Part shown: positions 1-64,000 of the stretch, piece after piece
How the letters are laid out: the number at the start of each line of letters is the position of its first letter
Position numbering within the stretch: position 1 is the stretch's first letter
Assembly (NCBI GenBank): GCA_002989075.1
Contig: PSQN01000014.1
Coordinates: forward strand, 682,001-746,000
Direction: 5' to 3'
From: Arthonia radiata
Lineage: Eukaryota; Ascomycota; Arthoniomycetes; Arthoniales; Arthoniaceae
DNA length: 64,000 nucleotides
Made by a program: the position numbers and the translations under genes
Notes under the pieces: generated by a model
Told to the model about the DNA's origin: nothing
The model's input: the letters and a program-made list of their open reading frames with translations, nothing else
The model's database searches: none

Positions 1-315
1 TTTCGGGCAGCAAGTTTGATTTTTCTCTCATCTTCCCCTACCTTATTCTCCTCAACATTCGTGTTACAGGTGCAGTAGAAGAAGACTCAAAAGCGTGACA
101 ACCATGAAAGCTTGTAGGCAGGTAGTGATAGCGACAGAATCAAACAACGCCCATTGAGCTCCGAGACGGCAAGGATACGATTGCGTTTTCTTCGTGGCTC
201 GCGTGTGCTAGCACCGTCATGCAGAGGAGGACGCGTTGGAGTAAGCGAAGAAATCTTCAGGACGCTCAGCGTCGTGTCTTGCTTTCTTGGGTTTCTGCAA
301 ATGAGTGACTGAACA
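1..315. other. intergenic flank downstream of the first orphan gene
   Basis: No gene is supported here; the one short reverse ORF has no recognisable sequence. The last ~25 bases (about 290-315) share the word GAGTGACTGA-CATTACA with bases 2772-2790, downstream of the second orphan gene. This is part of the evidence that the two neighbouring genes are duplicates. Confidence 0.5.
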
Positions 316-1761
316 TTACATAGGGTACATCTCAACAACCGACAGGCCATCTGTCACATCTCCTTCCCAGTTATCTAACTCATCATCGTCCTCCTCAATG
401 TTTATTTCCCTCCGGCGCTCTCGAAGCCAGCAGAGCATCCCCTCGCGTTGCTCTTTCATTTCACTGTTGAAAAACGCAATGCTCAAAAGCTGTATCGTGT
501 CGTCGTCACCCACAGCGCGGCCTCTCACCGGCCGCCAGTTCTTCTTGTCGCCGCACTCGGCACCCCAGAGCTCAGGAGGCGGGAGCTTGTTCAGCTCTCC
601 TGATGGTCTCTTGCCATTGGTTGCTTTGGTCGGCGCGGTGAGAAGCTTGTTCATGCTTGCATAGGCACGAAGAATGGCGAGCGAGCTAATCTGGGGTCTT
701 GCGCGCCGCTTCTTGAGCGGTGATCGCTTGCTTGAGTTCCTTGATGTCAAACGATTGAGTGAACGGCTGATATTAAAACTTGACTTGGTAGCCGTTCGGT
801 ACCAACGCCAGCCCTTCGCGACGCCTGCGTGGAGTTGCTCATCACAAGGTGTATCAGACAAGGGCTCGCCGTCGAGCAACCAGTCTACACTCACGATCGG
901 CAGAGGTCCAGGTTTGGGCGGCAGTATTGACTCTGCCTCTGGACTCGGCACCTCGATGTCTGGATACCACGGCTCGACGTCCCAAGCAGGTCTCATCACC
1001 ATTACCGTCGCCTCAAACCGGAAGCTCTCACCTCGCTTGATCATCGGAAATGTGCCGGGAAATTGACAGACCAAACAGCGACATGCTCGCGTACCGCTGC
1101 ATCTCATCACGCTGCACTGGAAGCTGTGATTTGCCAGCCAGCTGTCTAGCTCGCGGCAGTAGGTCAGTGTGTAGCTCTCGAGACGGCAGTCACAGGAGCG
1201 CTGGCCGTAGGCGCCGAGAGGATGTGGACAGCGGTACCAGACCCGCATCGTGAGTGTCTTGGGCTGAGCTGGTTTGCGTGCGGTGGCCGGTGGAGGGTGT
1301 TGAGGTGACGTGCAAGGCGATGGCGTGAGCGAAGGCACGGTGAAGACCGCCATCCCCACAATGGCGCGATCAAAATTCATGTTCGCAACAGCGTTGCGAC
1401 GCTCCAGAAAGACATCACTGTCTTCGTTAAAGTGACTTCTCCACATCGAATTGAACTCCTCTAGCTCATTAGAGCCTTTGCAGCGCTGACCCGGAAATTG
1501 CCAGCAGTCGCCATGCCGAGATTTGGAAGGCTTTAGCTGTTGCTGTGATGACGCGGATGGCTGGCTGAACTTAATCTCGTAGCTTTGAAGGCGACCGTTT
1601 GGCTGAGGTTCACGCACCCAGGCGCGGTTGGGCTCCGCTGATTTGGTGGTGTATGCAGGGAAGTCGGGCTGGGTGCGAGGACTGATAGGTGAGCTGGTGG
1701 ACCGGTCGAAAGTCTGGATGTTGCCGTCATGGAACGTGGTCTGGACTGTTTTGTTTGACAT
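316..1761 (-). CDS. orphan protein with a cysteine cluster, copy 1 of a tandem pair (481 aa)
   Basis: I do not recognise the family. The open frame runs further upstream (to 1902), but the Met at 1761 is preferred because its N-terminus (FHDG at residues 10-13, then NRAW and GRLQSYEI at about 45-63) matches the start of the neighbouring 176-aa gene (FHDG, NRGW, GRMQSYEI). Residues 178-232 hold nine cysteines (178, 190, 192, 202, 216, 221, 227, 229, 232), suggesting a zinc-binding or disulfide-rich module. The C-terminal half is basic (several KRR/RRR clusters) and the tail is acidic (EEDDDE), ending MYPM. There is no signal peptide or membrane segment. Single exon. It lies on the same strand as, and downstream of, its smaller relative. 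Coding status is likely but function is unknown. Confidence 0.65.
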   Translation of the reverse strand: MSNKTVQTTFHDGNIQTFDRSTSSPISPRTQPDFPAYTTKSAEPNRAWVREPQPNGRLQSYEIKFSQPSASSQQQLKPSKSRHGDCWQFPGQRCKGSNELEEFNSMWRSHFNEDSDVFLERRNAVANMNFDRAIVGMAVFTVPSLTPSPCTSPQHPPPATARKPAQPKTLTMRVWYRCPHPLGAYGQRSCDCRLESYTLTYCRELDSWLANHSFQCSVMRCSGTRACRCLVCQFPGTFPMIKRGESFRFEATVMVMRPAWDVEPWYPDIEVPSPEAESILPPKPGPLPIVSVDWLLDGEPLSDTPCDEQLHAGVAKGWRWYRTATKSSFNISRSLNRLTSRNSSKRSPLKKRRARPQISSLAILRAYASMNKLLTAPTKATNGKRPSGELNKLPPPELWGAECGDKKNWRPVRGRAVGDDDTIQLLSIAFFNSEMKEQREGMLCWLRERRREINIEEDDDELDNWEGDVTDGLSVVEMYPM

Positions 1762-2849
1762 GGCTGGTTCGGAAGTGCGAAACAGGGTGCAGGCTTTCGT
1801 GGTTCGCAAGGGGGCGCAGAGAATGTCACAATGTTCACGTAGGAGGTGGGCAAAGAGTGATGATTGACGAAGCGTGGTTGAATAGGACTGAGAGATTATC
1901 ACGAGCTTGATGGAGAGTAAGGTGAAGCAGAGCCAGCTGCTACGGTGAGTCGAAGGGCAAATGCAATAACAAGATTGATGAATGAATGAGGTTCTGAAGA
2001 GTACAAAGAGCGAGGACTGGAGCCCTTCTTAAGTCCTGTTTCCCACCACGCCAGAGATTAGATCAGAAGATGTTTCGTTTGTCTCATGGGTCTGCTGCTC
2101 AACTTGCAAACGCGCGCGGTAACGGCTTCAACGCTCGAAACGCACTTTGAACGACAAGATCAGGAAACGTCCGACGCCGGGTATGTATCGACGTGTAACA
2201 TCCACTGATGGAACAATGCGATGTCAAAACAGTTTGTAGTGACAACGCTTGACTCTAAGAGGTGGTACTGGACCATAATCAGCGCAATCATTATAAATGA
2301 GCTCAACCGTGGATGTATCCCCACACATGATCGCGCCAGCGAACAGCTTGAGACATCGCTGGATCGATACCTCGCTTGCTTTACGCTCCTGCTATTTATG
2401 AGATGCTGTTGCACATGGAGTCGCCTAGTACTCACAAGATAGGCTGGCCAGGTCTCACTGTCTCACAAGATGTTGGAGAAGACAAGCTGTATTGAACCCA
2501 ATGTCAAATCCGTGTTTCAGCCAATGGAGAGCCAAAGTAGCGCAGTCGCCTGCTTGACGCAGCATCTTGCCAATCAGCCGCTTGGCCTGACTACTTTCTC
2601 GTCTAGTACTTGAAGGACTTGGCTACAATTGATATGATCAACTCAGATGCAAGCAGCTATCTCTCAGCTGACAAATGATTAAGAGAGGCACAAGAAGAGA
2701 TAGGGCAATATTATGAAAATCCAGCGTGAAATGACCAGCATCCCATTTTTTTCCTATCTGTTTTCTGTAAAGGAGTGACTGAGCATTACAAGACATACGA
2801 TCAACCCGCCAGCACATCTTCACCTATCCTCCAACTCAGATTATCCACC
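1762..2849. other. intergenic region between the tandem orphan genes
   Basis: This holds the presumed promoter of the 481-aa gene (about 1762-2100). The segment near 1975-2040 (GAATGAATGAGG, TCTGAAGAG, ACAAAGAGCGA) resembles the region near 3560-3620 upstream of the second copy, so the promoters appear duplicated too. The rest (about 2100-2770) has only short, unconvincing ORFs. Confidence 0.45.
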
Positions 2850-3380
2850 TCAATAGCCTCCTTGCCAACCCGCATTCCCCATCAACATTCGCGTTGGCAC
2901 CAAGACCAGTCCTGACGGCATTGTCGGCGCTGATGCTGGCGCAAGCCACGATGGGAGAGCCTTGGAAACCATATGTCCGACCGCTCGATTGACACACTTT
3001 TCGGCTTGCGCAGCGAGAGGCTTAGCAAATACCCCCGCGACGGTCATTGCCATGTCCGGGCCATGCTCAATCAGCGCTAATTTGCAGGCTGCGCAGGTGT
3101 TCCGGCAGCTCTGCAAGAACGAATTTGTTGTGTCGTGTTCGTGCTCGTGCGGTAAAAGCTGTTCATCTTGAGCCGGCAGATGTTCTTGTTGTTGGTGTGC
3201 TGCGGTTGCTCCGTTGCGTATTGGCAGGTAATTGATCTCGTAACTCTGCATGCGCCCGGTAACGTCAGGAGCCCAGCCGCGGTTGCCACCCGGGGCCAAG
3301 TTGATGACTTGTCTTTCGCCGTCGTGGAAAGGTCCGTTGTTGACAGCTGGAGGAGCGGTTTGGGGGATGGGCCTCGACAT
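2850..3380 (-). CDS. orphan protein, copy 2 of a tandem pair (176 aa)
   Basis: Family not recognised. The N-terminal third carries the same ordered motifs as the 481-aa neighbour: FHDG, then N-R-x-W, then GR-x-QSYEI. After that the proteins diverge. This copy has a Gln/His/Glu-rich linker, a small cysteine group (SCRNTCAACK at about residues 90-99) and a C-terminus ending WQGGY, with no equivalent of the long cysteine cluster and basic domain. Its 3' flank (2772-2840) can still be aligned with the last coding bases of the 481-aa gene, so this copy looks shortened, or the other one extended. Single exon, no signal peptide. Expression is plausible because an upstream block is shared with copy 1. 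Confidence 0.55.
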   Translation of the reverse strand: MSRPIPQTAPPAVNNGPFHDGERQVINLAPGGNRGWAPDVTGRMQSYEINYLPIRNGATAAHQQQEHLPAQDEQLLPHEHEHDTTNSFLQSCRNTCAACKLALIEHGPDMAMTVAGVFAKPLAAQAEKCVNRAVGHMVSKALPSWLAPASAPTMPSGLVLVPTRMLMGNAGWQGGY

Positions 3381-3889
3381 GGTTTGAGTGGTCGAAGAAG
3401 TCGAAGAAGGCGCTGGTAGAGAGCAGTTGAGGTCCGACTATCGGGATCGGAGATGTGCGTCCTGTTGAGAAGATGGATCGCTGACGGGTATTTGAACGAG
3501 GGTTTTGGAATTATGCGAGCAGGACCGGCCTGCTGGTGTTGAAGTGAAGGTTGCTGCGTACTGAGAATGAATGGAATGATCTGAAGAGCAAAAAAGACGA
3601 CGTGCGAGAGGCGCTTTTTAAGCTTTTGTCTTTCGGCGCGGCCATCGTGCTAGGAGAAGGGTGACCAGAGACCGTACAAACGAAAGGCGTAACGGCTCGT
3701 CTCATGGTCACCACTTAACAGACGGAGACAACAAGGGAAATGCAACTCGCTTGAAACGGACCGATACAATACAGGTACAAAGCAAATATGAGAGACATGA
3801 TCTGACCGAGATCACATTGCCATTCCAGATCAGTAACTTGGGTATCTTATTTTGAAAGAGAGCAAACGCCTATGCCGATACTTGGCGGC
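3381..3889. other. intergenic region upstream of the 176-aa orphan gene
   Basis: This contains the likely promoter of the 176-aa gene. The block near 3560-3625 (GAATGAATGGAATGATCTGAAGAGC, then a TTTTTAAGC stretch) resembles the segment upstream of the 481-aa gene. No further gene is seen up to the stop codon of the large HeLo/protease gene at 3890. Confidence 0.45.
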
Positions 3890-6800
3890 TTACCCACCGG
3901 CCCGACACTCCATACCCAGCGCACTTCTCCGACTAGCCCATTCCTTCTCAAGATGCGTTTGCTTCCCACTCAAAGCAAAGTGCTGAGCCAGTAATCGTGA
4001 TGACCTGGCTTCGCCTTCCCGGCCTTCCAGCCGCAGCCGCGTCATTTCATCGGATACTACTGTCGGGTCTGAACGACTGCTGAAGCTCCTTGCAACGGTC
4101 GCAGGGCCAGCATATGCGTTCAACACCGACTCGCTCCCAGGCAAACACACTTGATCCGCCTGCATGGTGACCTTGATGTCGTGCAGCAGGACCTCCATTG
4201 GGGCAATGTACGCACACTGTTTCGCTTGACTAAAGGCAAGAACGTGCCCGCACACTTTGCCGGATTCATTATCGACGACCCATGCACCAGAGTCACCGGG
4301 CACACCCAGCTTCTCGCCATTGGCAGCGGCAGCTTGGCCAGGGACTGGGATGGATCGCACCGTCCAGCTTTCGGACCATGTTCGACGACCCGCCATCTTG
4401 ACGAATTCCATGTAGGTCCCTGTCCTTCCGCAAGCTAAACCGCTGGTTCTACCATAAGAATGGACCGGGAGGTCAGCCAAGGAGTCAGAGGGCATCACGT
4501 GGACGGGATAGTGGTCTTCATCACTGCTGTACGGTTTGCGACACACAGGCTCGAGTAGTGGAGGTGGATTGACGCCGGAGGTGTTGATGGCTCCGCGTCT
4601 GCTCATCTTTGGCGGTGGTGCGGGTATGGAACGGCAGTGACGTCGGCCGCCTGGAACGACATTGTGAGGTTGCAATCGTGCGTGATCGAGCTTCATGAGA
4701 GCCCAATCAATCTCATGATCGATGCCGTTGTGAGTAAGGCGGCGAAGTCCGCTGGAGGCGTGGACTGTGCCGAGGGTGTGACTGGAGAGGTGGTCGTCAT
4801 CTTTATCCTCTTCGACGGGGAAGAAGTCATCTGGTATATCATCGAGAGCTGGCTGAGTGATGGTGATGTCTGCGCCGTGAATGCATGAGATGCCAGGAGT
4901 GTCGCCTTCCGCAAAGTTAGGTGTCGGAAAATCTGGGTACTGCCGCCCAGGGGACGGTGTCGAAGCAACAGTCTCGGGTTCGTCGTCGTCGTCGTCGACA
5001 TCCGAGAAAGTGATAGACTCAACGTCAGAGACATCGGAGAGATTGTCGTCAGCGTCCTCCGGGTCATTCCCTTCTAGATAATCCGCGAGCGTATCAATAC
5101 TCTGATGGCGGTGTGCCATCGAGCGCTGTGCATCTGAGCTGACAAGAGCGGGTACTGGCTCCTCTTCGTCATCGTCAACCTCCTCTTCCTCTTCAGGAGC
5201 TTCTAGCATGTGATGGACGCTCATGCCAAACGGTTCGCCATCAACAATGACGATGCCACCAAACGATACGGGTGGAAGATGCTCATCGTCTTTCCAAGCG
5301 CCAATAGAGGCTCCGCAGAGCGGCCTCACATGGTGATCGGTATTCTTCGCAGACGAATCGCTTGAGCTGGCGCCACTGCGACGTGGCACCATCGAGCGAC
5401 GAGCCGAAGCGCGGCGACCGAAGGCTTTCGACCGCGCAACGACACCCTTGAAGATGATGAGGTCGAAAACATTATTGTCGAATGCGAGATTCTTCTTGAC
5501 AGCTTTGTAAAACTTGGCAGTGCTTGTGCACATCACGCAAAACGTCGGCTTCGCCATGCTTTCAGACTGACCAAAACCATCAAGCGAAATGCTTGCTGAC
5601 TCCTTGTTGTCAAAGACGCACTCTCCAATCTTGCATAAGCGCTTCTGGATGCGAAATGCTTCTTTGTAGACAGCCTGAAGTAGGGGACACCGGGGAAATA
5701 GGTATCGCGGTGGCCTGAAAGCACGTTTCACGATCGCGCCGGAGCCGAGGCCTGTGATTTCAAAGTCGGGGAACACTGGTGCTTCTGGCCAAGCACCGGG
5801 AGGTGCGCCAGGTGAAGAGATCTGAGATATATCATCAGTCTCAAACGGCGCGCTTCTGGGCTTCGCTAGAGGCATCGAAGGGGACAACATCGAAGATCGA
5901 GAAACCGGGTCGGAGAGTGCTGCAGACTCTGGGATGGGGTGCTTCTCGTTCAGACGATACGTGTACATCAGTGCCGTTTGTTCGGTCTTGTCATATGCGG
6001 CTGGTGGCTCCTCCATTTCTGCTTCATCCAAAAGACAGCACTTCCGGAGACGCGCACTGATTCGACTAAAAGCATCTTTTTGCGCTTTGGCAGGTAAAGC
6101 CTCATCGCTACTGATGTCGATGAGCTCCTGTACGACCTTCATGTAGACCGTGCCGCATTCGGATGCCAGTCGAGGGATGTATATTTTCTTGAGTCTTAAA
6201 CTGAAATCGCGGAGAGAGTACTTGACTTTGAACATTTTCGCCAGAGGTGCCCATAGCCCAATTTCCAGTAGAAGGAGAGCAAGGCTGTACATGTCGAAAC
6301 GAGAATGGTATCCTTCCGATCCAGTAGCAGCACTCCGAATGCGAGGATCATCGGGATGTCGGTACATGTTCTGATGAAGGTTCTCACGCTCACGATCAAT
6401 GTCATACTCGGAGAAGAGGTCAAAAGCGCAGACAACAGGCTTACGGACGAGGTAGTGCATGCCTGAATTGGCCTTGGCTGGGGTTTGCTGGGTTGAAGGT
6501 CCAGGAAAGAAGGTGACGCTGGTGCTATTGATGTCTTTGTGAGTGAAGCCACGATCGAGGAGATGCGTAACACCAGCAACAAGCTCGTTGGCAAGAATGA
6601 ATCGATCCTCCAGTGCTGGATTGATCACGGGGAAGGCAGGCGTAGGCGTTGCTTGAGCTGCTGCTTGCAGCAGAGAATGGAGGCTCTCTGGCCTCATCAC
6701 CGATGCTGGCTGATTGAAGTAGACACTTTGTGCCCATTGCGGAAGCTCGTATACCAGGCCAACCCTTGGAAACGTCGAATCTTCAAAGTAGCCGACGAAG

Positions 6801-7702
6801 TTGAGCAGCGGACCAGGTCGCTTAGCGTTTGCGTTGGCAAGAATGTTTGACAGTTGATTCAGGCGTGTGAAAGGGAGCGGTACTTGGTTGCCTCGATAAA
6901 TTGGGTCGAACCTAGCGTACTCAACCAAGACAGGCGTGGTCGCCTCATAGTGATCCTGACCCTTGAAGTCACGGTGGAGGGCTTGAGTCCGCATTCGACC
7001 AACGATTTGTACTGGACATGGCATGCCAAAGCTGTCATAGGGCGGCGATGCCTCCTCGGGCATGATGAGCATGGTGCGCTCGATCTTCCGTGCGGTTGCT
7101 GAAGCCGGATCCTCCTGCGCCTGAAGTTGCTTGGCAAGCTCCTCAGAGGCTTTGGATGCCTCATACTCGGACAGAGCGCAAATGTCAGCACCCTGCAGAT
7201 TCGCATGCGCGCCCGGCGCAGAGCCTTGAGACGCGGGTCTTTTCTGACCCAGACTGCAAAGAAGATCGATGGCGTTAGTAATGTCTCTGACGAGGTCGTT
7301 GTAGTGTCCAATGTCCGAAGAGTCCCATCTGGCCTTCTCTATTGGGAATCCACTGGGTTGGCTTTGGGTAGGTCGAATCCTCAGCCTCAGCTTTTCGACT
7401 TCATCGATCATGCCGATGATATTCTCCATGACACTGGAGACGACCTCGGTGAGCCCTGCTCGCTCGACCGTCTCCCCAATTACGCGCTCTCCGGAGGCGT
7501 CGCTGCTGTCTGTCCACTCCAGGCCCCATGCTATCAAGCGATCCTTCTGCATGCGGAACTTGCGATTCGCAGACTGCAGCTCCGGGACATCATCAGCCGT
7601 CGAGGTTGGAATGGCGGAGCGGTACGACTGCTTGGCGTTGGAGTAGAGCTGGGATAAACGATTGGGGTTGCCGCCGGCCTCGGTCCCTCTGATGCCCTCC
7701 AT
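3890..7702 (-). CDS. HeLo-like / pseudokinase / trypsin-like serine protease fusion (1270 aa)
   Basis: Single exon. Met at 7702 (context CATCATGG) is preferred over 7846, because the extra 48 codons read like translated leader. Residues ~15-150 resemble a HeLo-type prion/cell-death domain (MQKDRLIAWGLEW at 51-63, similar to the KLDxAxxRLxRWG helix). Residues ~240-560 are kinase-like: VYEL hinge at 317-320, HKD at 388-390, FDL in place of DFG near 427, MYRHPDD, then FDMYSLALLLLEIGLW at 469-484. The catalytic-loop Asn and Lys are not conserved, so it is probably a pseudokinase. Residues ~800-1180 form a chymotrypsin-fold protease with SVHHM (His831), EIDWALMKLD (Asp999) and GVPGDSGAWV (Ser1138, codon at 4289-4291). 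About 120 acidic, low-complexity residues separate His and Asp. HeLo-kinase proteins are widespread in fungi and linked to programmed cell death; the fused intact protease suggests proteolytic activation. Function is inferred. Confidence 0.75.
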   Translation of the reverse strand: MEGIRGTEAGGNPNRLSQLYSNAKQSYRSAIPTSTADDVPELQSANRKFRMQKDRLIAWGLEWTDSSDASGERVIGETVERAGLTEVVSSVMENIIGMIDEVEKLRLRIRPTQSQPSGFPIEKARWDSSDIGHYNDLVRDITNAIDLLCSLGQKRPASQGSAPGAHANLQGADICALSEYEASKASEELAKQLQAQEDPASATARKIERTMLIMPEEASPPYDSFGMPCPVQIVGRMRTQALHRDFKGQDHYEATTPVLVEYARFDPIYRGNQVPLPFTRLNQLSNILANANAKRPGPLLNFVGYFEDSTFPRVGLVYELPQWAQSVYFNQPASVMRPESLHSLLQAAAQATPTPAFPVINPALEDRFILANELVAGVTHLLDRGFTHKDINSTSVTFFPGPSTQQTPAKANSGMHYLVRKPVVCAFDLFSEYDIDRERENLHQNMYRHPDDPRIRSAATGSEGYHSRFDMYSLALLLLEIGLWAPLAKMFKVKYSLRDFSLRLKKIYIPRLASECGTVYMKVVQELIDISSDEALPAKAQKDAFSRISARLRKCCLLDEAEMEEPPAAYDKTEQTALMYTYRLNEKHPIPESAALSDPVSRSSMLSPSMPLAKPRSAPFETDDISQISSPGAPPGAWPEAPVFPDFEITGLGSGAIVKRAFRPPRYLFPRCPLLQAVYKEAFRIQKRLCKIGECVFDNKESASISLDGFGQSESMAKPTFCVMCTSTAKFYKAVKKNLAFDNNVFDLIIFKGVVARSKAFGRRASARRSMVPRRSGASSSDSSAKNTDHHVRPLCGASIGAWKDDEHLPPVSFGGIVIVDGEPFGMSVHHMLEAPEEEEEVDDDEEEPVPALVSSDAQRSMAHRHQSIDTLADYLEGNDPEDADDNLSDVSDVESITFSDVDDDDDEPETVASTPSPGRQYPDFPTPNFAEGDTPGISCIHGADITITQPALDDIPDDFFPVEEDKDDDHLSSHTLGTVHASSGLRRLTHNGIDHEIDWALMKLDHARLQPHNVVPGGRRHCRSIPAPPPKMSRRGAINTSGVNPPPLLEPVCRKPYSSDEDHYPVHVMPSDSLADLPVHSYGRTSGLACGRTGTYMEFVKMAGRRTWSESWTVRSIPVPGQAAAANGEKLGVPGDSGAWVVDNESGKVCGHVLAFSQAKQCAYIAPMEVLLHDIKVTMQADQVCLPGSESVLNAYAGPATVARSFSSRSDPTVVSDEMTRLRLEGREGEARSSRLLAQHFALSGKQTHLEKEWASRRSALGMECRAGG

Positions 7703-8334
7703 GATGTTACGAAGTGAAAGCGAATGGAGTGAAATTACAGAAAATGTATGGCACGGCAAGTTTCGCCAGATGTCCAGCGGTTCGAGCAGGGACGGCTGGC
7801 GAACACTCTCGTCAAGGCCGTATGCACGTGGAGCTGAACGGTGCAAGGAATGAAAGGATTGAGGAAAGAGAACAAGCCAAGATGGGAGAGGCTACAGCCA
7901 GAAGAAGAGGAATCTGGTTGCCTCGCGCGCGGTCAGCAGAGTGGACCCGGAGGCCTTGGAAGGGATGGTGGTCGGCACAAGAGAGGAGTGGTGGAATCAA
8001 TTAATTCTGGAGCCTGGTGCTCTTCTCTGGTTGTCCCGAGGGAAGACACCAGCCACAGAGGGGCGTTGTTCTCAGCCACACTTTCGGCGTCTCATCTGAG
8101 CACTGGCCATTGAATAGCCGCCACTAACCTCACTTGAGCCTAATGCCCTATTCAAGCACGCGCTTGACGCAAGATTTAAGAAACCCAGATTGAAGCTTCC
8201 ATTGCTGTCAACAACCGTCTCGTCGCGCGTCATCACTCACGCGTCGCAACTCTCATCTCGTCTGCTTCAGCCCCGAGATGCGCTGACTACAACGCTTACC
8301 ACTCAAATACACGAAACGCCCTTACGTACGCACA
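7703..8334. other. divergent promoter region
   Basis: This shared upstream region lies between the reverse-strand HeLo/protease gene and the forward membrane-protein gene. No coding sequence is supported; the open frames here are extensions or shadows. Confidence 0.5.
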
Positions 8335-9555
8335 ATGGGTCCGCGACGGCCTGCAACCCAGGCGCTGTCGCAAAGCTTGGAAGCCAAAGACGACACAGCT
8401 CGATTGAGAAGAGGCCGCGCTGGTAGCTCTGCAAAGAATGCTCCAGCAGATGGCCATGCGCCCAGCGCAAATGCCGTCGCTGTTCCAGCTACCATCCAGC
8501 CTCCCTCGCGCGCCGGACTTCAGTACAACCTGGCATCGCTCAGTCATTTCCTCATCACCGCTACCGTCACACTCGTTTTACAAGCCTTCTTCTCGGCAGC
8601 GGTCGAGCAGATACAGGGAAGGCAGCTTGGTAGCGTGTCCAGGCGTTTCAACAGCACATGGAGCGTGCTTGGTCTGACCGCATGGAAATTGTTTGAGCTG
8701 GCAGTCGGATGGACTGCAGGCTATGGCAGTATGTGACCATCTTCTCTGACAGTCGCAGCAGGATTGGCTGACGTTGACGTAGACGTTGCGATCGCACCCT
8801 TCATCGCGCTTTTGCGCCTCCCACACATGTACCTGCTCAACGCATACTACGAGGTGCCCTTCCTACCGCTCTTCGCCGAGCTCATCACACACTTCTCGGC
8901 CGCTTCGCTAGCCTTCTCTATCTTCCGACGACCCGCCGTCTACCGACCCGTCAAGAGTTCGAGCATCATCGATCGGACGATGCGTGGAGACTTGACGTTC
9001 CAAATCACCTCGACAGCTTTCTCCACCGCGCTGTTCGCTCTGCCGATCCTTGCGAGCATCTACACTTGGCTGCCAACGCATCTCGCCGTACACTGGGATG
9101 GCCTCAAGACCCTTGAAAAGGCGCACGAAGCCACGGTCGCTTCGATGTTCCAGCATCTCATCGGTATGGGCTGGTGTACTATGTATCTACTGCTAGACTA
9201 CGTGGCTACGAAACCGGATGACAAGTCAGATGATGCCAATACTTCCCAGGCGACGGAGGAGAAAGCGTTTGACCCAAGCACATCGTCTCTATTGGAGCAC
9301 ATCAACTACAACATCGACAATTTGCTGTTCTGGCGGCATGCAAAACCGGCTGGCAAAGCGCTGCTCAAGCATACGGTTTTCCTCGCCCTGTGCCTCACCT
9401 TGGATGCGGCATTCCAGTCGTGCGCGACTATCGAAGGATGCGAGATTGCAGGTCTGAATTGGCTTGAGGGGCCGCTTCCTTGGGGAGGTCTTTGGGGGCT
9501 GGGGATGGTTATGAGTGGCCTCGGACTCGGCTGGGTCGCTGGTGTCTGGGCGTAA
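8335..9555 (+). CDS. multi-pass membrane protein of unknown function (388 aa)
   Basis: Two exons are inferred, 8335-8728 and 8783-9555. The intron has GTATGT, a GGCTGACG branch site and GACGTAG. The downstream frame remains open either way, so a shorter acceptor at 8761 (33-bp intron) cannot be excluded. The start ATG sits in ACACAATGG-like context (CGCACAATGGG). The first ~60 residues are polar and probably cytosolic. Six or so hydrophobic segments follow: around FLITATVTLVLQAFFSAAV, IALLRLPHMYLLNAYY, LFALPILASIYTWL, GMGWCTMYLLLDYV, TVFLALCLTLDAAF and a glycine-rich last helix near GGLWGLGMVMSGLGLG. A charged loop (DDKSDDAN) lies between helices 4 and 5. I do not recognise the family. An endomembrane location is a reasonable guess because no cleavable signal peptide is visible. 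Confidence 0.75.
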
Positions 9556-10025
9556 TGCGTTGGGATATACTAATCTGAAAGCTGATGGTGGCATAGCAGC
9601 AGATCCTGTTACTGATTAGGGAGCCCGTCAGCTTTGGCTCGAGTTGAGCCTTCAGGTTGAGGGATTGAGAAACCAACTATCCACTGCCGAACCGCGCATA
9701 TCGTATATCTGAAGCGGTCCACACGTACTTGACGAAGCTATCACCAATGCGTACGACGTGTCTCAGGATCGCTCCGTCACGTCCCAATGCGTGCGTGGAC
9801 ATATGAATAGTCAGATTCACGATCACACTGATACGTATCGTACTGCCTTCAATGTGAGTGGTACCATCAGACTCGACAAGTAAAGAGAGACATTCTACCG
9901 ATCATTATAAAAGAGCGAACTCAGCATACGATACATTGATCTTTCACTCACGCTACCCCCATATGCATTACACCACTGTCCCACTTGCGCATTACAACCA
10001 ACCCAGAGCAGCCCGTAGACGTACC
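9556..10025. other. convergent intergenic region
   Basis: This gap lies between the 3' ends of the membrane-protein and lipase genes. It must contain both transcript ends. No gene or convincing repeat is seen. Confidence 0.5.
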
Positions 10026-11372
10026 TCAAATCGTACTAACAGTACATCCCTCCCCAACCGGCACGCCGGCCATCCTCTCAGCCAACCATTGCAGCGCGCC
10101 CGGCGCCCCAGACGTCTGCTCATCCAAATGCTTCGCCGTGCTATTCCTCACAAACTCAATAATCACGCCCTCACCGCACCATTTGTTCACCAGCGTATCC
10201 GTGTCCGCAATCGGCGTCCTATGACTGTCAGCATCGTCCCTTTCCCATCATTTCATAGTAGTATCATCAGAAACAAAGAGTACTCACACATCATCCAGCA
10301 CGCCCTTGTACACATACAACGGCACACTCACACTCGGCGTCCGCCCCACGCCCAAATTGAACGTCCGATCCCCAAAATCCCTCCATTCCTCCGTTCCCAG
10401 AAACGCATCGCCCCCTTCGAAATACTCGAAGATATCTTGCCCTCCAAACTGCACAAACGCATCTCGGAAGCAAGCAGCGCTCGCGTTCCTGAAGAGCGCC
10501 TCCGTGTCGTCAATCAGCAGATCAGCAAGGTAGTGTGCAAACTCCGGGCTCTGCTTCTCCAGCCCCAGCAGCCCCAGCGGCACAAGACCCGCATACTGAC
10601 TGCCATTCACGCTCTGGAAGATGGTCGTCGCGTTGCTGACGAGGCCGCCTAGTGCGGCGCCGGAGATGGTGAGCTCGGGTGCGTAGGTGTCTTTCAATTG
10701 GGAAGCCCACGCGCTTGCAAGACTGCCGCCGGAGAAACCTTGGAGGAGTACTGTGGCATCGCACCACTCCACGCCCGTCACTTCTTTGGAGGCAAGCACG
10801 CCGCGGATGGAATCGAGCACGGCGTATGCTTCCTGCAGGCCATTCCCGAATGCGGCGTCGGTGCCTTCATGATCGGGCACGGAAACGTACCAGCCGTTGG
10901 CGAGGGCGGTGGTGATGATGGTTTCGGTGTCCCAGTCGCCACGCTGGAGGGTGAAAGAGGGCTCGCAGTCAGGATTGGGGGTGTTGTAGGGTTCCTGGAC
11001 GGAGAGGAGTTTTGGAGCGCCAGGGACGGGGCAGGCAGGGACGAGGAGGGTAGTGGTGATGGCGGTGGGGTTGTTGTTGGAGTCGGTGGAGCGGATGAGG
11101 ATGGAGAAGGTGGCGGTGTCGTTGAGGATGGGAATGGAGGGGCGGGATCGGAGGATAGTGCCGGGGGCGGTGAGCTCGACTATCAGGTGTTAGTGGGCGT
11201 GAAAGAGGACTTGGTGTCGAGCCGGAGAGAGGGAAGGGAACGTACAATCTGCTGGGGGCTGATAGAATGAGTCCTGGCTTGGTGGTAGGAGGGGCTGCTG
11301 GCGCGAGATGAGGGGACTGGAGAGGGCTACTGGGAGCAGTGTGAGAGCGACGGCGATTAGGGAGGAGTGCAT
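10026..11372 (-). CDS. secreted lipase of the fungal LIP family (403 aa)
   Basis: Three exons on the reverse strand: 11372-11246, 11179-10288 and 10218-10026. The introns are 66 bp (GTACGT..ATAG) and 69 bp (GTGAGT..ATAG), and the frame is exact across both. The protein starts with a signal peptide (MHSSLIAVALTLLPVALSS). Family hallmarks appear in order: APGTILRSRP, the DSNNNPTA strand, GWYVSVPDHEG, and the nucleophile elbow LLQGFSGGSLASAW (Ser about 192). The C-terminus has TPIADTDTLVNKWC, with the acid Asp expected there, and KHLDEQ with the likely catalytic His. LIP-type enzymes are secreted alpha/beta-hydrolases that release fatty acids from triacylglycerols. Nothing looks broken. The upstream neighbour is a decayed P450 more than 1.9 kb away. 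Confidence 0.9.
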
Positions 11373-13328
11373 TGTCGTGACTATATGAGGCGCTCGGAGG
11401 AGGAAAGCAAGATGAAGAGTGCGTGAAATGATGCTGATATTACTAGTATGACTTTTGTGGATGATGAGCAACAACACCATAGCTGCACGCAGCAGTCTTC
11501 TTATACCTTTGAACCTTTCGCCTCCGAGTTCATCCGGCCTTGAAATATGGCTAGCGTCGATACCCATCAACAACGGAAAGCATGGATGAGTAATTTCTCC
11601 ATCTCTTCCGCGTCCGTGCAAGGCGCAGTAGAGCGAGACGACTACTCAATGAGGCTACACGCTTACTTCAGCAACCACCGTAGAAGGCTACTATCACCGG
11701 CTCGTCTACACTTCAACGCTACTCCACCGGTAAGTCCGCTGTATAGCAAACATCAAAGAACTTGCCGTGTTGGTAGGCTGGTTTGCTAATCGGTCCTCAA
11801 ACTTCAGGCTATGCTAAGACGTATTCTTGGAATTGTTAATGTAAGGTGCTGTAGCGCAATACTCATCGGCGAACGCTCCGCCGGACGAGCTGAGGGCTCA
11901 TCGGAGCCTGCAAAACTCCTAGGACTATCAAGGCGGAGTGCAAGTATGTATCCCTTGAGTCAAGGACGCGGAACCCAGGCTGACACCAGCGACTACTTGA
12001 TGAGGACTAGCGCTGTTCTTTGTTATGAGAAAGAGCGACGAGCGAAAGCGGCAGAGACTTGCAATCACCGCTGTCATCGCTTGATCTCGCAAGCCACCCA
12101 TAACAAGCGACAAATTCGCGGCTCATCCGATGTCTGGATTACTCATCTGCCTGCTTAAGGATCGTCGCTCTGTGCTTCCTTTACACACAATTTCAGCGGT
12201 GAACTTCGATAACGTCTCAATTCAAGGAAAATCTGCGCTCAAAGGTCCTTTAGCGTCCTACAAGGACGCCTACTACCATGCAGAATGGTGCAGATAGGCT
12301 GAATTCGATCACTTTTGGCGAGATCCACCCTGACAGCAGCTCTGAGGTGAGGAGATGCTCAAGGTGGGCATCCTGAACAAGACACAATGGTGCGATGGGC
12401 GCTTCGAAGTGGAAGCATAAGTGCGTCGATCTTCAACTCTTGACTACGAGACAGCACAGCAAAGCCGCCGGCTGCGAGATGGGAGACGACAGTAGCTGTT
12501 ATATGGCGAGGTGGCTTCTCCAGGACACGCCTGTTGAAACGCGGCTGGCGGGGGCTCCGGACTGATCGTGAGGACTAAATTAGGGGCCCTCGAGCCCCCA
12601 ATTTCCAGCCAAGATTCCTGACATTTTTGCCCGTCATCTCTGACCTCCACCCGCCCTCAGCATTACTTTCACCCTCAGCGGCACCCACTCATTTGAAACA
12701 CTGCATAAGCTACTCTGTCTCGATTATCTATCGCGCTTTTGCGAAAAGATCCTCGTGCAATGATATTGTCACGGGTTGCAACCGCAGTCAGGTCTGAGTA
12801 AGTAAGGTCGGTTTCAAGGAGACCCCAAGCGCAACGGCACCGGAACGAGCAAAGGGAGCGCCTTCAACAACGGTGATGTTACGGTTCAGAAGCTGACGCC
12901 GATTCCGCTGATTCCGCTGATTCCACTGATTCCCTTTTACATCGCTGTCATCCTAAGAGGCAGCGTCCTAGTCCATTGCCTGCTTAAAATAACTGGCCAC
13001 CTTGGCGAACAACTGTTCGATGAAGCTGAAGCAGTTTCACATCGCTAGCGAGGAGCGACGATCCCGCAATCAGGGCCTTGCCATGTTGCCTTGTCCTCGT
13101 CTCCGCAGATTCCTGATCACGGTAATCCATGCGTCTGGAGAGGGTTCATCTGAAATAGATCTCAACATGTGGCGAGAGTGTGAACTGTAGACATGATGCA
13201 TAACTTGATTTAGGTCACTGCCCGCATGCTCGATTTTGCTCTCGCGCTCACTTCCGACCAGTTAATAGCATAGAATCTTACGCAAGTCTCCGCAAAAAGC
13301 CTACTCTTGCGCTATAATTTCCTGCATC
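11373..13328. other. long intergenic region between lipase and P450 genes
   Basis: About 2 kb with several small ORFs (for example 11547-11789 and 11811-12158, forward), none with recognisable domains or splice context. It includes a short 9-bp tandem repeat at 12901-12934. It must hold the promoters of the lipase and of the former P450. Confidence 0.4.
12901..12934. repeat. 9-bp tandem repeat, about 3.8 copies
   Basis: The unit GATTCCGCT is repeated at 12901, 12910, 12919 (one change, GATTCCACT) and partly at 12928. It is a non-coding minisatellite-like tract. Confidence 0.8.
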
Positions 13329-14948
13329 ATGGTTCTCTCTTCTTCCTTGGACCGTAGCGTGCTAGACGTAGCGTTTGCACTCCGAGGCTGGCATCAGGCG
13401 CAAGATGCCTCTTTGCTGCTCAACTTCTGCTGGCTGATAACGGCAAATACAGTAGTCTGGCTGCTCTACACACTAGTCGCGCACCCTCTCCAAGCCTTTT
13501 CTGGACCGAGACTGTGGGCAACCACCCAACTCCCATGGCATGTCACAGGCCTCACCGGCAAGCTAGCACTCACGCTCGAGAAGCTACACAATGAGTACGG
13601 CACCATGGTCCGCATCGGCCCAAACGAGCTCTCCCTCGTCGCCACCAGCATCGACACGTGGCGCCTCGTAAACCATCACAGGCCCAATGAAATGTCCAAA
13701 AGCACCGGTGGCACGGGCTTCCCCGGCCCTTCAGACGGCGTCGCTTCCGTCGTGACAGCAGACACGCAAAACCACCCGCGGATGCGCAAGGCCCTCTCCC
13801 CAGCGTTCTCGGAGCGCGCCCTCCGCGATCAAGAAGGCTTCCTCAACATCTACATCAACAAGTTCATGAGCATCCTGCATCAGTCCGCAACTGCGGCTGA
13901 AGCTCACGACTTCGCCAAAATGTTCAACTGGCTTACCTTCGACGTCATCGGCGATCTTGCTGTTGGCGAGTCTTTCGGCGGAATGGACAAGCAGCAGTAC
14001 CATCCGTGGGTAGCCACGATCTTCGAGGGCGTGGGTAAAGCGCTGCCGATACTGCAGTTTGTGCAGTGTTACAATCTGCAGGGTCTCTTCAGAATGATCA
14101 CACCGCGGAGCATCGCACAGAAGCACGACCAGTTCACCAACACCGTCTATGAAAAGACCGACGCGCGACGAGCGCGCACGGAAGATCGAAGAGACATTGT
14201 TAGCTATATGCAGGCGGAGAAGAACGGACAGGCTGTCATGTCCCAGAAGGAGATGCACTCGACGTTCTTTGCGCTGATGGTGGCCGGCAGCGAGACAGTC
14301 TATGTGTTTGTGTTAGCTTGGATGTACACAGGGGACTTAGTAGTGGTGATGAGACTTACTCCACCAGGCACCCACCGCCCCTCAATCACCTCGCCAACTC
14401 CCGACACGACTCTGGGAATGGTCGCCGGTGCCGGAGGGTAGTACCGGAAGCTCTCTTGCATCACGCACTGCAGATACTCGAGGTGCTGCGTCGCCTGTAT
14501 CGTGACATCCTCGGTGTTCTGGAACGCGGCGCGCACCTCATGGCAAAGTGTACTGTAAACATCCGGGTGCGTCAACAAGAAGTAAACCGTCCCGCTCAAG
14601 TGTGTTGCAGCCGTCATCGGCATAAGCCACTATGCCACCTATCACTCCGCCCTCAACTTCACAGAGCCGCACAGCTTCGTGCCTGAGCGGTGGCTATCAG
14701 AAGGCAGACGGCCAGAGAAGTTCAACAACGACCATCGGACTGTGCTGCAGCCGTTCTCATTTGGACCGAGGGACTATATTGGCAAGACGCTTGCGAATGC
14801 TGAGATCCGTCTGACGCTGTGTCGTCTGCTGCTTGAGTTTGATTTGACGCTGAGTTGCAAGACTGATGTGAATTGGATGCATCAGCGGCAGTTTATGGGC
14901 TGGGAGAGGAAGCCGCTTTGGGTTTATGCGATGCCGCGGGAGGTTTGA
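13329..14948 (+). pseudogene. cytochrome P450 pseudogene with an internal inversion
   Basis: The first part (13329-14297) encodes a normal P450 start: an N-terminal membrane anchor (NFCWLITANTVVWLLYTLV), PLQAFSGPRLWATTQ, and the I-helix end at AGSET. From about 14298 to 14620 the P450 continues on the opposite strand: TAATHLSG, HPDVYSTLCHEVRAAF, the K-helix with ESFRYYPP (ExxR), then EGRWVPGG, followed by a reverse-strand intron (GTAAGT, GCTAAC, CATAG). From 14625 the forward strand resumes with SHYATYHSALNF, PERW and the heme loop. So ~320 bp is inverted inside the gene. The heme loop reads FSFGPRDYIGK: Tyr (14775-14777) stands where the invariant heme-ligand Cys should be. Both changes abolish a functional enzyme. 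It resembles fungal microsomal P450s of secondary metabolism or detoxification; the specific clan is not determined. Confidence 0.85.
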
Positions 14949-15444
14949 GGGACGTGAGTGCGCTTGCAAGACGTGACATGGACTTGTTTTGATATTTGTT
15001 TGATGGCGTGTGCTGGTAGGATTGCACGGTATATCTGCATGACGGTGGGCGTCTGAATATTCATCTTGCACATCAGGCTGTGTGTGAGGAGTTGGGTGCC
15101 GCTTTGTCTCCATGTGTATAGTAGTGCAGTCGGAGCATGGACGAGTGTCAAAAGCGTTAGTCGTAGTCACTACAGGGAAATCTTATCGCACTTTGAAAGT
15201 GGCAGAATGGGCGGTCTTGCTGTTGGCTCCATCAGGCACTCAACATGTTATTAGAATGAAGAGCAAACACAGCAGCCACCTTGACATTCAAAAGCTCCTG
15301 ACCTTGCTGTCGCCATCGCATTGCTTTGCTTACCGCTACCGCTGTTCATTACCTGCGCCCCTCGGACGCTTCCCTCCCACGTACCTTTTGAGGCTGCTAA
15401 GCCCACTCCGTTCACCATCATCTCCCAAACTCCCACTCACTCAC
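14949..15444. other. intergenic region downstream of the P450 pseudogene
   Basis: Between the P450 remnant (forward) and the peptidase gene (reverse, 3' end at 15445). No feature is supported. Confidence 0.5.
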
Positions 15445-17103
15445 TCACGCAGGCAACGGCAAAACAGCGGGACTCCTCCTCCCATCCGCGCCCACCGCCC
15501 GCACCCCAAACTGCAACTGATCCTTATTCAACCCCACCGTCGCCGGGCTTCCCCCCAACGCCAGCACATGCGTCCACTGCAACGCCCCACTCTGCCGCCA
15601 CACAAGCTCATATCCCACCGCCAGCGGATCGTTCCCCGTCGCAAACGTAAACTGGCTATCGTTACTCACCTCCTCCACCGGGGTGTTCTCATCCGCCGCC
15701 GGGAACCCAACGACCCGCGAAATCGTGACGTTCCGCGGCAGCGCCGGCGCGTTCGCCGCGCTCCACATGCTCGCCAGGTTCACACGCGCCACGCGCTGCA
15801 CGTACTCGAAGTCCACGTACTCCAAGAGGTCGCCATACTGCGTCCCGTCTTGGACGCGCACGTTCTGGTGCTGGTGCCGGAAGTCTTCGACGGCTTCGGT
15901 GAAGCGCACGGCGGGGTAGCCTTGCGTGAGGAAGGCCTCGTGGTCGCCGCCGCGGAGGTACCGGTCCGGGCGATAAATGAGCGCGACCTGCATATCCACG
16001 TCCACGCCGGCGCCGGCCGCGATCTCCGCGACGAAGCGGCCGAGGTTGCGGGCGGGGCTGTCGTTCTCGCCGCCGATGTTGCCGATGTTGCTGAGTTGGG
16101 CGGCGGTGGATTGGGTGGTGGAGTTGGGGTAGAGGATGGAGGCGCCGTAGAGGCGGACGGTGTTGTTGTTGATTGGGGAAAAGGGTTGAGACTGGCCGGT
16201 GCCGACGATGTCGTTGTTGAAGTTGCCCTCGACGTTGACGGAGGCGTTGCGGAGGGTGCCGGCGAGGTGGGCCGCGCCGTAGAGGCCTTGTTCTTCCGCG
16301 GCGGTGGCGGCGAAGATCATGGTTGCGGCGGGCTTTTTGAGGGCGCAGATGCGGGCGAGTTCCATGACGACTGGAGGTATGGGTTAGCATAGAGTGGCTG
16401 GTAATGTGACTAGATGTCTGCGGATGGGGGCTGCAGAGCGAGGTTTTTATGCGCAAGCACCTTAGATGCACCCGTGACGACCTTTGATGCTCTCTTGTGC
16501 GCAAAAATATTGGGAATGTAGAAAACCAAATGGACGCTTACCTGCAACGCCCGTCGCGTCATCATCAGAGCCAGGAGCATCGTTCGTGTAGTCATTGATG
16601 TCCAGACGACGGCTATCGTAATGACCAGTTACCACGTAGACTCTGTTTGGGTCCGAAGTACCGTTGATTTGAGCGACCACGTTGGTGATATTGACAGGAA
16701 ACAAGATGCGGGTCGCAACCGGCTGGATGTAGCTGTCAAAATATACATTCATGTTACCCTCCGAGGGCGCCGCAAACTCCTGCATGCGCGCATAGATCCA
16801 GTCTCGCGCAGCGCCGATACCTCGCACTGGGTCGGTCTGCGTTGACAGCGTGTGCCGTGTACCGAAGTTGGTCAGGTTTGTGATGATGTTCTGGATGCGG
16901 ACGGGGTCTACCTGCGCCAGCATGTCTTGGAGCTCTTCGTCTGGTTCTTGTGGCTGTATGGGCTGACCGATGTCCGAGACTGGCCAGCTTGCTATTGTGC
17001 ATTGGCCCCATGGATCTGCTGGGTAGATGCTTCCAGGAAGGCCTCTCCATGATTGCGCAGATGCAATGCCTAAGCTTAGAGCGAGCGCAAGGATTTTGGC
17101 CAT
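15445..17103 (-). CDS. secreted M28-family zinc aminopeptidase with C-terminal Fn3-like domain (495 aa)
   Basis: Two exons, 17103-16542 and 16370-15445, split by a 171-bp intron (GTAAGC..CCAG); joining gives DDDATGVAVVMELAR without a gap. Signal peptide MAKILALALSLGIASA. The M28 metal-site order is present: GHYDSR (His161), APGSDDDATG (Asp about 181), AAEEQG (catalytic Glu213 and ligand Glu214), NNDIVG (Asp241) and RGGDHEAF (final His). About 100 residues after the peptidase (from PRNVTISRVVGF) look like a fibronectin type III domain, as in several secreted M28 enzymes. Likely role: releasing amino acids from peptides outside the cell. The coding strand is very GC-rich, which creates a long meaningless ORF on the other strand. 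Confidence 0.9.
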
Positions 17104-17898
17104 TGTGATGCACTGTGTTGCACCCTTACCTTTTGACTAAATCGATGCCTTACCTGAGCAGCAGCAAAAGAAAGGAAGAAGCGAAGTTCAATAATTAGAC
17201 GGATGCGAGGTGTGTACACAATGGCATGCTAAGGAGCTTCCTCATGGGTTGTCATCGGCATTTGGCAAGAAGACAGGATACTAACGCCATGTTGAATAGC
17301 TCGCAGTACTACCCAATATTTAGACGCTTGGCTGGCATTGATCTCACAGTGTACAAGAAAACTCTACGACCGGGCATGTTGCGTGTGGAGTGGGGTTGAT
17401 ACCAATGGCCGATACCGTCCAGGATAGGAAGCTCGTCCTGCGTGATGAGATAATGTCTTTCCCTACCCTTGTAGCCTGGATCTTGGGTACGTGCTGCATG
17501 AATAGGAGGCGGCAAAGAGTACGCACAAGCCCGGATATACCTATCGATATGGTTGCTGCCATGACTTTGAGGTATGGACAGGTGAAGGAGAGCGAAGAAG
17601 GAGAGAAATGCGGGAGGAGATACAAGGGCCAGGATCAGATGCCGACCCGTCGACGACAACCGATACCCATCACGTACGGCCAGCCTGTGTACACAGCACG
17701 AAAGCCAGCGACTTGAGATGCTGCATAATTTCTCAATGCCTTGATATTGATGTGCTGTTTTAAGTTAAAAAGTATCGTTGATCCAATGCTTGACGACCTT
17801 GATTGCTTGGGGCGGCATCATTTCCTGACAAACATCTCAGACTGCATTGCCGTCACCGAAGATTGAGGGAGTCAATACCAGCGTTCCAGTCAGCAACG
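17104..17898. other. divergent intergenic region
   Basis: This is the promoter space between the reverse peptidase gene and the forward lyase gene. Overlapping ORFs around 17309-17716 on both strands show no domain and are not called. Confidence 0.5.
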
Positions 17899-19254
17899 AT
17901 GTGTTCGGTCCAAGACTCGAAAATCTTCAGGAACATCCTGTCTACCGAGGCCAGTGCCAAGATCTGGTCAGACGAGGTACGCACGGATTATTACCTGCGC
18001 TTTGAAGCTGGCCTCGCAAGGGCACAGGCAAGACTTGGTATCATTCCCCAGCATGCTGCAGACGAAATCGCGAAAGCATGTCACCTGGAAATCATCGACT
18101 GGGATGAGCTGCGGAGACAGACCGAACGGATCGGGTATCCTGTGCTGCCCGTCGTGAAGCAACTTGTCGCGCACGTAAATGGCATCGAGCCAGGCCTAGG
18201 CGAATGGGCTCATTGGGGAGCAACGACCCAGGATGTTACGGATACTGCGACCGTGCTGCAGCTCCGTGACACTTTGGTACATGTGAAAGAGGCACTTGAC
18301 AGTATTGAGCATGCATTACTCAAGCTATGCGAGAAGCACAAGGCGACGCTGATGCCAGCACGCTCGAATCTGCAGCAGGCGGTGCCCATCTCCTTCGGCT
18401 TCAAGATGGCTCGACTTCTCGCCACCTTCAGACGTCACAAACAACGATTGAAAGAGGTACAGCATCGGCTCTCGGTCGTTGAGTTCGGCGGCGCGGCAGG
18501 GACACTGGCGACACTCTCACCGGACGGTAGTGACGACATCGGCTTCAGGTGTCAGGAGGGGCTGGCTTCAGAGCTTGGCCTTGCTGTGCCAGAAATTGCA
18601 TGGCACACCGAGCGTGATCGCATTGCAGAAGTTGGCTTTCTCTTCGCGCTCATCACCGGCACGTGCGCGAAGTTCGCCACTGATCTGAAGCTAATGATGC
18701 AAACAGAGGTAGGCGAGGCGAGTGAGCCTTACATTAAGAATCGGGGCAGTAGCAGCACCATGCCGCAGAAGCGCAATCCAATAGGCTGTGCCTATATCAC
18801 TGCCACTAGTGCCACTGTGAAGAATCTGAGCACCGCATTAGCAGACGCCATGGTTGAAGACCACGAGAGAAGCACAGGGCCCTGGGAGATTGAATGGATC
18901 GTCCTGCCACAGATTTGCACCTTGACGCATGCTTCGCTCGTACATACTGCTACATTGTTGGAAGGCTTAGAGGTCCGCGAGGAAGTGATGGCGAAGAATC
19001 TAGCGCTCAGCAAGGGCGCAATCGTAAGCGAGGCCGTCATGATGGGCCTAGGGCAGACTCTTGGGCGGCAAAAGGCCCATGATTTGGTGTATGACCTGTG
19101 TCGGGAGGCTGCGATAGGTGGACGGCCACTCCTAGGCCGGCTGATTGACTGCGACGACATTCAATTGCCACGCGAGGAGCTTGAGAGGTTGTGTGACCCT
19201 GGAAATTATCTTGGCTTGAGCGAAAAGATGACAGAGAAAGTCATTCAACATTGA
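17899..19254 (+). CDS. fumarase/adenylosuccinate lyase superfamily enzyme, 3-carboxy-cis,cis-muconate cycloisomerase-like (451 aa)
   Basis: Single exon. Met at 17899 starts MCSVQDSKIFRNILST; the open frame extends upstream without a better start. The superfamily signature GSSSTMPQKRNPIG is intact, with the expected earlier regions WAHWGATTQDVTDTA (second conserved region) and ARSNLQQAVPISFG. Overall it resembles bacterial-type PcaB more than fungal adenylosuccinate lyase: it is ~450 aa with a short C-terminal domain (NYLGLSEKMTEKVI). PcaB-type enzymes cyclise 3-carboxymuconate in protocatechuate breakdown, but related fungal proteins have other or unknown substrates, so the exact reaction is open. 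Neighbours (peptidase, P450 remnant, lipase) suggest an accessory catabolic role. Confidence 0.85.
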   Translation: MCSVQDSKIFRNILSTEASAKIWSDEVRTDYYLRFEAGLARAQARLGIIPQHAADEIAKACHLEIIDWDELRRQTERIGYPVLPVVKQLVAHVNGIEPGLGEWAHWGATTQDVTDTATVLQLRDTLVHVKEALDSIEHALLKLCEKHKATLMPARSNLQQAVPISFGFKMARLLATFRRHKQRLKEVQHRLSVVEFGGAAGTLATLSPDGSDDIGFRCQEGLASELGLAVPEIAWHTERDRIAEVGFLFALITGTCAKFATDLKLMMQTEVGEASEPYIKNRGSSSTMPQKRNPIGCAYITATSATVKNLSTALADAMVEDHERSTGPWEIEWIVLPQICTLTHASLVHTATLLEGLEVREEVMAKNLALSKGAIVSEAVMMGLGQTLGRQKAHDLVYDLCREAAIGGRPLLGRLIDCDDIQLPREELERLCDPGNYLGLSEKMTEKVIQH

Positions 19255-19324
19255 GCCTCCGCAGAAAAGTTCGCCACTGCGTGTGCTCGGTTTCAGGAGC
19301 TTTCAGTGTTGGAAACTCCCATTA

Positions 19325-21182
19325 TCATAGGAAGCCCTCGATGTTCATCTCCAGTGAACTGGCTGGGAATCTGCAATATCTGTCAGCCTTCAGAACTTGC
19401 GCAAAACAAGGCCTTAACTTACGGCAACTCGTACTTCTTCAACACACTCGGATGCAGAATCCCAAATTCGCCCACACCCCTCGTCTTGCCTTGTTGTCTT
19501 ACCCTGATTGTTGCCGCATGGCCCTTCAAGAAAGTGGGATCGTCTCGTTCCTCGATCCAGTACCCACCCATTTTCTCGTCTTGCCGCTTATCATCGAGCA
19601 AGAAGGGCAGACTCAGCATCCGCATCTCGCGATCTAGAAGCCCGTGAACCATTTCGAAGCCGCTCGCCTTACCATACCAAACGGCACCGACGTGCCGCTC
19701 ATTTCTGGTCTTTCGTTCTCGGTCCAGATCTTTGAAGGCAACGTCACTGACCTCGAACAAGCGCATCGGTACTGCGTGGTGCTTGTTCTCTCTTGCACAC
19801 TTCAGCAATCCCGGTACCAAGCTTGTCCGCACTATCTGATACTCGGCTGTCTTCGGATTCGCCAGCCTTATCGCAGTTTTGCCATCATCTTTCCGGTTCA
19901 TCCAGCCATAATTCTCATCATGTGAACACAAAATCAACGGTAAGACCTCCGTCCAGCCTGACATTGCTGCCTCGACTCGCACCAAATCTGCCAGCTTGTT
20001 GAGAGGCAACGGTGCAGCAATCGTGGCCGCTTTGTGCGGAAAGGTGCGCGGAAGCTTGTTGAAGCCGTATGCAACTGCCACATCCTCCATTATGTCAGCT
20101 TGGTGGAGGATATCAGCTCTCGTGACCGGCACGACGACATCCAAAATCTTCTCGGGCTCAGACTTTGACGGTGTGGCAGAGTATCCCATGCGCTTCAGCA
20201 GCTTGCAAATATCTTGACCCTTGAGCCCTGGGATGCCCGTACACGTTGCGATATAGTCAACCTCAGCCGTCGTATGTCTCGGATTCATGTCTGGTGTAAT
20301 TCTGGTCTGGCCGTTGTGTTCGCTCACTATCTTTACAGGTTCGACCGTGAACGGCTCGGAGCAATACTGGCTGAACATTGCCACAATCTCTGCAATCACA
20401 ATATCTAACTTTGTCCGATCGGTTGCCGTGGTATCAATGAAGACATCCTTAGTCTCCAGAGTTATCTTAGAGCGATCACCGTTGATGATGGGCGGCATGG
20501 ACAGCACCGTCCTCTCCTCGTCATAGATGACTGGATACACCGGCGAGTCTTTGATGATGTGCAAATACCGCCCCAGATGTCGATCTTTCTCATAAAACTG
20601 CATCATCTGGGTAGCACTCATTGACTTCTCCTGATTTAGTGGAGCAAATTTGATCTTCTGTGGCGGTAAGGCTTCATACGTGAAATTAGGGCCTTTGATC
20701 TTGTCCAAATCGTGAGTTCCAATGGCCACCAGAGTTCTTTGCCTCGCTAAATTTTGATGCAGCTTTTCTTGCAGACTGATGAAACTATCGTACCTGCTCT
20801 GGTCGAACTTGATGCCCCTGAGAATAGCGCCAGCGCAGAACGGCCGTACTTGTGCTGTGGCTGGGTCTACCCGAAGCTCGTGCAGCTTACCGTCCTTTGG
20901 AGGCTGAACCGTGAAGCGAGGAGGTTCGCGACGGCCAAGAAACACATTAAGAGCTGTGGCGATGCCTTCAAAGCAGAGCATGTCATACCGATTAGCTGGA
21001 ATCTCGATCTTGAGCTCTGGAAGCTCTTGAGTGCCATCTTCTCGGGTTGGTCGAGGCTGATCTGTAGTGTCCTCATCGAGCTCGATGCCGTAATCAAAGC
21101 AAAGGTCTTCAAACTCCTCTGTGGTATACGATCGGCCAAGTGCTTCGAAGAGGGCTGCTTTGTTGACAGATATGGTGGGCAT
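19325..21182 (-). CDS. frs1: cytosolic phenylalanyl-tRNA synthetase beta subunit (601 aa)
   Basis: Two exons: 21182-19423 and a tiny last exon 19370-19325. The 52-bp intron (GTAAGT, GGCTGACAG, TTGCAG) splits the codon after KKYEL, and splicing gives the C-terminus ELPFPASSLEMNIEGFL, which matches the conserved end of eukaryotic beta subunits. The N-terminus MPTISVNKAALFEALG, the B3/B4 region (EIPANRYDMLC, ALNVFLGR), the B5 domain and the catalytic-core-like fold (MSGWTEVLPLILCSHDENY, NPKTAEYQIVRTSLVPGLLK) are in the usual order. It pairs with the alpha subunit to charge tRNA-Phe. Essential housekeeping gene with no anomaly. The next gene starts ~0.8 kb away on the other strand. Confidence 0.95.
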
Positions 21183-21956
21183 TGCGGATCCTACCGGCTT
21201 CTACAGAATCACGTAAATACTCCGCTACCAAGCAGCAAGACCTCTCCCTTCCTCGCCCAGTCTTGCTAGAATCTCGTCTGATATGAGGCTTCAGCCAATG
21301 GCAAACGCGCGTATACGCGGGTATGCTCCTGCTTCGAACGTGATGCAGAGGCAACTCCGAGGCTTCCTTTTTGTAGGCACAGTGTAACTTGCTCGTGACC
21401 GAAGTGGGCTGTCTTTGAGTATTGAAGCTGGGTTTGATGGATGCTGCATAACTTTTTCTCTTGATCGCGACTCATGCAGACACACATGTGAAAAAGAGAC
21501 GATGTACATAATATCCCAAATAGGCAACTTCCAAATATTGGCACCAAAACGTCGTCTGCTCATTTGCGAACCTCAACAACAAACACCTTGCGTGCAGATC
21601 CATGCCTTCCGACCGCCCTGAGCTACAGTGATACCCACTTGTCCGTAGTTGAAATCTCTACGCTCCTTTCTACTGCCATCACCATACCGTCTATCCAAAC
21701 TCTGATTGTCATAGCTCAGGAACAATTTCCAGCATCCCGTGTGTTTTAGTCCCTCTTGCGTAGGACACTGCACGGCTAGGCGATCGGCGCGATCTCCTAC
21801 ATGTCAAGCAGTGCTGAACGTTCCAACATAGCTTGACAATCTCTTCCCTACGAGCGCAAAATATTCCACTGGGCCGACCAGCTTGTCTGAGACCTCAGTC
21901 GACAAATTCCCGGCCCCTTTCGCTCCTTTTCCCACGGCCTGGCAGCATCGAGAAAT
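21183..21956. other. divergent promoter region between PheRS beta and PP2A scaffold genes
   Basis: Promoter space for two housekeeping genes. Small ORFs on both strands lack support. A C/T-rich stretch just before 21957 fits a fungal core promoter. Confidence 0.5.
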
Positions 21957-24034
21957 ATGGAGGGCCAAGACCAGAATGAAGAGCTATACCCGATTGCCGT
22001 TCTCATAGATGAATTGAAGGTCGGTCTGGAGTTGCGCAGAAGTGCTGTTGAAAGCTTGCTAAACTCGATAACAGCACGATGATGTCCTGCTTCGGTTGAA
22101 TGCCATCCACCGACTTTCCACGATTGCACTGGCTCTTGGTCCCGAGCGTACCCGCGAGGAGCTCATACCTTTCTTAGACGGTGCGCATTTAGATTGCAAC
22201 GCGCTCATGCGCCCTCTCGCTGACACTGAGCAGAGTCTGTGGAAGACGAAGACGAAGTTCTCACTGCGCTTAGCGAAGAGCTGGGTGGCCTTGTTGAACA
22301 TGTTGGTGGCCCTGAGCATGCGCATGTGCTGTTATCACCATTGGAAAACTTGGCAGCTATTGAGGAGCCGCTGGTGCGAGAGAAGGTGCGCACCGTACCA
22401 AAGAGACACTTGGGGAACCGCACTACTAACAGCTCATAGGCAGTCGATTCGCTGAATAAGATCTGCAAGGAGCTGTCGCAACAGCAAGTTGAAGATAACT
22501 TCATTCCTCTTACGATTCGCCTCTCCAAAGCAGATTGGTTTACCTCGAAGATCTCCGGCACAGGACTATACGAGACACCCTACACAAAAGCAACACCACC
22601 GTCACAAGAGCAGCTGAGGTCGCAGTTCGGCCATCTCGTTCACGATGATACCCCAATGGTTCGACGACAGGCCGCCAATAATATGGCGAAGTTCGTAAAG
22701 GCAATGCCCGCCTCCATTGTCATAGAGGAGATGATACCCTTGTTCCAGCACCTCGCGGGTGACGATCAAGACAGTGTCCGGCTACTGACTGTGGAGATAC
22801 TGATTGCGGTGGCAGAAGTTGTCCCGAAGGAGCAACAGTCAAGTCATGGTGTACTGCTCAATGCGCTGCGCAGCTTGTTCGACGATCGCAGTTGGAGAGT
22901 CCGCTACATGGTTGCAGATCGATTCGAGAAGATAGCGAAAGCAGTCGACGATGAAGTGATCAGCAGAGACCTTGTACCAGCTTTCATCAAGCTTCTCAAG
23001 GACACCGAGGCCGAAGTGCGCAGTGCGATCGCAAAGCAGATACCTGGTTTTTGCGCACTTGTCGAGCGTGACACCTTGCTCAACGAGATCATGCCCGGGG
23101 TTGAAGAACTCGTCACAGACTCATCGCAACACGTGCGCGCGTCTCTTGGATCCGAGATCAGTGGGCTAGCGCCCATCCTCGGCAAAGAACAGACGATCAA
23201 TCACCTACTCCCAATCTTTCTCCAGATGTTGAAGGACGACTTTCCCGACGTGCGGCTCAACATCATCTCCAAGCTTGAACAAGTCAACAACGTTATTGGC
23301 ATCGAGAAGCTGTCGTCTTCGTTACTTCCTGCCATCACCACCCTGGCAGAGGACAAGCAATGGCGCGTGCGGTTAGCGATCATTGAATACGTACCATTGC
23401 TCGCCAGCCAACTCGGTGTGAATTTCTTCAACAACCAGCTCAATGAGCTATGCATGTCTTGGCTCGGAGACACTGTCTTCTCGATCCGAGAGGCGTCGAC
23501 TCAGAACTTGAAGAAGCTCACAGAAGTGTTTGGTGTGGAGTGGGCCGGCGAGGCTATCATCCCGCGTGTGATGCAGATGGGCCAGCACCCGAACTACCTC
23601 TACCGAATGACGACTTGTTTCGCAGTATCCGTGAGTGGCTTCTTCTCTCCGCGCATTCATATTGCTAATCCAACCAGACTCTTGCACCCGTCCTCAATAT
23701 CTCCATCATCGACTCCTCAATCCTTCCCATGCTCGACAAGCTCGTGTCTGACGACATCCCTAATATTCGCTTCAATGTCGCCAAGTCCTACTCAGTACTC
23801 ATTGATGTTCTTCGGAGAATACCGGAGGCAGGGACGCTCGCGGAGCTCGAGAAGCAGCAGAAAGCCAAGGGCCTATCAGGATCTTCAGCAATTTCACCCA
23901 AGGCGCGGTCTCTCATCCAGGACCAAATCCTCCCTAACCTCGCCAAACTACAGGACGACGACGACGTCGATGTACGGTACTTTGCAATGACCGCGGCACA
24001 GACTTGGACCGACCAGATGCAAATGAGTCCATGA
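21957..24034 (+). CDS. tpd3: protein phosphatase 2A scaffold subunit A (622 aa)
   Basis: Five exons: 21957-22019, 22075-22180, 22234-22385, 22440-23630 and 23678-24034. Frame and sequence run cleanly through MEGQDQNEELYPIAVLIDELK, HDDVLLRLNAIHRL, ESVEDEDEVLTALSEELGG, KAVDSLNKICKEL and VSTLAPVLNISIID. Two donors are GTGCGC and one is GTCGGT, weaker than the usual GTAAGT. The protein is a string of HEAT repeats (for example RRQAANNMAKF, DRSWRVRYMVADRFEKIA, DKQWRVRLAIIEYVP), as in TPD3/PR65, but about 30 residues longer than the animal form because of an insertion near EKQQKAKGLSGSSAISPK. It holds the catalytic C and regulatory B subunits of PP2A, controlling cell cycle and polarity. Complete and apparently functional. 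Confidence 0.95.
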
Positions 24035-24373
24035 AGGGCGTAATGAACAGTTGGGAAAAGGGCACTGAGCGGTCACGAGCGGTTTGTGTGCCGTCTACCG
24101 TAGAACACTGCAGGCTAATGTATGCTATGAGAGCGCCCGATGATAGAAATGCAAAATCAGTAAAAGGCGTGTCGTTCTCCTCCGATGGTGTGTATGCATG
24201 CGTCTGAGATGAATTCGTGCTCCTACTATCACGTGAACGCGCTCTTGATCTGACGCGACACTAGCGCGGAGGGACGCGTCTGCCACATTGAACACTCTTT
24301 CGCGCATGCCCACACCTTGCACATCTATGGGGGCTTTGGAATTCCAATAGGATCGCTCAATAACATTGCTGAC
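24035..24373. other. short intergenic spacer
   Basis: About 340 bases between the PP2A scaffold gene and the Nse3-like gene on the same strand. It must contain a terminator and a promoter; nothing specific is seen. Confidence 0.5.
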
Positions 24374-25409
24374 ATGCCAGCTATTGCGAGGAAGAGACGA
24401 GCTGTGAGCGGCCTGCCCTTTTTGCACAAACTATGCTAATAATTTCAAGCCTGCGAACGAAGAAGAGGATGCGTCGAACAATTCCACACCAGTAGCCACT
24501 TCTCGGTCCCAGCGTCAGCGGTCCAATTCATCGGTGTCTGAAGCCAATAATGATGATGTTGATGAGGAGAATAACGAGAACACCTCCCAGCAGCAGACGG
24601 TGAAGAACCTCATTCGCTATGCATTGGCCTGCGAGCACACCAGGAGACCGATTCGGCGCACGGAAATGGGCGAGAAGGTACTGTCTGGCAATTCAAGAGC
24701 ATTCAAGACGGTGTTTGACACCGCACAACTTGCACTGCGCGCAACTTTTGGTATGGAGATGGTAGAACTGCCGGCCAAAGAGAAAGTCACAACGAAGGAG
24801 AAACGGGCAGCGCAAAAGTCACAGTCGCAAGGCGGTGGAACCTCAAGCAAACAGTGGGTACTTTGTTCGGTGCTTCCTCAAGAGTATCGTGACGTGGATA
24901 TAATCGGTCCAGCAAAAGCTCCAACGGCAACGCACGAGAGCGCCTACACTGCTCTTTACAGCTTCGTCGTCTCTGCAATTGCGATAGCAGGCGGCCAGTT
25001 AGCACTTTCCAGGCTCGACCGCATACTCGCACGAATGAATGCAGATCAGAATACACCTGTAGGCCATACACAAAGCCTGCTTAAGAAGATGGAGAATCAA
25101 GGCTACATTGTCCGAGTTACTGAGATGCAAGGCGGCGAAGAATTCACAGACTTCATGGTCGGTCCGCGTGGCAAAACTGAGATTGGTAGCGAGGGTGTCG
25201 CAGGTCTTGTACGGCGCGCCTATGGTCAAAGTGCGCCCGACGACTTGGACCAAAGGTTGGCCCGAAGCCTGAAGGTCGCTGAGCTTGAAAAAGAACCTGG
25301 TCAGACAAATGGTGGTGCTATGGCTGGCGGAGCCAATCCACAAGCTAATGGGGCACCACGGCGAGGGAGATCACGTCGACATAACAATGATGAGGATGAT
25401 GACGACTGA
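24374..25409 (+). CDS. nse3: Nse3/MAGE-family subunit of the Smc5-Smc6 complex (329 aa)
   Basis: Two exons, 24374-24403 and 24450-25409. The first exon encodes only MPAIARKRRA. The 46-bp intron has GTGAGC, a perfect TGCTAATAA branch site and TTTCAAG, and the frame continues as PANEEEDASN. The MAGE homology domain spans about residues 50-270: VKNLIRYALACEHTRRPIRR, FKTVFDTAQLALRATFGMEM, the WVLCSVLPQEYRD block, and the second winged helix GQLALSRLDRILARM..LLKKMENQGYIVRV. The tail is Gly/Asn-rich, then RRGRSRRHNNDEDDDD. MAGE proteins bind Nse1 (RING) and Nse4 in Smc5/6 and support DNA repair. Length matches fungal Nse3. Confidence 0.88.
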
Positions 25410-26319
25410 GGCCGCGGTACTGCATCTCGGGGAGAATCATCTGCCCGGCGGGCTTAATCAGAGCAGTTTGGGCATGACACTGCATATCCCACGCCATGTT
25501 GACACTAGAGCGAGGGGAGACATTTCAAAGAGTATGGGCAAGGTGTTGATCAGTTTCCGAGACCGGAGAGACATAGTGGGTCCGGGGGCTGTGGCTCCCA
25601 TGCATATTAGGCGATCACAGATGTCTGGCAAGCCAATGATACGAAACAGTCCTGCGCAAGGGGTGCACGAGCATGTCGCAAAAACGTCGAAGGTGGTCAG
25701 TATTATGAGAGCAAAGCTGATGCTTCAAGCGCCGATCGAAGAGAATTGTTGCACCGGGAGTAGAATCTGGGGTAAGCGGGGGCTAGCACAAGCCCAGGAA
25801 CACGGTTGTGGCACAGAAGTTACACACGAGAGATCTAAGCTCCATGAAATCACTGCTTATATTGCAAGATACCTTCCGTAATGCACCGCGCGAGAGAATA
25901 TGTGAAATGCTCGCCTCGAATGCCGGTGTTGTGAGCTTTCAGTCAGGGCCGTCTCGCAAAATTGCCTGAATAGGGCAATACGGGGGTTGTGGCATCGAAA
26001 CCACACGACAAACAACAAGCGCCCAGCCGTCTTCTTCGCCTTGCCATTTTATCGCGTCCATCCCACCTCCACTTTAAGAACCAACCAGGAAATTCATCGA
26101 CCTTCACTCGTCCAGCAACCCTCTTCGCAAGTCAGCCTGCTCCGTATGCCAAACTTGCGAGCGCGGCCCCCGCACAACTATCTATCGTCAGGTGCGACCG
26201 TCTCGTGACGGCTCATTCCTCCCAAGCTACCATCAGGGCGCAACGCCAATACGACGCGCTTTCCTCACTAGATCACGCTTGAACTCCGTTCTGCCCTCTT
26301 CCAGTCCCAGTCATTCCCA
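25410..26319. other. intergenic region upstream of the GRR1-like gene
   Basis: An ORF (25285-25881) overlaps the end of nse3 in another frame and continues here, but it has no domain or homology signal and is not called. The last ~300 bases are pyrimidine-rich on the forward strand, as expected for the leader of the next gene. Confidence 0.45.
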
Positions 26320-28764
26320 ATGTCTCGCCGTCGCGCCTCTATGGACTCCACCTCGTCTGGCTCTAGCTCCCCGGAGCGTGAGCTAGACGACGACAATGAT
26401 TCCATCATGCACCATGGCAACGAATCGCAGTCCTCCCTTGACGTCTCTTTGGAAGAGATGGAGATCGACAACGCCGATTTTGTCGAACAACAACGACTCT
26501 CTCCTATCAGTCGCCTGCCCGCCGAGCTCCTGATCAATATCATATCCAAAGTCGGCAGCCCACATGATGTGCTGAGCTGCATGTTGGTTTGCAAGCTTTG
26601 GGCAAGAAACTCTGTGGATATGCTTTGGCATCGACCTTCCACAAATCGTTGGGAAGCCCTCCTCAATGTTATCCACACTGCGCGGAAAACCAATGGATAT
26701 TTCGCATACCACGAGCTCATCAAGAGACTCAACCTAGGACAGCTCAAGGACGAGGTCAGCGACGGAACATTGCAGCCTTTGTCTGTATGCAAGAGAATTG
26801 AGAGGTTGACATTGCCCGGCTGCAGTGCCCTGACGGATCTCAGTTTGGTACCTGTTATCGATGGCAACCGAAATCTATCCGCCATTGATGTCACAGATCT
26901 CGAACTCATCACCGACCGGACCATCTTCACCATCGCCAAGAACTGCTATCGGCTTCAAGGTTTGAATGTGTCCAATTGTAAAGGTATTTCTGACGACTCA
27001 TTGGTCGAGATTGCGAAATGTTGCAGAAGACTCAAACGGGTATGTTGTGGTTCACAAGCTTGTTGACGTGCGTGCTAACACCATGTAGCTCAAATTGAAC
27101 GACTGCAATCAAATCACGGATATGTCCGTGTTTGCATTTGCTGACCACTGCCACGACATGCTCGAGATCGACCTTTATCGATGCACCAACGTGACCGACC
27201 AGGCTGTGACGGCGTTGATCAAGGAAGGCAAGCAACTCCGAGAGCTTCGCCTCGCTCAGTGTTACAATGTGACGGACGAAGCCTTCCTCAACCTTCCCAG
27301 CGATCACGGTTACGAAGCCCTGCGAATACTCGATCTTACCGACTGTAACGATCTTCAGGATGCCGGTCTTATGAAGATTGTTCAGGCCGCACCACGGATT
27401 CGCAATCTGGTGCTTGCTAAGTGTCGTCAAATTACCGACAGAGGCGTCGCCGCCATTACGAAGCTAGGCAAGAATTTGCATTTTCTTCACCTTGGTCATT
27501 GCGCCAACATCACGGATATTGGCGTCACACAACTTGTTCGGCATTGCAATCGCATTCGCTACATCGACTTTTCATGTTGTGCCAGACTCACAGACGACTC
27601 AGTCGCCCTATTAGCCAACCTTCCGAAGCTCAAACGCATTGGACTTGTCAAGTGCAACAATATTACCGACATTAGTATCCAGGCATTAGCCCGGCCGAAG
27701 CCATCTTCTACCGGCAATGGCTATCACCCAAACAATCTCGAGCGGCTGCATTTGAGTTATTGTACGAACCTGACGATTCCGGTAGGTCGCTTCCACTGAA
27801 TCCTTTGTGCCTGTTCTCTGAATCTATACTGATCATTTTTCAGGGCATCCGGACTCTGTTGCTCAACTGTCCGCAGCTCACCCACTTGAGTCTCACAGGC
27901 GTCCCTCCGTTCCTTCGCGAGGAAATATTGAGGTTCTGCCGTGAAGCACCACCGGAGTTCAATGACCATCAGCGCGATGTGTTCTGCGTGTTCTCGGGCC
28001 AAAAGGTGAAAGACCTTCGAACTTTCCTCAAAGACGCTTTTCCGACACCACCTTCGTCAACTGCAGGGTTCGACGACGACGACGATGATGACACACCACC
28101 TGCGCCTTTCATTGGGCCTTCCTCAGCTCCGGCTTCGGCCCGTCCTTTTGGCTTCAACGGCTTCAATCATCCTTTCGACTGGGCCGCACCACCTCCTCCC
28201 GCACTGTGGGTGCCAAACCCACAGCATCCCATTCCGGCGCCTCCTCGGCCATTCACATTCATGCCCCCACCACCGCCGCATCTGAACATACCCTCACCAC
28301 AGCCGACCGTACCAGGAGCTCCAACACAGCCTCTCGCACAATCTGCCCCTTCACAACACCATACCTTCGTACCACCACCACTGTTTGCCCCCCGACCGCA
28401 GACGCCTTCGTTTCTGAGCAGGCATGCTACACCTACCAGACTAAGTCCGGGAAACGCAGGTCCGTCGCGTGGCTTCCCGACACCGCAAGCTCTAAGCCAT
28501 CCTCATTCGCATCAGCCTTCTCAACCTCAGCCCATCCCATCACCCCTCCAGCACGCATCTCCGAGACCATCTCCGAGACCATCACCAAGGCCATCCGGCA
28601 GTCGAGCGTCCACGCCAGGTGGAGTAGCAATCCGCAATCCAGCGCCTTTATTCTCGCCACGGCCTCCAATTCAAGGCGCTCAAGCAAGACCTCAGTCAAT
28701 AAGTCCAACGGTCAATCCATTCATCCCCGGCGATGGTAATAACGAATCTCGCGACGTTGACTAG
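26320..28764 (+). CDS. grrA: F-box/LRR protein, GRR1/GrrA-like SCF substrate receptor (777 aa)
   Basis: Three exons: 26320-27039, 27089-27781 and 27844-28764. Introns are 49 bp (GTATGT..TGTAG) and 62 bp (GTAGGT..TTCAG), both phase 0. The N-terminus is Ser-rich and acidic. The F-box is at about residues 62-108 (ISRLPAELLINIISKV, VCKLWARNSVDMLW). At least ten cysteine-type LRRs follow up to about residue 500 (LKLNDCNQITDMSVFAFA, LVLAKCRQITDRGVAAIT, LHLGHCANITDIGV, IDFSCCARLTDDSV). The C-terminus is low complexity, with an Asp run then Pro/Ser-rich sequence. GRR1 recruits phosphorylated cyclins and nutrient-signalling factors for SCF ubiquitination; in Aspergillus GrrA is needed for meiosis. Complete. 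Confidence 0.93.
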
Positions 28765-29242
28765 AACGACGGGAAAAAGTTTGCAGCACTTCGTTTCGAG
28801 TTTCGGATAGCATTCGCCGGGGCTGCTCGTTTCAGAGAGGAGGATCACAGCGTCACTTTACATGATACCCAGTATGCCTATTTGTACAGAGTGCGGATGG
28901 AGCATTGTATGTACGGTTGCAGCCGTAACGAATGTCATGGATAATGATTGTATGAGTACTCAAAAGCTGTCAGACGAATACACAGGAAACAGTTCATTAC
29001 GCACATTGCTTTGATTGATTCTATAAATGTCCGTTTCTGCCTTGAAATGAATGCAGTGCGGAAATGGTGACATGTGACGGCGAGAGTGCCTCGTGGGGGC
29101 TGCAGCAGGACGTCATCCATCCTCGCTTCCAGAGCCTAGACACCACCTTTCGTTTGCGAAAGAGGTGTCATCAACGCCTGTAAACAATGATGCCGCTCCT
29201 TGTATACTTTGAAATATTTGCCTGTTTCGACATGAAGGTCCG
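28765..29242. other. intergenic spacer
   Basis: About 480 bases between two forward genes. Short reverse ORF 28935-29120 is not supported. No other feature is seen. Confidence 0.5.
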
Positions 29243-31596
29243 ATGACCATGGCGCCCACCATTCCCCTAAGGGAGCCTCAGCTTCAGGCTCTGTACGACA
29301 TTCTCACTCATAATGAGGTCTACGCCGAGATTCAAGACTTCCGATATCCACACACGCTTGATGGCTATGGCCCCCCGTTTGGCCCTGAGTCTGATAAGCC
29401 TTCCAACTGTCCATCTCTGCAAGCTCTGGTCTCCAGATTCGTCATTACATTGCCAGGATTGAAAGATGTGTCGCCCGAGTTTTGGAATAGCCAGGTCGCG
29501 GTCATCATTGAGGCCCTCGAAGAAGTCCAGCTTAGCGAAAGTTACGACAAGGGCACACTCGGGATCAGGAAGACTCTAGCAACGGCAATCAGTGCGCTGA
29601 TCGAGTATCCCGTCCGCGGCGTATTTGGAGGCTTTGATCCACCTCCAGAGTTATTGCAGTCGAACAATCATTATGACTTGCGCAGCGCCGCGGATCTGGA
29701 GCGCGCGTTCAAAGATCTCATGATACAGGCTGTGTACGGGTCGGCGATTGATGATATGTTCAAGAAGACTGCTGAAACCTCGAAACTCGAAGACCACACA
29801 GCAGAAGTGCAAGCCGCGCACGAGTACATCCTTGTCAAGTGAGTGAAGGCCACCGTGCCCGGGACAGATGCTTCACAGCGCCAGTGTGTCTGACTGACTG
29901 ACGCACAGCCCTTTCTAGTATTGCTTCGCTCATGCATTACACCTTGATCAAGAGCCCCAAAGGCCAGCAATTGCTGACGCTGATCGATCACGCCAACAAG
30001 CTGATACCGTACACCATGATCAGACAGACTCTTAAGATTGGCAATGTGGCGAGCATGATCAATGGCATGGTCAGGGTTGTCCTCGCCAAGATGAGTGTGG
30101 CCAGCGTGACGAACTGGATGGGCTTCACCCAGAACAGCGATGAAGGGATGAACCTCATGCAGAATATTATCTCATCAGTGCTGCACTGGGATATCAGGGA
30201 GTTCAAGAGCCGTGTCGCCAAGATCGAGAAGAGCAAGGACTCGCCATCGAAAGCGCAGCTCCACACTGTTAAGGACTACCTCTTCAAGAGCAGGGAAGAA
30301 CATGAAGCGCTGCGAGAGAGGAGTATGAAGAACTCCGAGTCTATTGTGCACGTCATACTGAAGAACAATGGCACATCAGCGCACATGAGCAAGACGAGGC
30401 ACGCTCTTTTACTGGAATACTTGACGATGAAGCTGTCTGGTCGAGATCGCAACGAGCTCCTTCACATACTTTGCAAGTCCAACCCGGACCATCTCACGCA
30501 GTCAGTACGAGATCTCGTGTCTGCCTACGAGCCCATGATTCGCTCGGTCCACAACGCAGTGGACCTGTCGGATACGTTGTACGACTTCGAAATCTTCGTG
30601 CGGGATACGATCAAGCTCGCAAAGCTCCCCAGCGACCCTGAAAAGCGACAACACGCGCATGTGCCAAGTGTGGGTGACTTCATTCAGCTGCTCAAGAAGC
30701 ACATGCGCGCGAGCCACAAGTTCATGCATTCTGTCACAAAGAACGGGCCAGAAGTGACCGGGTGGTTTCAAGACTACGCAAAGCATGCTGTGAAGCAATT
30801 TCAGCGTCATAGGGACAAGGAGACACTCGGCGGTGCTGGCGACCTTTCAACGCCACTGCAGGATCTCTGGAAGTCGCTCGACGAGGGCAAGCGGAAAGAC
30901 CTAGTGCACATCCTTGACGCACAAGCGGCCTATCTGGACAAACTCCACGCCGCGTCGTCAGCAAGATTAAAGACCGTGCTCATGTCGCCGCCTACTAATC
31001 ACCCCGTGCTAAGACAGCCCGGTTCAGCGCCAGGCTCACGCGCATCTAGTCCAGCGCCGAAGCTACCTCACAAAAAGTCGGAGCCAAAACTTGGCGGCAA
31101 GAACGGCAATCAATCTCAGGAAGACGATGGAGCCACTGCTGGTCCAGGTGCATACCTTGCGAGGTGGCAGCATCTCATGGACTCGACGATCATCACGCCT
31201 GCCGAGGCCACTGGCGGCAAGGTCCGAGGCGGCGGCTTCAGGTCCGTCCTAAGAGCGTCTGAGAAGACCGTAGAAGGGGAAGAAGCGCCCTCACGCACAG
31301 ACTCCGAAAGCAGCAGCATCGCCAGCAGCCAAACCAACGGCAAAAAAGACGACGAAAAAGAGCAAGCGCAAGAGGACGCAGCAGACCAGATGAAGGAGGA
31401 ATTGAAAGAGCTTGGCGATAGCGGCGACGAAGACGTCTTTGAGGATGCGAGCGAGCGGCTGGACGCGCTGGGCTTATCGAGCTCGGAGCAGAGGAAGCAA
31501 GATGACCTGAGAGTCGACACGAACCCTGTGTTTGAGGCGCTTGGGAAGCAGTTCCGCGAGCTTTTGGGCAGGGAAAGTTTGGAGAGGCGGTCGTAG
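29243..31596 (+). CDS. PX-associated (PXB) and DUF3818 domain protein without a PX domain (757 aa)
   Basis: Two exons, 29243-29838 and 29919-31596. The intron is 80 bp (GTGAGT, CTGACTGAC, TTCTAG) and splicing gives HEYILVNIASLMHY. Met at 29243 has a second Met two codons on. Residues ~5-135 match the fungal PXB domain (LREPQLQALYDILTHNEVYAEI, FRYPHTLDGYGPPF). Residues ~200-560 match DUF3818 (QQLLTLIDHANKLIPYTMIR, MVRVVLAKMSVASVTNWMG, HSVTKNGPEVTGWFQDYA). In the yeast YPR097W-type relatives a phosphoinositide-binding PX domain lies between these two parts; here they are joined directly. The tail is Ser/Glu-rich. Likely a membrane-associated lipid or trafficking factor; role inferred from the family. 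Confidence 0.8.
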
Positions 31597-34500
31597 ACTG
31601 CATGAGTTATGAGACCTAGAGAACTATTTTTGGGGGGAGAATGAACGCTCTCCATCTCCATATTGCGTACATGGACTCTCTTGCAATTGGCTTCTGATGG
31701 TGCTCGTGTTGCTATTGTCGTTGTTTGAAACGTTTATGTGCAGGCAACTACTCGCTTGGTCCCGGCCGTGGTGGCGTAGGGTCATGCACACAGTCTGACG
31801 ACCTGTGCTCGTTTCAGTCTGCCGGCTACCTTCCAACGGCTACTTCGGTCACCTCGCAGTGTGTCTGTGATATCCCCCGTACCCTCAAGCCAAATCCCAC
31901 CGCTTCACCCATCCACAAGCACCACCCCCGACCCCCGCAACGCCGGCATCACCATCCCCAATGTCGAGATTCACGCTAATTCCGAGCCACACCCCATACA
32001 ACCAAGCACTCTTAACACGCACATATCATTTTCAGCGCGATCCGATGTGTTCTGAAAATCTCGATAGTAATTGAGACATAATTGCAGAGGTCTATTGCAA
32101 GATTGCAAAGGTTTGACTTTCTGAGAAGTGCTGATTCTGATCTCGTATTAGTATAGCTAATAGAGTTGAGTTGTCTGTATCGTGCGGTGTCTTTTATTTG
32201 AGCGTGCGGGGTGCGAAGTGTGGTGGAGAGTGGTCGGTGGGTATGGTGGAGTCAGGGTGTGACGGCGACGGCGGCGTCTAGACTGCATGGATGTGATTTG
32301 AGAGATGCGCATTCCATACAATCGGATGCACTGAGCATGCTCATCTAGTTTTTGTAGTTGAAAAGAGAGCTTTCAGAATCTCAATATTTTGCAATCCCGA
32401 AATCCCTGGTGTCAAACCCGGCGTTGCACACATTGACCTTTTTAGACCTATGATTCCTGAACTGAGACTACTTCAGCTTATAGAAGGGCTTATTCTGTAT
32501 CGTGTGGCATACTCTAATACCGCGTGCAAGGGTGTGCTGGTGGGAAAAAGTGGCTCATGATGGTGTGGGTGGGTCTGGGTGAGACTCATCACCACGACCG
32601 TGTCGGAGCTGCCTTTGTTCTTCTATAAAAGAATTCACACGATACAATCTAATGCACTGAACACGCTGATGTGTTTGTTTAGGCAATTTGAGCTTTTTTC
32701 AGGATCTCGATTTTCAAGTAACAGAATTGGAACGGGAGGGAACAGAAATGGACAGGGAATTGATATCTTGAAAACTTCCCGCACTGAAATTAATATGCTA
32801 CAGTAATAAGAAGCACTTATTTCCTACCGTGTGGTACCTTTGGATTATGCGTGCGGGGTTCTGTGGCCGAGGAACAGCGGTCCATGATCACGCCCGCTGT
32901 ATGGGTGAGCCTCGTATATGAAGATCTTCAAACCACGTCCGTTTGCCCCAAAACATACGGACACAATGTTTTAAACCGGCATGAAGATGCTAGTGTGATT
33001 CTTGCAACATTCTCGAGCCTTTTTCAAAACTACATCTTGGGATTGCCGGCGTTGCTGCATGTCAACATCGGGTTTGCAAAATCGTGAGATTCTGAGGAGT
33101 AGGATTTACGCCCTGAAATTTTGTCAGCGGATGCAGATGCTCGTTCTGTGCTGTGTGGTATAGTCGTTCTCTTCGTACGGCAGGGAAACCCCATGGACAT
33201 GCTCACCGCGACCCTGGTGGCGAGCCTCGGACAGCGACGAGCTCACATGTTTCATGGATCGTATGAACGTCCCAGAACATCCACACGATAGTCCGAAGCT
33301 TTGCGGACATTCTGGTTATACTCATCAGTGTCAAATGTCTCTAACAAAAAATACGAAGATGCAATCCATGGAATTGCAGAAGGGAACAATATTCTTGCAA
33401 ATATCGACTTTGTTGTTCAACCTCCTTCGCGAACGCAATTGACCTCCTTCGATACAGTAGCTGACTCTGCATCGTGTGGCAACGTTGTTTGGCGCAAATG
33501 ACTTCATGCTGCCCAATGCTAGTGGCACTCATACACCCTCGATGGAAGCCGCCGGCGGTAACATACTTAGAAGCTTTAGTTCAGCATTTTGACTAGCGCA
33601 ACATACTCACAGAAGCGCTCCAAGTACGATGGTCCAGTCGCTGAGACAGGCAGACGTCTGCGAAAAATCGACCTTATTGGAATGCCGGCGTTGCAACAAC
33701 AGCCTACAAATTCCACTTATTCGACTTTTTGAGACGCGTTCTGCGGGGACCAAAGCTATGTCAGCGCGGTAGGACTTGCTCCTCTGTATCGTTTGAACGT
33801 ACTGTTTACCCGCGCCAGGCCTTCAGGGTTGCCGTGCTGCACGCGGTCGTCCTAGGGTGGATGCGGCTCTGCTCACGTCGATGAGGTTGGCTGAGACCGG
33901 ATCGCTACTAAAACTGTCTCAGCATGCTCTCTGTAGTATGCTCTCTTCGATGGTAGGATATTCGAAGTGGCCGCAGGTCGATTCGGAAATGAAAAATCCG
34001 TCAAACCCAGAATCCCAAACTGCAAACCCGGCAACGCCAAAGTCGACCTTCTGAGATCTCGGTAATCCATCACGATACTGCTCCCCATTAGTCAATGTGG
34101 TGTTCAAAGTCGTGTGGATGTTCTGTTTCGCAAATTCGAGCACGGAAAGGGGTCGTCGTACTCGGCATGGGTAGTACATGCCAGGACGCCGACACCGGTA
34201 TGCTCAGATGATATCGCAGCAGCGTGAAACAGGCACAACATGCTCAGAGAGACATACCGAGCATATCAGTATAGATTTTGAATCGATTCAGTGCAAGATC
34301 AAAATCGATATTTGCGAACAGAGGTTTGCTGTATAACAGCGCCCGCGTTGCACGATGTCGACTTTTGTAGAAGTGCTTCGTTCGACTTCTTACTTGCTGC
34401 TCCATGTGGCATGATGATCAGCAGTCGTTTGCGGTCTTCACGACGACATACGACTATAATCTGTCATTGCGTCCTTGTCAGCCACTTGGGCGTATAAGGC

Positions 34501-35660
34501 AGCCCACCGACGGTGACGTGGCAAAACCATGCGCAATATGCTTGAAACTATGCTGACACGATACTCCTTGACCCACTGAACATAGCGATATTGACTTTGG
34601 AGCCATCGCACAAGCATTGATAATCGTCCACTTGCGCAACGCCGGGAAAACCCACGGAAACCCATTCTCGACTTTTTGAAAGCACTGAACAGTCTTCAAA
34701 ACCTACATATATGAGCAGATCCCAGTCCACTGATCATGTTGAGCTATTTGAATCCGAGGAAACCCATCGGGAGTGGGAGGAAACCCGGGTCATGCATGGA
34801 GCTCACAGTACGCAGCAACACCACCGAAATGAGATCTCTGAAAAGCACCCGATTGATCTCAAAAGAACGGCACAGTACTCAGAAGAGCTCAGTAAATTGC
34901 CTCGTACCATTTTTGAAGCCCCTAGAGGGGTATTGCAAAAGTCGAAATCTTGAAATTTCAATGTTCCGACTCGGTGGATTTCAAAAAGTCGACTTCTTTG
35001 GATATTGCTTTCTTGACGTGAAACATACATCGCTAGATAGAGCGCAGCATTTTGTATCGTGTGACATATTCAAAAGGCTTGGTTTACCGCGCGCTCACAA
35101 GATACGGGCGGACGCAAGTCTCAAGGTACTGCGACAACGACCTCATGCCATCCTTCAAACCATGACTGATCAGCTCAACAAAAGCACCACACGACACAGT
35201 GAGATGCAGTGATCACAAAAATGTATAATTCGAGACCAAACAGCGTGAACAAAGAAATTCAATATTCAGCAACGCCGAGAAAAGCGTCAGCAACGCCGAG
35301 CAGTCCTCTTTGGGATTTTGAGATCTGGGGTTTCCGGCAAGAAACTTACATCATCGGGTACGGAAGAGAAGTTTGTGCTTGCCCACATGTTTGAGTTACG
35401 GGATTGATGAAAATTGGCCATGGCAACGCCGTCGGGTATGCGAGAATTGCACCCCTCACAGTCGCCCCGGCAACGCCCCTGCCGACTCCTGAAGCCGCGG
35501 ACACGCACCTCGGGCCGAAGGGTGCCGATGTGACGTCCTTGCCATCAGTGGCATTGGACTCATGCAAACACGACAATCAGAGATTCAAATATCAGATACC
35601 CAGACTTCGGTGGTATAGTAAAGAATATTGAATATACTGCAATCACAAGCAGAAGCCACA
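31597..35660. repeat. diverged tandem array with a period of about 320 bp, roughly 11-12 units
   Basis: This gene-free block fills the gap between two genes. A TGTATCGTGTGGCAT-like element recurs at about 31857, 32181, 32501, 32828, 33152, 33473, 33790, 34111, 34403, 34735, 35058 and 35354 (steps mostly 315-327). A second element, RTCGACTTTTTG, sits at a fixed offset and recurs at 33404, 33721, 34043, 34358, 34668 and 34989. A third, GGCGTTGC or its complement, appears in most units. The spacer also aligns, for example CCATACAATCGGATGCACTGAGCATGC-type sequence near 32315 and ACGATACAATCTAATGCACTGAACACGC near 32640 (first 20 bases of each are comparable). Units are only partly alike and hold no shared ORF. 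It is not a known transposon, and no terminal repeats are visible. Confidence 0.7.
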
Positions 35661-36263
35661 ATGTCCCAATACACCCCCACCTACCCACCCTCCATATCCT
35701 TCCCCCCCAAATTCCGCGACTTCCTCGTCCAATTCTACAAGATCAGCGATACCCCCGACGCGCATCAGCAGTATTCAGAGCAGTTCACGCCGGACGCGGA
35801 ACTGGTGATGGCGAGTAAGCGGGCGCAGGGGCGTGGAGGTATGTCTTCACTCACTTTACCTCTCACAGCTCCTCTTGCCTCCATCGTCGACTGTGAGAAC
35901 ACAAGCGAATACCGACAAATCACTACACCCTGCACCCTCCCCCACCAGACCGAATAGCGAAATCAACAAACGCAAAACAATAACAACCCACCAGAAATCC
36001 TCCCCCTCCGCGAAGGCATGTGGACCCGCGTGTCCGCGCGCTCGCACAAGCCGCTCAAGGTCTTCCCCTTTGGCTCAGTGACCGACAGCGCGCAGGAGGC
36101 GGAGATCATGCTGCATGGGACCGTCGAGTACGAGCTCAAGGACGGCGGCAAGAGCGGGCTGCCCTGGGCGGGGCGCGGCACGCTTGTGGAGGACGGGGGC
36201 GTGGTAAGGTGGAAGCATTACCAGGTGTATCTGGATAGCGCGGCGCAGACGCCGGCGAAGTGA
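35661..36263 (+). CDS. small NTF2/SnoaL-like fold protein (148 aa)
   Basis: Two exons, 35661-35838 and 35995-36263, with a 156-bp intron (GTATGT..CACCAG). The joined reading is KRAQGRGEILPLREGMWTRV. The Met at 35661 (CACAATGTCCC context) is preferred over one in frame upstream. Sequence order fits the SnoaL-like/NTF2-like fold common in small fungal proteins: N-terminal helix FPPKFRDFLVQFYKISDTPD, FTPDAELVMASKRAQG, a W-containing turn (MWTRVSARSHKPLKVF), GTVEYELKDG and VRWKHYQVYLD strands. No catalytic residues can be assigned. No signal peptide. It converges with the ACC gene (3' ends ~230 bp apart). Confidence 0.78.
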
Positions 36264-36495
36264 TTGTGTTGCTAGAGGGGTGTTGATGGTGGTTCGTGGT
36301 AGGAGGAGGGGTGAGTTTGGTACAGGATGGGAAGGATGGGAGGGATGGGGAGGGTTGTATAGCTGCCGTGATGCTTCTGTGAATACTACACATCTACTCC
36401 ACAAACGCTTCCTAACGCCTGTGTTCAGACACCCAAGGTTAAGCAAACTCCCTGTTGAATTGCACACCCGTGAATTGCCAGACTTGGCTTTTACC

Positions 36496-39400
36496 TTATG
36501 CCTTTGACAAACTCTTCAACACGCTCTCGCGCTCCTCCACCGGCAGCATCCCCAGCACCTGCGCCACACCCCTCAGCGCCGCCTCCTTGTTGCCTCTCAT
36601 CAGACTCGCGACATCCCAGCTCACACCATCTCCCCGCATCTGCTCAACACGGCTGTGCACCTCCTTGCGATTCTCTTCATACCACATGGCCACGCTCATA
36701 TCATCTTCCTCAAACTTCGCAATGCCAGACCACGCCTTCAACCGCTCGAGATCCGCCTCACGGTTGCTCATGTCTTTCGCGCTCGCGGCCGCCATGCGCT
36801 TAAGGATGTATTCTTCGTTCAACCTCCGGCGCAGGCGCCAGTAAAAGAAGCGGCGAGCTTTCTTCCACTCCAGCGCGCCGCGGATCGTGCCTTTCGCCTC
36901 CATGCGGCCGGCACGGTCGTGCAAGTCGGCGAACTGATGCGCAATCTGTCCATACACAGGCAGGAGAAGCTTCTCGCGCTCAGTCATCTTGGCTTTGAGG
37001 TCGTCGATCTGTTCGCGCGGCGTGTTCGGATCCGAAAGCTTCCGCTTCATTTCGCCGTACGCAGCATCGAGTCTCGCCATCGTCTCCAGCTGTCGCTCTT
37101 TCCGGTACTTAATCCCGATGATGCCCTCCGGCTCGAGCACACCACCGCGGGAGTCGGCGTCCGCGTACATTTCCATGTACTTCGCGTTGATCGTGGGGTC
37201 GACGACGACCCAGGAGCCGCCGCGAAGTTCGCCGAAAGGAGGAATGTAGACAAAGACAGGTTGCGTGTAGGCCACCAGCGCGTCGACTATGTACGAGCCG
37301 TATTTGAGAACTTCGTTGTACATGTCGCGCTGGCCGCCGGAGAAGCCACGCCAATTCGCGAAGATCATGAGCGGTAATGCTTCGCCGTTGTTGAAGTCGC
37401 GAATCGCTTGTGCGGTCTTAAAGGCGGAGTTGGGGTACCACACACCGCCAGCTTCGGAGGTGATCTGTTCCGTGGAGTCCGGGTTCGCGGGGTCGGCGGG
37501 CGTGATGTTCTCGACGGTTCTTGTCTCGACACCGATAACACCCACCGGGATACCACCGAGACGGGCGCGACCGGCCACGACAGTGCGAGCCCAGCCGCCC
37601 AGCGTTTCCTCGAAAGAGCCTTTGTCGAAAAAGCCGTGTTGGAAACTACCAGAGCTGTTTTCGGCCTCTTTACCGGCAATAAGCCAGCGCGGGTCGTAGG
37701 ATTGTTTCTGTGGCGGTACATAGGTGATGTCGCGGTCCCAGGGGTCGGTGCTGGGAGATATGGGGACAGGGTTGCCTTTGCGGTCAGGGACGAAGCTCAT
37801 CCACTTCACGATCTTGGAAACACCTTCAAAGTCGTCGCCGGCGGTCATATGAGAGACGCCATTCTTGTACATGATTTGAGTGCCGCCAAGCTGAAGATTT
37901 GAAGTGTAGACTTCGCGGCCAAGGAGCTTGTTGATGGCAGGAGCGCCAGTGAGGATGATGGGCTGGCCTTCGATTTGGATCGTGCGGTGGCCAAGCCGGA
38001 CCAAGTAGGCGCCGATACCTGTGAAAAGTCAGTAATTGAGTGATGCCAAGATTTGAGAAACAGGGTACTAACCAACTGAGCGGCAGGTCACCAGCGTAAT
38101 GGTAAAAACGTCTTCGTACGCTCTTGATGTCTCACCAGCAATGAGGCCGGAGCCTCGCAGACACTCGACACCGAGGCCATCCTCAGCACCAATGATGGTC
38201 GTGATCTTATGTCGCAATTCGCCGTCTTCGGTGATTGGCTCAGTAATGACTCCACGCTTCTTGCCGTCCTCAAATCGAGCTTTGGTTTCTGGCGTCATGT
38301 AGAGATACTTGAAGCCTTTCTCGGGTCGCGACGGGTCGTTCCAAGCTGACTGGAAGTGAGGGATAAGCTCTTCGGCCATGCCAATACGAGCACCTGAGTT
38401 TGCGGACAGGTATATCCGCGGAATACCCAGCTTTCGCGACAGCTCAGAGCAGCGATGGAAGAACTTGTCTTCCGTCGGACCGAATGAACCGATCTTAAAA
38501 GTAATGTCGTTAGCGATGATGATGAAACGACGTCCGCGTGGGTACTCTGGAGTCTTCGCAGTGACAATCCACCCAACCATGCCAATGTTATTAGTGCCAG
38601 GCTCACGCGCAACTTCAATGATGTTGTCGTTGTCATCCAGTATGAGTTCACGATACTCCATTGTCTCGTCTGGCTGGGGCTGCTTCTCCTTCAGGTGAGG
38701 ATGAGCAGACACGACTTGACCCCAGCTCTTGTCAATAGCTTGCTTGAAAAGTTGCGGGAAGTCGTAAACGTATTGGGTACCCATGATGTGCGCCTTGTGT
38801 CGCTTGGGCTGAAGAGCGCCCTTAGTCGGATAGGGCGTCGATACTGGTCTCAGATGCATTGAGCCCATCTTCGTAGTCCCGCCAATGCTGTGGAAGACCC
38901 ACTCGCCGCCACGGTCGGACTTACGCTCTTCGTACATCTCAACATCGATAATATAGCCGGAGGTGTTGTTGATGACGACGCGGAGAGGGTAGGGTTCGCC
39001 GGTGTTCGGATCAGCACAAATGATGCGGATCTCAGCGCCGGTCACCCGCAATCTCCATGCTCGTCGACCAAAGCGATCCAAAAAGCCACCCAGTGCTTCT
39101 TCCACCTCCTTGGGGTCCAGTGGGAAGACTAGCGAGAAATTGATAAAGATGTGGTTCATGTCTGAGTTGTTGTTGCCGATGATCTCCATGGCATCCAGAA
39201 TGTCGTTCATGAGACGGTCGGCTTCAGAGATCATGTACTCCGCGCTGGGGATGTCTTCTCGTAGACGGCCAGAACGAACGACAGCACGTGTGAAGTAGCG
39301 CTTGTCGTTCTCGGCGCCCTTGCCGATAGCCTCATAGACATGGATGTTTCGGTTCTCGGTGAACACGGGCTTGATGTTGAACTTGTTAAGTCGTCCCAGT

Positions 39401-42400
39401 TCGAGCTGGAAGGCAAGTGCTGGCTCAATGTGGCGAATGCTAGTGTCTTCTTCGTAGCTCGGTCCACGGAATGTGAAGTAGCCGGGATACGAACCGTCTC
39501 TGTGACCGCAAATGAACGTCAGTCGCCTCACTCGCCGGGCGAGTAGCTCCTCCTTGTTATCTTCGACGATGGTCTTCACGCGCTCAACAATGACGGCGTC
39601 ATCAAAAGTCTCAGCATCGCGCACCGCAATATTGCAGACACCGGTAAGCTCGTCTGTGCTCTCTGGCTTTGGAATATTCGGTCGGCGTGATGCTGAAAGA
39701 TCAGCCATCAGGCCAGCGCTTGAGCTGCCTTTGCCGCTCCCAGCCAAGGGAAATATCTCCAAAGCTCGTTGCATTGAGTCGTCAGCTTCTTCAAGGAAGC
39801 TTACAGGAATGATCACGCCCTTACGTGTTGGTTCGGACTCGGTCCTCTTTGCCAAGTAAGACATGTCGCTAATAGAATAGATCCGCTTGAAGGACGGGGC
39901 GCCGTTGGCTAGACCTGGCGAAGCAGGAGTTGCAGGGTGAGACAGGTCCACTGGTAAGCCATACTCCGAGGAGCCGACCTTGCGGAGAATGAAATCCCAT
40001 GACAGGATGAAAGGCGTTTCGTTGTCGGTATGGTAATCCAAATGTTTGAGCGTGTACGCTCGGTACGCGCGTCGAACATAGACTTCCAATGCCGCAAGAG
40101 AGACGTGAGGGTCCTGATGGTTGAAGAAGACTGGTAGAACGTCAAACACTGTATATCGTGAGTCGATGACATCCTTTAAGGTTTCAGCATCTGGTGTTCG
40201 GTGCTCCAAGCTGTCACCGTATCTCGACTCCAGCACCGACGATTTCAGGATGTGTTCCATCTGAGACGATCGCTCTTCAAGAGATGGCATAGCACACTGA
40301 ATGAGGAACTCTCTTGCTTTGAGCGCCACCTTTGCAGTTGCTCGATTCTCAAGCTCAGCCAGCTTTTTGAGAACAGGCTTGAAGAACTTGGCGACATTCT
40401 CTGTTCCAGGCTTGTTTGGCTTATAGACGTCCATGATCGAGATAACCAGGTTGTTCTTGCCGGCGACTCGGCTATGGGACAGTACTGTCTGCGTGACTGC
40501 GTTCACGTCGTCTTTGTTCGCATCACGAAGTTTCAAAATGACATCCTCGTCTCTCAGTGTGCGGGACGAAAATTGTTGCTCGACTCCAGCATATTGCTCG
40601 AGCAAGTCCGTGAATACTTGATACTCGTGAGCTCTGAGGCCGTTAGAGTATCGTGTGATGACTTCGACCAAAGGCGCAAGACCTGATCGCAGTAGATCAG
40701 CATCAGCCGACTCGACATGCTCCTCCAGGAAGCGGTTGAACGTCTTCGCTAGTTGCTTTGCTGGAAACTCTGAGCCACGGCTCTGAGCCCGCTCAACGAT
40801 TTGTTCAAGTGCCGCATCTAGTTTCGCTGGCATGCGAGCATGCAATGCTGAAGCTTGAGCGGTCCACTCGCCATACGGTAGAGCCTGGTTACGGAGGACT
40901 TCCATGAGCTCTTTCATCGACGACTGCATGACTACTTGGTTGTCGTAGCCAAGGAGGATGTTCCGCAGGATGCTGACAAGTAGCTGGAATCGTTGAGGGG
41001 GCTTGGTGCCCATGATGGTAGGTGTACCAAATTCAGGCAGCTGGCCGAGGAACGGCTGAGCCGATTTGACCTTGGTTGGATCATCCAGCGCGAGTATACC
41101 GAGGATGTCGCCAGCCTCAAGTGTCGCGCCTGGCTGCTTGATCAAGCTGACGATACCATCTTCTTGCGCGAGGAGAGGCATGTACATCTTCATGACCTCT
41201 ACTTCAGCAAACGGCTGATTCTTCTTCACGTGATCGCCGTTCTCAACGGTGAACTTGACAAGCTTGCCAGGACTTGGTGTGCGCAGTTGGGTCGGATCGC
41301 TCTCTTGTTCAAGCAGACAAGTCTTGCTATCCACGCTCAATCTCGTTGCGCCGACTTCCTCCTTCCAGTAGATATTATGACTCTTGCCGCCCAGAAGGAT
41401 CAGCAGACCACCGTCACTCAGTGCTCGAACGCCTACAGCGCATCTTGAACCATTAATGAAGAGTGTGTAGCTGTCCACGCTCGATCTTGTAGCCGTGAAC
41501 TTATATCGATAGCCTTCGTAGATGAAGTCAACAGGGAAGACGGTCTTCAACGTATCTTTTGATGGTACTTGACCCTTCTCAAGACTGGTTCGATATTCTG
41601 TCTGGCAAAGGTCGCTTGCGATGTGAGCGCGAGTGACTGCACCACAGATGACTGCGACCATCGAATCAGGTCGCTCAGCAGTAAGCTTCTTGGAGATCAG
41701 CTCGTCGAGCCAACCAGTTGTAATGGTGTTGTCTTCGAAAGCAGGAGTCTCTAGCAGCTTGATGAGGTATTCGACCGTGGTTCGGAAATCTCCTCGAATA
41801 TTCAGCTCCTTGAGAGCCACGACCATGTGTTTTCGTGATGCTGACCGGTTCTCGCCGTATGCGAACACGTGACCGAACTGTGAGTCTGAGAAACTGTGGA
41901 TGCCACCAGCTGTGCCGACCGAGAAGTACCCCCAGACATTGGAACTACTTCGGAAGTTGAGCTCGTGCATAGTACCACTCGACGGTTTGAAGCCTTCGCC
42001 AGGATCTTCAGATGTGATACGGCAAGCAGTCGTGTGTCCCTTCGGCCTTGGTCTTCTCTGAGACGTCTTGCTGCCTTCGGAAAAGAAGCCGAAATCCAGC
42101 GTGTTCGTCAAGCTAGGATCAGCGCCATAGAGGAGTCGAATATCGCGAACGCGGTGAAGCGGAATACCCATTGCGACTTGCAGTTGTGCGGCTGGCAAGT
42201 TCACACCCGTGACCATCTCCGTTGTTGGGTGCTCGACCTGCAGACGTGGGTTTAGCTCCAGGAAGTAGAATTTGTCGTCTGCGTGCGAGTACAAGTATTC
42301 GACAGTCCCTGCAGACACGTATCCAACGAGCTTTCCGAGAGAGACAGCGGCTTGCTCCATGCGCTGGAAGGTCTCCTGGTTTGCGATTGTGACGGGCGCC

Positions 42401-43589
42401 TCTTCAATAATCTTTTGATGTCTTCGCTGAACCGAGCAATCGCGGCCAAACAATGAAATATTTTGTCCGTACTGGTCCGCCAGCAACTGCACTTCCAAAT
42501 GCCGCGCGTTGCCCGCCAGCTTCATGATGAAGATTGGTGACCCTGGTATCTCGCTTGCGGCGGCTTTGTACATGGCGGTGAAATTCTCCTCGGTGTCCAC
42601 TTTTCTGATGCCCTTTCCACCACCTCCTTCGGATGCCTTGACCATGATTGGGAAACCGATCTTCTTTGCCATGGCCAGACCTTCTTCGGGCGAGTGTGTG
42701 CAGCCTTGGTCGTATACATCATCCGCGACCGTAACGATGCCGTGATCGTCGACCACGACCTTATCGACACCTTCGCCGGACCACGGAATACATGGGACCT
42801 TCGCATGCTGTGCAACGATTGTGGAGGAGATTTTGTCGCCGAGCGATCGCATCGCCGAGCCGGGTGGTCCGATAAACACGATCTTGTGAGGAGAAGCTGC
42901 CAAAGACTCCGGAAGCTTTGGATTCTCCGATGCGTGACCCCTGCGAGCCATGTCAGCGTTGTGTATGTGAATGCGCGGGAAATGGTAAGTTTTGCCTACC
43001 ATCCAGCCCAAACAGCGTGAACTCCCATACGCTCCGCGACGTCTACAATGAGCTCGACGTTGGCGTAGTTGTTGTTGTTCGTGCCTCCAGGTACCTATGG
43101 AATTACCCGTAAGCATGTTGCTCTGAGATAGGAGCTCTGAGAAGCTCCCTCGCGCCGTGTCATCACCTACTTCAACATATTGGTCCGCCATACGGATGTA
43201 GTCTGCATTGGCCTGCAAATCTTCCGGTGTGGCCATCACCGTAATCTGAATCGCCCGCTCGTCTGAAAACGTCTCGTACGCCCATTTTCGTATTGATCGA
43301 ATGAACTTGACTGCCGCGATGCCGTTGTTCGCTATGAGGACCTGCGCAGCCCGTCAGCTTGGCGAATCGTGAGGGACTTCGGTAACTTGGTAGGACGCAC
43401 GTTCGTAATGACTGTGTGACCGTCGCACGTTTGCACGAAATCCTTGACTTTGCTCGGAGCAGCAGCACCAAGGTGGTTTCCGCCGATGAAGTGCGGTGCA
43501 AGATCGTGCTTCGCAGCGTATGAGCTGCCGTGGCCATTTGGTACGCCATTTGTCCGTATTGGCACGGACGTGCCATTTGTGGTTGCCAT
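36496..43589 (-). CDS. acc1: acetyl-CoA carboxylase (2281 aa)
   Basis: Five exons: 43589-43401, 43341-43171, 43094-43000, 42940-38073 and 38018-36496. Four introns of 54-76 bp carry the frame exactly: [67 protein letters not shown]. The biotin carboxylase domain includes [11 protein letters not shown] (ATP loop) and [16 protein letters not shown]. The biotin site is EVMKMYMPL with the acceptor Lys codon at 41188-41190. A long central region follows, then the carboxyltransferase halves ([30 protein letters not shown]). Length matches fungal ACC1. It makes malonyl-CoA in the cytosol, the committed step of fatty-acid synthesis. Complete. Confidence 0.97.
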
Positions 43590-45055
43590 CTTAGGCGCTC
43601 TGCAAGGACGCAGGCCCGCTGTGAAGAGAAGGTGAGGAGTGCTCCAGAGAGCTTCGCCGAGACCGTCAGCGGAAACGCCGAAGCGGAGGATGTCGCTCGG
43701 TGGTTTTCAGTCGTGGAGGATGAAGACTTTCATTGCGAGCATTAGGCGGTAAAAGATGGGCAGATCAAAGTCCGCAATTGTTCAGGTTGCAAAAGGTAAA
43801 GAAGCCGAGCAAACGCGGAGACGAAAGTTTGAGGACGGGCCGATGGCGTGGGAGTGCGGTGTTGGGAGAGGGGCACTATTCGCACAGGATGGAAGTACAG
43901 ATGAGCTGTGGGAAATGAAGAGCCGGCGACAAAGTTGACGAGAAATGCGTAGAGGCGGGCAGAGGGCAGAAGTAGTCCTTATGGAAAGGAAGAAGGTTGC
44001 CGACGCCGGCACACCGATCGCTGTTGATGAGCGGACGCTGACGGGGTCAACATCTGCATGCTTATCAAAATGTTGAGAAAGCTCGTCTTTTCAGCTAATC
44101 GATTGCCGCTCTTGGCTCGTCTACGGAGGACTCTCACTTGACTACACATCCCAAAAGTTTCCATCTTCCGTTGCGTCTGGAGTCTCTGTTGAGTTACACA
44201 TCCGCATACTCAGGCTTCGCTGCCGTTTCCGCCACCGCAAACTCTCGTCCGCTGGTTGATCGAACCACGAATGCTACAGGATTGTTTAAAATCTACATGA
44301 GGATATATACCGTTCGCTTTCGTTATTCAACAACAGCGCCGCGCCGCCTCGTCTGGGACACTGGCTGTAATGCAGCTGGTATCTTGGATTCTGGAGAAGC
44401 TCGACTAGCGGCAGCATGTCCGAACTCCAACATCTCGGTCACCGAACGCTCCCCACGTCTTTGGACATCACTTCAGCCTTGGTTTCATGGTTTAACAAGT
44501 CTTGCGTAGAGTCTTTGGGCCTGTATTCTGCATGCGCACTATCGAATAAGGTTGTGTATAAGGTCTTCAAGCAAGCGAACTTTTGGGGATTGTTGAGCGA
44601 GCTGGATCCAACAAATGACGTCGGGGCCAAACAAGGTTTCGTCCCCGGATCCAGAGGGTCTGTGCTTGGCTTCTTTCGGCCCCACTCGGCCCGCTTCGTC
44701 GGTATCGCCACGCGACGTGCTCCAGCATTACAATAATCGGAACAGCATACTCGATACCTGGAACATGATGCGCTCACTCCATGCACTCGAGGTAAGGAAG
44801 CCGAGAGTATTTGAGTTCACCCGAAGGCGTATACGATAAGGTGGAATGAAGAATAGGGTCTCGGAAGAATCTAATTTAGGTGAGGTAGGATTGGGTATCT
44901 CAATGGTGATGATACGCTCCATTGTTGATAGGGGACCGAGCCTCCTCTCCCAGGTAGTGATAGTCGATAACAACGTGTCTCTCGTAAGTATCCATCATCT
45001 ATCGTCTCTCGTCTCTCATCTCTCATCACTGGCATTACTCTGCGCGAGCATCAGC
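43590..45055. other. ACC promoter and spacer
   Basis: About 1.5 kb upstream of acetyl-CoA carboxylase and downstream of nudE. ORFs 44138-44509 and 44416-44736 (forward) have no domain, no splice context and no codon signal that I trust. No repeat is seen. Confidence 0.45.
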
Positions 45056-46890
45056 TCAAAACGTCTCTCCCAGATCCGTGCTCTCCCGTCTCGCACTCGC
45101 CCTCCCAATCCCACTGGCCGGTGCTTGCTTCGTGCTCTTCCGCCGCGCAGGTGTGGTGCCGTTTGTGAGGGCTTGATTACTCTGTCGCCGTGCCAGGCTT
45201 GCAGGCGCAGGTATCCCAGAAAGACCGGTTTTATCCACCGTGATTCGGCGCGGTGTTGGTGTCACAAAACTATCCTCATCCCTTTCCACGTCTTGGGACA
45301 TGCTGAGAGACTGCCGATGGCCGTACGAGGGTGTCGCTCGCCCTGCCAGTGACGACCGCGGTCTTCGCTCCTCTGCCGCTGACGGCGGTCGTCCATGCGC
45401 TTCTATTCTACTGCTGGGCCTTACAAAGCCGTGGTGGGGGGCATGGCCAGCACGACTTGCGGGTCGACTAGGATGGTCCGCCGCGGAGGATGCTGGCCTG
45501 CTTAAGGAGAGTCTGCTTTGCCTGTGTGTTAACCGCCTGTTGCTCCCTTCAGTCGGCACCTGTGAGTTTATTGCTGACGCATTCGTGCTACCGCTCGCGC
45601 GCTTCTTACTGCTGCGTACGGTCACATTCGAAGGTAGTTCATTGGCAAGTCCTGAGCCTGAAGGCGTTGTGGACCCTCCTCGTGGTGATGCACGCGGTGG
45701 AGTGTTGGTGGGGGCTGGGAGCTTCGATCTCGCAGAATGTACGCGCTGCTCCAGCTTCTGCATCTTTCCAATGAGACCTCTAATCTGGTATAATGACTCT
45801 GACCTTGGAACACCCCCTTCTGCACCCAGTATGCTCGGCCTCGACGACTTGGGTACCGCAGTTCGTGGCTTTGCAAACACAGGCGCAGGTCGGTTGGGGC
45901 CTGTTCTCGACTTCTCCCGAGTATGTATGGCGCGTGCTGCCGTTGCGCTTGCGGTCGGTCTCGGCGTATGATGTGGGTCGCGATGCAAAGCTGTGACCTT
46001 CCTTGGTGATGGGTGCGATATCTGCGCATTGTCAATGTCCCGCTTGCTTGCGGATTGCTCTGATATTGGCGGAGATGGCGGCGTGATGGCATCAGACCCG
46101 TTGCCGTTCGATACGTCTGATATTGGGCGCTCCGGTGTAAGTGCGCTCGCCAAAGATGCGGACGTCGCCGAGCCTTCTGATATCGGTGAATGCAGCTCAG
46201 GCTCTTTGGGCTCGCTAAAATGGGACATGCCTTTCCGACTTCTCTCATAAGCTGCCTCTGCAGCTTTCAATTTCTCTTGTGTGATGTCGGACTCGATCCT
46301 TAGATCGGACAATTCGTCTTTCAGTCGCTGTGCTTCAATTCTGAGATCCTCTCGCTCTCGTTCGCCGACCTTGACCTCCTCTTCCAGCATGACACCTCTT
46401 TCAATTGCTTGGTTGTACCTGGATTCCACATCTTCCAGTGATGACGTCGTGTTCCGGGCTTGCCTTTCAAAGTCATCGTTAGCGACTTCGATGTCGCGAA
46501 GTCGCAGCTGCTGAGTTCTATTCGTATCGCGGAGCTGTGTGATCTCTTTTTGGAGGCTGTTTTGCGCATTGTTGGCCTCTGTCTTGGATTGCTTGTATTT
46601 GGTCTAACGTTGTTGCAAGGGTCAGTGTCCAGAAGTTGCGATCGCAACGGGCGCATTTGACTGACCTTCCACTCCTCGACCTCGTAAGTAAGCGCCTCTA
46701 CTTTCTCCTTCAATCCGCGTTCCCGCTTTTCTGATGCCTCGATGTCTTTCTCAAGCTCGGCTTCTAGCTCTTTGCTTGAAGCTTGGAAGTCTTGCAATTC
46801 AGATTCAAGGTGTTCGTATTGCTTCTTGTAGTAATTGATCTCATCCTGTAGGTTGCTGAAGCCTGCTGGCACGGGCGATGACGACGCCAT
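45056..46890 (-). CDS. nudE: nuclear distribution protein NudE, with one apparent frameshift
   Basis: Exon 1 is 46890-46666 ([20 protein letters not shown] to EVEEWK, 75 codons). A 61-bp intron (GTCAGT..GTTAG) leads to exon 2, 46604-45056. Exon 2 starts in frame as [14 protein letters not shown], then the conserved coiled coil ([44 protein letters not shown]) continues in the next frame. The change falls at a run of five A (reverse strand, 46560-46564), where four would keep the frame. The N-terminal ~190 residues form the coiled coil that binds Lis1/NudF and dynein; the rest is Ser/Pro-rich and basic, usual for fungal NudE. The long intact frame on both sides argues for a sequencing error or a very recent mutation, not an old pseudogene. 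Confidence 0.85.
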
Positions 46891-47697
46891 AGAGGGTATA
46901 TCGCCCTTGCTTTGCGCCGCAGCTGCACGATGGCCTGACAGCAGCGCTGGTAGTCGGAGTCGACGTGACTTCTAATCGAATTGGCTCATTGCGACGAGAT
47001 GAGCGCGAAGATCATGCGGTGCGCTTAGGAGTGGATTTGGGGCTTTCAAGTAATGCGCATCGATCAGTTTGGTTCCCCCTCTTTCCCCTGTGTGATTAGT
47101 ATATTTCCTGCGCGATGCTGTTTGTTGGGATAATTCACATGTCTCTTCTGTGAAGGTTGTTTGTTGACAGGGGTCAATAAGGGTGCAACGGGCGGCATGG
47201 CGCCTACCCTGTCATGGCTCTAATCTCACGTGATCAGACCCTAGATACCCATTCAGAGCATCTTTATCGCAAATGTAATGAAGACACAACCTCTAGAGCC
47301 TGTACCTTGGGCGGTAATGCTCTTTCAGCAAGCAGCCACACAAGCGCGGAGGCAAGGATGAAATCAAAGCTGAGCGTGTGAAATCAGGTATGACTACGCC
47401 GTAAGGGACTAACACCTCTGCCAGGACACCACGAACATTGCGCGCAGGCAGAAGGATAGCTTTCAAAGATAATTCATGCATTCATGCTGGGCCCCATGAG
47501 CCAATATCACTGGCTATCATGACTCGTGGGCCTTTCAACGCCATGGATTCGCAGCTTCCCAGCGATCGGATAGTCGACGGCTGCCCACCGACACTGTTCC
47601 ATTTGCAATATATGTGGAATGCATCGCGGGCGCGGAGATGACCGACTATTCCGGGGAGTCCGGCGCCTCAATGAAGAAACATAGGACGGTAGTTGAT
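46891..47697. other. nudE upstream region
   Basis: About 800 bases between histone H4 (3' end) and nudE (5' end), both reverse. No gene is supported; ORFs around 47293-47641 look like chance. Confidence 0.45.
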
Positions 47698-48273
<576 letters not shown>

Positions 48274-50017
48274 GTGATATATTATGAAAGTGATGTGGGC
48301 GATGAGAATGGAGATGGTCGAGTGTGTTGATGATATGTCTTGTTCGTTGATGGAGTTGGGTTGATGAAACGCGTGCGCAATGTTTTGTCAGGTCGCGAAG
48401 CGAAAGAGGCGAAGCGAAAGAGGCGAAGAGAAGGAAGGGGAAGAAGGGCAGGAAAGAAAGCGTAGAAATAGCGGGCAGCGAGGGCAGCAAGGCCAATTGA
48501 TTTGGTGCAGGAAAGCGCGCTAAACCAGAAGGAACGCGTCGAGAAATCAAGAGCAACAAGACAAAAGGTCAGAAATCGATCCAAATTGAAGTTTTGGAGC
48601 GAGGGAAAGGCAGGGGCAGTTTGGGTGAAGCAAGAGCACCATTCCCAGCTCGCGCCCACTGAAGCCACCGGCTCTAACGCTGGCTTAACTCCGCGGGAGA
48701 TTCCAACGCTCGCCGGGGCCACAAAGTGTCTTCCCCAGACGCCTCACTTCTTCCTCGTCAACCTCACCTCCCCAAACAACTGGGTACGGTTAATCGTGCC
48801 ATTTTGGTATACGGATCTGGATCGCCCTTCCGGTACTCGATCCGCTTAATAGTCCTCCATCTCCACCTCTTTCGGCTTCCTATTGGGTTCAACTGTCCAC
48901 ACCAGACGCAGCCAAGAACGTCCTTTCCTCGACCGGATCTAGAGACAATCTTGGTTCTTAATAAAGCTCTTTCCACGGAGATTCTTCGTGCGCAGATCTC
49001 TGATATTTTTGCCACATGCAAGAAGCCGTCCTGACATTCGCTCGACCTAGTTTGAGCCTTACTAAAAGGGCTTAAGTTCATCGAATTAGGGCTCCCGGAT
49101 TCTCCGTTTATATTCCCATTGCAGTGTGATCATTTCATGCGCAGTTGCGTTTAGCCGCAATCGTGAGGTGAGTGTGGGAACCTGTACTTGAAAGCCGCTG
49201 AAAGCATACGCATAGCAATGGCGGACTTTGTTCGTTACACAAACTTGCCTCCCCTGCAGATCGCAACCTCCTTGCATAACCTGGGTCGACTTAGAGCGCG
49301 CGGTTACGTTGCTCCCTCTTCGTGAGCCAACTGGCAAGGATCCCGTCGGCATCACGTGGACGGTCGAAGCTATTTCTGGCTTATTTAATGACGCATCCTA
49401 TCGAATCTCGATGCTGCATCGCTGCATGCGTATCCACAGGAGCTAGTCAGATTTCCTAGGAGCGTGACAGGATCGTGCGTGTTTGCTTGGTCTGGCATGC
49501 CCGAAAAGCGGCAGCAGAACAAAGAATTCGACCAGGCAGAAATTCGACTTGATATTCAAGCTCTGACCGACCAATCCAACGCGGTCTGTGATTGAGTCTT
49601 GCGGTCCGCACTTGCGCCGGGTCCCTTCCTCTCCTCATGCAACAAGCGTGCGGAGTGTTTGCTATTACGGTCATACCGTAGCAAACACCTTGGATTGGGA
49701 GTCACCCGGATCAACATGATTGATACCGGAGTGGCACTGAAGTCCTCGAAAGATGCCCCGGACCACTCTCACCCTCCGTGTGATCTGACCACGCTGTGGC
49801 CTCGTCTCACGGGCGCTGTGCAATGTGCCGCCAGAATTAAAGCAACCCTGATTAGGTCTGGTGCGGCAGATCCAGCAGATTGACACGGCCTCCGCGCGAC
49901 TGATTGCAAGCCTCAGCACAGCTTTATCAGGCGCGCACACTCCCGTTCAAATGGACGCGGGTATCGCTTTGTTTCTGAGACTTTCCGCTACCGCTGCAAA
50001 GCAAAATTGGAAGACTC
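48274..50017. other. divergent region between histone H4 and the Rua1-like gene
   Basis: About 1.7 kb of promoter and spacer. It includes the H4 upstream region with a 14-bp tandem repeat (48395-48434). Other short ORFs (for example 48502-48849, 49599-49883, forward) have no domain and are not called. Confidence 0.45.
48395..48434. repeat. 14-bp tandem repeat in the histone H4 upstream region
   Basis: The unit GCGAAGCGAAAGAG occurs at 48395 and 48409, then GCGAAGAGAAGG at 48423. It lies about 120-160 bp upstream of the H4 start codon, in a purine-rich (forward strand) stretch, so it may belong to the promoter or leader. Confidence 0.75.
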
Positions 50018-51228
50018 ATGTCCCCAAAGCGACATCCACGAAACGACTTAGTCATCGCTGATGATTTCACTATGCCTACTTCAGCTACGGGCAGCCACGT
50101 TAGTTCCACGTACTCGGAGCAGCTATACGTCAACGCGGCGCCTGCAGGACATTCTTCATACCCGCACGATCCTGGAACTCATTTCAACACCCTAATCCCC
50201 GGTGCTGCATTTCATACACCTCAAGCGCGGGCTGACGGATATCTGGCTACAAATCAGGCGGCTTATGGACCTTTTCAACCGACTGCATTCAACTTTGCAA
50301 ACCAACCTATGGCGTCCTCGAGCACAACAAACCCTGATCAGGTCCTGACATTTGGTGGCCAGCCTCCTCCGCAGAGCCCCTTCGCTAATGTCACGGGTCC
50401 ATGCACTTGCTCAACATGTCTCCCTGCATGCACAGACGGCCTTGCGTCGGGCTATGAGCTGCAAAATGAGGGCCCAATTCACAACACGGATTGGGCATCC
50501 AGAATGGACGCTTTCTTATCTCAAGCTCCACCTCAGGAACCCGGACAGCCTGCCGCCCATGCTCAAAAGCCTCGCAACCCTGGTGATCAATAGTGCGTTC
50601 ATCTGACGGATCATATTGGGCTCACCTAGCTGACCCCTTCGCAGCACGGCAAGATGGGTAAGAGGAAGTGGAGCGGCACGTGAAGGCTGGTGTGCGTTCT
50701 GCTCACGATGGAGAAAGTTGAAAAACAGTGGTTTCTGGTACGACAAAACATACGGACACGGCATCAGTCATATGAGCGGTCAGCCGTTCGCATATCCTTT
50801 CAACGCCAGAATGGTGAATTCTGACCCTTCGGCACCTGGGTCGAGCATGAACCTACATTTCCGCCTTCAACCCAACGGCGAGGTACCTACTGGCGTACCG
50901 ATGGAGAGCAGCGGCCAGAACATACAAGGCCAATGTCCCCTCTGCAATCAATGGCAAGATTGCCCTTTGCTCACCTCCCGCCGTTACAGCAAGAATCCAG
51001 ATACGACGACACAATGGAGTCATGCGTGGCTCAATCATGCATTCAAGGTGCATTACTTTTCATTTTATCTGTACTGTTCCCATTCAGAATCTTCGCATCA
51101 AAGCTCTGTCCACATCAGTCCAAGCAATCTAGTGGTTGTGACGCTTCTAAGACGTGCTAATAGCTTTCTAGTGTCAAGGCAGGCAGCTTCACAGACAGCA
51201 GCAAGGTTACGAGACGGCCAGTCAGTGA
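50018..51228 (+). CDS. Rua1 C-terminal domain zinc-binding protein (344 aa)
   Basis: Three exons: 50018-50592, 50645-51047 and 51172-51228. Introns are 52 bp (GTGCGT..TCGCAG) and 124 bp (GTGCAT, TGCTAATAG, TTCTAG). Exon 1 encodes a polar Ser/Pro/Gln-rich N-terminus with a small cysteine group (CTCSTCLPAC). Exon 2 encodes the diagnostic Rua1-C block: REGWCAFCSRW, KLKNSGFWYDKTYGHGIS, SGQPFAYPFN, then QCPLCNQW and a HAW..NHAFKC end completed by exon 3. The C-x2-C pairs and terminal His/Cys would bind zinc. The family takes its name from Rua1 of Ustilago maydis, a regulator of ustilagic acid synthesis; targets here are unknown. An in-frame stop precedes the first ATG. The last 19-codon exon is the least certain part. 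Confidence 0.72.
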
Positions 51229-53729
51229 CCTAGCATGCCACCATTTCTGTTTCGCCTACACTCGCGCGAACCCACACGCAATGGATTGCAAGAGAAGGTC
51301 GACCCTTGCCGCGGCCATGTCGCTAAACTACAGCAATATTTTAAGGAATGTTTTTGGCGACATATTGTGTTTGGTGCGATAGCAAGGAGGCGTTGAACTC
51401 CACTGAGTACTCATTTTTCTTGTCATCAAGCGAGATAGTGTCCTGTAATGGCAAAATGCACTGCCTTGCAGCAGCTCGAATAGGTAATCACTCAACGACT
51501 GCAACTCATGAGCATGACCGGCGATGACGAACCCAGCCGTTTGAGTCTATGCATGAAATTCCAAATGCTTTTTCATCGCATCTTGTTGTCGGGATTTGGC
51601 AAGTCACCTGTACTGGAGCAGGCGCTGATGATGCACCGTGTCGAGGTCGCGACATCATGCATGCTGCGCATTAGCCTGCGCCATGCATTTGACGTCCATC
51701 GGGGTGAGTCTCGGTAGTGTGTCTGAGCAATTGCTCATACCAGCACCACACAGGTACTATTACGATGTACGAGAAGGGTGTGAGCCTCTCAGAACAGGAC
51801 CATGGTCGAGCCCGTCCTCTTAGTCCCGTTATCAACCATATCCCTCCCAGGAATACGGGTGGTGCGCCTCTGCCGCCATTTGCTGACTGTCCGGACGAGA
51901 AACTGAAGTGCGTCTCACTTCTCGGCTCGGTCGTGACTACTAGAACGCACCAGAAGTCCGCCATCCGCGCAGCAAACACAAGCTGCCAAACCCAATCGAA
52001 GACGATCGGACTTCACGCGCAGACGGTTCACTGCTGGGTCCTCTTCGTGCAAGCTCCATCTGATGCACTTCCACCTCGGTTGCTCACGTGTCACAGATCT
52101 CAGTGCCACCATCAAAGACATAGCAAACACAGCACTGTCCCCATTGTCCGCGTTCCGTACTCTCTAATGACGGCTCTCGCCGCCGACCTGCCGTGTCCGA
52201 AAAAGCGGTGAGAGCCATTGGATATACTCGAACGCCTCGCCACAGCCATGTCGGAGATCCTGTAGGATGCCTTCCCCGCTGCATGTAAGCTTTTGCCGTG
52301 AACGATGGATCCCATGAGGCAGTTGATCGACGTGAAGGTAATGCGCATTAAGACTTTCGGCAGTGGGGTCCTGTCGTACTATGATCGGCACATTGGTAAG
52401 TACTCGTCAAGCCACTGCTGATGTATGTTCTCTGCATCATGCAAAGCCGTCCACAAGCTTCCTCTTAGTCACCAAAACACGTTGGCGCGTGGTTCTCTTC
52501 ACTGGGGTTCGTGAGCACAATCACCCCCCCTCGAAACATGGCCTTTGTCGTTGTAGTCGTGTCATATGCGCTCATGTCCACGTTCGCGCTGTCTAAGCTA
52601 TCAACACGCCATTCTAAGTCATACAAATTCTTGAGCGTCTCGATCAGAACTTTTACGTACCGCCCCTGTCTCACGCTCACAAGCTCACACTCGAAATCAC
52701 CGAACATTCCGTCACATCGACTGTAGAATTCTCTTAATCCCCTCTACCGCAGACGTCTCTCACTCCCATTCCCATGCACTGCTCTCACGCACATGCACCG
52801 TACATATCCCTCACCGCATCCACCAAGCCCATCCTCCACCAAGGCGCCCCATTCCTCTCTCTCACTAAACGCCTTCGGCCCCCTCTCACTCCCACCCCAC
52901 CCCTTCCCCCTTCTCCCTCGAACCAAAGCACACCTACTCTCCCATCTCCGACCTAGCTTCACCCCTCATCTTACAACTCACAATAATCTTCTTCCCCTGA
53001 GACGCACATACACCTCCCTCCTACCATCCACCCTGTCTCCACCCAGCCCCTCCACCTTTAACAATCACGAACATTCCAAGCAACCTTCGTTACAAGTCTC
53101 GATACAGACAGCAATGCCACCCTCCAACGGAGTCCCAGCGCTCTACGCCACCGCACACTCCGACCACTCTACCTGCCTTGCCTGTTCCGCCGCATACATC
53201 GCCCGAGAAACCACATATCACATGGGCACAAACACGTAACGTAGACGTGATCTTTTACCCGACATTCGCGGACGCACTCGCTGCCCTGTCCGTTCTTGTT
53301 TTCTTCTTGAGACTACTTATGATAACCGCGTAAGCTACTCCGCTGTCGCTCCTGCGTGACCGATTAACACCCAACCGCGCGTCCCATCAAAGTATACGTA
53401 GTGTGATGATTGACTTATGATTAAGCTCCATGTGAGGTGACACGCCCAGCCATGACGGCGGTTGGAAAAACCGCGAGGCAATATCTGCATCTCGTACAAG
53501 CAAAGTCATGGAAGCAAACAAGGCGTTGTAGGGTCCCAGCAGCAACAACAACCCACCTATAAGTCACAGAGCGAACATTCTATCGCACATACCGCAGCTT
53601 TCGCTCATTCTCGCGTGATTCCACAAGCCTTCAACGATGACAAACACCCTTGACAATACCTACACTACACACTATTCACACACTATCCAACCCACACCCA
53701 TCCCCTCGACCTCCCCCTTCACCTTCCCA
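51229..53729. other. long gene-poor region
   Basis: About 2.5 kb. Small ORFs are scattered: 51717-52211 (forward), 52465-52707 (reverse, starting MFGDFECELVSVRQGRY) and a 41-codon ORF at 53114-53239. None has a recognised domain. A G-poor, C/T-rich tract on the forward strand covers about 52735-53090. Confidence 0.4.
53114..53239 (+). CDS. possible small ORF of 41 codons after a pyrimidine-rich tract
   Basis: The ORF begins MPPSNGVPALYATAHSDHST in an ACAGCAATGCC context, right after ~350 bases of C/T-rich forward-strand sequence that resembles a fungal core promoter or leader. It has two cysteines in CLAC. A GTAACG directly before the stop could be a splice donor, in which case this would be a first exon. 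I do not recognise it; it may be chance. Confidence 0.22.
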   Translation: MPPSNGVPALYATAHSDHSTCLACSAAYIARETTYHMGTNT

Positions 53730-56302
53730 TCACCGCTCCAAGAACGCCAACCCCCCCACGCCCCCACAACTCCGCTCCAACACCAATCGACTCCAATGAC
53801 TCCCCACAACCGGCCTTGCAATAAACCTGATCCCCTCCCCAAACTCGCCGTCACCCTCCGTATTAAACAAATCGCTCAACGGCAGATCCGTACTAGTCTC
53901 ATTAATCCACTTCGCGAAGCGCGCCAGCAGCTCCTGGCGCACGGGCTTCGTCGCGACCGCCGCCGCCTGCATCATCCAGTCTGATTTGGTGTAGAGGTGG
54001 CGGGATTCCAGGGGGAGGCCGTAGCGCTGCATGACGTCTGTGTAGAAGGCGGATTGGTTGAGGTAGAGTTGTGAGGGGAGGTAATTTTCCGCGCGCGAGG
54101 CGTTGTGGTCCGGCGCGGGTTTGAGCGGTTTCTGGCCGTCGAAACGCGCATCCGGATGTGCGGGCATGACGTCGTCGTGGGGATGGAAGCACAGCTGCGC
54201 GTCCGCGTAGAGCGAGTACAGCGTCACCCAGCTGCCGTACCAGTCGTACGCGAGGTTGGCGTGGCTGCCGTCGCGGCTCATGCCATACTCGGGCGTCAGG
54301 AACTTCGCAGCGTAGACGTCGCTGATGTTGCGGTAGTACTTGCGCTCGTCTTCCTGGCCGAGGATGTCGGCGATTTCGGACATGGCTCGGATGCCCACCA
54401 TGCCTTTGAGCGCTAGGTTGGATTGGAGGGGAAGCCAGCCGGCGAAGTCGTCGGTGCAGAGTTGGTTGCCTGGCCGGAGAGAGTTGTCGATGAGGAAGGT
54501 GGTCCATTGCTTGAGGAGGGAGTATGAGCGGGAGAGCCAGGCTTTCGCCTTTAGCTGTCCTGCGACGGCACCGCCCCAGGCGTTGTCTAATCCGGAGGTG
54601 AACTCGCTGGCTGTAATTAAGGGGGAGACCTCCAGCGGGAAGGGTGTCTTTGCGATTCCGTCGCCGGATTCGACGTGCTCGCGCACGGTCAACAATTGTG
54701 GCGGCAGGTCTGCTTCGAAACCGGTGGCTGCCCAGGGACTTTGCGCATCCTCCGCTTCGGCATACTGCAGCGAATTTGAGAGGGCAAGCGCCATGATGAG
54801 CATGTCTCCACATTCTTCGACAGGCATGTATTCGTCGTTGCCATCGGCGTGGCCAGTCTCGTTCGGGAAGTGTGCGCCGAGGTCGTGCATGCTGTATTGA
54901 TTCGGGTATTGCCCGGACAGCTGATGCTCCAGCAGCGGTTCGAGTAGATAAGCGAGCCACCTCGGGTTCGTATACAGGAAGAATGGGAAAGCCGGGAAGA
55001 TGACATCCACCGTTTGCGTATTTCCGTTGGATGAGATCTCTTTGAGGAACAGCAGCGGGTTCTCAGGCGTGCCGGAGAAGGACGTCGCGCCCATGACCTG
55101 GCGGGAAGAGAGTGCAAGGATGTCAGCGTAGTCTGCACCGCCAGATTCGTAAGCGTCGGCGGCAAGCCTGGAAGAATAGGCGTGAGCCTGCTTGGCCGCG
55201 GTCTGGTAGTCCAGGTAATGAAACATGATCAACGCCCACTCGCTGACGAACCAAGTCTTCCAAAGCGGCCGCATGAGCGTCAGTCCTCGCTCAGAAGCGA
55301 ACTGCACGATCTCGTCTTGGATGTGAGCGATCGTGAACAGCACGTCACTTGAATTGCTCTCCGAGGATGAGAGGTGCAGCATCTTCGAAAAAGCGAACGC
55401 CGGCTCGTTGTCGCGAATGCCACGGTACTCGCGCTCCATCTTGTTTCTCAGCCCGTGTCTCTTCGCAAAGGTCTGGCGCACCTCATGCGAGTCACCGCAT
55501 TGGTACTTGGCCTCTGGAGGTCCAGTGAAGTGCAATCGTCCCCACTCAGCGCGGTCGTAGAACTCAGTGAAGTGCTCTTCGTGCTTGCGCTGGAATTGCC
55601 ATGTCCACAGTGCACCTGACTCATCAAACTCGACTGTCTGCAAATACCACGAAATATGGTTGTTTGGATCCCCGGACACAAAGTCGCCATTAACGTCCAT
55701 GTATACCGAGACATCGAAGGAGCCTTTGGCTTCTATGTGGACGTATGAGGCCGGGATGGACTGACGGAGAGACGAAGCGGGCGTGATCGGCGAAAGAAAG
55801 GATATGGTGAGCTCGACCGGCTCGACATTGTCCGGGCCTGGGATCAGGTAGGTGAGGTTGGTCGTGGACGCGTCGAACTGGGCGCCTTGGTAGCGTGGGA
55901 AAGAGACAGTGTAGCTATGATTTGTTACTATCAGGGCTTGTTATGCCGCAAACACCCAGACTTACTCAGAATCTTCGTGATTTAAGAAATCGTGCGGGCG
56001 GCCCAGCAGAGGATATACCGTATTCGTATCCGGGACAGAAGCCATCATGCTCATGCCAATCTGTCGCGCTGTGTCAGTCCCGTCCCTTGCAGGCTCCAAA
56101 CATGGTCACTTACGTATTGGCCAGTCCAAAACATGGGCCATCTGTCCCATGGATCGTCCCGCGCATTTTGAAGGTGGGTATTGAGGTACGGATTGCGGAC
56201 GATGAGAGGCAGCGTAGGAGGCGTGAGATGAGATGCTTCGACTGTAATGAGGGCTATGCTGAGGCTTGCCAGGCCGAACAGGAAGCGAGAATATCCAAAC
56301 AT
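53730..56302 (-). CDS. gtaA: secreted glutaminase A-like protein (GtaA family, 822 aa)
   Basis: Three exons: 56302-56114, 56060-55966 and 55914-53730. Introns are 53 bp (GTAAGT..GACAG) and 51 bp (GTAAGT..CATAG). The joined sequence reads RWPMFWTGQYIGMSMMASV and NHEDSDYTVSFPRYQG. Signal peptide MFGYSRFLFGLASLSIALITVEA. The family regions appear in order: N-terminal beta domain with VRNPYLNTHLQ, PVELTISFLSP and FDVSVYMDVNGDFVSG; then the helical part with SRQVMGATSFS, DVIFPAFPFFLYTNP, ECGDMLIMALAL, NLALKGMVGIRAMSEIA, YDWYGSWVTLY and TKSDWMMQAA. Relatives in Aspergillus hydrolyse glutamine to glutamate outside the cell. Several N-x-S/T sites fit secretion. Confidence 0.88.
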
Positions 56303-57135
56303 ATTTCGAACAGTAAGGAAAGATGGGATGATCACTCAAACTAGCTCATGCGGTCCTGAAAGGGGTGTATATAGTGGCCAGCCTCGCGATCCGTCCAGCG
56401 CTGCGCGTCCTGGTTTGTACAGCTTCAATGAGAGTTGCAATGAGCGAAAGTTCAACAGGACGACAGCTATGAGAGAAGGAAGGAGCAAGGCGAGCGGGCT
56501 GAAGAGAGGGGACGAGACGAGACGAGTGCGGGACCGTTTGCCGGCGGCGGTAAGCTTACCGTTGCTACGACGAGATGCCAAGCCTGTCTTCTCCGGCTCC
56601 GATCTGGAGATCAGCAGGTACCAAATCCGGGGTGCAGCTATCATGGCACGTGCACAGCAAGGTATGGGCAGCTCTCCACAGCTCCCATCTCTGCTTCTTC
56701 TTCACCTCGTACACGGGCAGTCAACGGCGGTGATGATATCTCGAGTCAACAATTACGCCAGTGAGAAGGCTGCTCACAAGCTCATGCCTAGCAGAGCGCC
56801 GAGATTCATTGTCGATGGCTGTTAGTGGAGCTCGACATCACTCACGCAGGCTCTTATCGAACGAAAGGCAAGAGACAATGCATGTGGAAGGCTATAAGAG
56901 GGCCTGTAGGGTGAAGAGCCTCAGGTATGATACTGTCGATTGACTCTATCCGTGTCAAAGCAATTGTTGACAAACACACAAGCTTTCCCTGTCATACCTG
57001 GGCATCTTTAGGGCTATCAGCTTGCAGACCTAACCCTCAGCTGTCCTCTGCTTGTCAAACTCTATACATCCTTGGTGAACAGTCGGCTATTCGTTATGAG
57101 ACAAAACAAAAGATGACGGCAATCCGAAAGTAAGC
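56303..57135. other. glutaminase upstream region
   Basis: About 830 bases containing the glutaminase promoter and the 3' end of the next reverse gene. A short GAGACGAGACGAG direct repeat is near 56512. ORF 56247-56825 (forward) has no recognised domain and is not called. Confidence 0.45.
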
Positions 57136-58449
57136 TCAAGCGCGGCCACCTCGGTCGTCAGCACCACGACCATGGGTGCCCCGCCCACCACGGCCTCGAT
57201 CATCTCCACGCCAGTTGTCGTTCCACCGGCGACCTGAAGGAGCACGGCGGCCGTCATGTTCCGGCCCCTGGTTGCTTGCATCTCGACGACGATCATGATA
57301 GCCACGACCCCGACCACGCCGTCCTCGAGGAAGCCCACGGATGGAACTCTGGTCATCCCTCGAGGGCAGTGCAAAAGTCGGCGGAACGGCGATCGGTGCA
57401 GTTGCCGCGCCGGACGGTACTGCTGCTGTACCGGAGCGACGGCGCTGTCGGATTTGCGCTGCTTCGCGCGCTGCGGCAGCGATACGAATACGCTCGCCGA
57501 CTCGGCGGGCACGCTCGTCGTCAATCTCTTCCTGTGTCCAGTGCCCACGCCCACTGTAGTCACTATCAAGCGGGATGACGTAGCCGTTGCCGTCTCTCGG
57601 CTGATAGAAGCGCCAGACTTGGTTATCAAGGTTGTCCAGACGCCGATCGACGACATGATCGCGCCATGTGACGAGCTGGCTCACCCGACCCTGTAGACCG
57701 TTGAAGCGGGCGTACACCTCTTGGTGGTCTTGTCTCAAGCCCCGGAAGACACGAATCATGTGGCGGAGTTCGTCCTGGGTAAGTTCGTGGTCTTCAGCTG
57801 GGTCTGGAAGCGGATCTTGCTCTGGGATAGCGGCAGCTGTGCCTTCCGCAGTGGAGCGAGCTGTGTTTCCGCTGGCGCCCGTACCAGTGGTCTCAGGGAC
57901 GATCGGCTCATCTCGAGTCATTTGCTGTTCCACGGTGCTGCCACGTGGAAGCATTGACGGGCCGTGCATTGGGTCGCGTGCAGACGACGCGGCTGTCTGG
58001 CCAGGATACCAGTGAACGTGTTGCGTGCTCTGGAATAGCCATCCGATGGTGTTGTGAGCCTGAGTGATATAGTGCCTATCCTCTTCCTGTTGACGACGTA
58101 AATCCTGGACCTCCTGCGTAAGGAGCGCGACTTGACCAGCAAGGTCAGTTGGGCGCGGCTGCTCAACAGCTGGCCGTCTTCGAGCCGTGGTGGGCACTGG
58201 TCCAAGCTGTCCCAAAGCGTCAGTACACTGGCATCAGTGAGTGTCAGAGCAATGCAGCTGTTCTTACTAATGGACTGCTCGGCCCCGATAAGAGGCCAGT
58301 AGAGCGTGCGGTGGCCTGTTGCGTGAGGTCATCACCAGTCTCACTGTGTGGCGCCGAAGGGACCGGGTCGTCATCTAGTGAGCGTAAGTAAGAGAGAAGC
58401 TGGGGAAGTTTCTTGCTGTGGGTGAGTACGAACCCATGAGATTGGCCAT
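57136..58449 (-). CDS. RGG-rich protein lacking lysine and cysteine (397 aa)
   Basis: Three exons are inferred: 58449-58434, 58374-58268 and 58206-57136. The start ATG is in an excellent context (TCAAAATGGCC) ~35 bp below a TATAAAT box. Intron 1 (59 bp) has a weak donor, GTTCGT; intron 2 (61 bp) has GTAAGA, TACTGACG and GACAG. Both keep the frame: MANLM|DDDPVPSAPH and SSPL|LGPVPTTARRR. A predicted coiled-coil helix lies near DLAGQVALLTQEVQDLRRQQ, another near RHMIRVFRGLRQDHQEVYARF. The acidic middle is followed by an Arg-rich helix (ERARRVGERIRIAAAAREAA) and a C-terminal RGG/RG region (RGRRGRGRG, DRGRGGRGTHGRG). I count no Lys and no Cys in the whole predicted protein. RGG tails usually bind RNA or are arginine-methylated. 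Family unknown. Confidence 0.65.
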
Positions 58450-60433
58450 TTTGACTGCGGCGGTGGAATTGTTCGAATGATTTATAGAGGTCAGCACACG
58501 ACTTGTGCGCTGTGTTGTGGCACAGTGACTGAAGAGCTGCCGTCCCTTGGGTAAACAGATTGTGTGTCTTGGCTGTAGGGATGGCGAGTCTCGAAAAGCT
58601 GATCGAAGAAGGTATATAACCACTGAGGGATGCTTGAAGCACTCGCAACTGTTCTTGAGGATTGTGGAAGAGGAACAAGGAAGGAGAAAAAGTTCAGCTC
58701 ACGGGCGCAAGATTTATCTTTCCTGCACGTGGTCCAAGAGACAAACGCAAGACGCGCTAACGTCATCAAAAGATTGTTGAGATTGGGGCTTCGACGGTCC
58801 ACCTTCAAGGCGGGAGGCAAACTCGCATAGTGGAGAGGGAGGTGAGGCTTCTCGAGGCGTTGCAGCGCTGCCCGACTTATTGCTCTTGTTCAGTACTCCT
58901 TGCATTTGACCAGGAGGCTCTATTGAGGCTGTGTAGACGTTTAGTAACCCATTCCACTCAATGCCGTTTGCTCTCTCTTCTCTAGCTTCAAACGAGACTG
59001 GATCCATGTCTGAACAGATATGTATCCATGCTAGCCTCAGTCTGTCTTCCTTCACGTTCTTCCTCTCCAGCCTTCTTACGCGCATCGACTTCCAAATACA
59101 CCTTTCCATCTCGCGCTGCAGATTCCCCAAGTACAAACAAGCCAAGGACTCAAATGATGAGTCCCAAATCATGCTTCTCTCAACCTCTCATGGTGCAGTC
59201 GCCTCACCTCCTTGCAAAAACTCCGGTCCCCAAACTCATGCTCAGCGAGCTAGACAGCCGGATAACCTGGCTTCCTCCCTGCAGTGGATACTCGATTCTG
59301 ACTAGGCGTGAACGACATAGAAGACTCTTGAGAAGCCTCCGCACGTGCTTGAGATGAGTCAGATTAGAGAGAAATACGCCGGGCGTCAGTGGACGACACG
59401 AAGGTTTGTCGACATTTACCACAGCAAAAGAACTATTGCAGCACTGTAGACGGTGCTGGTTAATATCGCGAAATGCTGGTAAGACTCGTATCTACTAGAC
59501 GGTGGTCCAGGTGATGTTGACGGAGTTCAGACGAGGTCAATAACGGTAGTGATGTGTTAGTTACTGCTGTGGTGGTGTGTGTGAAGGTTAGTGTCCAAGA
59601 GCTAGTCGTGGTGGTGAATGTGAGGCATGGTTGGCGAAGAGGGGGAGAGAATGTGCGCCGTAAGTTCTAAAGACTGATGTGGTTGACCTTGACTACAAGC
59701 ATCACGTTGTGGAGATCAGGGTGAAGAAACGTACTAAACTCTAGGGTATGACGCTGGCAAAGCAGTTCAAATGAGACACTATCGGTGGGAAGGAAGATGC
59801 GTCTCCTGACAATTGAGACGTGCGGAGATGCATGGTCGGCTGATAACGGTAGCAGCTTTTGATGGTAGTGGCTGGTCACTGGACGCTGAACTGGGTCGAG
59901 CGTTGCGTACACACGTCGATTGGAGCGTCGGCAATCATACCACGAGTGTGTCACAAGAGTGCGAGAACACGAGTCGTTATGGTTCTGGTTTGATGAATGA
60001 GAAAGCTCAACAGCATATCCTCAGAGTGGACGAACCAAAGGAAAACACTATAAACGTCATGCACCAAAACAGAAGGATCCTGAGACAGCTCAGCAGCACT
60101 GCAAATGTTCACGTTCATTGTCGAAACACTTCTGTCGAGCTACGCTCATATGTACACTCACATGCGTCCTCGATACACATTCAAATGCTCCTCCTCGCTT
60201 TGCTCATGTCTCAACCCTGAACGAATGTGGGTATACCGTACGCTGCATGTGAACGACTGACCGCGTTTTGTCCCTTATGTCAATGTCCCTTACGCCATGC
60301 GCCTTTCGCTGATGCTATGCACGTTTGCTGTTCGTCTCACTGTTGGTAGTAGTTGTATGTGCTGCCCATCCTAACAAGGCGTGGGTCCTGATATATGATT
60401 TGGCCTTCCTCGAGTATTGATGGTCGGCAAGGC
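58450..60433. other. gene-poor region upstream of the RGG-protein gene
   Basis: About 2 kb with no convincing gene. Several forward ORFs (58547-58780, 58961-59305, 59028-59357, 59813-60220) overlap in different frames and lack domains. No repeat is obvious. Confidence 0.4.
58479..58488 (-). promoter_or_regulatory. TATA box of the RGG-protein gene
   Basis: On the reverse strand the sequence CTATAAATCA lies about 30-40 bp upstream of the ATG at 58449. This spacing implies a very short leader. Confidence 0.55.
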
Positions 60434-61956
60434 TTAAAAGCCAACAATGCGTAGAACGGTTGTCATCTCGTTGATACTGAAGCCGCTGACGCCGAGGCTG
60501 CGCACTTGACTGCCTTTGCGTAGTCGTTGGAGACCGACGGCGACTTTCCAGGCTTCGGACTCGTCAATGATGAAAACGTATTTCTTGTTTTCGGCGTCTC
60601 GGATGGAGGCGCGCAGGAGGTGTTTGCCACGGAGGTCGCCGCTCTGTTTGCTGTTAGCACAGTCCACGTATGTAGATGTCAAACCGTGCAAGGGGGTAAC
60701 CTTGCAGTGTGACAAGATAGAGTGCTCACCTCAACAAGCTTCATCGTCCAAGCCTTGACGTCCCACTCGCGCTGCGGGACGCCTCGGACATCATCATCGA
60801 TGAAAAGACCTTCCGTTGTCATCCTCAGGATCAATCCATCCGTGACCGTCCCCATGCCCTTGACAAGCTGTGCCAACGGCTTCCCAGGCAGCGAGTCCGA
60901 GAAGAGGTACACGCCTCTTATTGTCACCTTATCCGGGTCCTTGTTCACGTACGGCCCACGATGGCTCGGCGGTGGTGTCGTCCTCGCTGTAGACTGCGAC
61001 CCAGTACCAGACATATAGCTCCCCTCGGACACGAAACTGCTCTGGCTGGCCGCCTTCTGCGGCCGTTTCGCGTTGTGATAGTACGAGTTCGCATCCTCGC
61101 CGCTCACGAAAGAAGAAGCAGTCGGCTTGCGATAATTCGTCGTTCCCCCGGGCGCCTGCTTCTCCTGTGCGTTGCGCGATGACCTCTCTTTGGCTTCTCT
61201 ATCCGCCTTCTCCTTCGCCTCTTTCTCTCGCTTCACCCTCTCTTGTGCGACTCGCTCTCTTGCCTCCTTCTCACGCATCTCGCGCTCCCGCTGACGTGCT
61301 TGGTCCCACTTGGCTTTCTCGGCGTTCTCCTTGGCCTTCTTGTCAGCTTCTTCGCGTTTCTTCCGTTCTTCTTCTTTCTTGCGCATCTCTTCTCTTGCCT
61401 TCTCCCAGCCGGCGGAAGATTGTGATTGCTGCTGCCAGCTGGGCTTGGGAGGCGGGGCGGATGCGCCGAAGGGTGGTGGGCCGCCGTTGGCATGCGGAGG
61501 TGGGCCAGCTCCGGATGCGTAGGCGTAATCTGCACCGGCTGTGTTCGGAGGTGGACCTGTATGTTGGCTTGCGCCGCCGCCTGGCGGTGGGCCACCATTC
61601 GAGTTCTCTGCTTGTGTCTTGCCTGCTGCCCATCCAACTATGCCGATTATGAGGACGATGAGAATGACGCCAGAGCCACCATTCGTGAAAGCAGTGCTAG
61701 CCCATGCGCGTACTGCGGGCGCTACGATCGTCCAGAAGCCAACGATAGCGAGTGTGCAGATGACGCCGGCGAGGAAGGAGTTCCTGTGCGGTTGGAGGGA
61801 GGGAAGGTAGAGAAAGCCGGAGCCGGAAGAGTGCGGAGGTATGACAAAGATGTCGTAGTTGCCGGGAGGGAGGTTTGCATTGCGCGAATTCTGTTGCTGT
61901 TGATTTTGCGAGCCGTGCGGAGGTGGCGGCGGTGGAGGTGCGTGTGCGTTGTTCAT
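60434..61956 (-). CDS. proline-rich membrane protein with a long charged helix (478 aa)
   Basis: Two exons, 61956-60730 and 60643-60434; intron of 86 bp (GTGAGC, TGCTAAC, AACAG); joined as MKLVE|SGDLRGKHLL. Residues 1-50 are Pro/Gln-rich. Two hydrophobic segments follow: SFLAGVICTLAIVGFWTIV (about 60-78) and SGVILIVLIIGIVGWAAG (about 94-111). Next comes a Gly/Pro-rich linker, then ~75 residues of alternating acidic and basic residues (REEMRKKEEERKKREE and on), likely a single stable helix or coiled coil. The C-terminal ~150 residues look folded: GVYLFSDSLPGKPLAQLVKG, TEGLFIDDDV, YVFIIDESEAWKVAVGLQRL, FSINEMTTVLRIVGF. I do not recognise the family; similar proteins seem conserved in moulds. 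Membrane location is inferred. Confidence 0.8.
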
Positions 61957-62973
61957 TGATAGCTAAAGCTTCACAGGCTGGGTGAGCCTGATCTGCCTTG
62001 GCCGCCTGGTCTTAAGTTTGTGATTTCGAGCCGGCGGTGTCGCGTGTGATGTGAGCGAGGCATTGAGGCGGGGTTCCCTAGAAGATTCTGTCAGAAATGA
62101 GTTGAAAGGTATGAATTGCTTGTAGCTGGATGAGGTGAGATGTTACCTGACAAAGCTTTCCGCTGATTTTGCTGCCTAGTGAATACTACCTCTGAGGCTT
62201 TGTGATAACGTTGACCGGAAGGATCAGCATTGAAGCCGAAGAATTCGCAGAGCGTTTCAGGGTGCGCTATGGAAAAGATTGACGGCGGTAAAGATTCGCG
62301 GTGGTTCGCTATCGGTGTTTAGAGGTCAAGGCTTCAAGAAGCCAAAATTATGTTCAAGGACCGTAGCACAACAATCGACAAGGAACAACGCAGCTGTACA
62401 CAAAGATTTGTGGGAGGATGATTGCACAGATCAGTAATTATGTACAGAAGAGACGGGTGCAGGGCTATGGTGAGCCAAGCTCAGACCCTCGTGGAAGATG
62501 TAGCCGCTTCCCCTTTGTTTACATCCCGGCATTTCGGGCTTAATAATTCACAATGTACCTCTGTCTCTACCAATCGCAATCCTGGCGGAGCTTTCCCTTC
62601 ATTCAAATGGCCAGCATTGCCCTGCTACTGCACGTTACTGCTGCATTGCCAGCACAACGCGGCAGGCCGATGCAGCAAGGGATGAGTTGGCGCCCGCTAT
62701 CCCAGTCGCGGCTGTTTACGCCTCCTGACCGCCGTTGCTACCGTGGCGATAACGTCAGCAGACACTAAGGGTTAGGGTCTGGTGTTGATCGAAGCCGCCG
62801 TCTTTCAGTCTCATTAGTCCCTGCACATTGTAAAACAAGAGCAAAGCTATGTTTGTCGAAATATAAGTAAGACCTCAACTACCTTGTCGCGCGCGCTGAG
62901 AGTTTGCAATCAAGGTTTTCGCTGTATAAGGAGGATGTGGTTGTGCTCTTGGTCTACCACGAATCTCAATATC
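61957..62973. other. intergenic region
   Basis: About 1 kb upstream of the proline-rich membrane-protein gene and downstream of the gene at 62974. Small forward ORFs at 62422-62768 are not supported. Confidence 0.45.
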
Positions 62974-63654
62974 TTAGGAGTCGAGCCCTCCACCTTTCGG
63001 CCAAGGCACCACGCTGTCAATCAGGCGGTACTTAGCCAGAGGAACATCCTCGATCCGAGCCAGACCATTGCGGTAATGCTGACTGTCAACCTTCGGCACG
63101 TGCCAGTTGGGTGGTAGCCTCCAACTAAACCAGGCTCGTTGTCGCCACCCTTCCTCCGTCCCACCTGCGTCGCCATACATGTACTCAATACGTACATCCG
63201 CCATAGTGTGAGGGCCGAGGCCACTCAGAATATGGCTCCAGTGCGGCGCAAGAGGATTGTACATGCGCGCTAGACTGCGCTGTTCCTGATGCGTCCGCCG
63301 CGCTGTTTCGATCCACGATGGTGCCATTGACTTGGGAGCGTAACCGAAACTTAGACCTTCAAGCCGCTGCGTAACAGTATTGTCGTAGTGCGTAGTCCAG
63401 TAGGCCAACCGCTCTCTGTTCAACAGCTCGGCTTCCGCGGGAAAATGACAGACAAAAAGATCGTAGAACGCCAACATCATCTGCTCTTCCTCACGCAGCC
63501 ATGCTCGTATCATCTGCTCTTCATTATGCAGCCTTGCTCGCTCACTATCACTAGTGTAGATCAAGGGAGTAACCAAACGATGGAGCTGCTCTGTGGCGTT
63601 ATATACTTCTGGCCACTGCATGCAGTTGTGGAAGTAATCTGGGAATGTCACCAC
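62974..63654 (-). CDS. unrecognised protein, C-terminal coding part (at least 226 aa, 5' end uncertain)
   Basis: The open frame has no ATG at its start (first codon here is GTG) and reads on upstream as IRALRQLPKASSLVVTFPDYF, so the true start is further up, perhaps beyond an intron or in the overlapping frame at 63648-63851 (FQALRSFLAVPKLAATQT). Visible features: CMQWPEVYNATEQLHRLV, a Glu/Met-rich helical repeat (EEQMIRAWLR then EEEQMMLAFY, encoded by a 33-bp direct duplication), and an aromatic C-terminal part (WRQRAWFSWRLPPNWHVPK, VPLAKYRLIDSVVPWPKG). The upstream leucine-rich phrase is reminiscent of fungal F-box-type proteins, but no F-box is visible in this window. Function unknown. Confidence 0.5.
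   Translation of the reverse strand: MVTFPDYFHNCMQWPEVYNATEQLHRLVTPLIYTSDSERARLHNEEQMIRAWLREEEQMMLAFYDLFVCHFPAEAELLNRERLAYWTTHYDNTVTQRLEGLSFGYAPKSMAPSWIETARRTHQEQRSLARMYNPLAPHWSHILSGLGPHTMADVRIEYMYGDAGGTEEGWRQRAWFSWRLPPNWHVPKVDSQHYRNGLARIEDVPLAKYRLIDSVVPWPKGGGLDS
63476..63541. repeat. 33-bp tandem duplication inside a coding region
   Basis: Bases 63476-63508 and 63509-63541 are two adjacent copies starting ATCATCTGCTCTTC with about four differences. In frame they encode two 11-residue helical repeats of the unrecognised protein on the reverse strand. Confidence 0.8.
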
Positions 63655-64000
63655 CAGACTGCTTGCTTTTGGTAATTGACGCAGAGCGCGGATAGCGTGT
63701 GCTGCGTCTGTGTTGCCGCGAGTTTTGGTACCGCCAAGAAGCTCCGCAGCGCCTGGAAACGATCTATTGAGCCTGGATATGAGATGTCAGCACAGCGTTT
63801 ACCAAAGGTCCTCCACATTCCGATTTCTGGTATTTCGGACAACGCCAGCACACTGGATGCCTGGCAAGAGTCTCAAAGCAACAGAACGAAGTGTGTGGAT
63901 GCTGTAGGACTTGATTGATATCACAGCGACCACAGTTCAGCTTCTGTCGTATCCTATCGCCCAATCAAGATCCCATTCGCCGGCGTTCATGAAAGAAAGA
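63655..64000. other. window edge, possible 5' part of the unrecognised gene
   Basis: Two overlapping reverse frames are open here. The one at 63648-63851 reads DRFQALRSFLAVPKLAATQ, and the other joins the gene at 62974. Which is used cannot be decided from the window. Confidence 0.35.

Follow-up and report, generated by a model that had tools for sequence, protein, structure and literature searches.

A HeLo-related domain, a kinase-like region, and putative serine protease motifs in a single protein of Arthonia radiata

The HeLo domain of HET-S from Podospora anserina (PF14479) kills through membrane insertion, and residues 1-34 of HET-S form a membrane segment that causes toxicity once it is released (portions of PMC3531502). 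HeLo domains are otherwise presented as pore-forming cell-death domains (excerpts of PMC9815663). HELL domains occur fused to kinase or pseudokinase domains in fungal proteins that have been called reminiscent of MLKL, and gasdermin-controlling proteases are also fused to kinase-like domains (portions of PMC12881547). HET-Q2-like and other gasdermin-controlling enzymes are multidomain putative proteases, and those named in the accessible portions of PMC12881547 and PMC10197012 belong to the S8 serine or the CHAT cysteine type.

Here, we describe a protein of Arthonia radiata that shares features with each of these systems. Taken alone, its residues 1-180 match the profile of the HET-S HeLo domain but lack the hydrophobic helix 1, and two large extra regions follow the domain. 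As in the fungal HELL-kinase and HELL-pseudokinase proteins, a bundle of the HeLo kind precedes a kinase-like region whose loop is degenerate; unlike those proteins, it carries approximately 650 extra residues with protease motifs, and its helix 1 is hydrophilic. With the gasdermin-controlling proteases it has in common a multidomain, putatively proteolytic architecture that includes a kinase-like fusion, whereas its motifs are of the chymotrypsin type. The Pfam listing of the full-length protein, taken to E <= 10, contained no match to fungal NLR features (nucleotide-binding domain, repeats). The order HeLo, pseudokinase, protease was not found among the matches listed in the open-access literature, where “HeLo domain” and “peptidase S1” were not co-mentioned and the searches returned no mention of DUF7580.

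Coding frame and HeLo-related N-terminus

The window analyzed here is a stretch of 64,000 nucleotides of the A. radiata genome. Its translation contains an uninterrupted ORF of 1270 codons on the minus strand (7702-3893), which starts with the ATG at 7702 and is closed by a stop codon at 3890-3892. Three short intron-like patterns lie inside this ORF, with lengths that are not multiples of three (55, 74, and 98 bases). A genome search found the stop-free gene copy once in the 33.5-Mb genome, with no second match to the protein. No homologues were found in viral, prokaryotic, and phage sequence collections (phages by tblastn), a result that says nothing on rarity. The features of the frame and its N-terminus are as follows.

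3893-7702, minus strand: whole coding frame, 1270 aa, zero internal stops (ORF translation and genome check)
7238-7666, minus strand: HeLo-type helical domain, residues 13-155 (PF14479 match, four-locus alignment, and model)
7613-7666, minus strand: hydrophilic helix, residues 13-30, where the HeLo membrane helix would sit (model, alignment, and hydropathy)

Residues 1-180 alone exceeded the curated cut-off of the Pfam HeLo model PF14479 (23.2 bits), scoring 26.2 bits at E 8e-6, whereas the full-length protein scored 18.9 bits, under that cut-off, and the gene was not among the listed matches of a PF14479 scan of the whole genome. None of six shuffled versions of residues 1-180 matched HeLo. 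The N-terminus could be aligned with four HeLo loci found elsewhere in the genome, with W59, L105, W126, and L148 common to all. Judged by profile match and alignment, the N-terminus is related to HeLo. A preliminary description of the window had noted a HeLo-type phrase near the N-terminus and proposed a comparison with HeLo profiles; the phrase is real, and the comparison, in which a missing HeLo-clan match would have counted against that description, returned one for residues 1-180.

Modeling of the N-terminus from one sequence yielded a helical bundle (pLDDT 69.7, the best of five models ranging from 52.9 to 69.7; pTM 0.65) with predicted helices at residues 13-30, 40-62, 71-81, 85-108, and 128-153. 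A Foldseek search of this model against the PDB gave no matches at E <= 0.001 and 414 at E <= 10; the best 50 of these 414 were mainly generic helical bundles, and HET-s was absent among those listed. The potato Rx coiled-coil domain (rank 27, E 1.5) was dismissed as evidence; the fold search produced no specific match.

The mean hydropathy of helix 1 is -1.1, compared with +1.26, +0.97, +0.93, and +1.42 in all four same-genome HeLo loci, and the PF14479 match begins only at profile position 33. A hydrophobic N-terminal membrane segment of the HET-S type (residues 1-34) is lacking in this coding frame. The three minus-strand frames of 7601-8400 were read for an upstream exon able to supply a membrane helix, and no convincing one was seen in 7703-8400. 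This region has five ATGs on the minus strand, four of which open 7-12 codons each. The fifth, at 8233, opens 53 codons that include a mildly hydrophobic 19-mer (0.79); no GTRNGY donor lies at 8233 or at lower positions, and we judged this ORF as probably not the source of HeLo helix 1. A hydrophobic stretch without an ATG, at approximately 7916-7815, was set aside as well. Overall, the HeLo domain seems to be without the hydrophobic helix that is needed to pierce membranes.

These observations bear on the idea, put forward in the preliminary description, of a self-cutting protein with membrane attack, in which the protease would cut its own chain and free an N-terminal HeLo killer that acts on membranes. 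One part of this proposal stands: HeLo domain and triad motifs do lie within one chain, and killing by membrane insertion is what HET-S does (portions of PMC3531502). The release of an N-terminal membrane executor, however, is disfavored by the hydrophilic helix 1, by a Pfam match that starts at profile position 33, and by the lack of a convincing exon in 7703-8400, while nothing in the sequence shows self-cutting, nor excludes it. We consider this scenario very unlikely, the least probable of those weighed here. Since the killing domain seemingly has no membrane-piercing helix, the putative cutting end is the likelier effector.

Kinase-like middle region

Two features define the middle of the protein.

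5903-6925, minus strand: kinase-like (DUF7580) region, approximately residues 260-600, limits estimated (sub-threshold PF24476 match and alignment A1)
6515-6541, minus strand: degenerate catalytic loop HKDINSTSV, residues 388-396 (motif search)

In the catalytic loop, Asp390 is kept, whereas Asn392 and Ser395 occupy positions at which active kinases have Lys and Asn, respectively. The DUF7580 model PF24476 scored 16.4 bits with the whole protein and 19.4 and 20.1 bits with two pieces, all under the cut-off of 27, and the gene was not among the listed matches of a PF24476 genome scan. When the kinase-region profile A1 was compared with solved structures, both matches obtained were to MuSK kinase, in register at the catalytic loop (E 1.5); the kinase region as a single sequence gave no match. 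In all seven other DUF7580 loci of the genome, the open frame stops 3-13 aa past the domain match, so that the C-terminal region of the present protein looks like an addition.

Protease motifs at the C-terminal end

The following features were assigned in the C-terminal region.

4103-5320, minus strand: putative chymotrypsin-like protease region, residues 795-1200, limits estimated (motif order and Ser-box match)
5210-5212, minus strand: codon of His831 (SVHHM, residues 828-832)
4778-5179, minus strand: acidic insert between His and Asp, approximately residues 842-975, limits by eye (composition)
4706-4708, minus strand: codon of Asp999 (DWALMKLD, residues 999-1006)
4289-4291, minus strand: codon of Ser1138 (GDSGAW, residues 1136-1141)

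When the last 500 residues were shuffled 100,000 times, a generic His...Asp...Ser signature, loosened and composed after the motifs had been seen, turned up in 10 of the shuffled versions; among the 38 window frames of at least 200 aa, this gene alone carried it. The motifs fit only the loosened signature because GDSGAW and SVHHM differ from the usual trypsin boxes. The GDSG-like box alone appeared in 909 of 100,000 shuffles. At the DNA level, this gene holds the genome's single exact match to a GDSG[AS]W-type pattern, and the reversed pattern does not occur. The Ser half aligns in register with alphavirus capsid proteases (PGDSGAWVVDNESGKV versus PGDSGRPILDN-SGKV; three of six hits, E 0.46-1.1, sub-threshold). 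Of the other sub-threshold hits, two were to granzyme C, with the alignment outside the Ser box, and one was to a lectin; neither was counted. The 167 residues that separate His831 from Asp999 (832-998) include 48 acidic and 6 basic ones, a feature absent from the preliminary description.

Searches for the fold itself gave little. Neither Pfam nor NCBIfam listed a serine-peptidase model for the protein or its pieces, including versions with the acidic loop and linker removed, and the gene was absent from the listed matches of genome scans with Trypsin_2 (PF13365) and Trypsin (PF00089). The sole peptidase model listed, the metallopeptidase Tox-MPTase5, stayed at 13.2-15.5 bits, its cut-off being 27.3, and was taken as chance. 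Alignment by hhalign to three same-genome Trypsin_2 sequences scored 12.8 and 14.9 for two query forms, no better than the reversed control (16.0), with five shuffles at 10.1-14.5. Pfam and PDB searches of C-terminal pieces and a PADLOC scan yielded nothing significant for a protease, and the single-sequence model of residues 771-1270 was unusable (pLDDT 37.4).

His831, Asp999, and Ser1138 lie where the preliminary description had placed them, in chymotrypsin-like order, and the order of regions that it gave (HeLo, kinase-like, chymotrypsin-like) holds, with a sub-threshold DUF7580 match and a third part defined by motifs only. Its claim of a chymotrypsin fold and an intact trypsin-like protease was not confirmed: comparison of the C-terminus with S1 peptidases, which it had recommended, listed no serine-peptidase profile, and the low pLDDT of the model lends no help. 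Judging from the motifs, we regard the C-terminal region as likely to be a serine protease, with putative status.

The motifs might have arisen by chance, with the C-terminal half being mainly a disordered linker. The acid-rich stretch, the low pLDDT (albeit from a single sequence), the frequency of the GDSG-like box in shuffles, and the empty hhalign result would all fit such a linker, whereas the rarity of the combined triad signature and the in-register, if not significant, alignment of the Ser box and the residues after it with capsid proteases do not. We regard this as quite improbable, although less so than self-cleavage. Alternatively, the protein could be an MLKL-like HeLo/pseudokinase protein, the C-terminus being a non-catalytic binding module with a chymotrypsin or other beta fold. 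The pairing of HeLo with a DUF7580-like region, the early end of the seven other DUF7580 frames, and the missing serine-peptidase profile match are compatible with this explanation, but it leaves the presence of all triad residues in order (10 of 100,000 shuffles) unaccounted for, and the hydrophilic helix 1 speaks against an MLKL-like executor. It appears unlikely, ranking above chance motifs.

Genomic neighborhood and functional interpretation

No death-system partner was seen among ten neighboring frames scanned. In a scan of seven nearby frames, four had a Pfam match (P450, adenylosuccinate lyase, Phe-tRNA synthetase beta, and acetyl-CoA carboxylase). No gasdermin match (PF04598) was found in the genome, a weak result, as the detection of fungal gasdermins by this model is not established. 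These four frames, metabolic or housekeeping in nature, and the absence of another genome match to the protein would suit an ordinary intracellular protease that takes no part in nonself recognition or cell death. The otherwise pore-forming, cell-death character of HeLo domains (excerpts of PMC9815663) argues against such an enzyme, which we think improbable while placing it first among the four alternatives.

Our preferred explanation, to which we assign a probability of roughly 45%, is that the gene encodes a multidomain serine protease, probably cytosolic, whose scaffold is the HeLo/pseudokinase arrangement of fungal proteins for cell death and nonself recognition. Having no membrane-inserting helix, the HeLo bundle would serve protein assembly or docking, the pseudokinase would sense or relay a signal, and the chymotrypsin-like end, possibly gated by the acidic insert, would cleave another protein. 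The sequence shows the frame, the relation to HeLo, the hydrophilic character of helix 1, and the order of the motifs, whereas the fold and activity of the protease, its gating and substrate, the location in the cytosol, and a tie to cell death are inferences. A bolder version, doubtful but ahead of the alternatives above, is that a formerly pore-forming HeLo domain has turned into the assembly adaptor of a pseudokinase-gated, chymotrypsin-type protease. Such a protein would be an induced-proximity protease from the necroptosis-like lineage, one that uses cutting rather than membrane piercing to kill or signal, and its protease class would differ from those that the accessible portions of PMC12881547 and PMC10197012 name for fungal cell-death sensors.

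If the C-terminus is active, a chymotrypsin-type protease would sit on a HeLo/pseudokinase scaffold, in contrast to the S8 and CHAT enzymes that those portions of PMC12881547 and PMC10197012 name as fungal death-associated proteases. In that case, a HeLo domain without its membrane helix would permit asking what role the bundle may have beyond pore formation.

Coding frame and HeLo-derived N-terminus

In the 33.5-Mb genome (16 contigs; the window is bases 682001–746000 of contig 5), a sequence search found a single, stop-free copy of the gene, which runs on the minus strand between 7702 and 3893 and encodes 1270 residues; its last 470 residues have no second match in the genome at E ≤ 10. Codon position 2 has the lowest G+C of the three positions in 11 of 12 consecutive segments, the exception being residues 531–636, where position 3 is lowest. 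This pattern fits coding along the whole frame 7702–3893. The gene is a real one.

The HeLo-type N-terminus proposed in the preliminary description has support: residues 1–180 alone match the HeLo profile PF14479 with 26.2 bits and E = 8e-6, above the cut-off of 23.2, although the full protein scores 18.9 bits, under the cut-off. The best stretch places residues 42–114 on profile positions 33–102, and none of six shuffled controls scanned with Pfam (from nine made of residues 1–180) gave a HeLo match. A genome scan with PF14479 returned four other places, the gene under study being absent from the matches; in an alignment, its product is 16–24% identical to these four HeLo loci and has W59, L105, W126, and L148 in common with them. 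We read the N-terminal domain as HeLo-derived. A single-sequence model of the first 160 residues, the best of five (lowest pLDDT 52.9), is a helical bundle with pLDDT 69.7 and pTM 0.65. A PDB fold search with this model gave nothing at E ≤ 0.001, and the 50 matches listed were mostly generic helical bundles, with HET-s not among them. Since no specific match emerged, the predicted structure backs a bundle but not HeLo specifically.

Two of the HeLo loci, L003 (contig 12, 1482395–1482967) and L004 (contig 12, 1468108–1468608), are similar genes separated by about 14 kb and apparently arose by local duplication.

Helix 1 and the proposed membrane attack

Residues 1–34 of HET-S, the HeLo-domain protein of Podospora anserina, form a membrane segment that lies buried and brings about toxicity once released, according to PMC3531502, whereas helix 1 of the gene product is hydrophilic in the corresponding place. 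Mean hydropathy over the helix-1 alignment columns is −1.1, where the four HeLo loci have +1.26, +0.97, +0.93, and +1.42, and the Pfam HeLo match begins only at profile position 33. Residues 1–45 contain no hydrophobic stretch (best 19-mer −0.47). Best 19-mers reach 1.36–1.84 in three HeLo loci (in the fourth, L005, the scan started at a later Met and missed the helix, giving 0.24, so that its helix-1 column value was used) and 1.90–2.17 in frames upstream of the match to DUF7580 (PF24476) in four of the seven other loci with that domain (L006–L009).

The minus strand within 7703–8400 offers no convincing candidate for an upstream exon: of its five ATGs, four open 7–12 codons, and the fifth starts a 53-codon frame that contains a 19-mer of mild hydrophobicity (0.79) but has no GTRNGY donor at or below that ATG. 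The hydrophilic helix 1, together with this outcome, is the main finding against the N-terminal membrane attack that had been suggested.

Kinase-like middle and protease-like C-terminus

PF24476 scores 16.4, 19.4, and 20.1 bits against the gene product, all under the cut-off of 27, and its genome scan found seven other places (six over the cut-off), the gene under study not among them. Residues 388–396 (HKDINSTSV) resemble a catalytic loop in which Asp390 is kept, and Asn392 and Ser395 occupy the positions of Lys and Asn in active kinases. A profile of the middle region, built from the gene product and five of the seven DUF7580 loci, had two matches in the PDB, each to a sequence of the kinase MuSK, with the catalytic loop in register but only at E 1.5; the single sequence had no PDB match. 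On these grounds the proposed degenerate pseudokinase is likely. In all seven other DUF7580 loci the uninterrupted frame, introns ignored, ends 3–13 residues past the domain match, so that the C-terminal half of the gene product looks like an addition.

Among these loci, L006–L009 (L010–L012 left out) have their strongly hydrophobic segment at the N-terminus, where no Pfam domain exceeds its cut-off; they are candidate HeLo-like/pseudokinase proteins without a Pfam name. L009 and L010, at 38 kb and 140 kb on contig 9, lie within 141 kb of the contig start, perhaps a subtelomeric location.

For the C-terminus, an intact trypsin-like protease had been claimed. The triad candidates stand in the motifs described (His831 in SVHHM, Asp999 in DWALMKLD, Ser1138 in GDSGAW), but no serine-peptidase profile is among the Pfam/NCBIfam matches listed, and hhalign to Trypsin_2 sequences of the same genome scored at control level. 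Among 100,000 shuffled versions of the last 500 residues, a loosened triad signature, composed after the motifs had been seen, was present in 10, and the Ser box by itself in 909. The Ser half has six PDB matches at E ≤ 10, all short of significance: three alphavirus capsid proteases, in register over the Ser box and following residues (E 0.46–1.1), two granzyme C aligned elsewhere, and one lectin. Neither the genome scan with Trypsin_2, which lists four places, nor that with Trypsin, which lists none, includes the gene. The model of residues 771–1270 was unusable (pLDDT 37.4), and the 167 residues between His831 and Asp999 include 48 acidic and 6 basic ones. A chymotrypsin-like protease is plausible from these motifs.

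Neighbouring genes, precedents, and overall reading

Besides the gene, the window has 26 frames of at least 220 aa, eight of which were scanned with Pfam along with two shorter neighbours. Three of the scanned frames adjoin the gene (2853–3380, 8335–8733, 8764–9552) and have no match over a cut-off. Of the other seven, four do, and the families are metabolic or housekeeping ones (cytochrome P450, adenylosuccinate lyase, Phe-tRNA synthetase beta, acetyl-CoA carboxylase). One of the adjoining frames may be a partner or a substrate, or may have no connection with the gene:

About 2850–3380, minus strand: 176-aa frame, downstream of the gene by some 500 bases and without a Pfam match at E ≤ 1

A genome scan with gasdermin PF04598, a model that may not cover fungal gasdermins, gave no match. 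The Phe-tRNA synthetase beta frame (19422–21182, minus) also matches Effector-associated domain 7 at 19.1 bits (cut-off 32), probably by chance. GC skew is −0.343 at 52001–54000, the largest of 32 2-kb blocks (next in size, 0.151).

The triple order HeLo/kinase-like/protease, and a chymotrypsin-type protease in a HeLo/pseudokinase setting, were not found in our searches of the open-access literature. Related pairwise combinations are already known, since PMC12881547 describes some HELL domains that, much as in MLKL, share a protein with a kinase or a pseudokinase domain, and gasdermin-controlling fungal proteases that may carry fused kinase-like domains. The gene combines a domain derived from HeLo with a probable pseudokinase and with a chymotrypsin-like protease that is plausible but unproven, and its product would most likely act as a sensor-protease rather than a membrane attacker.
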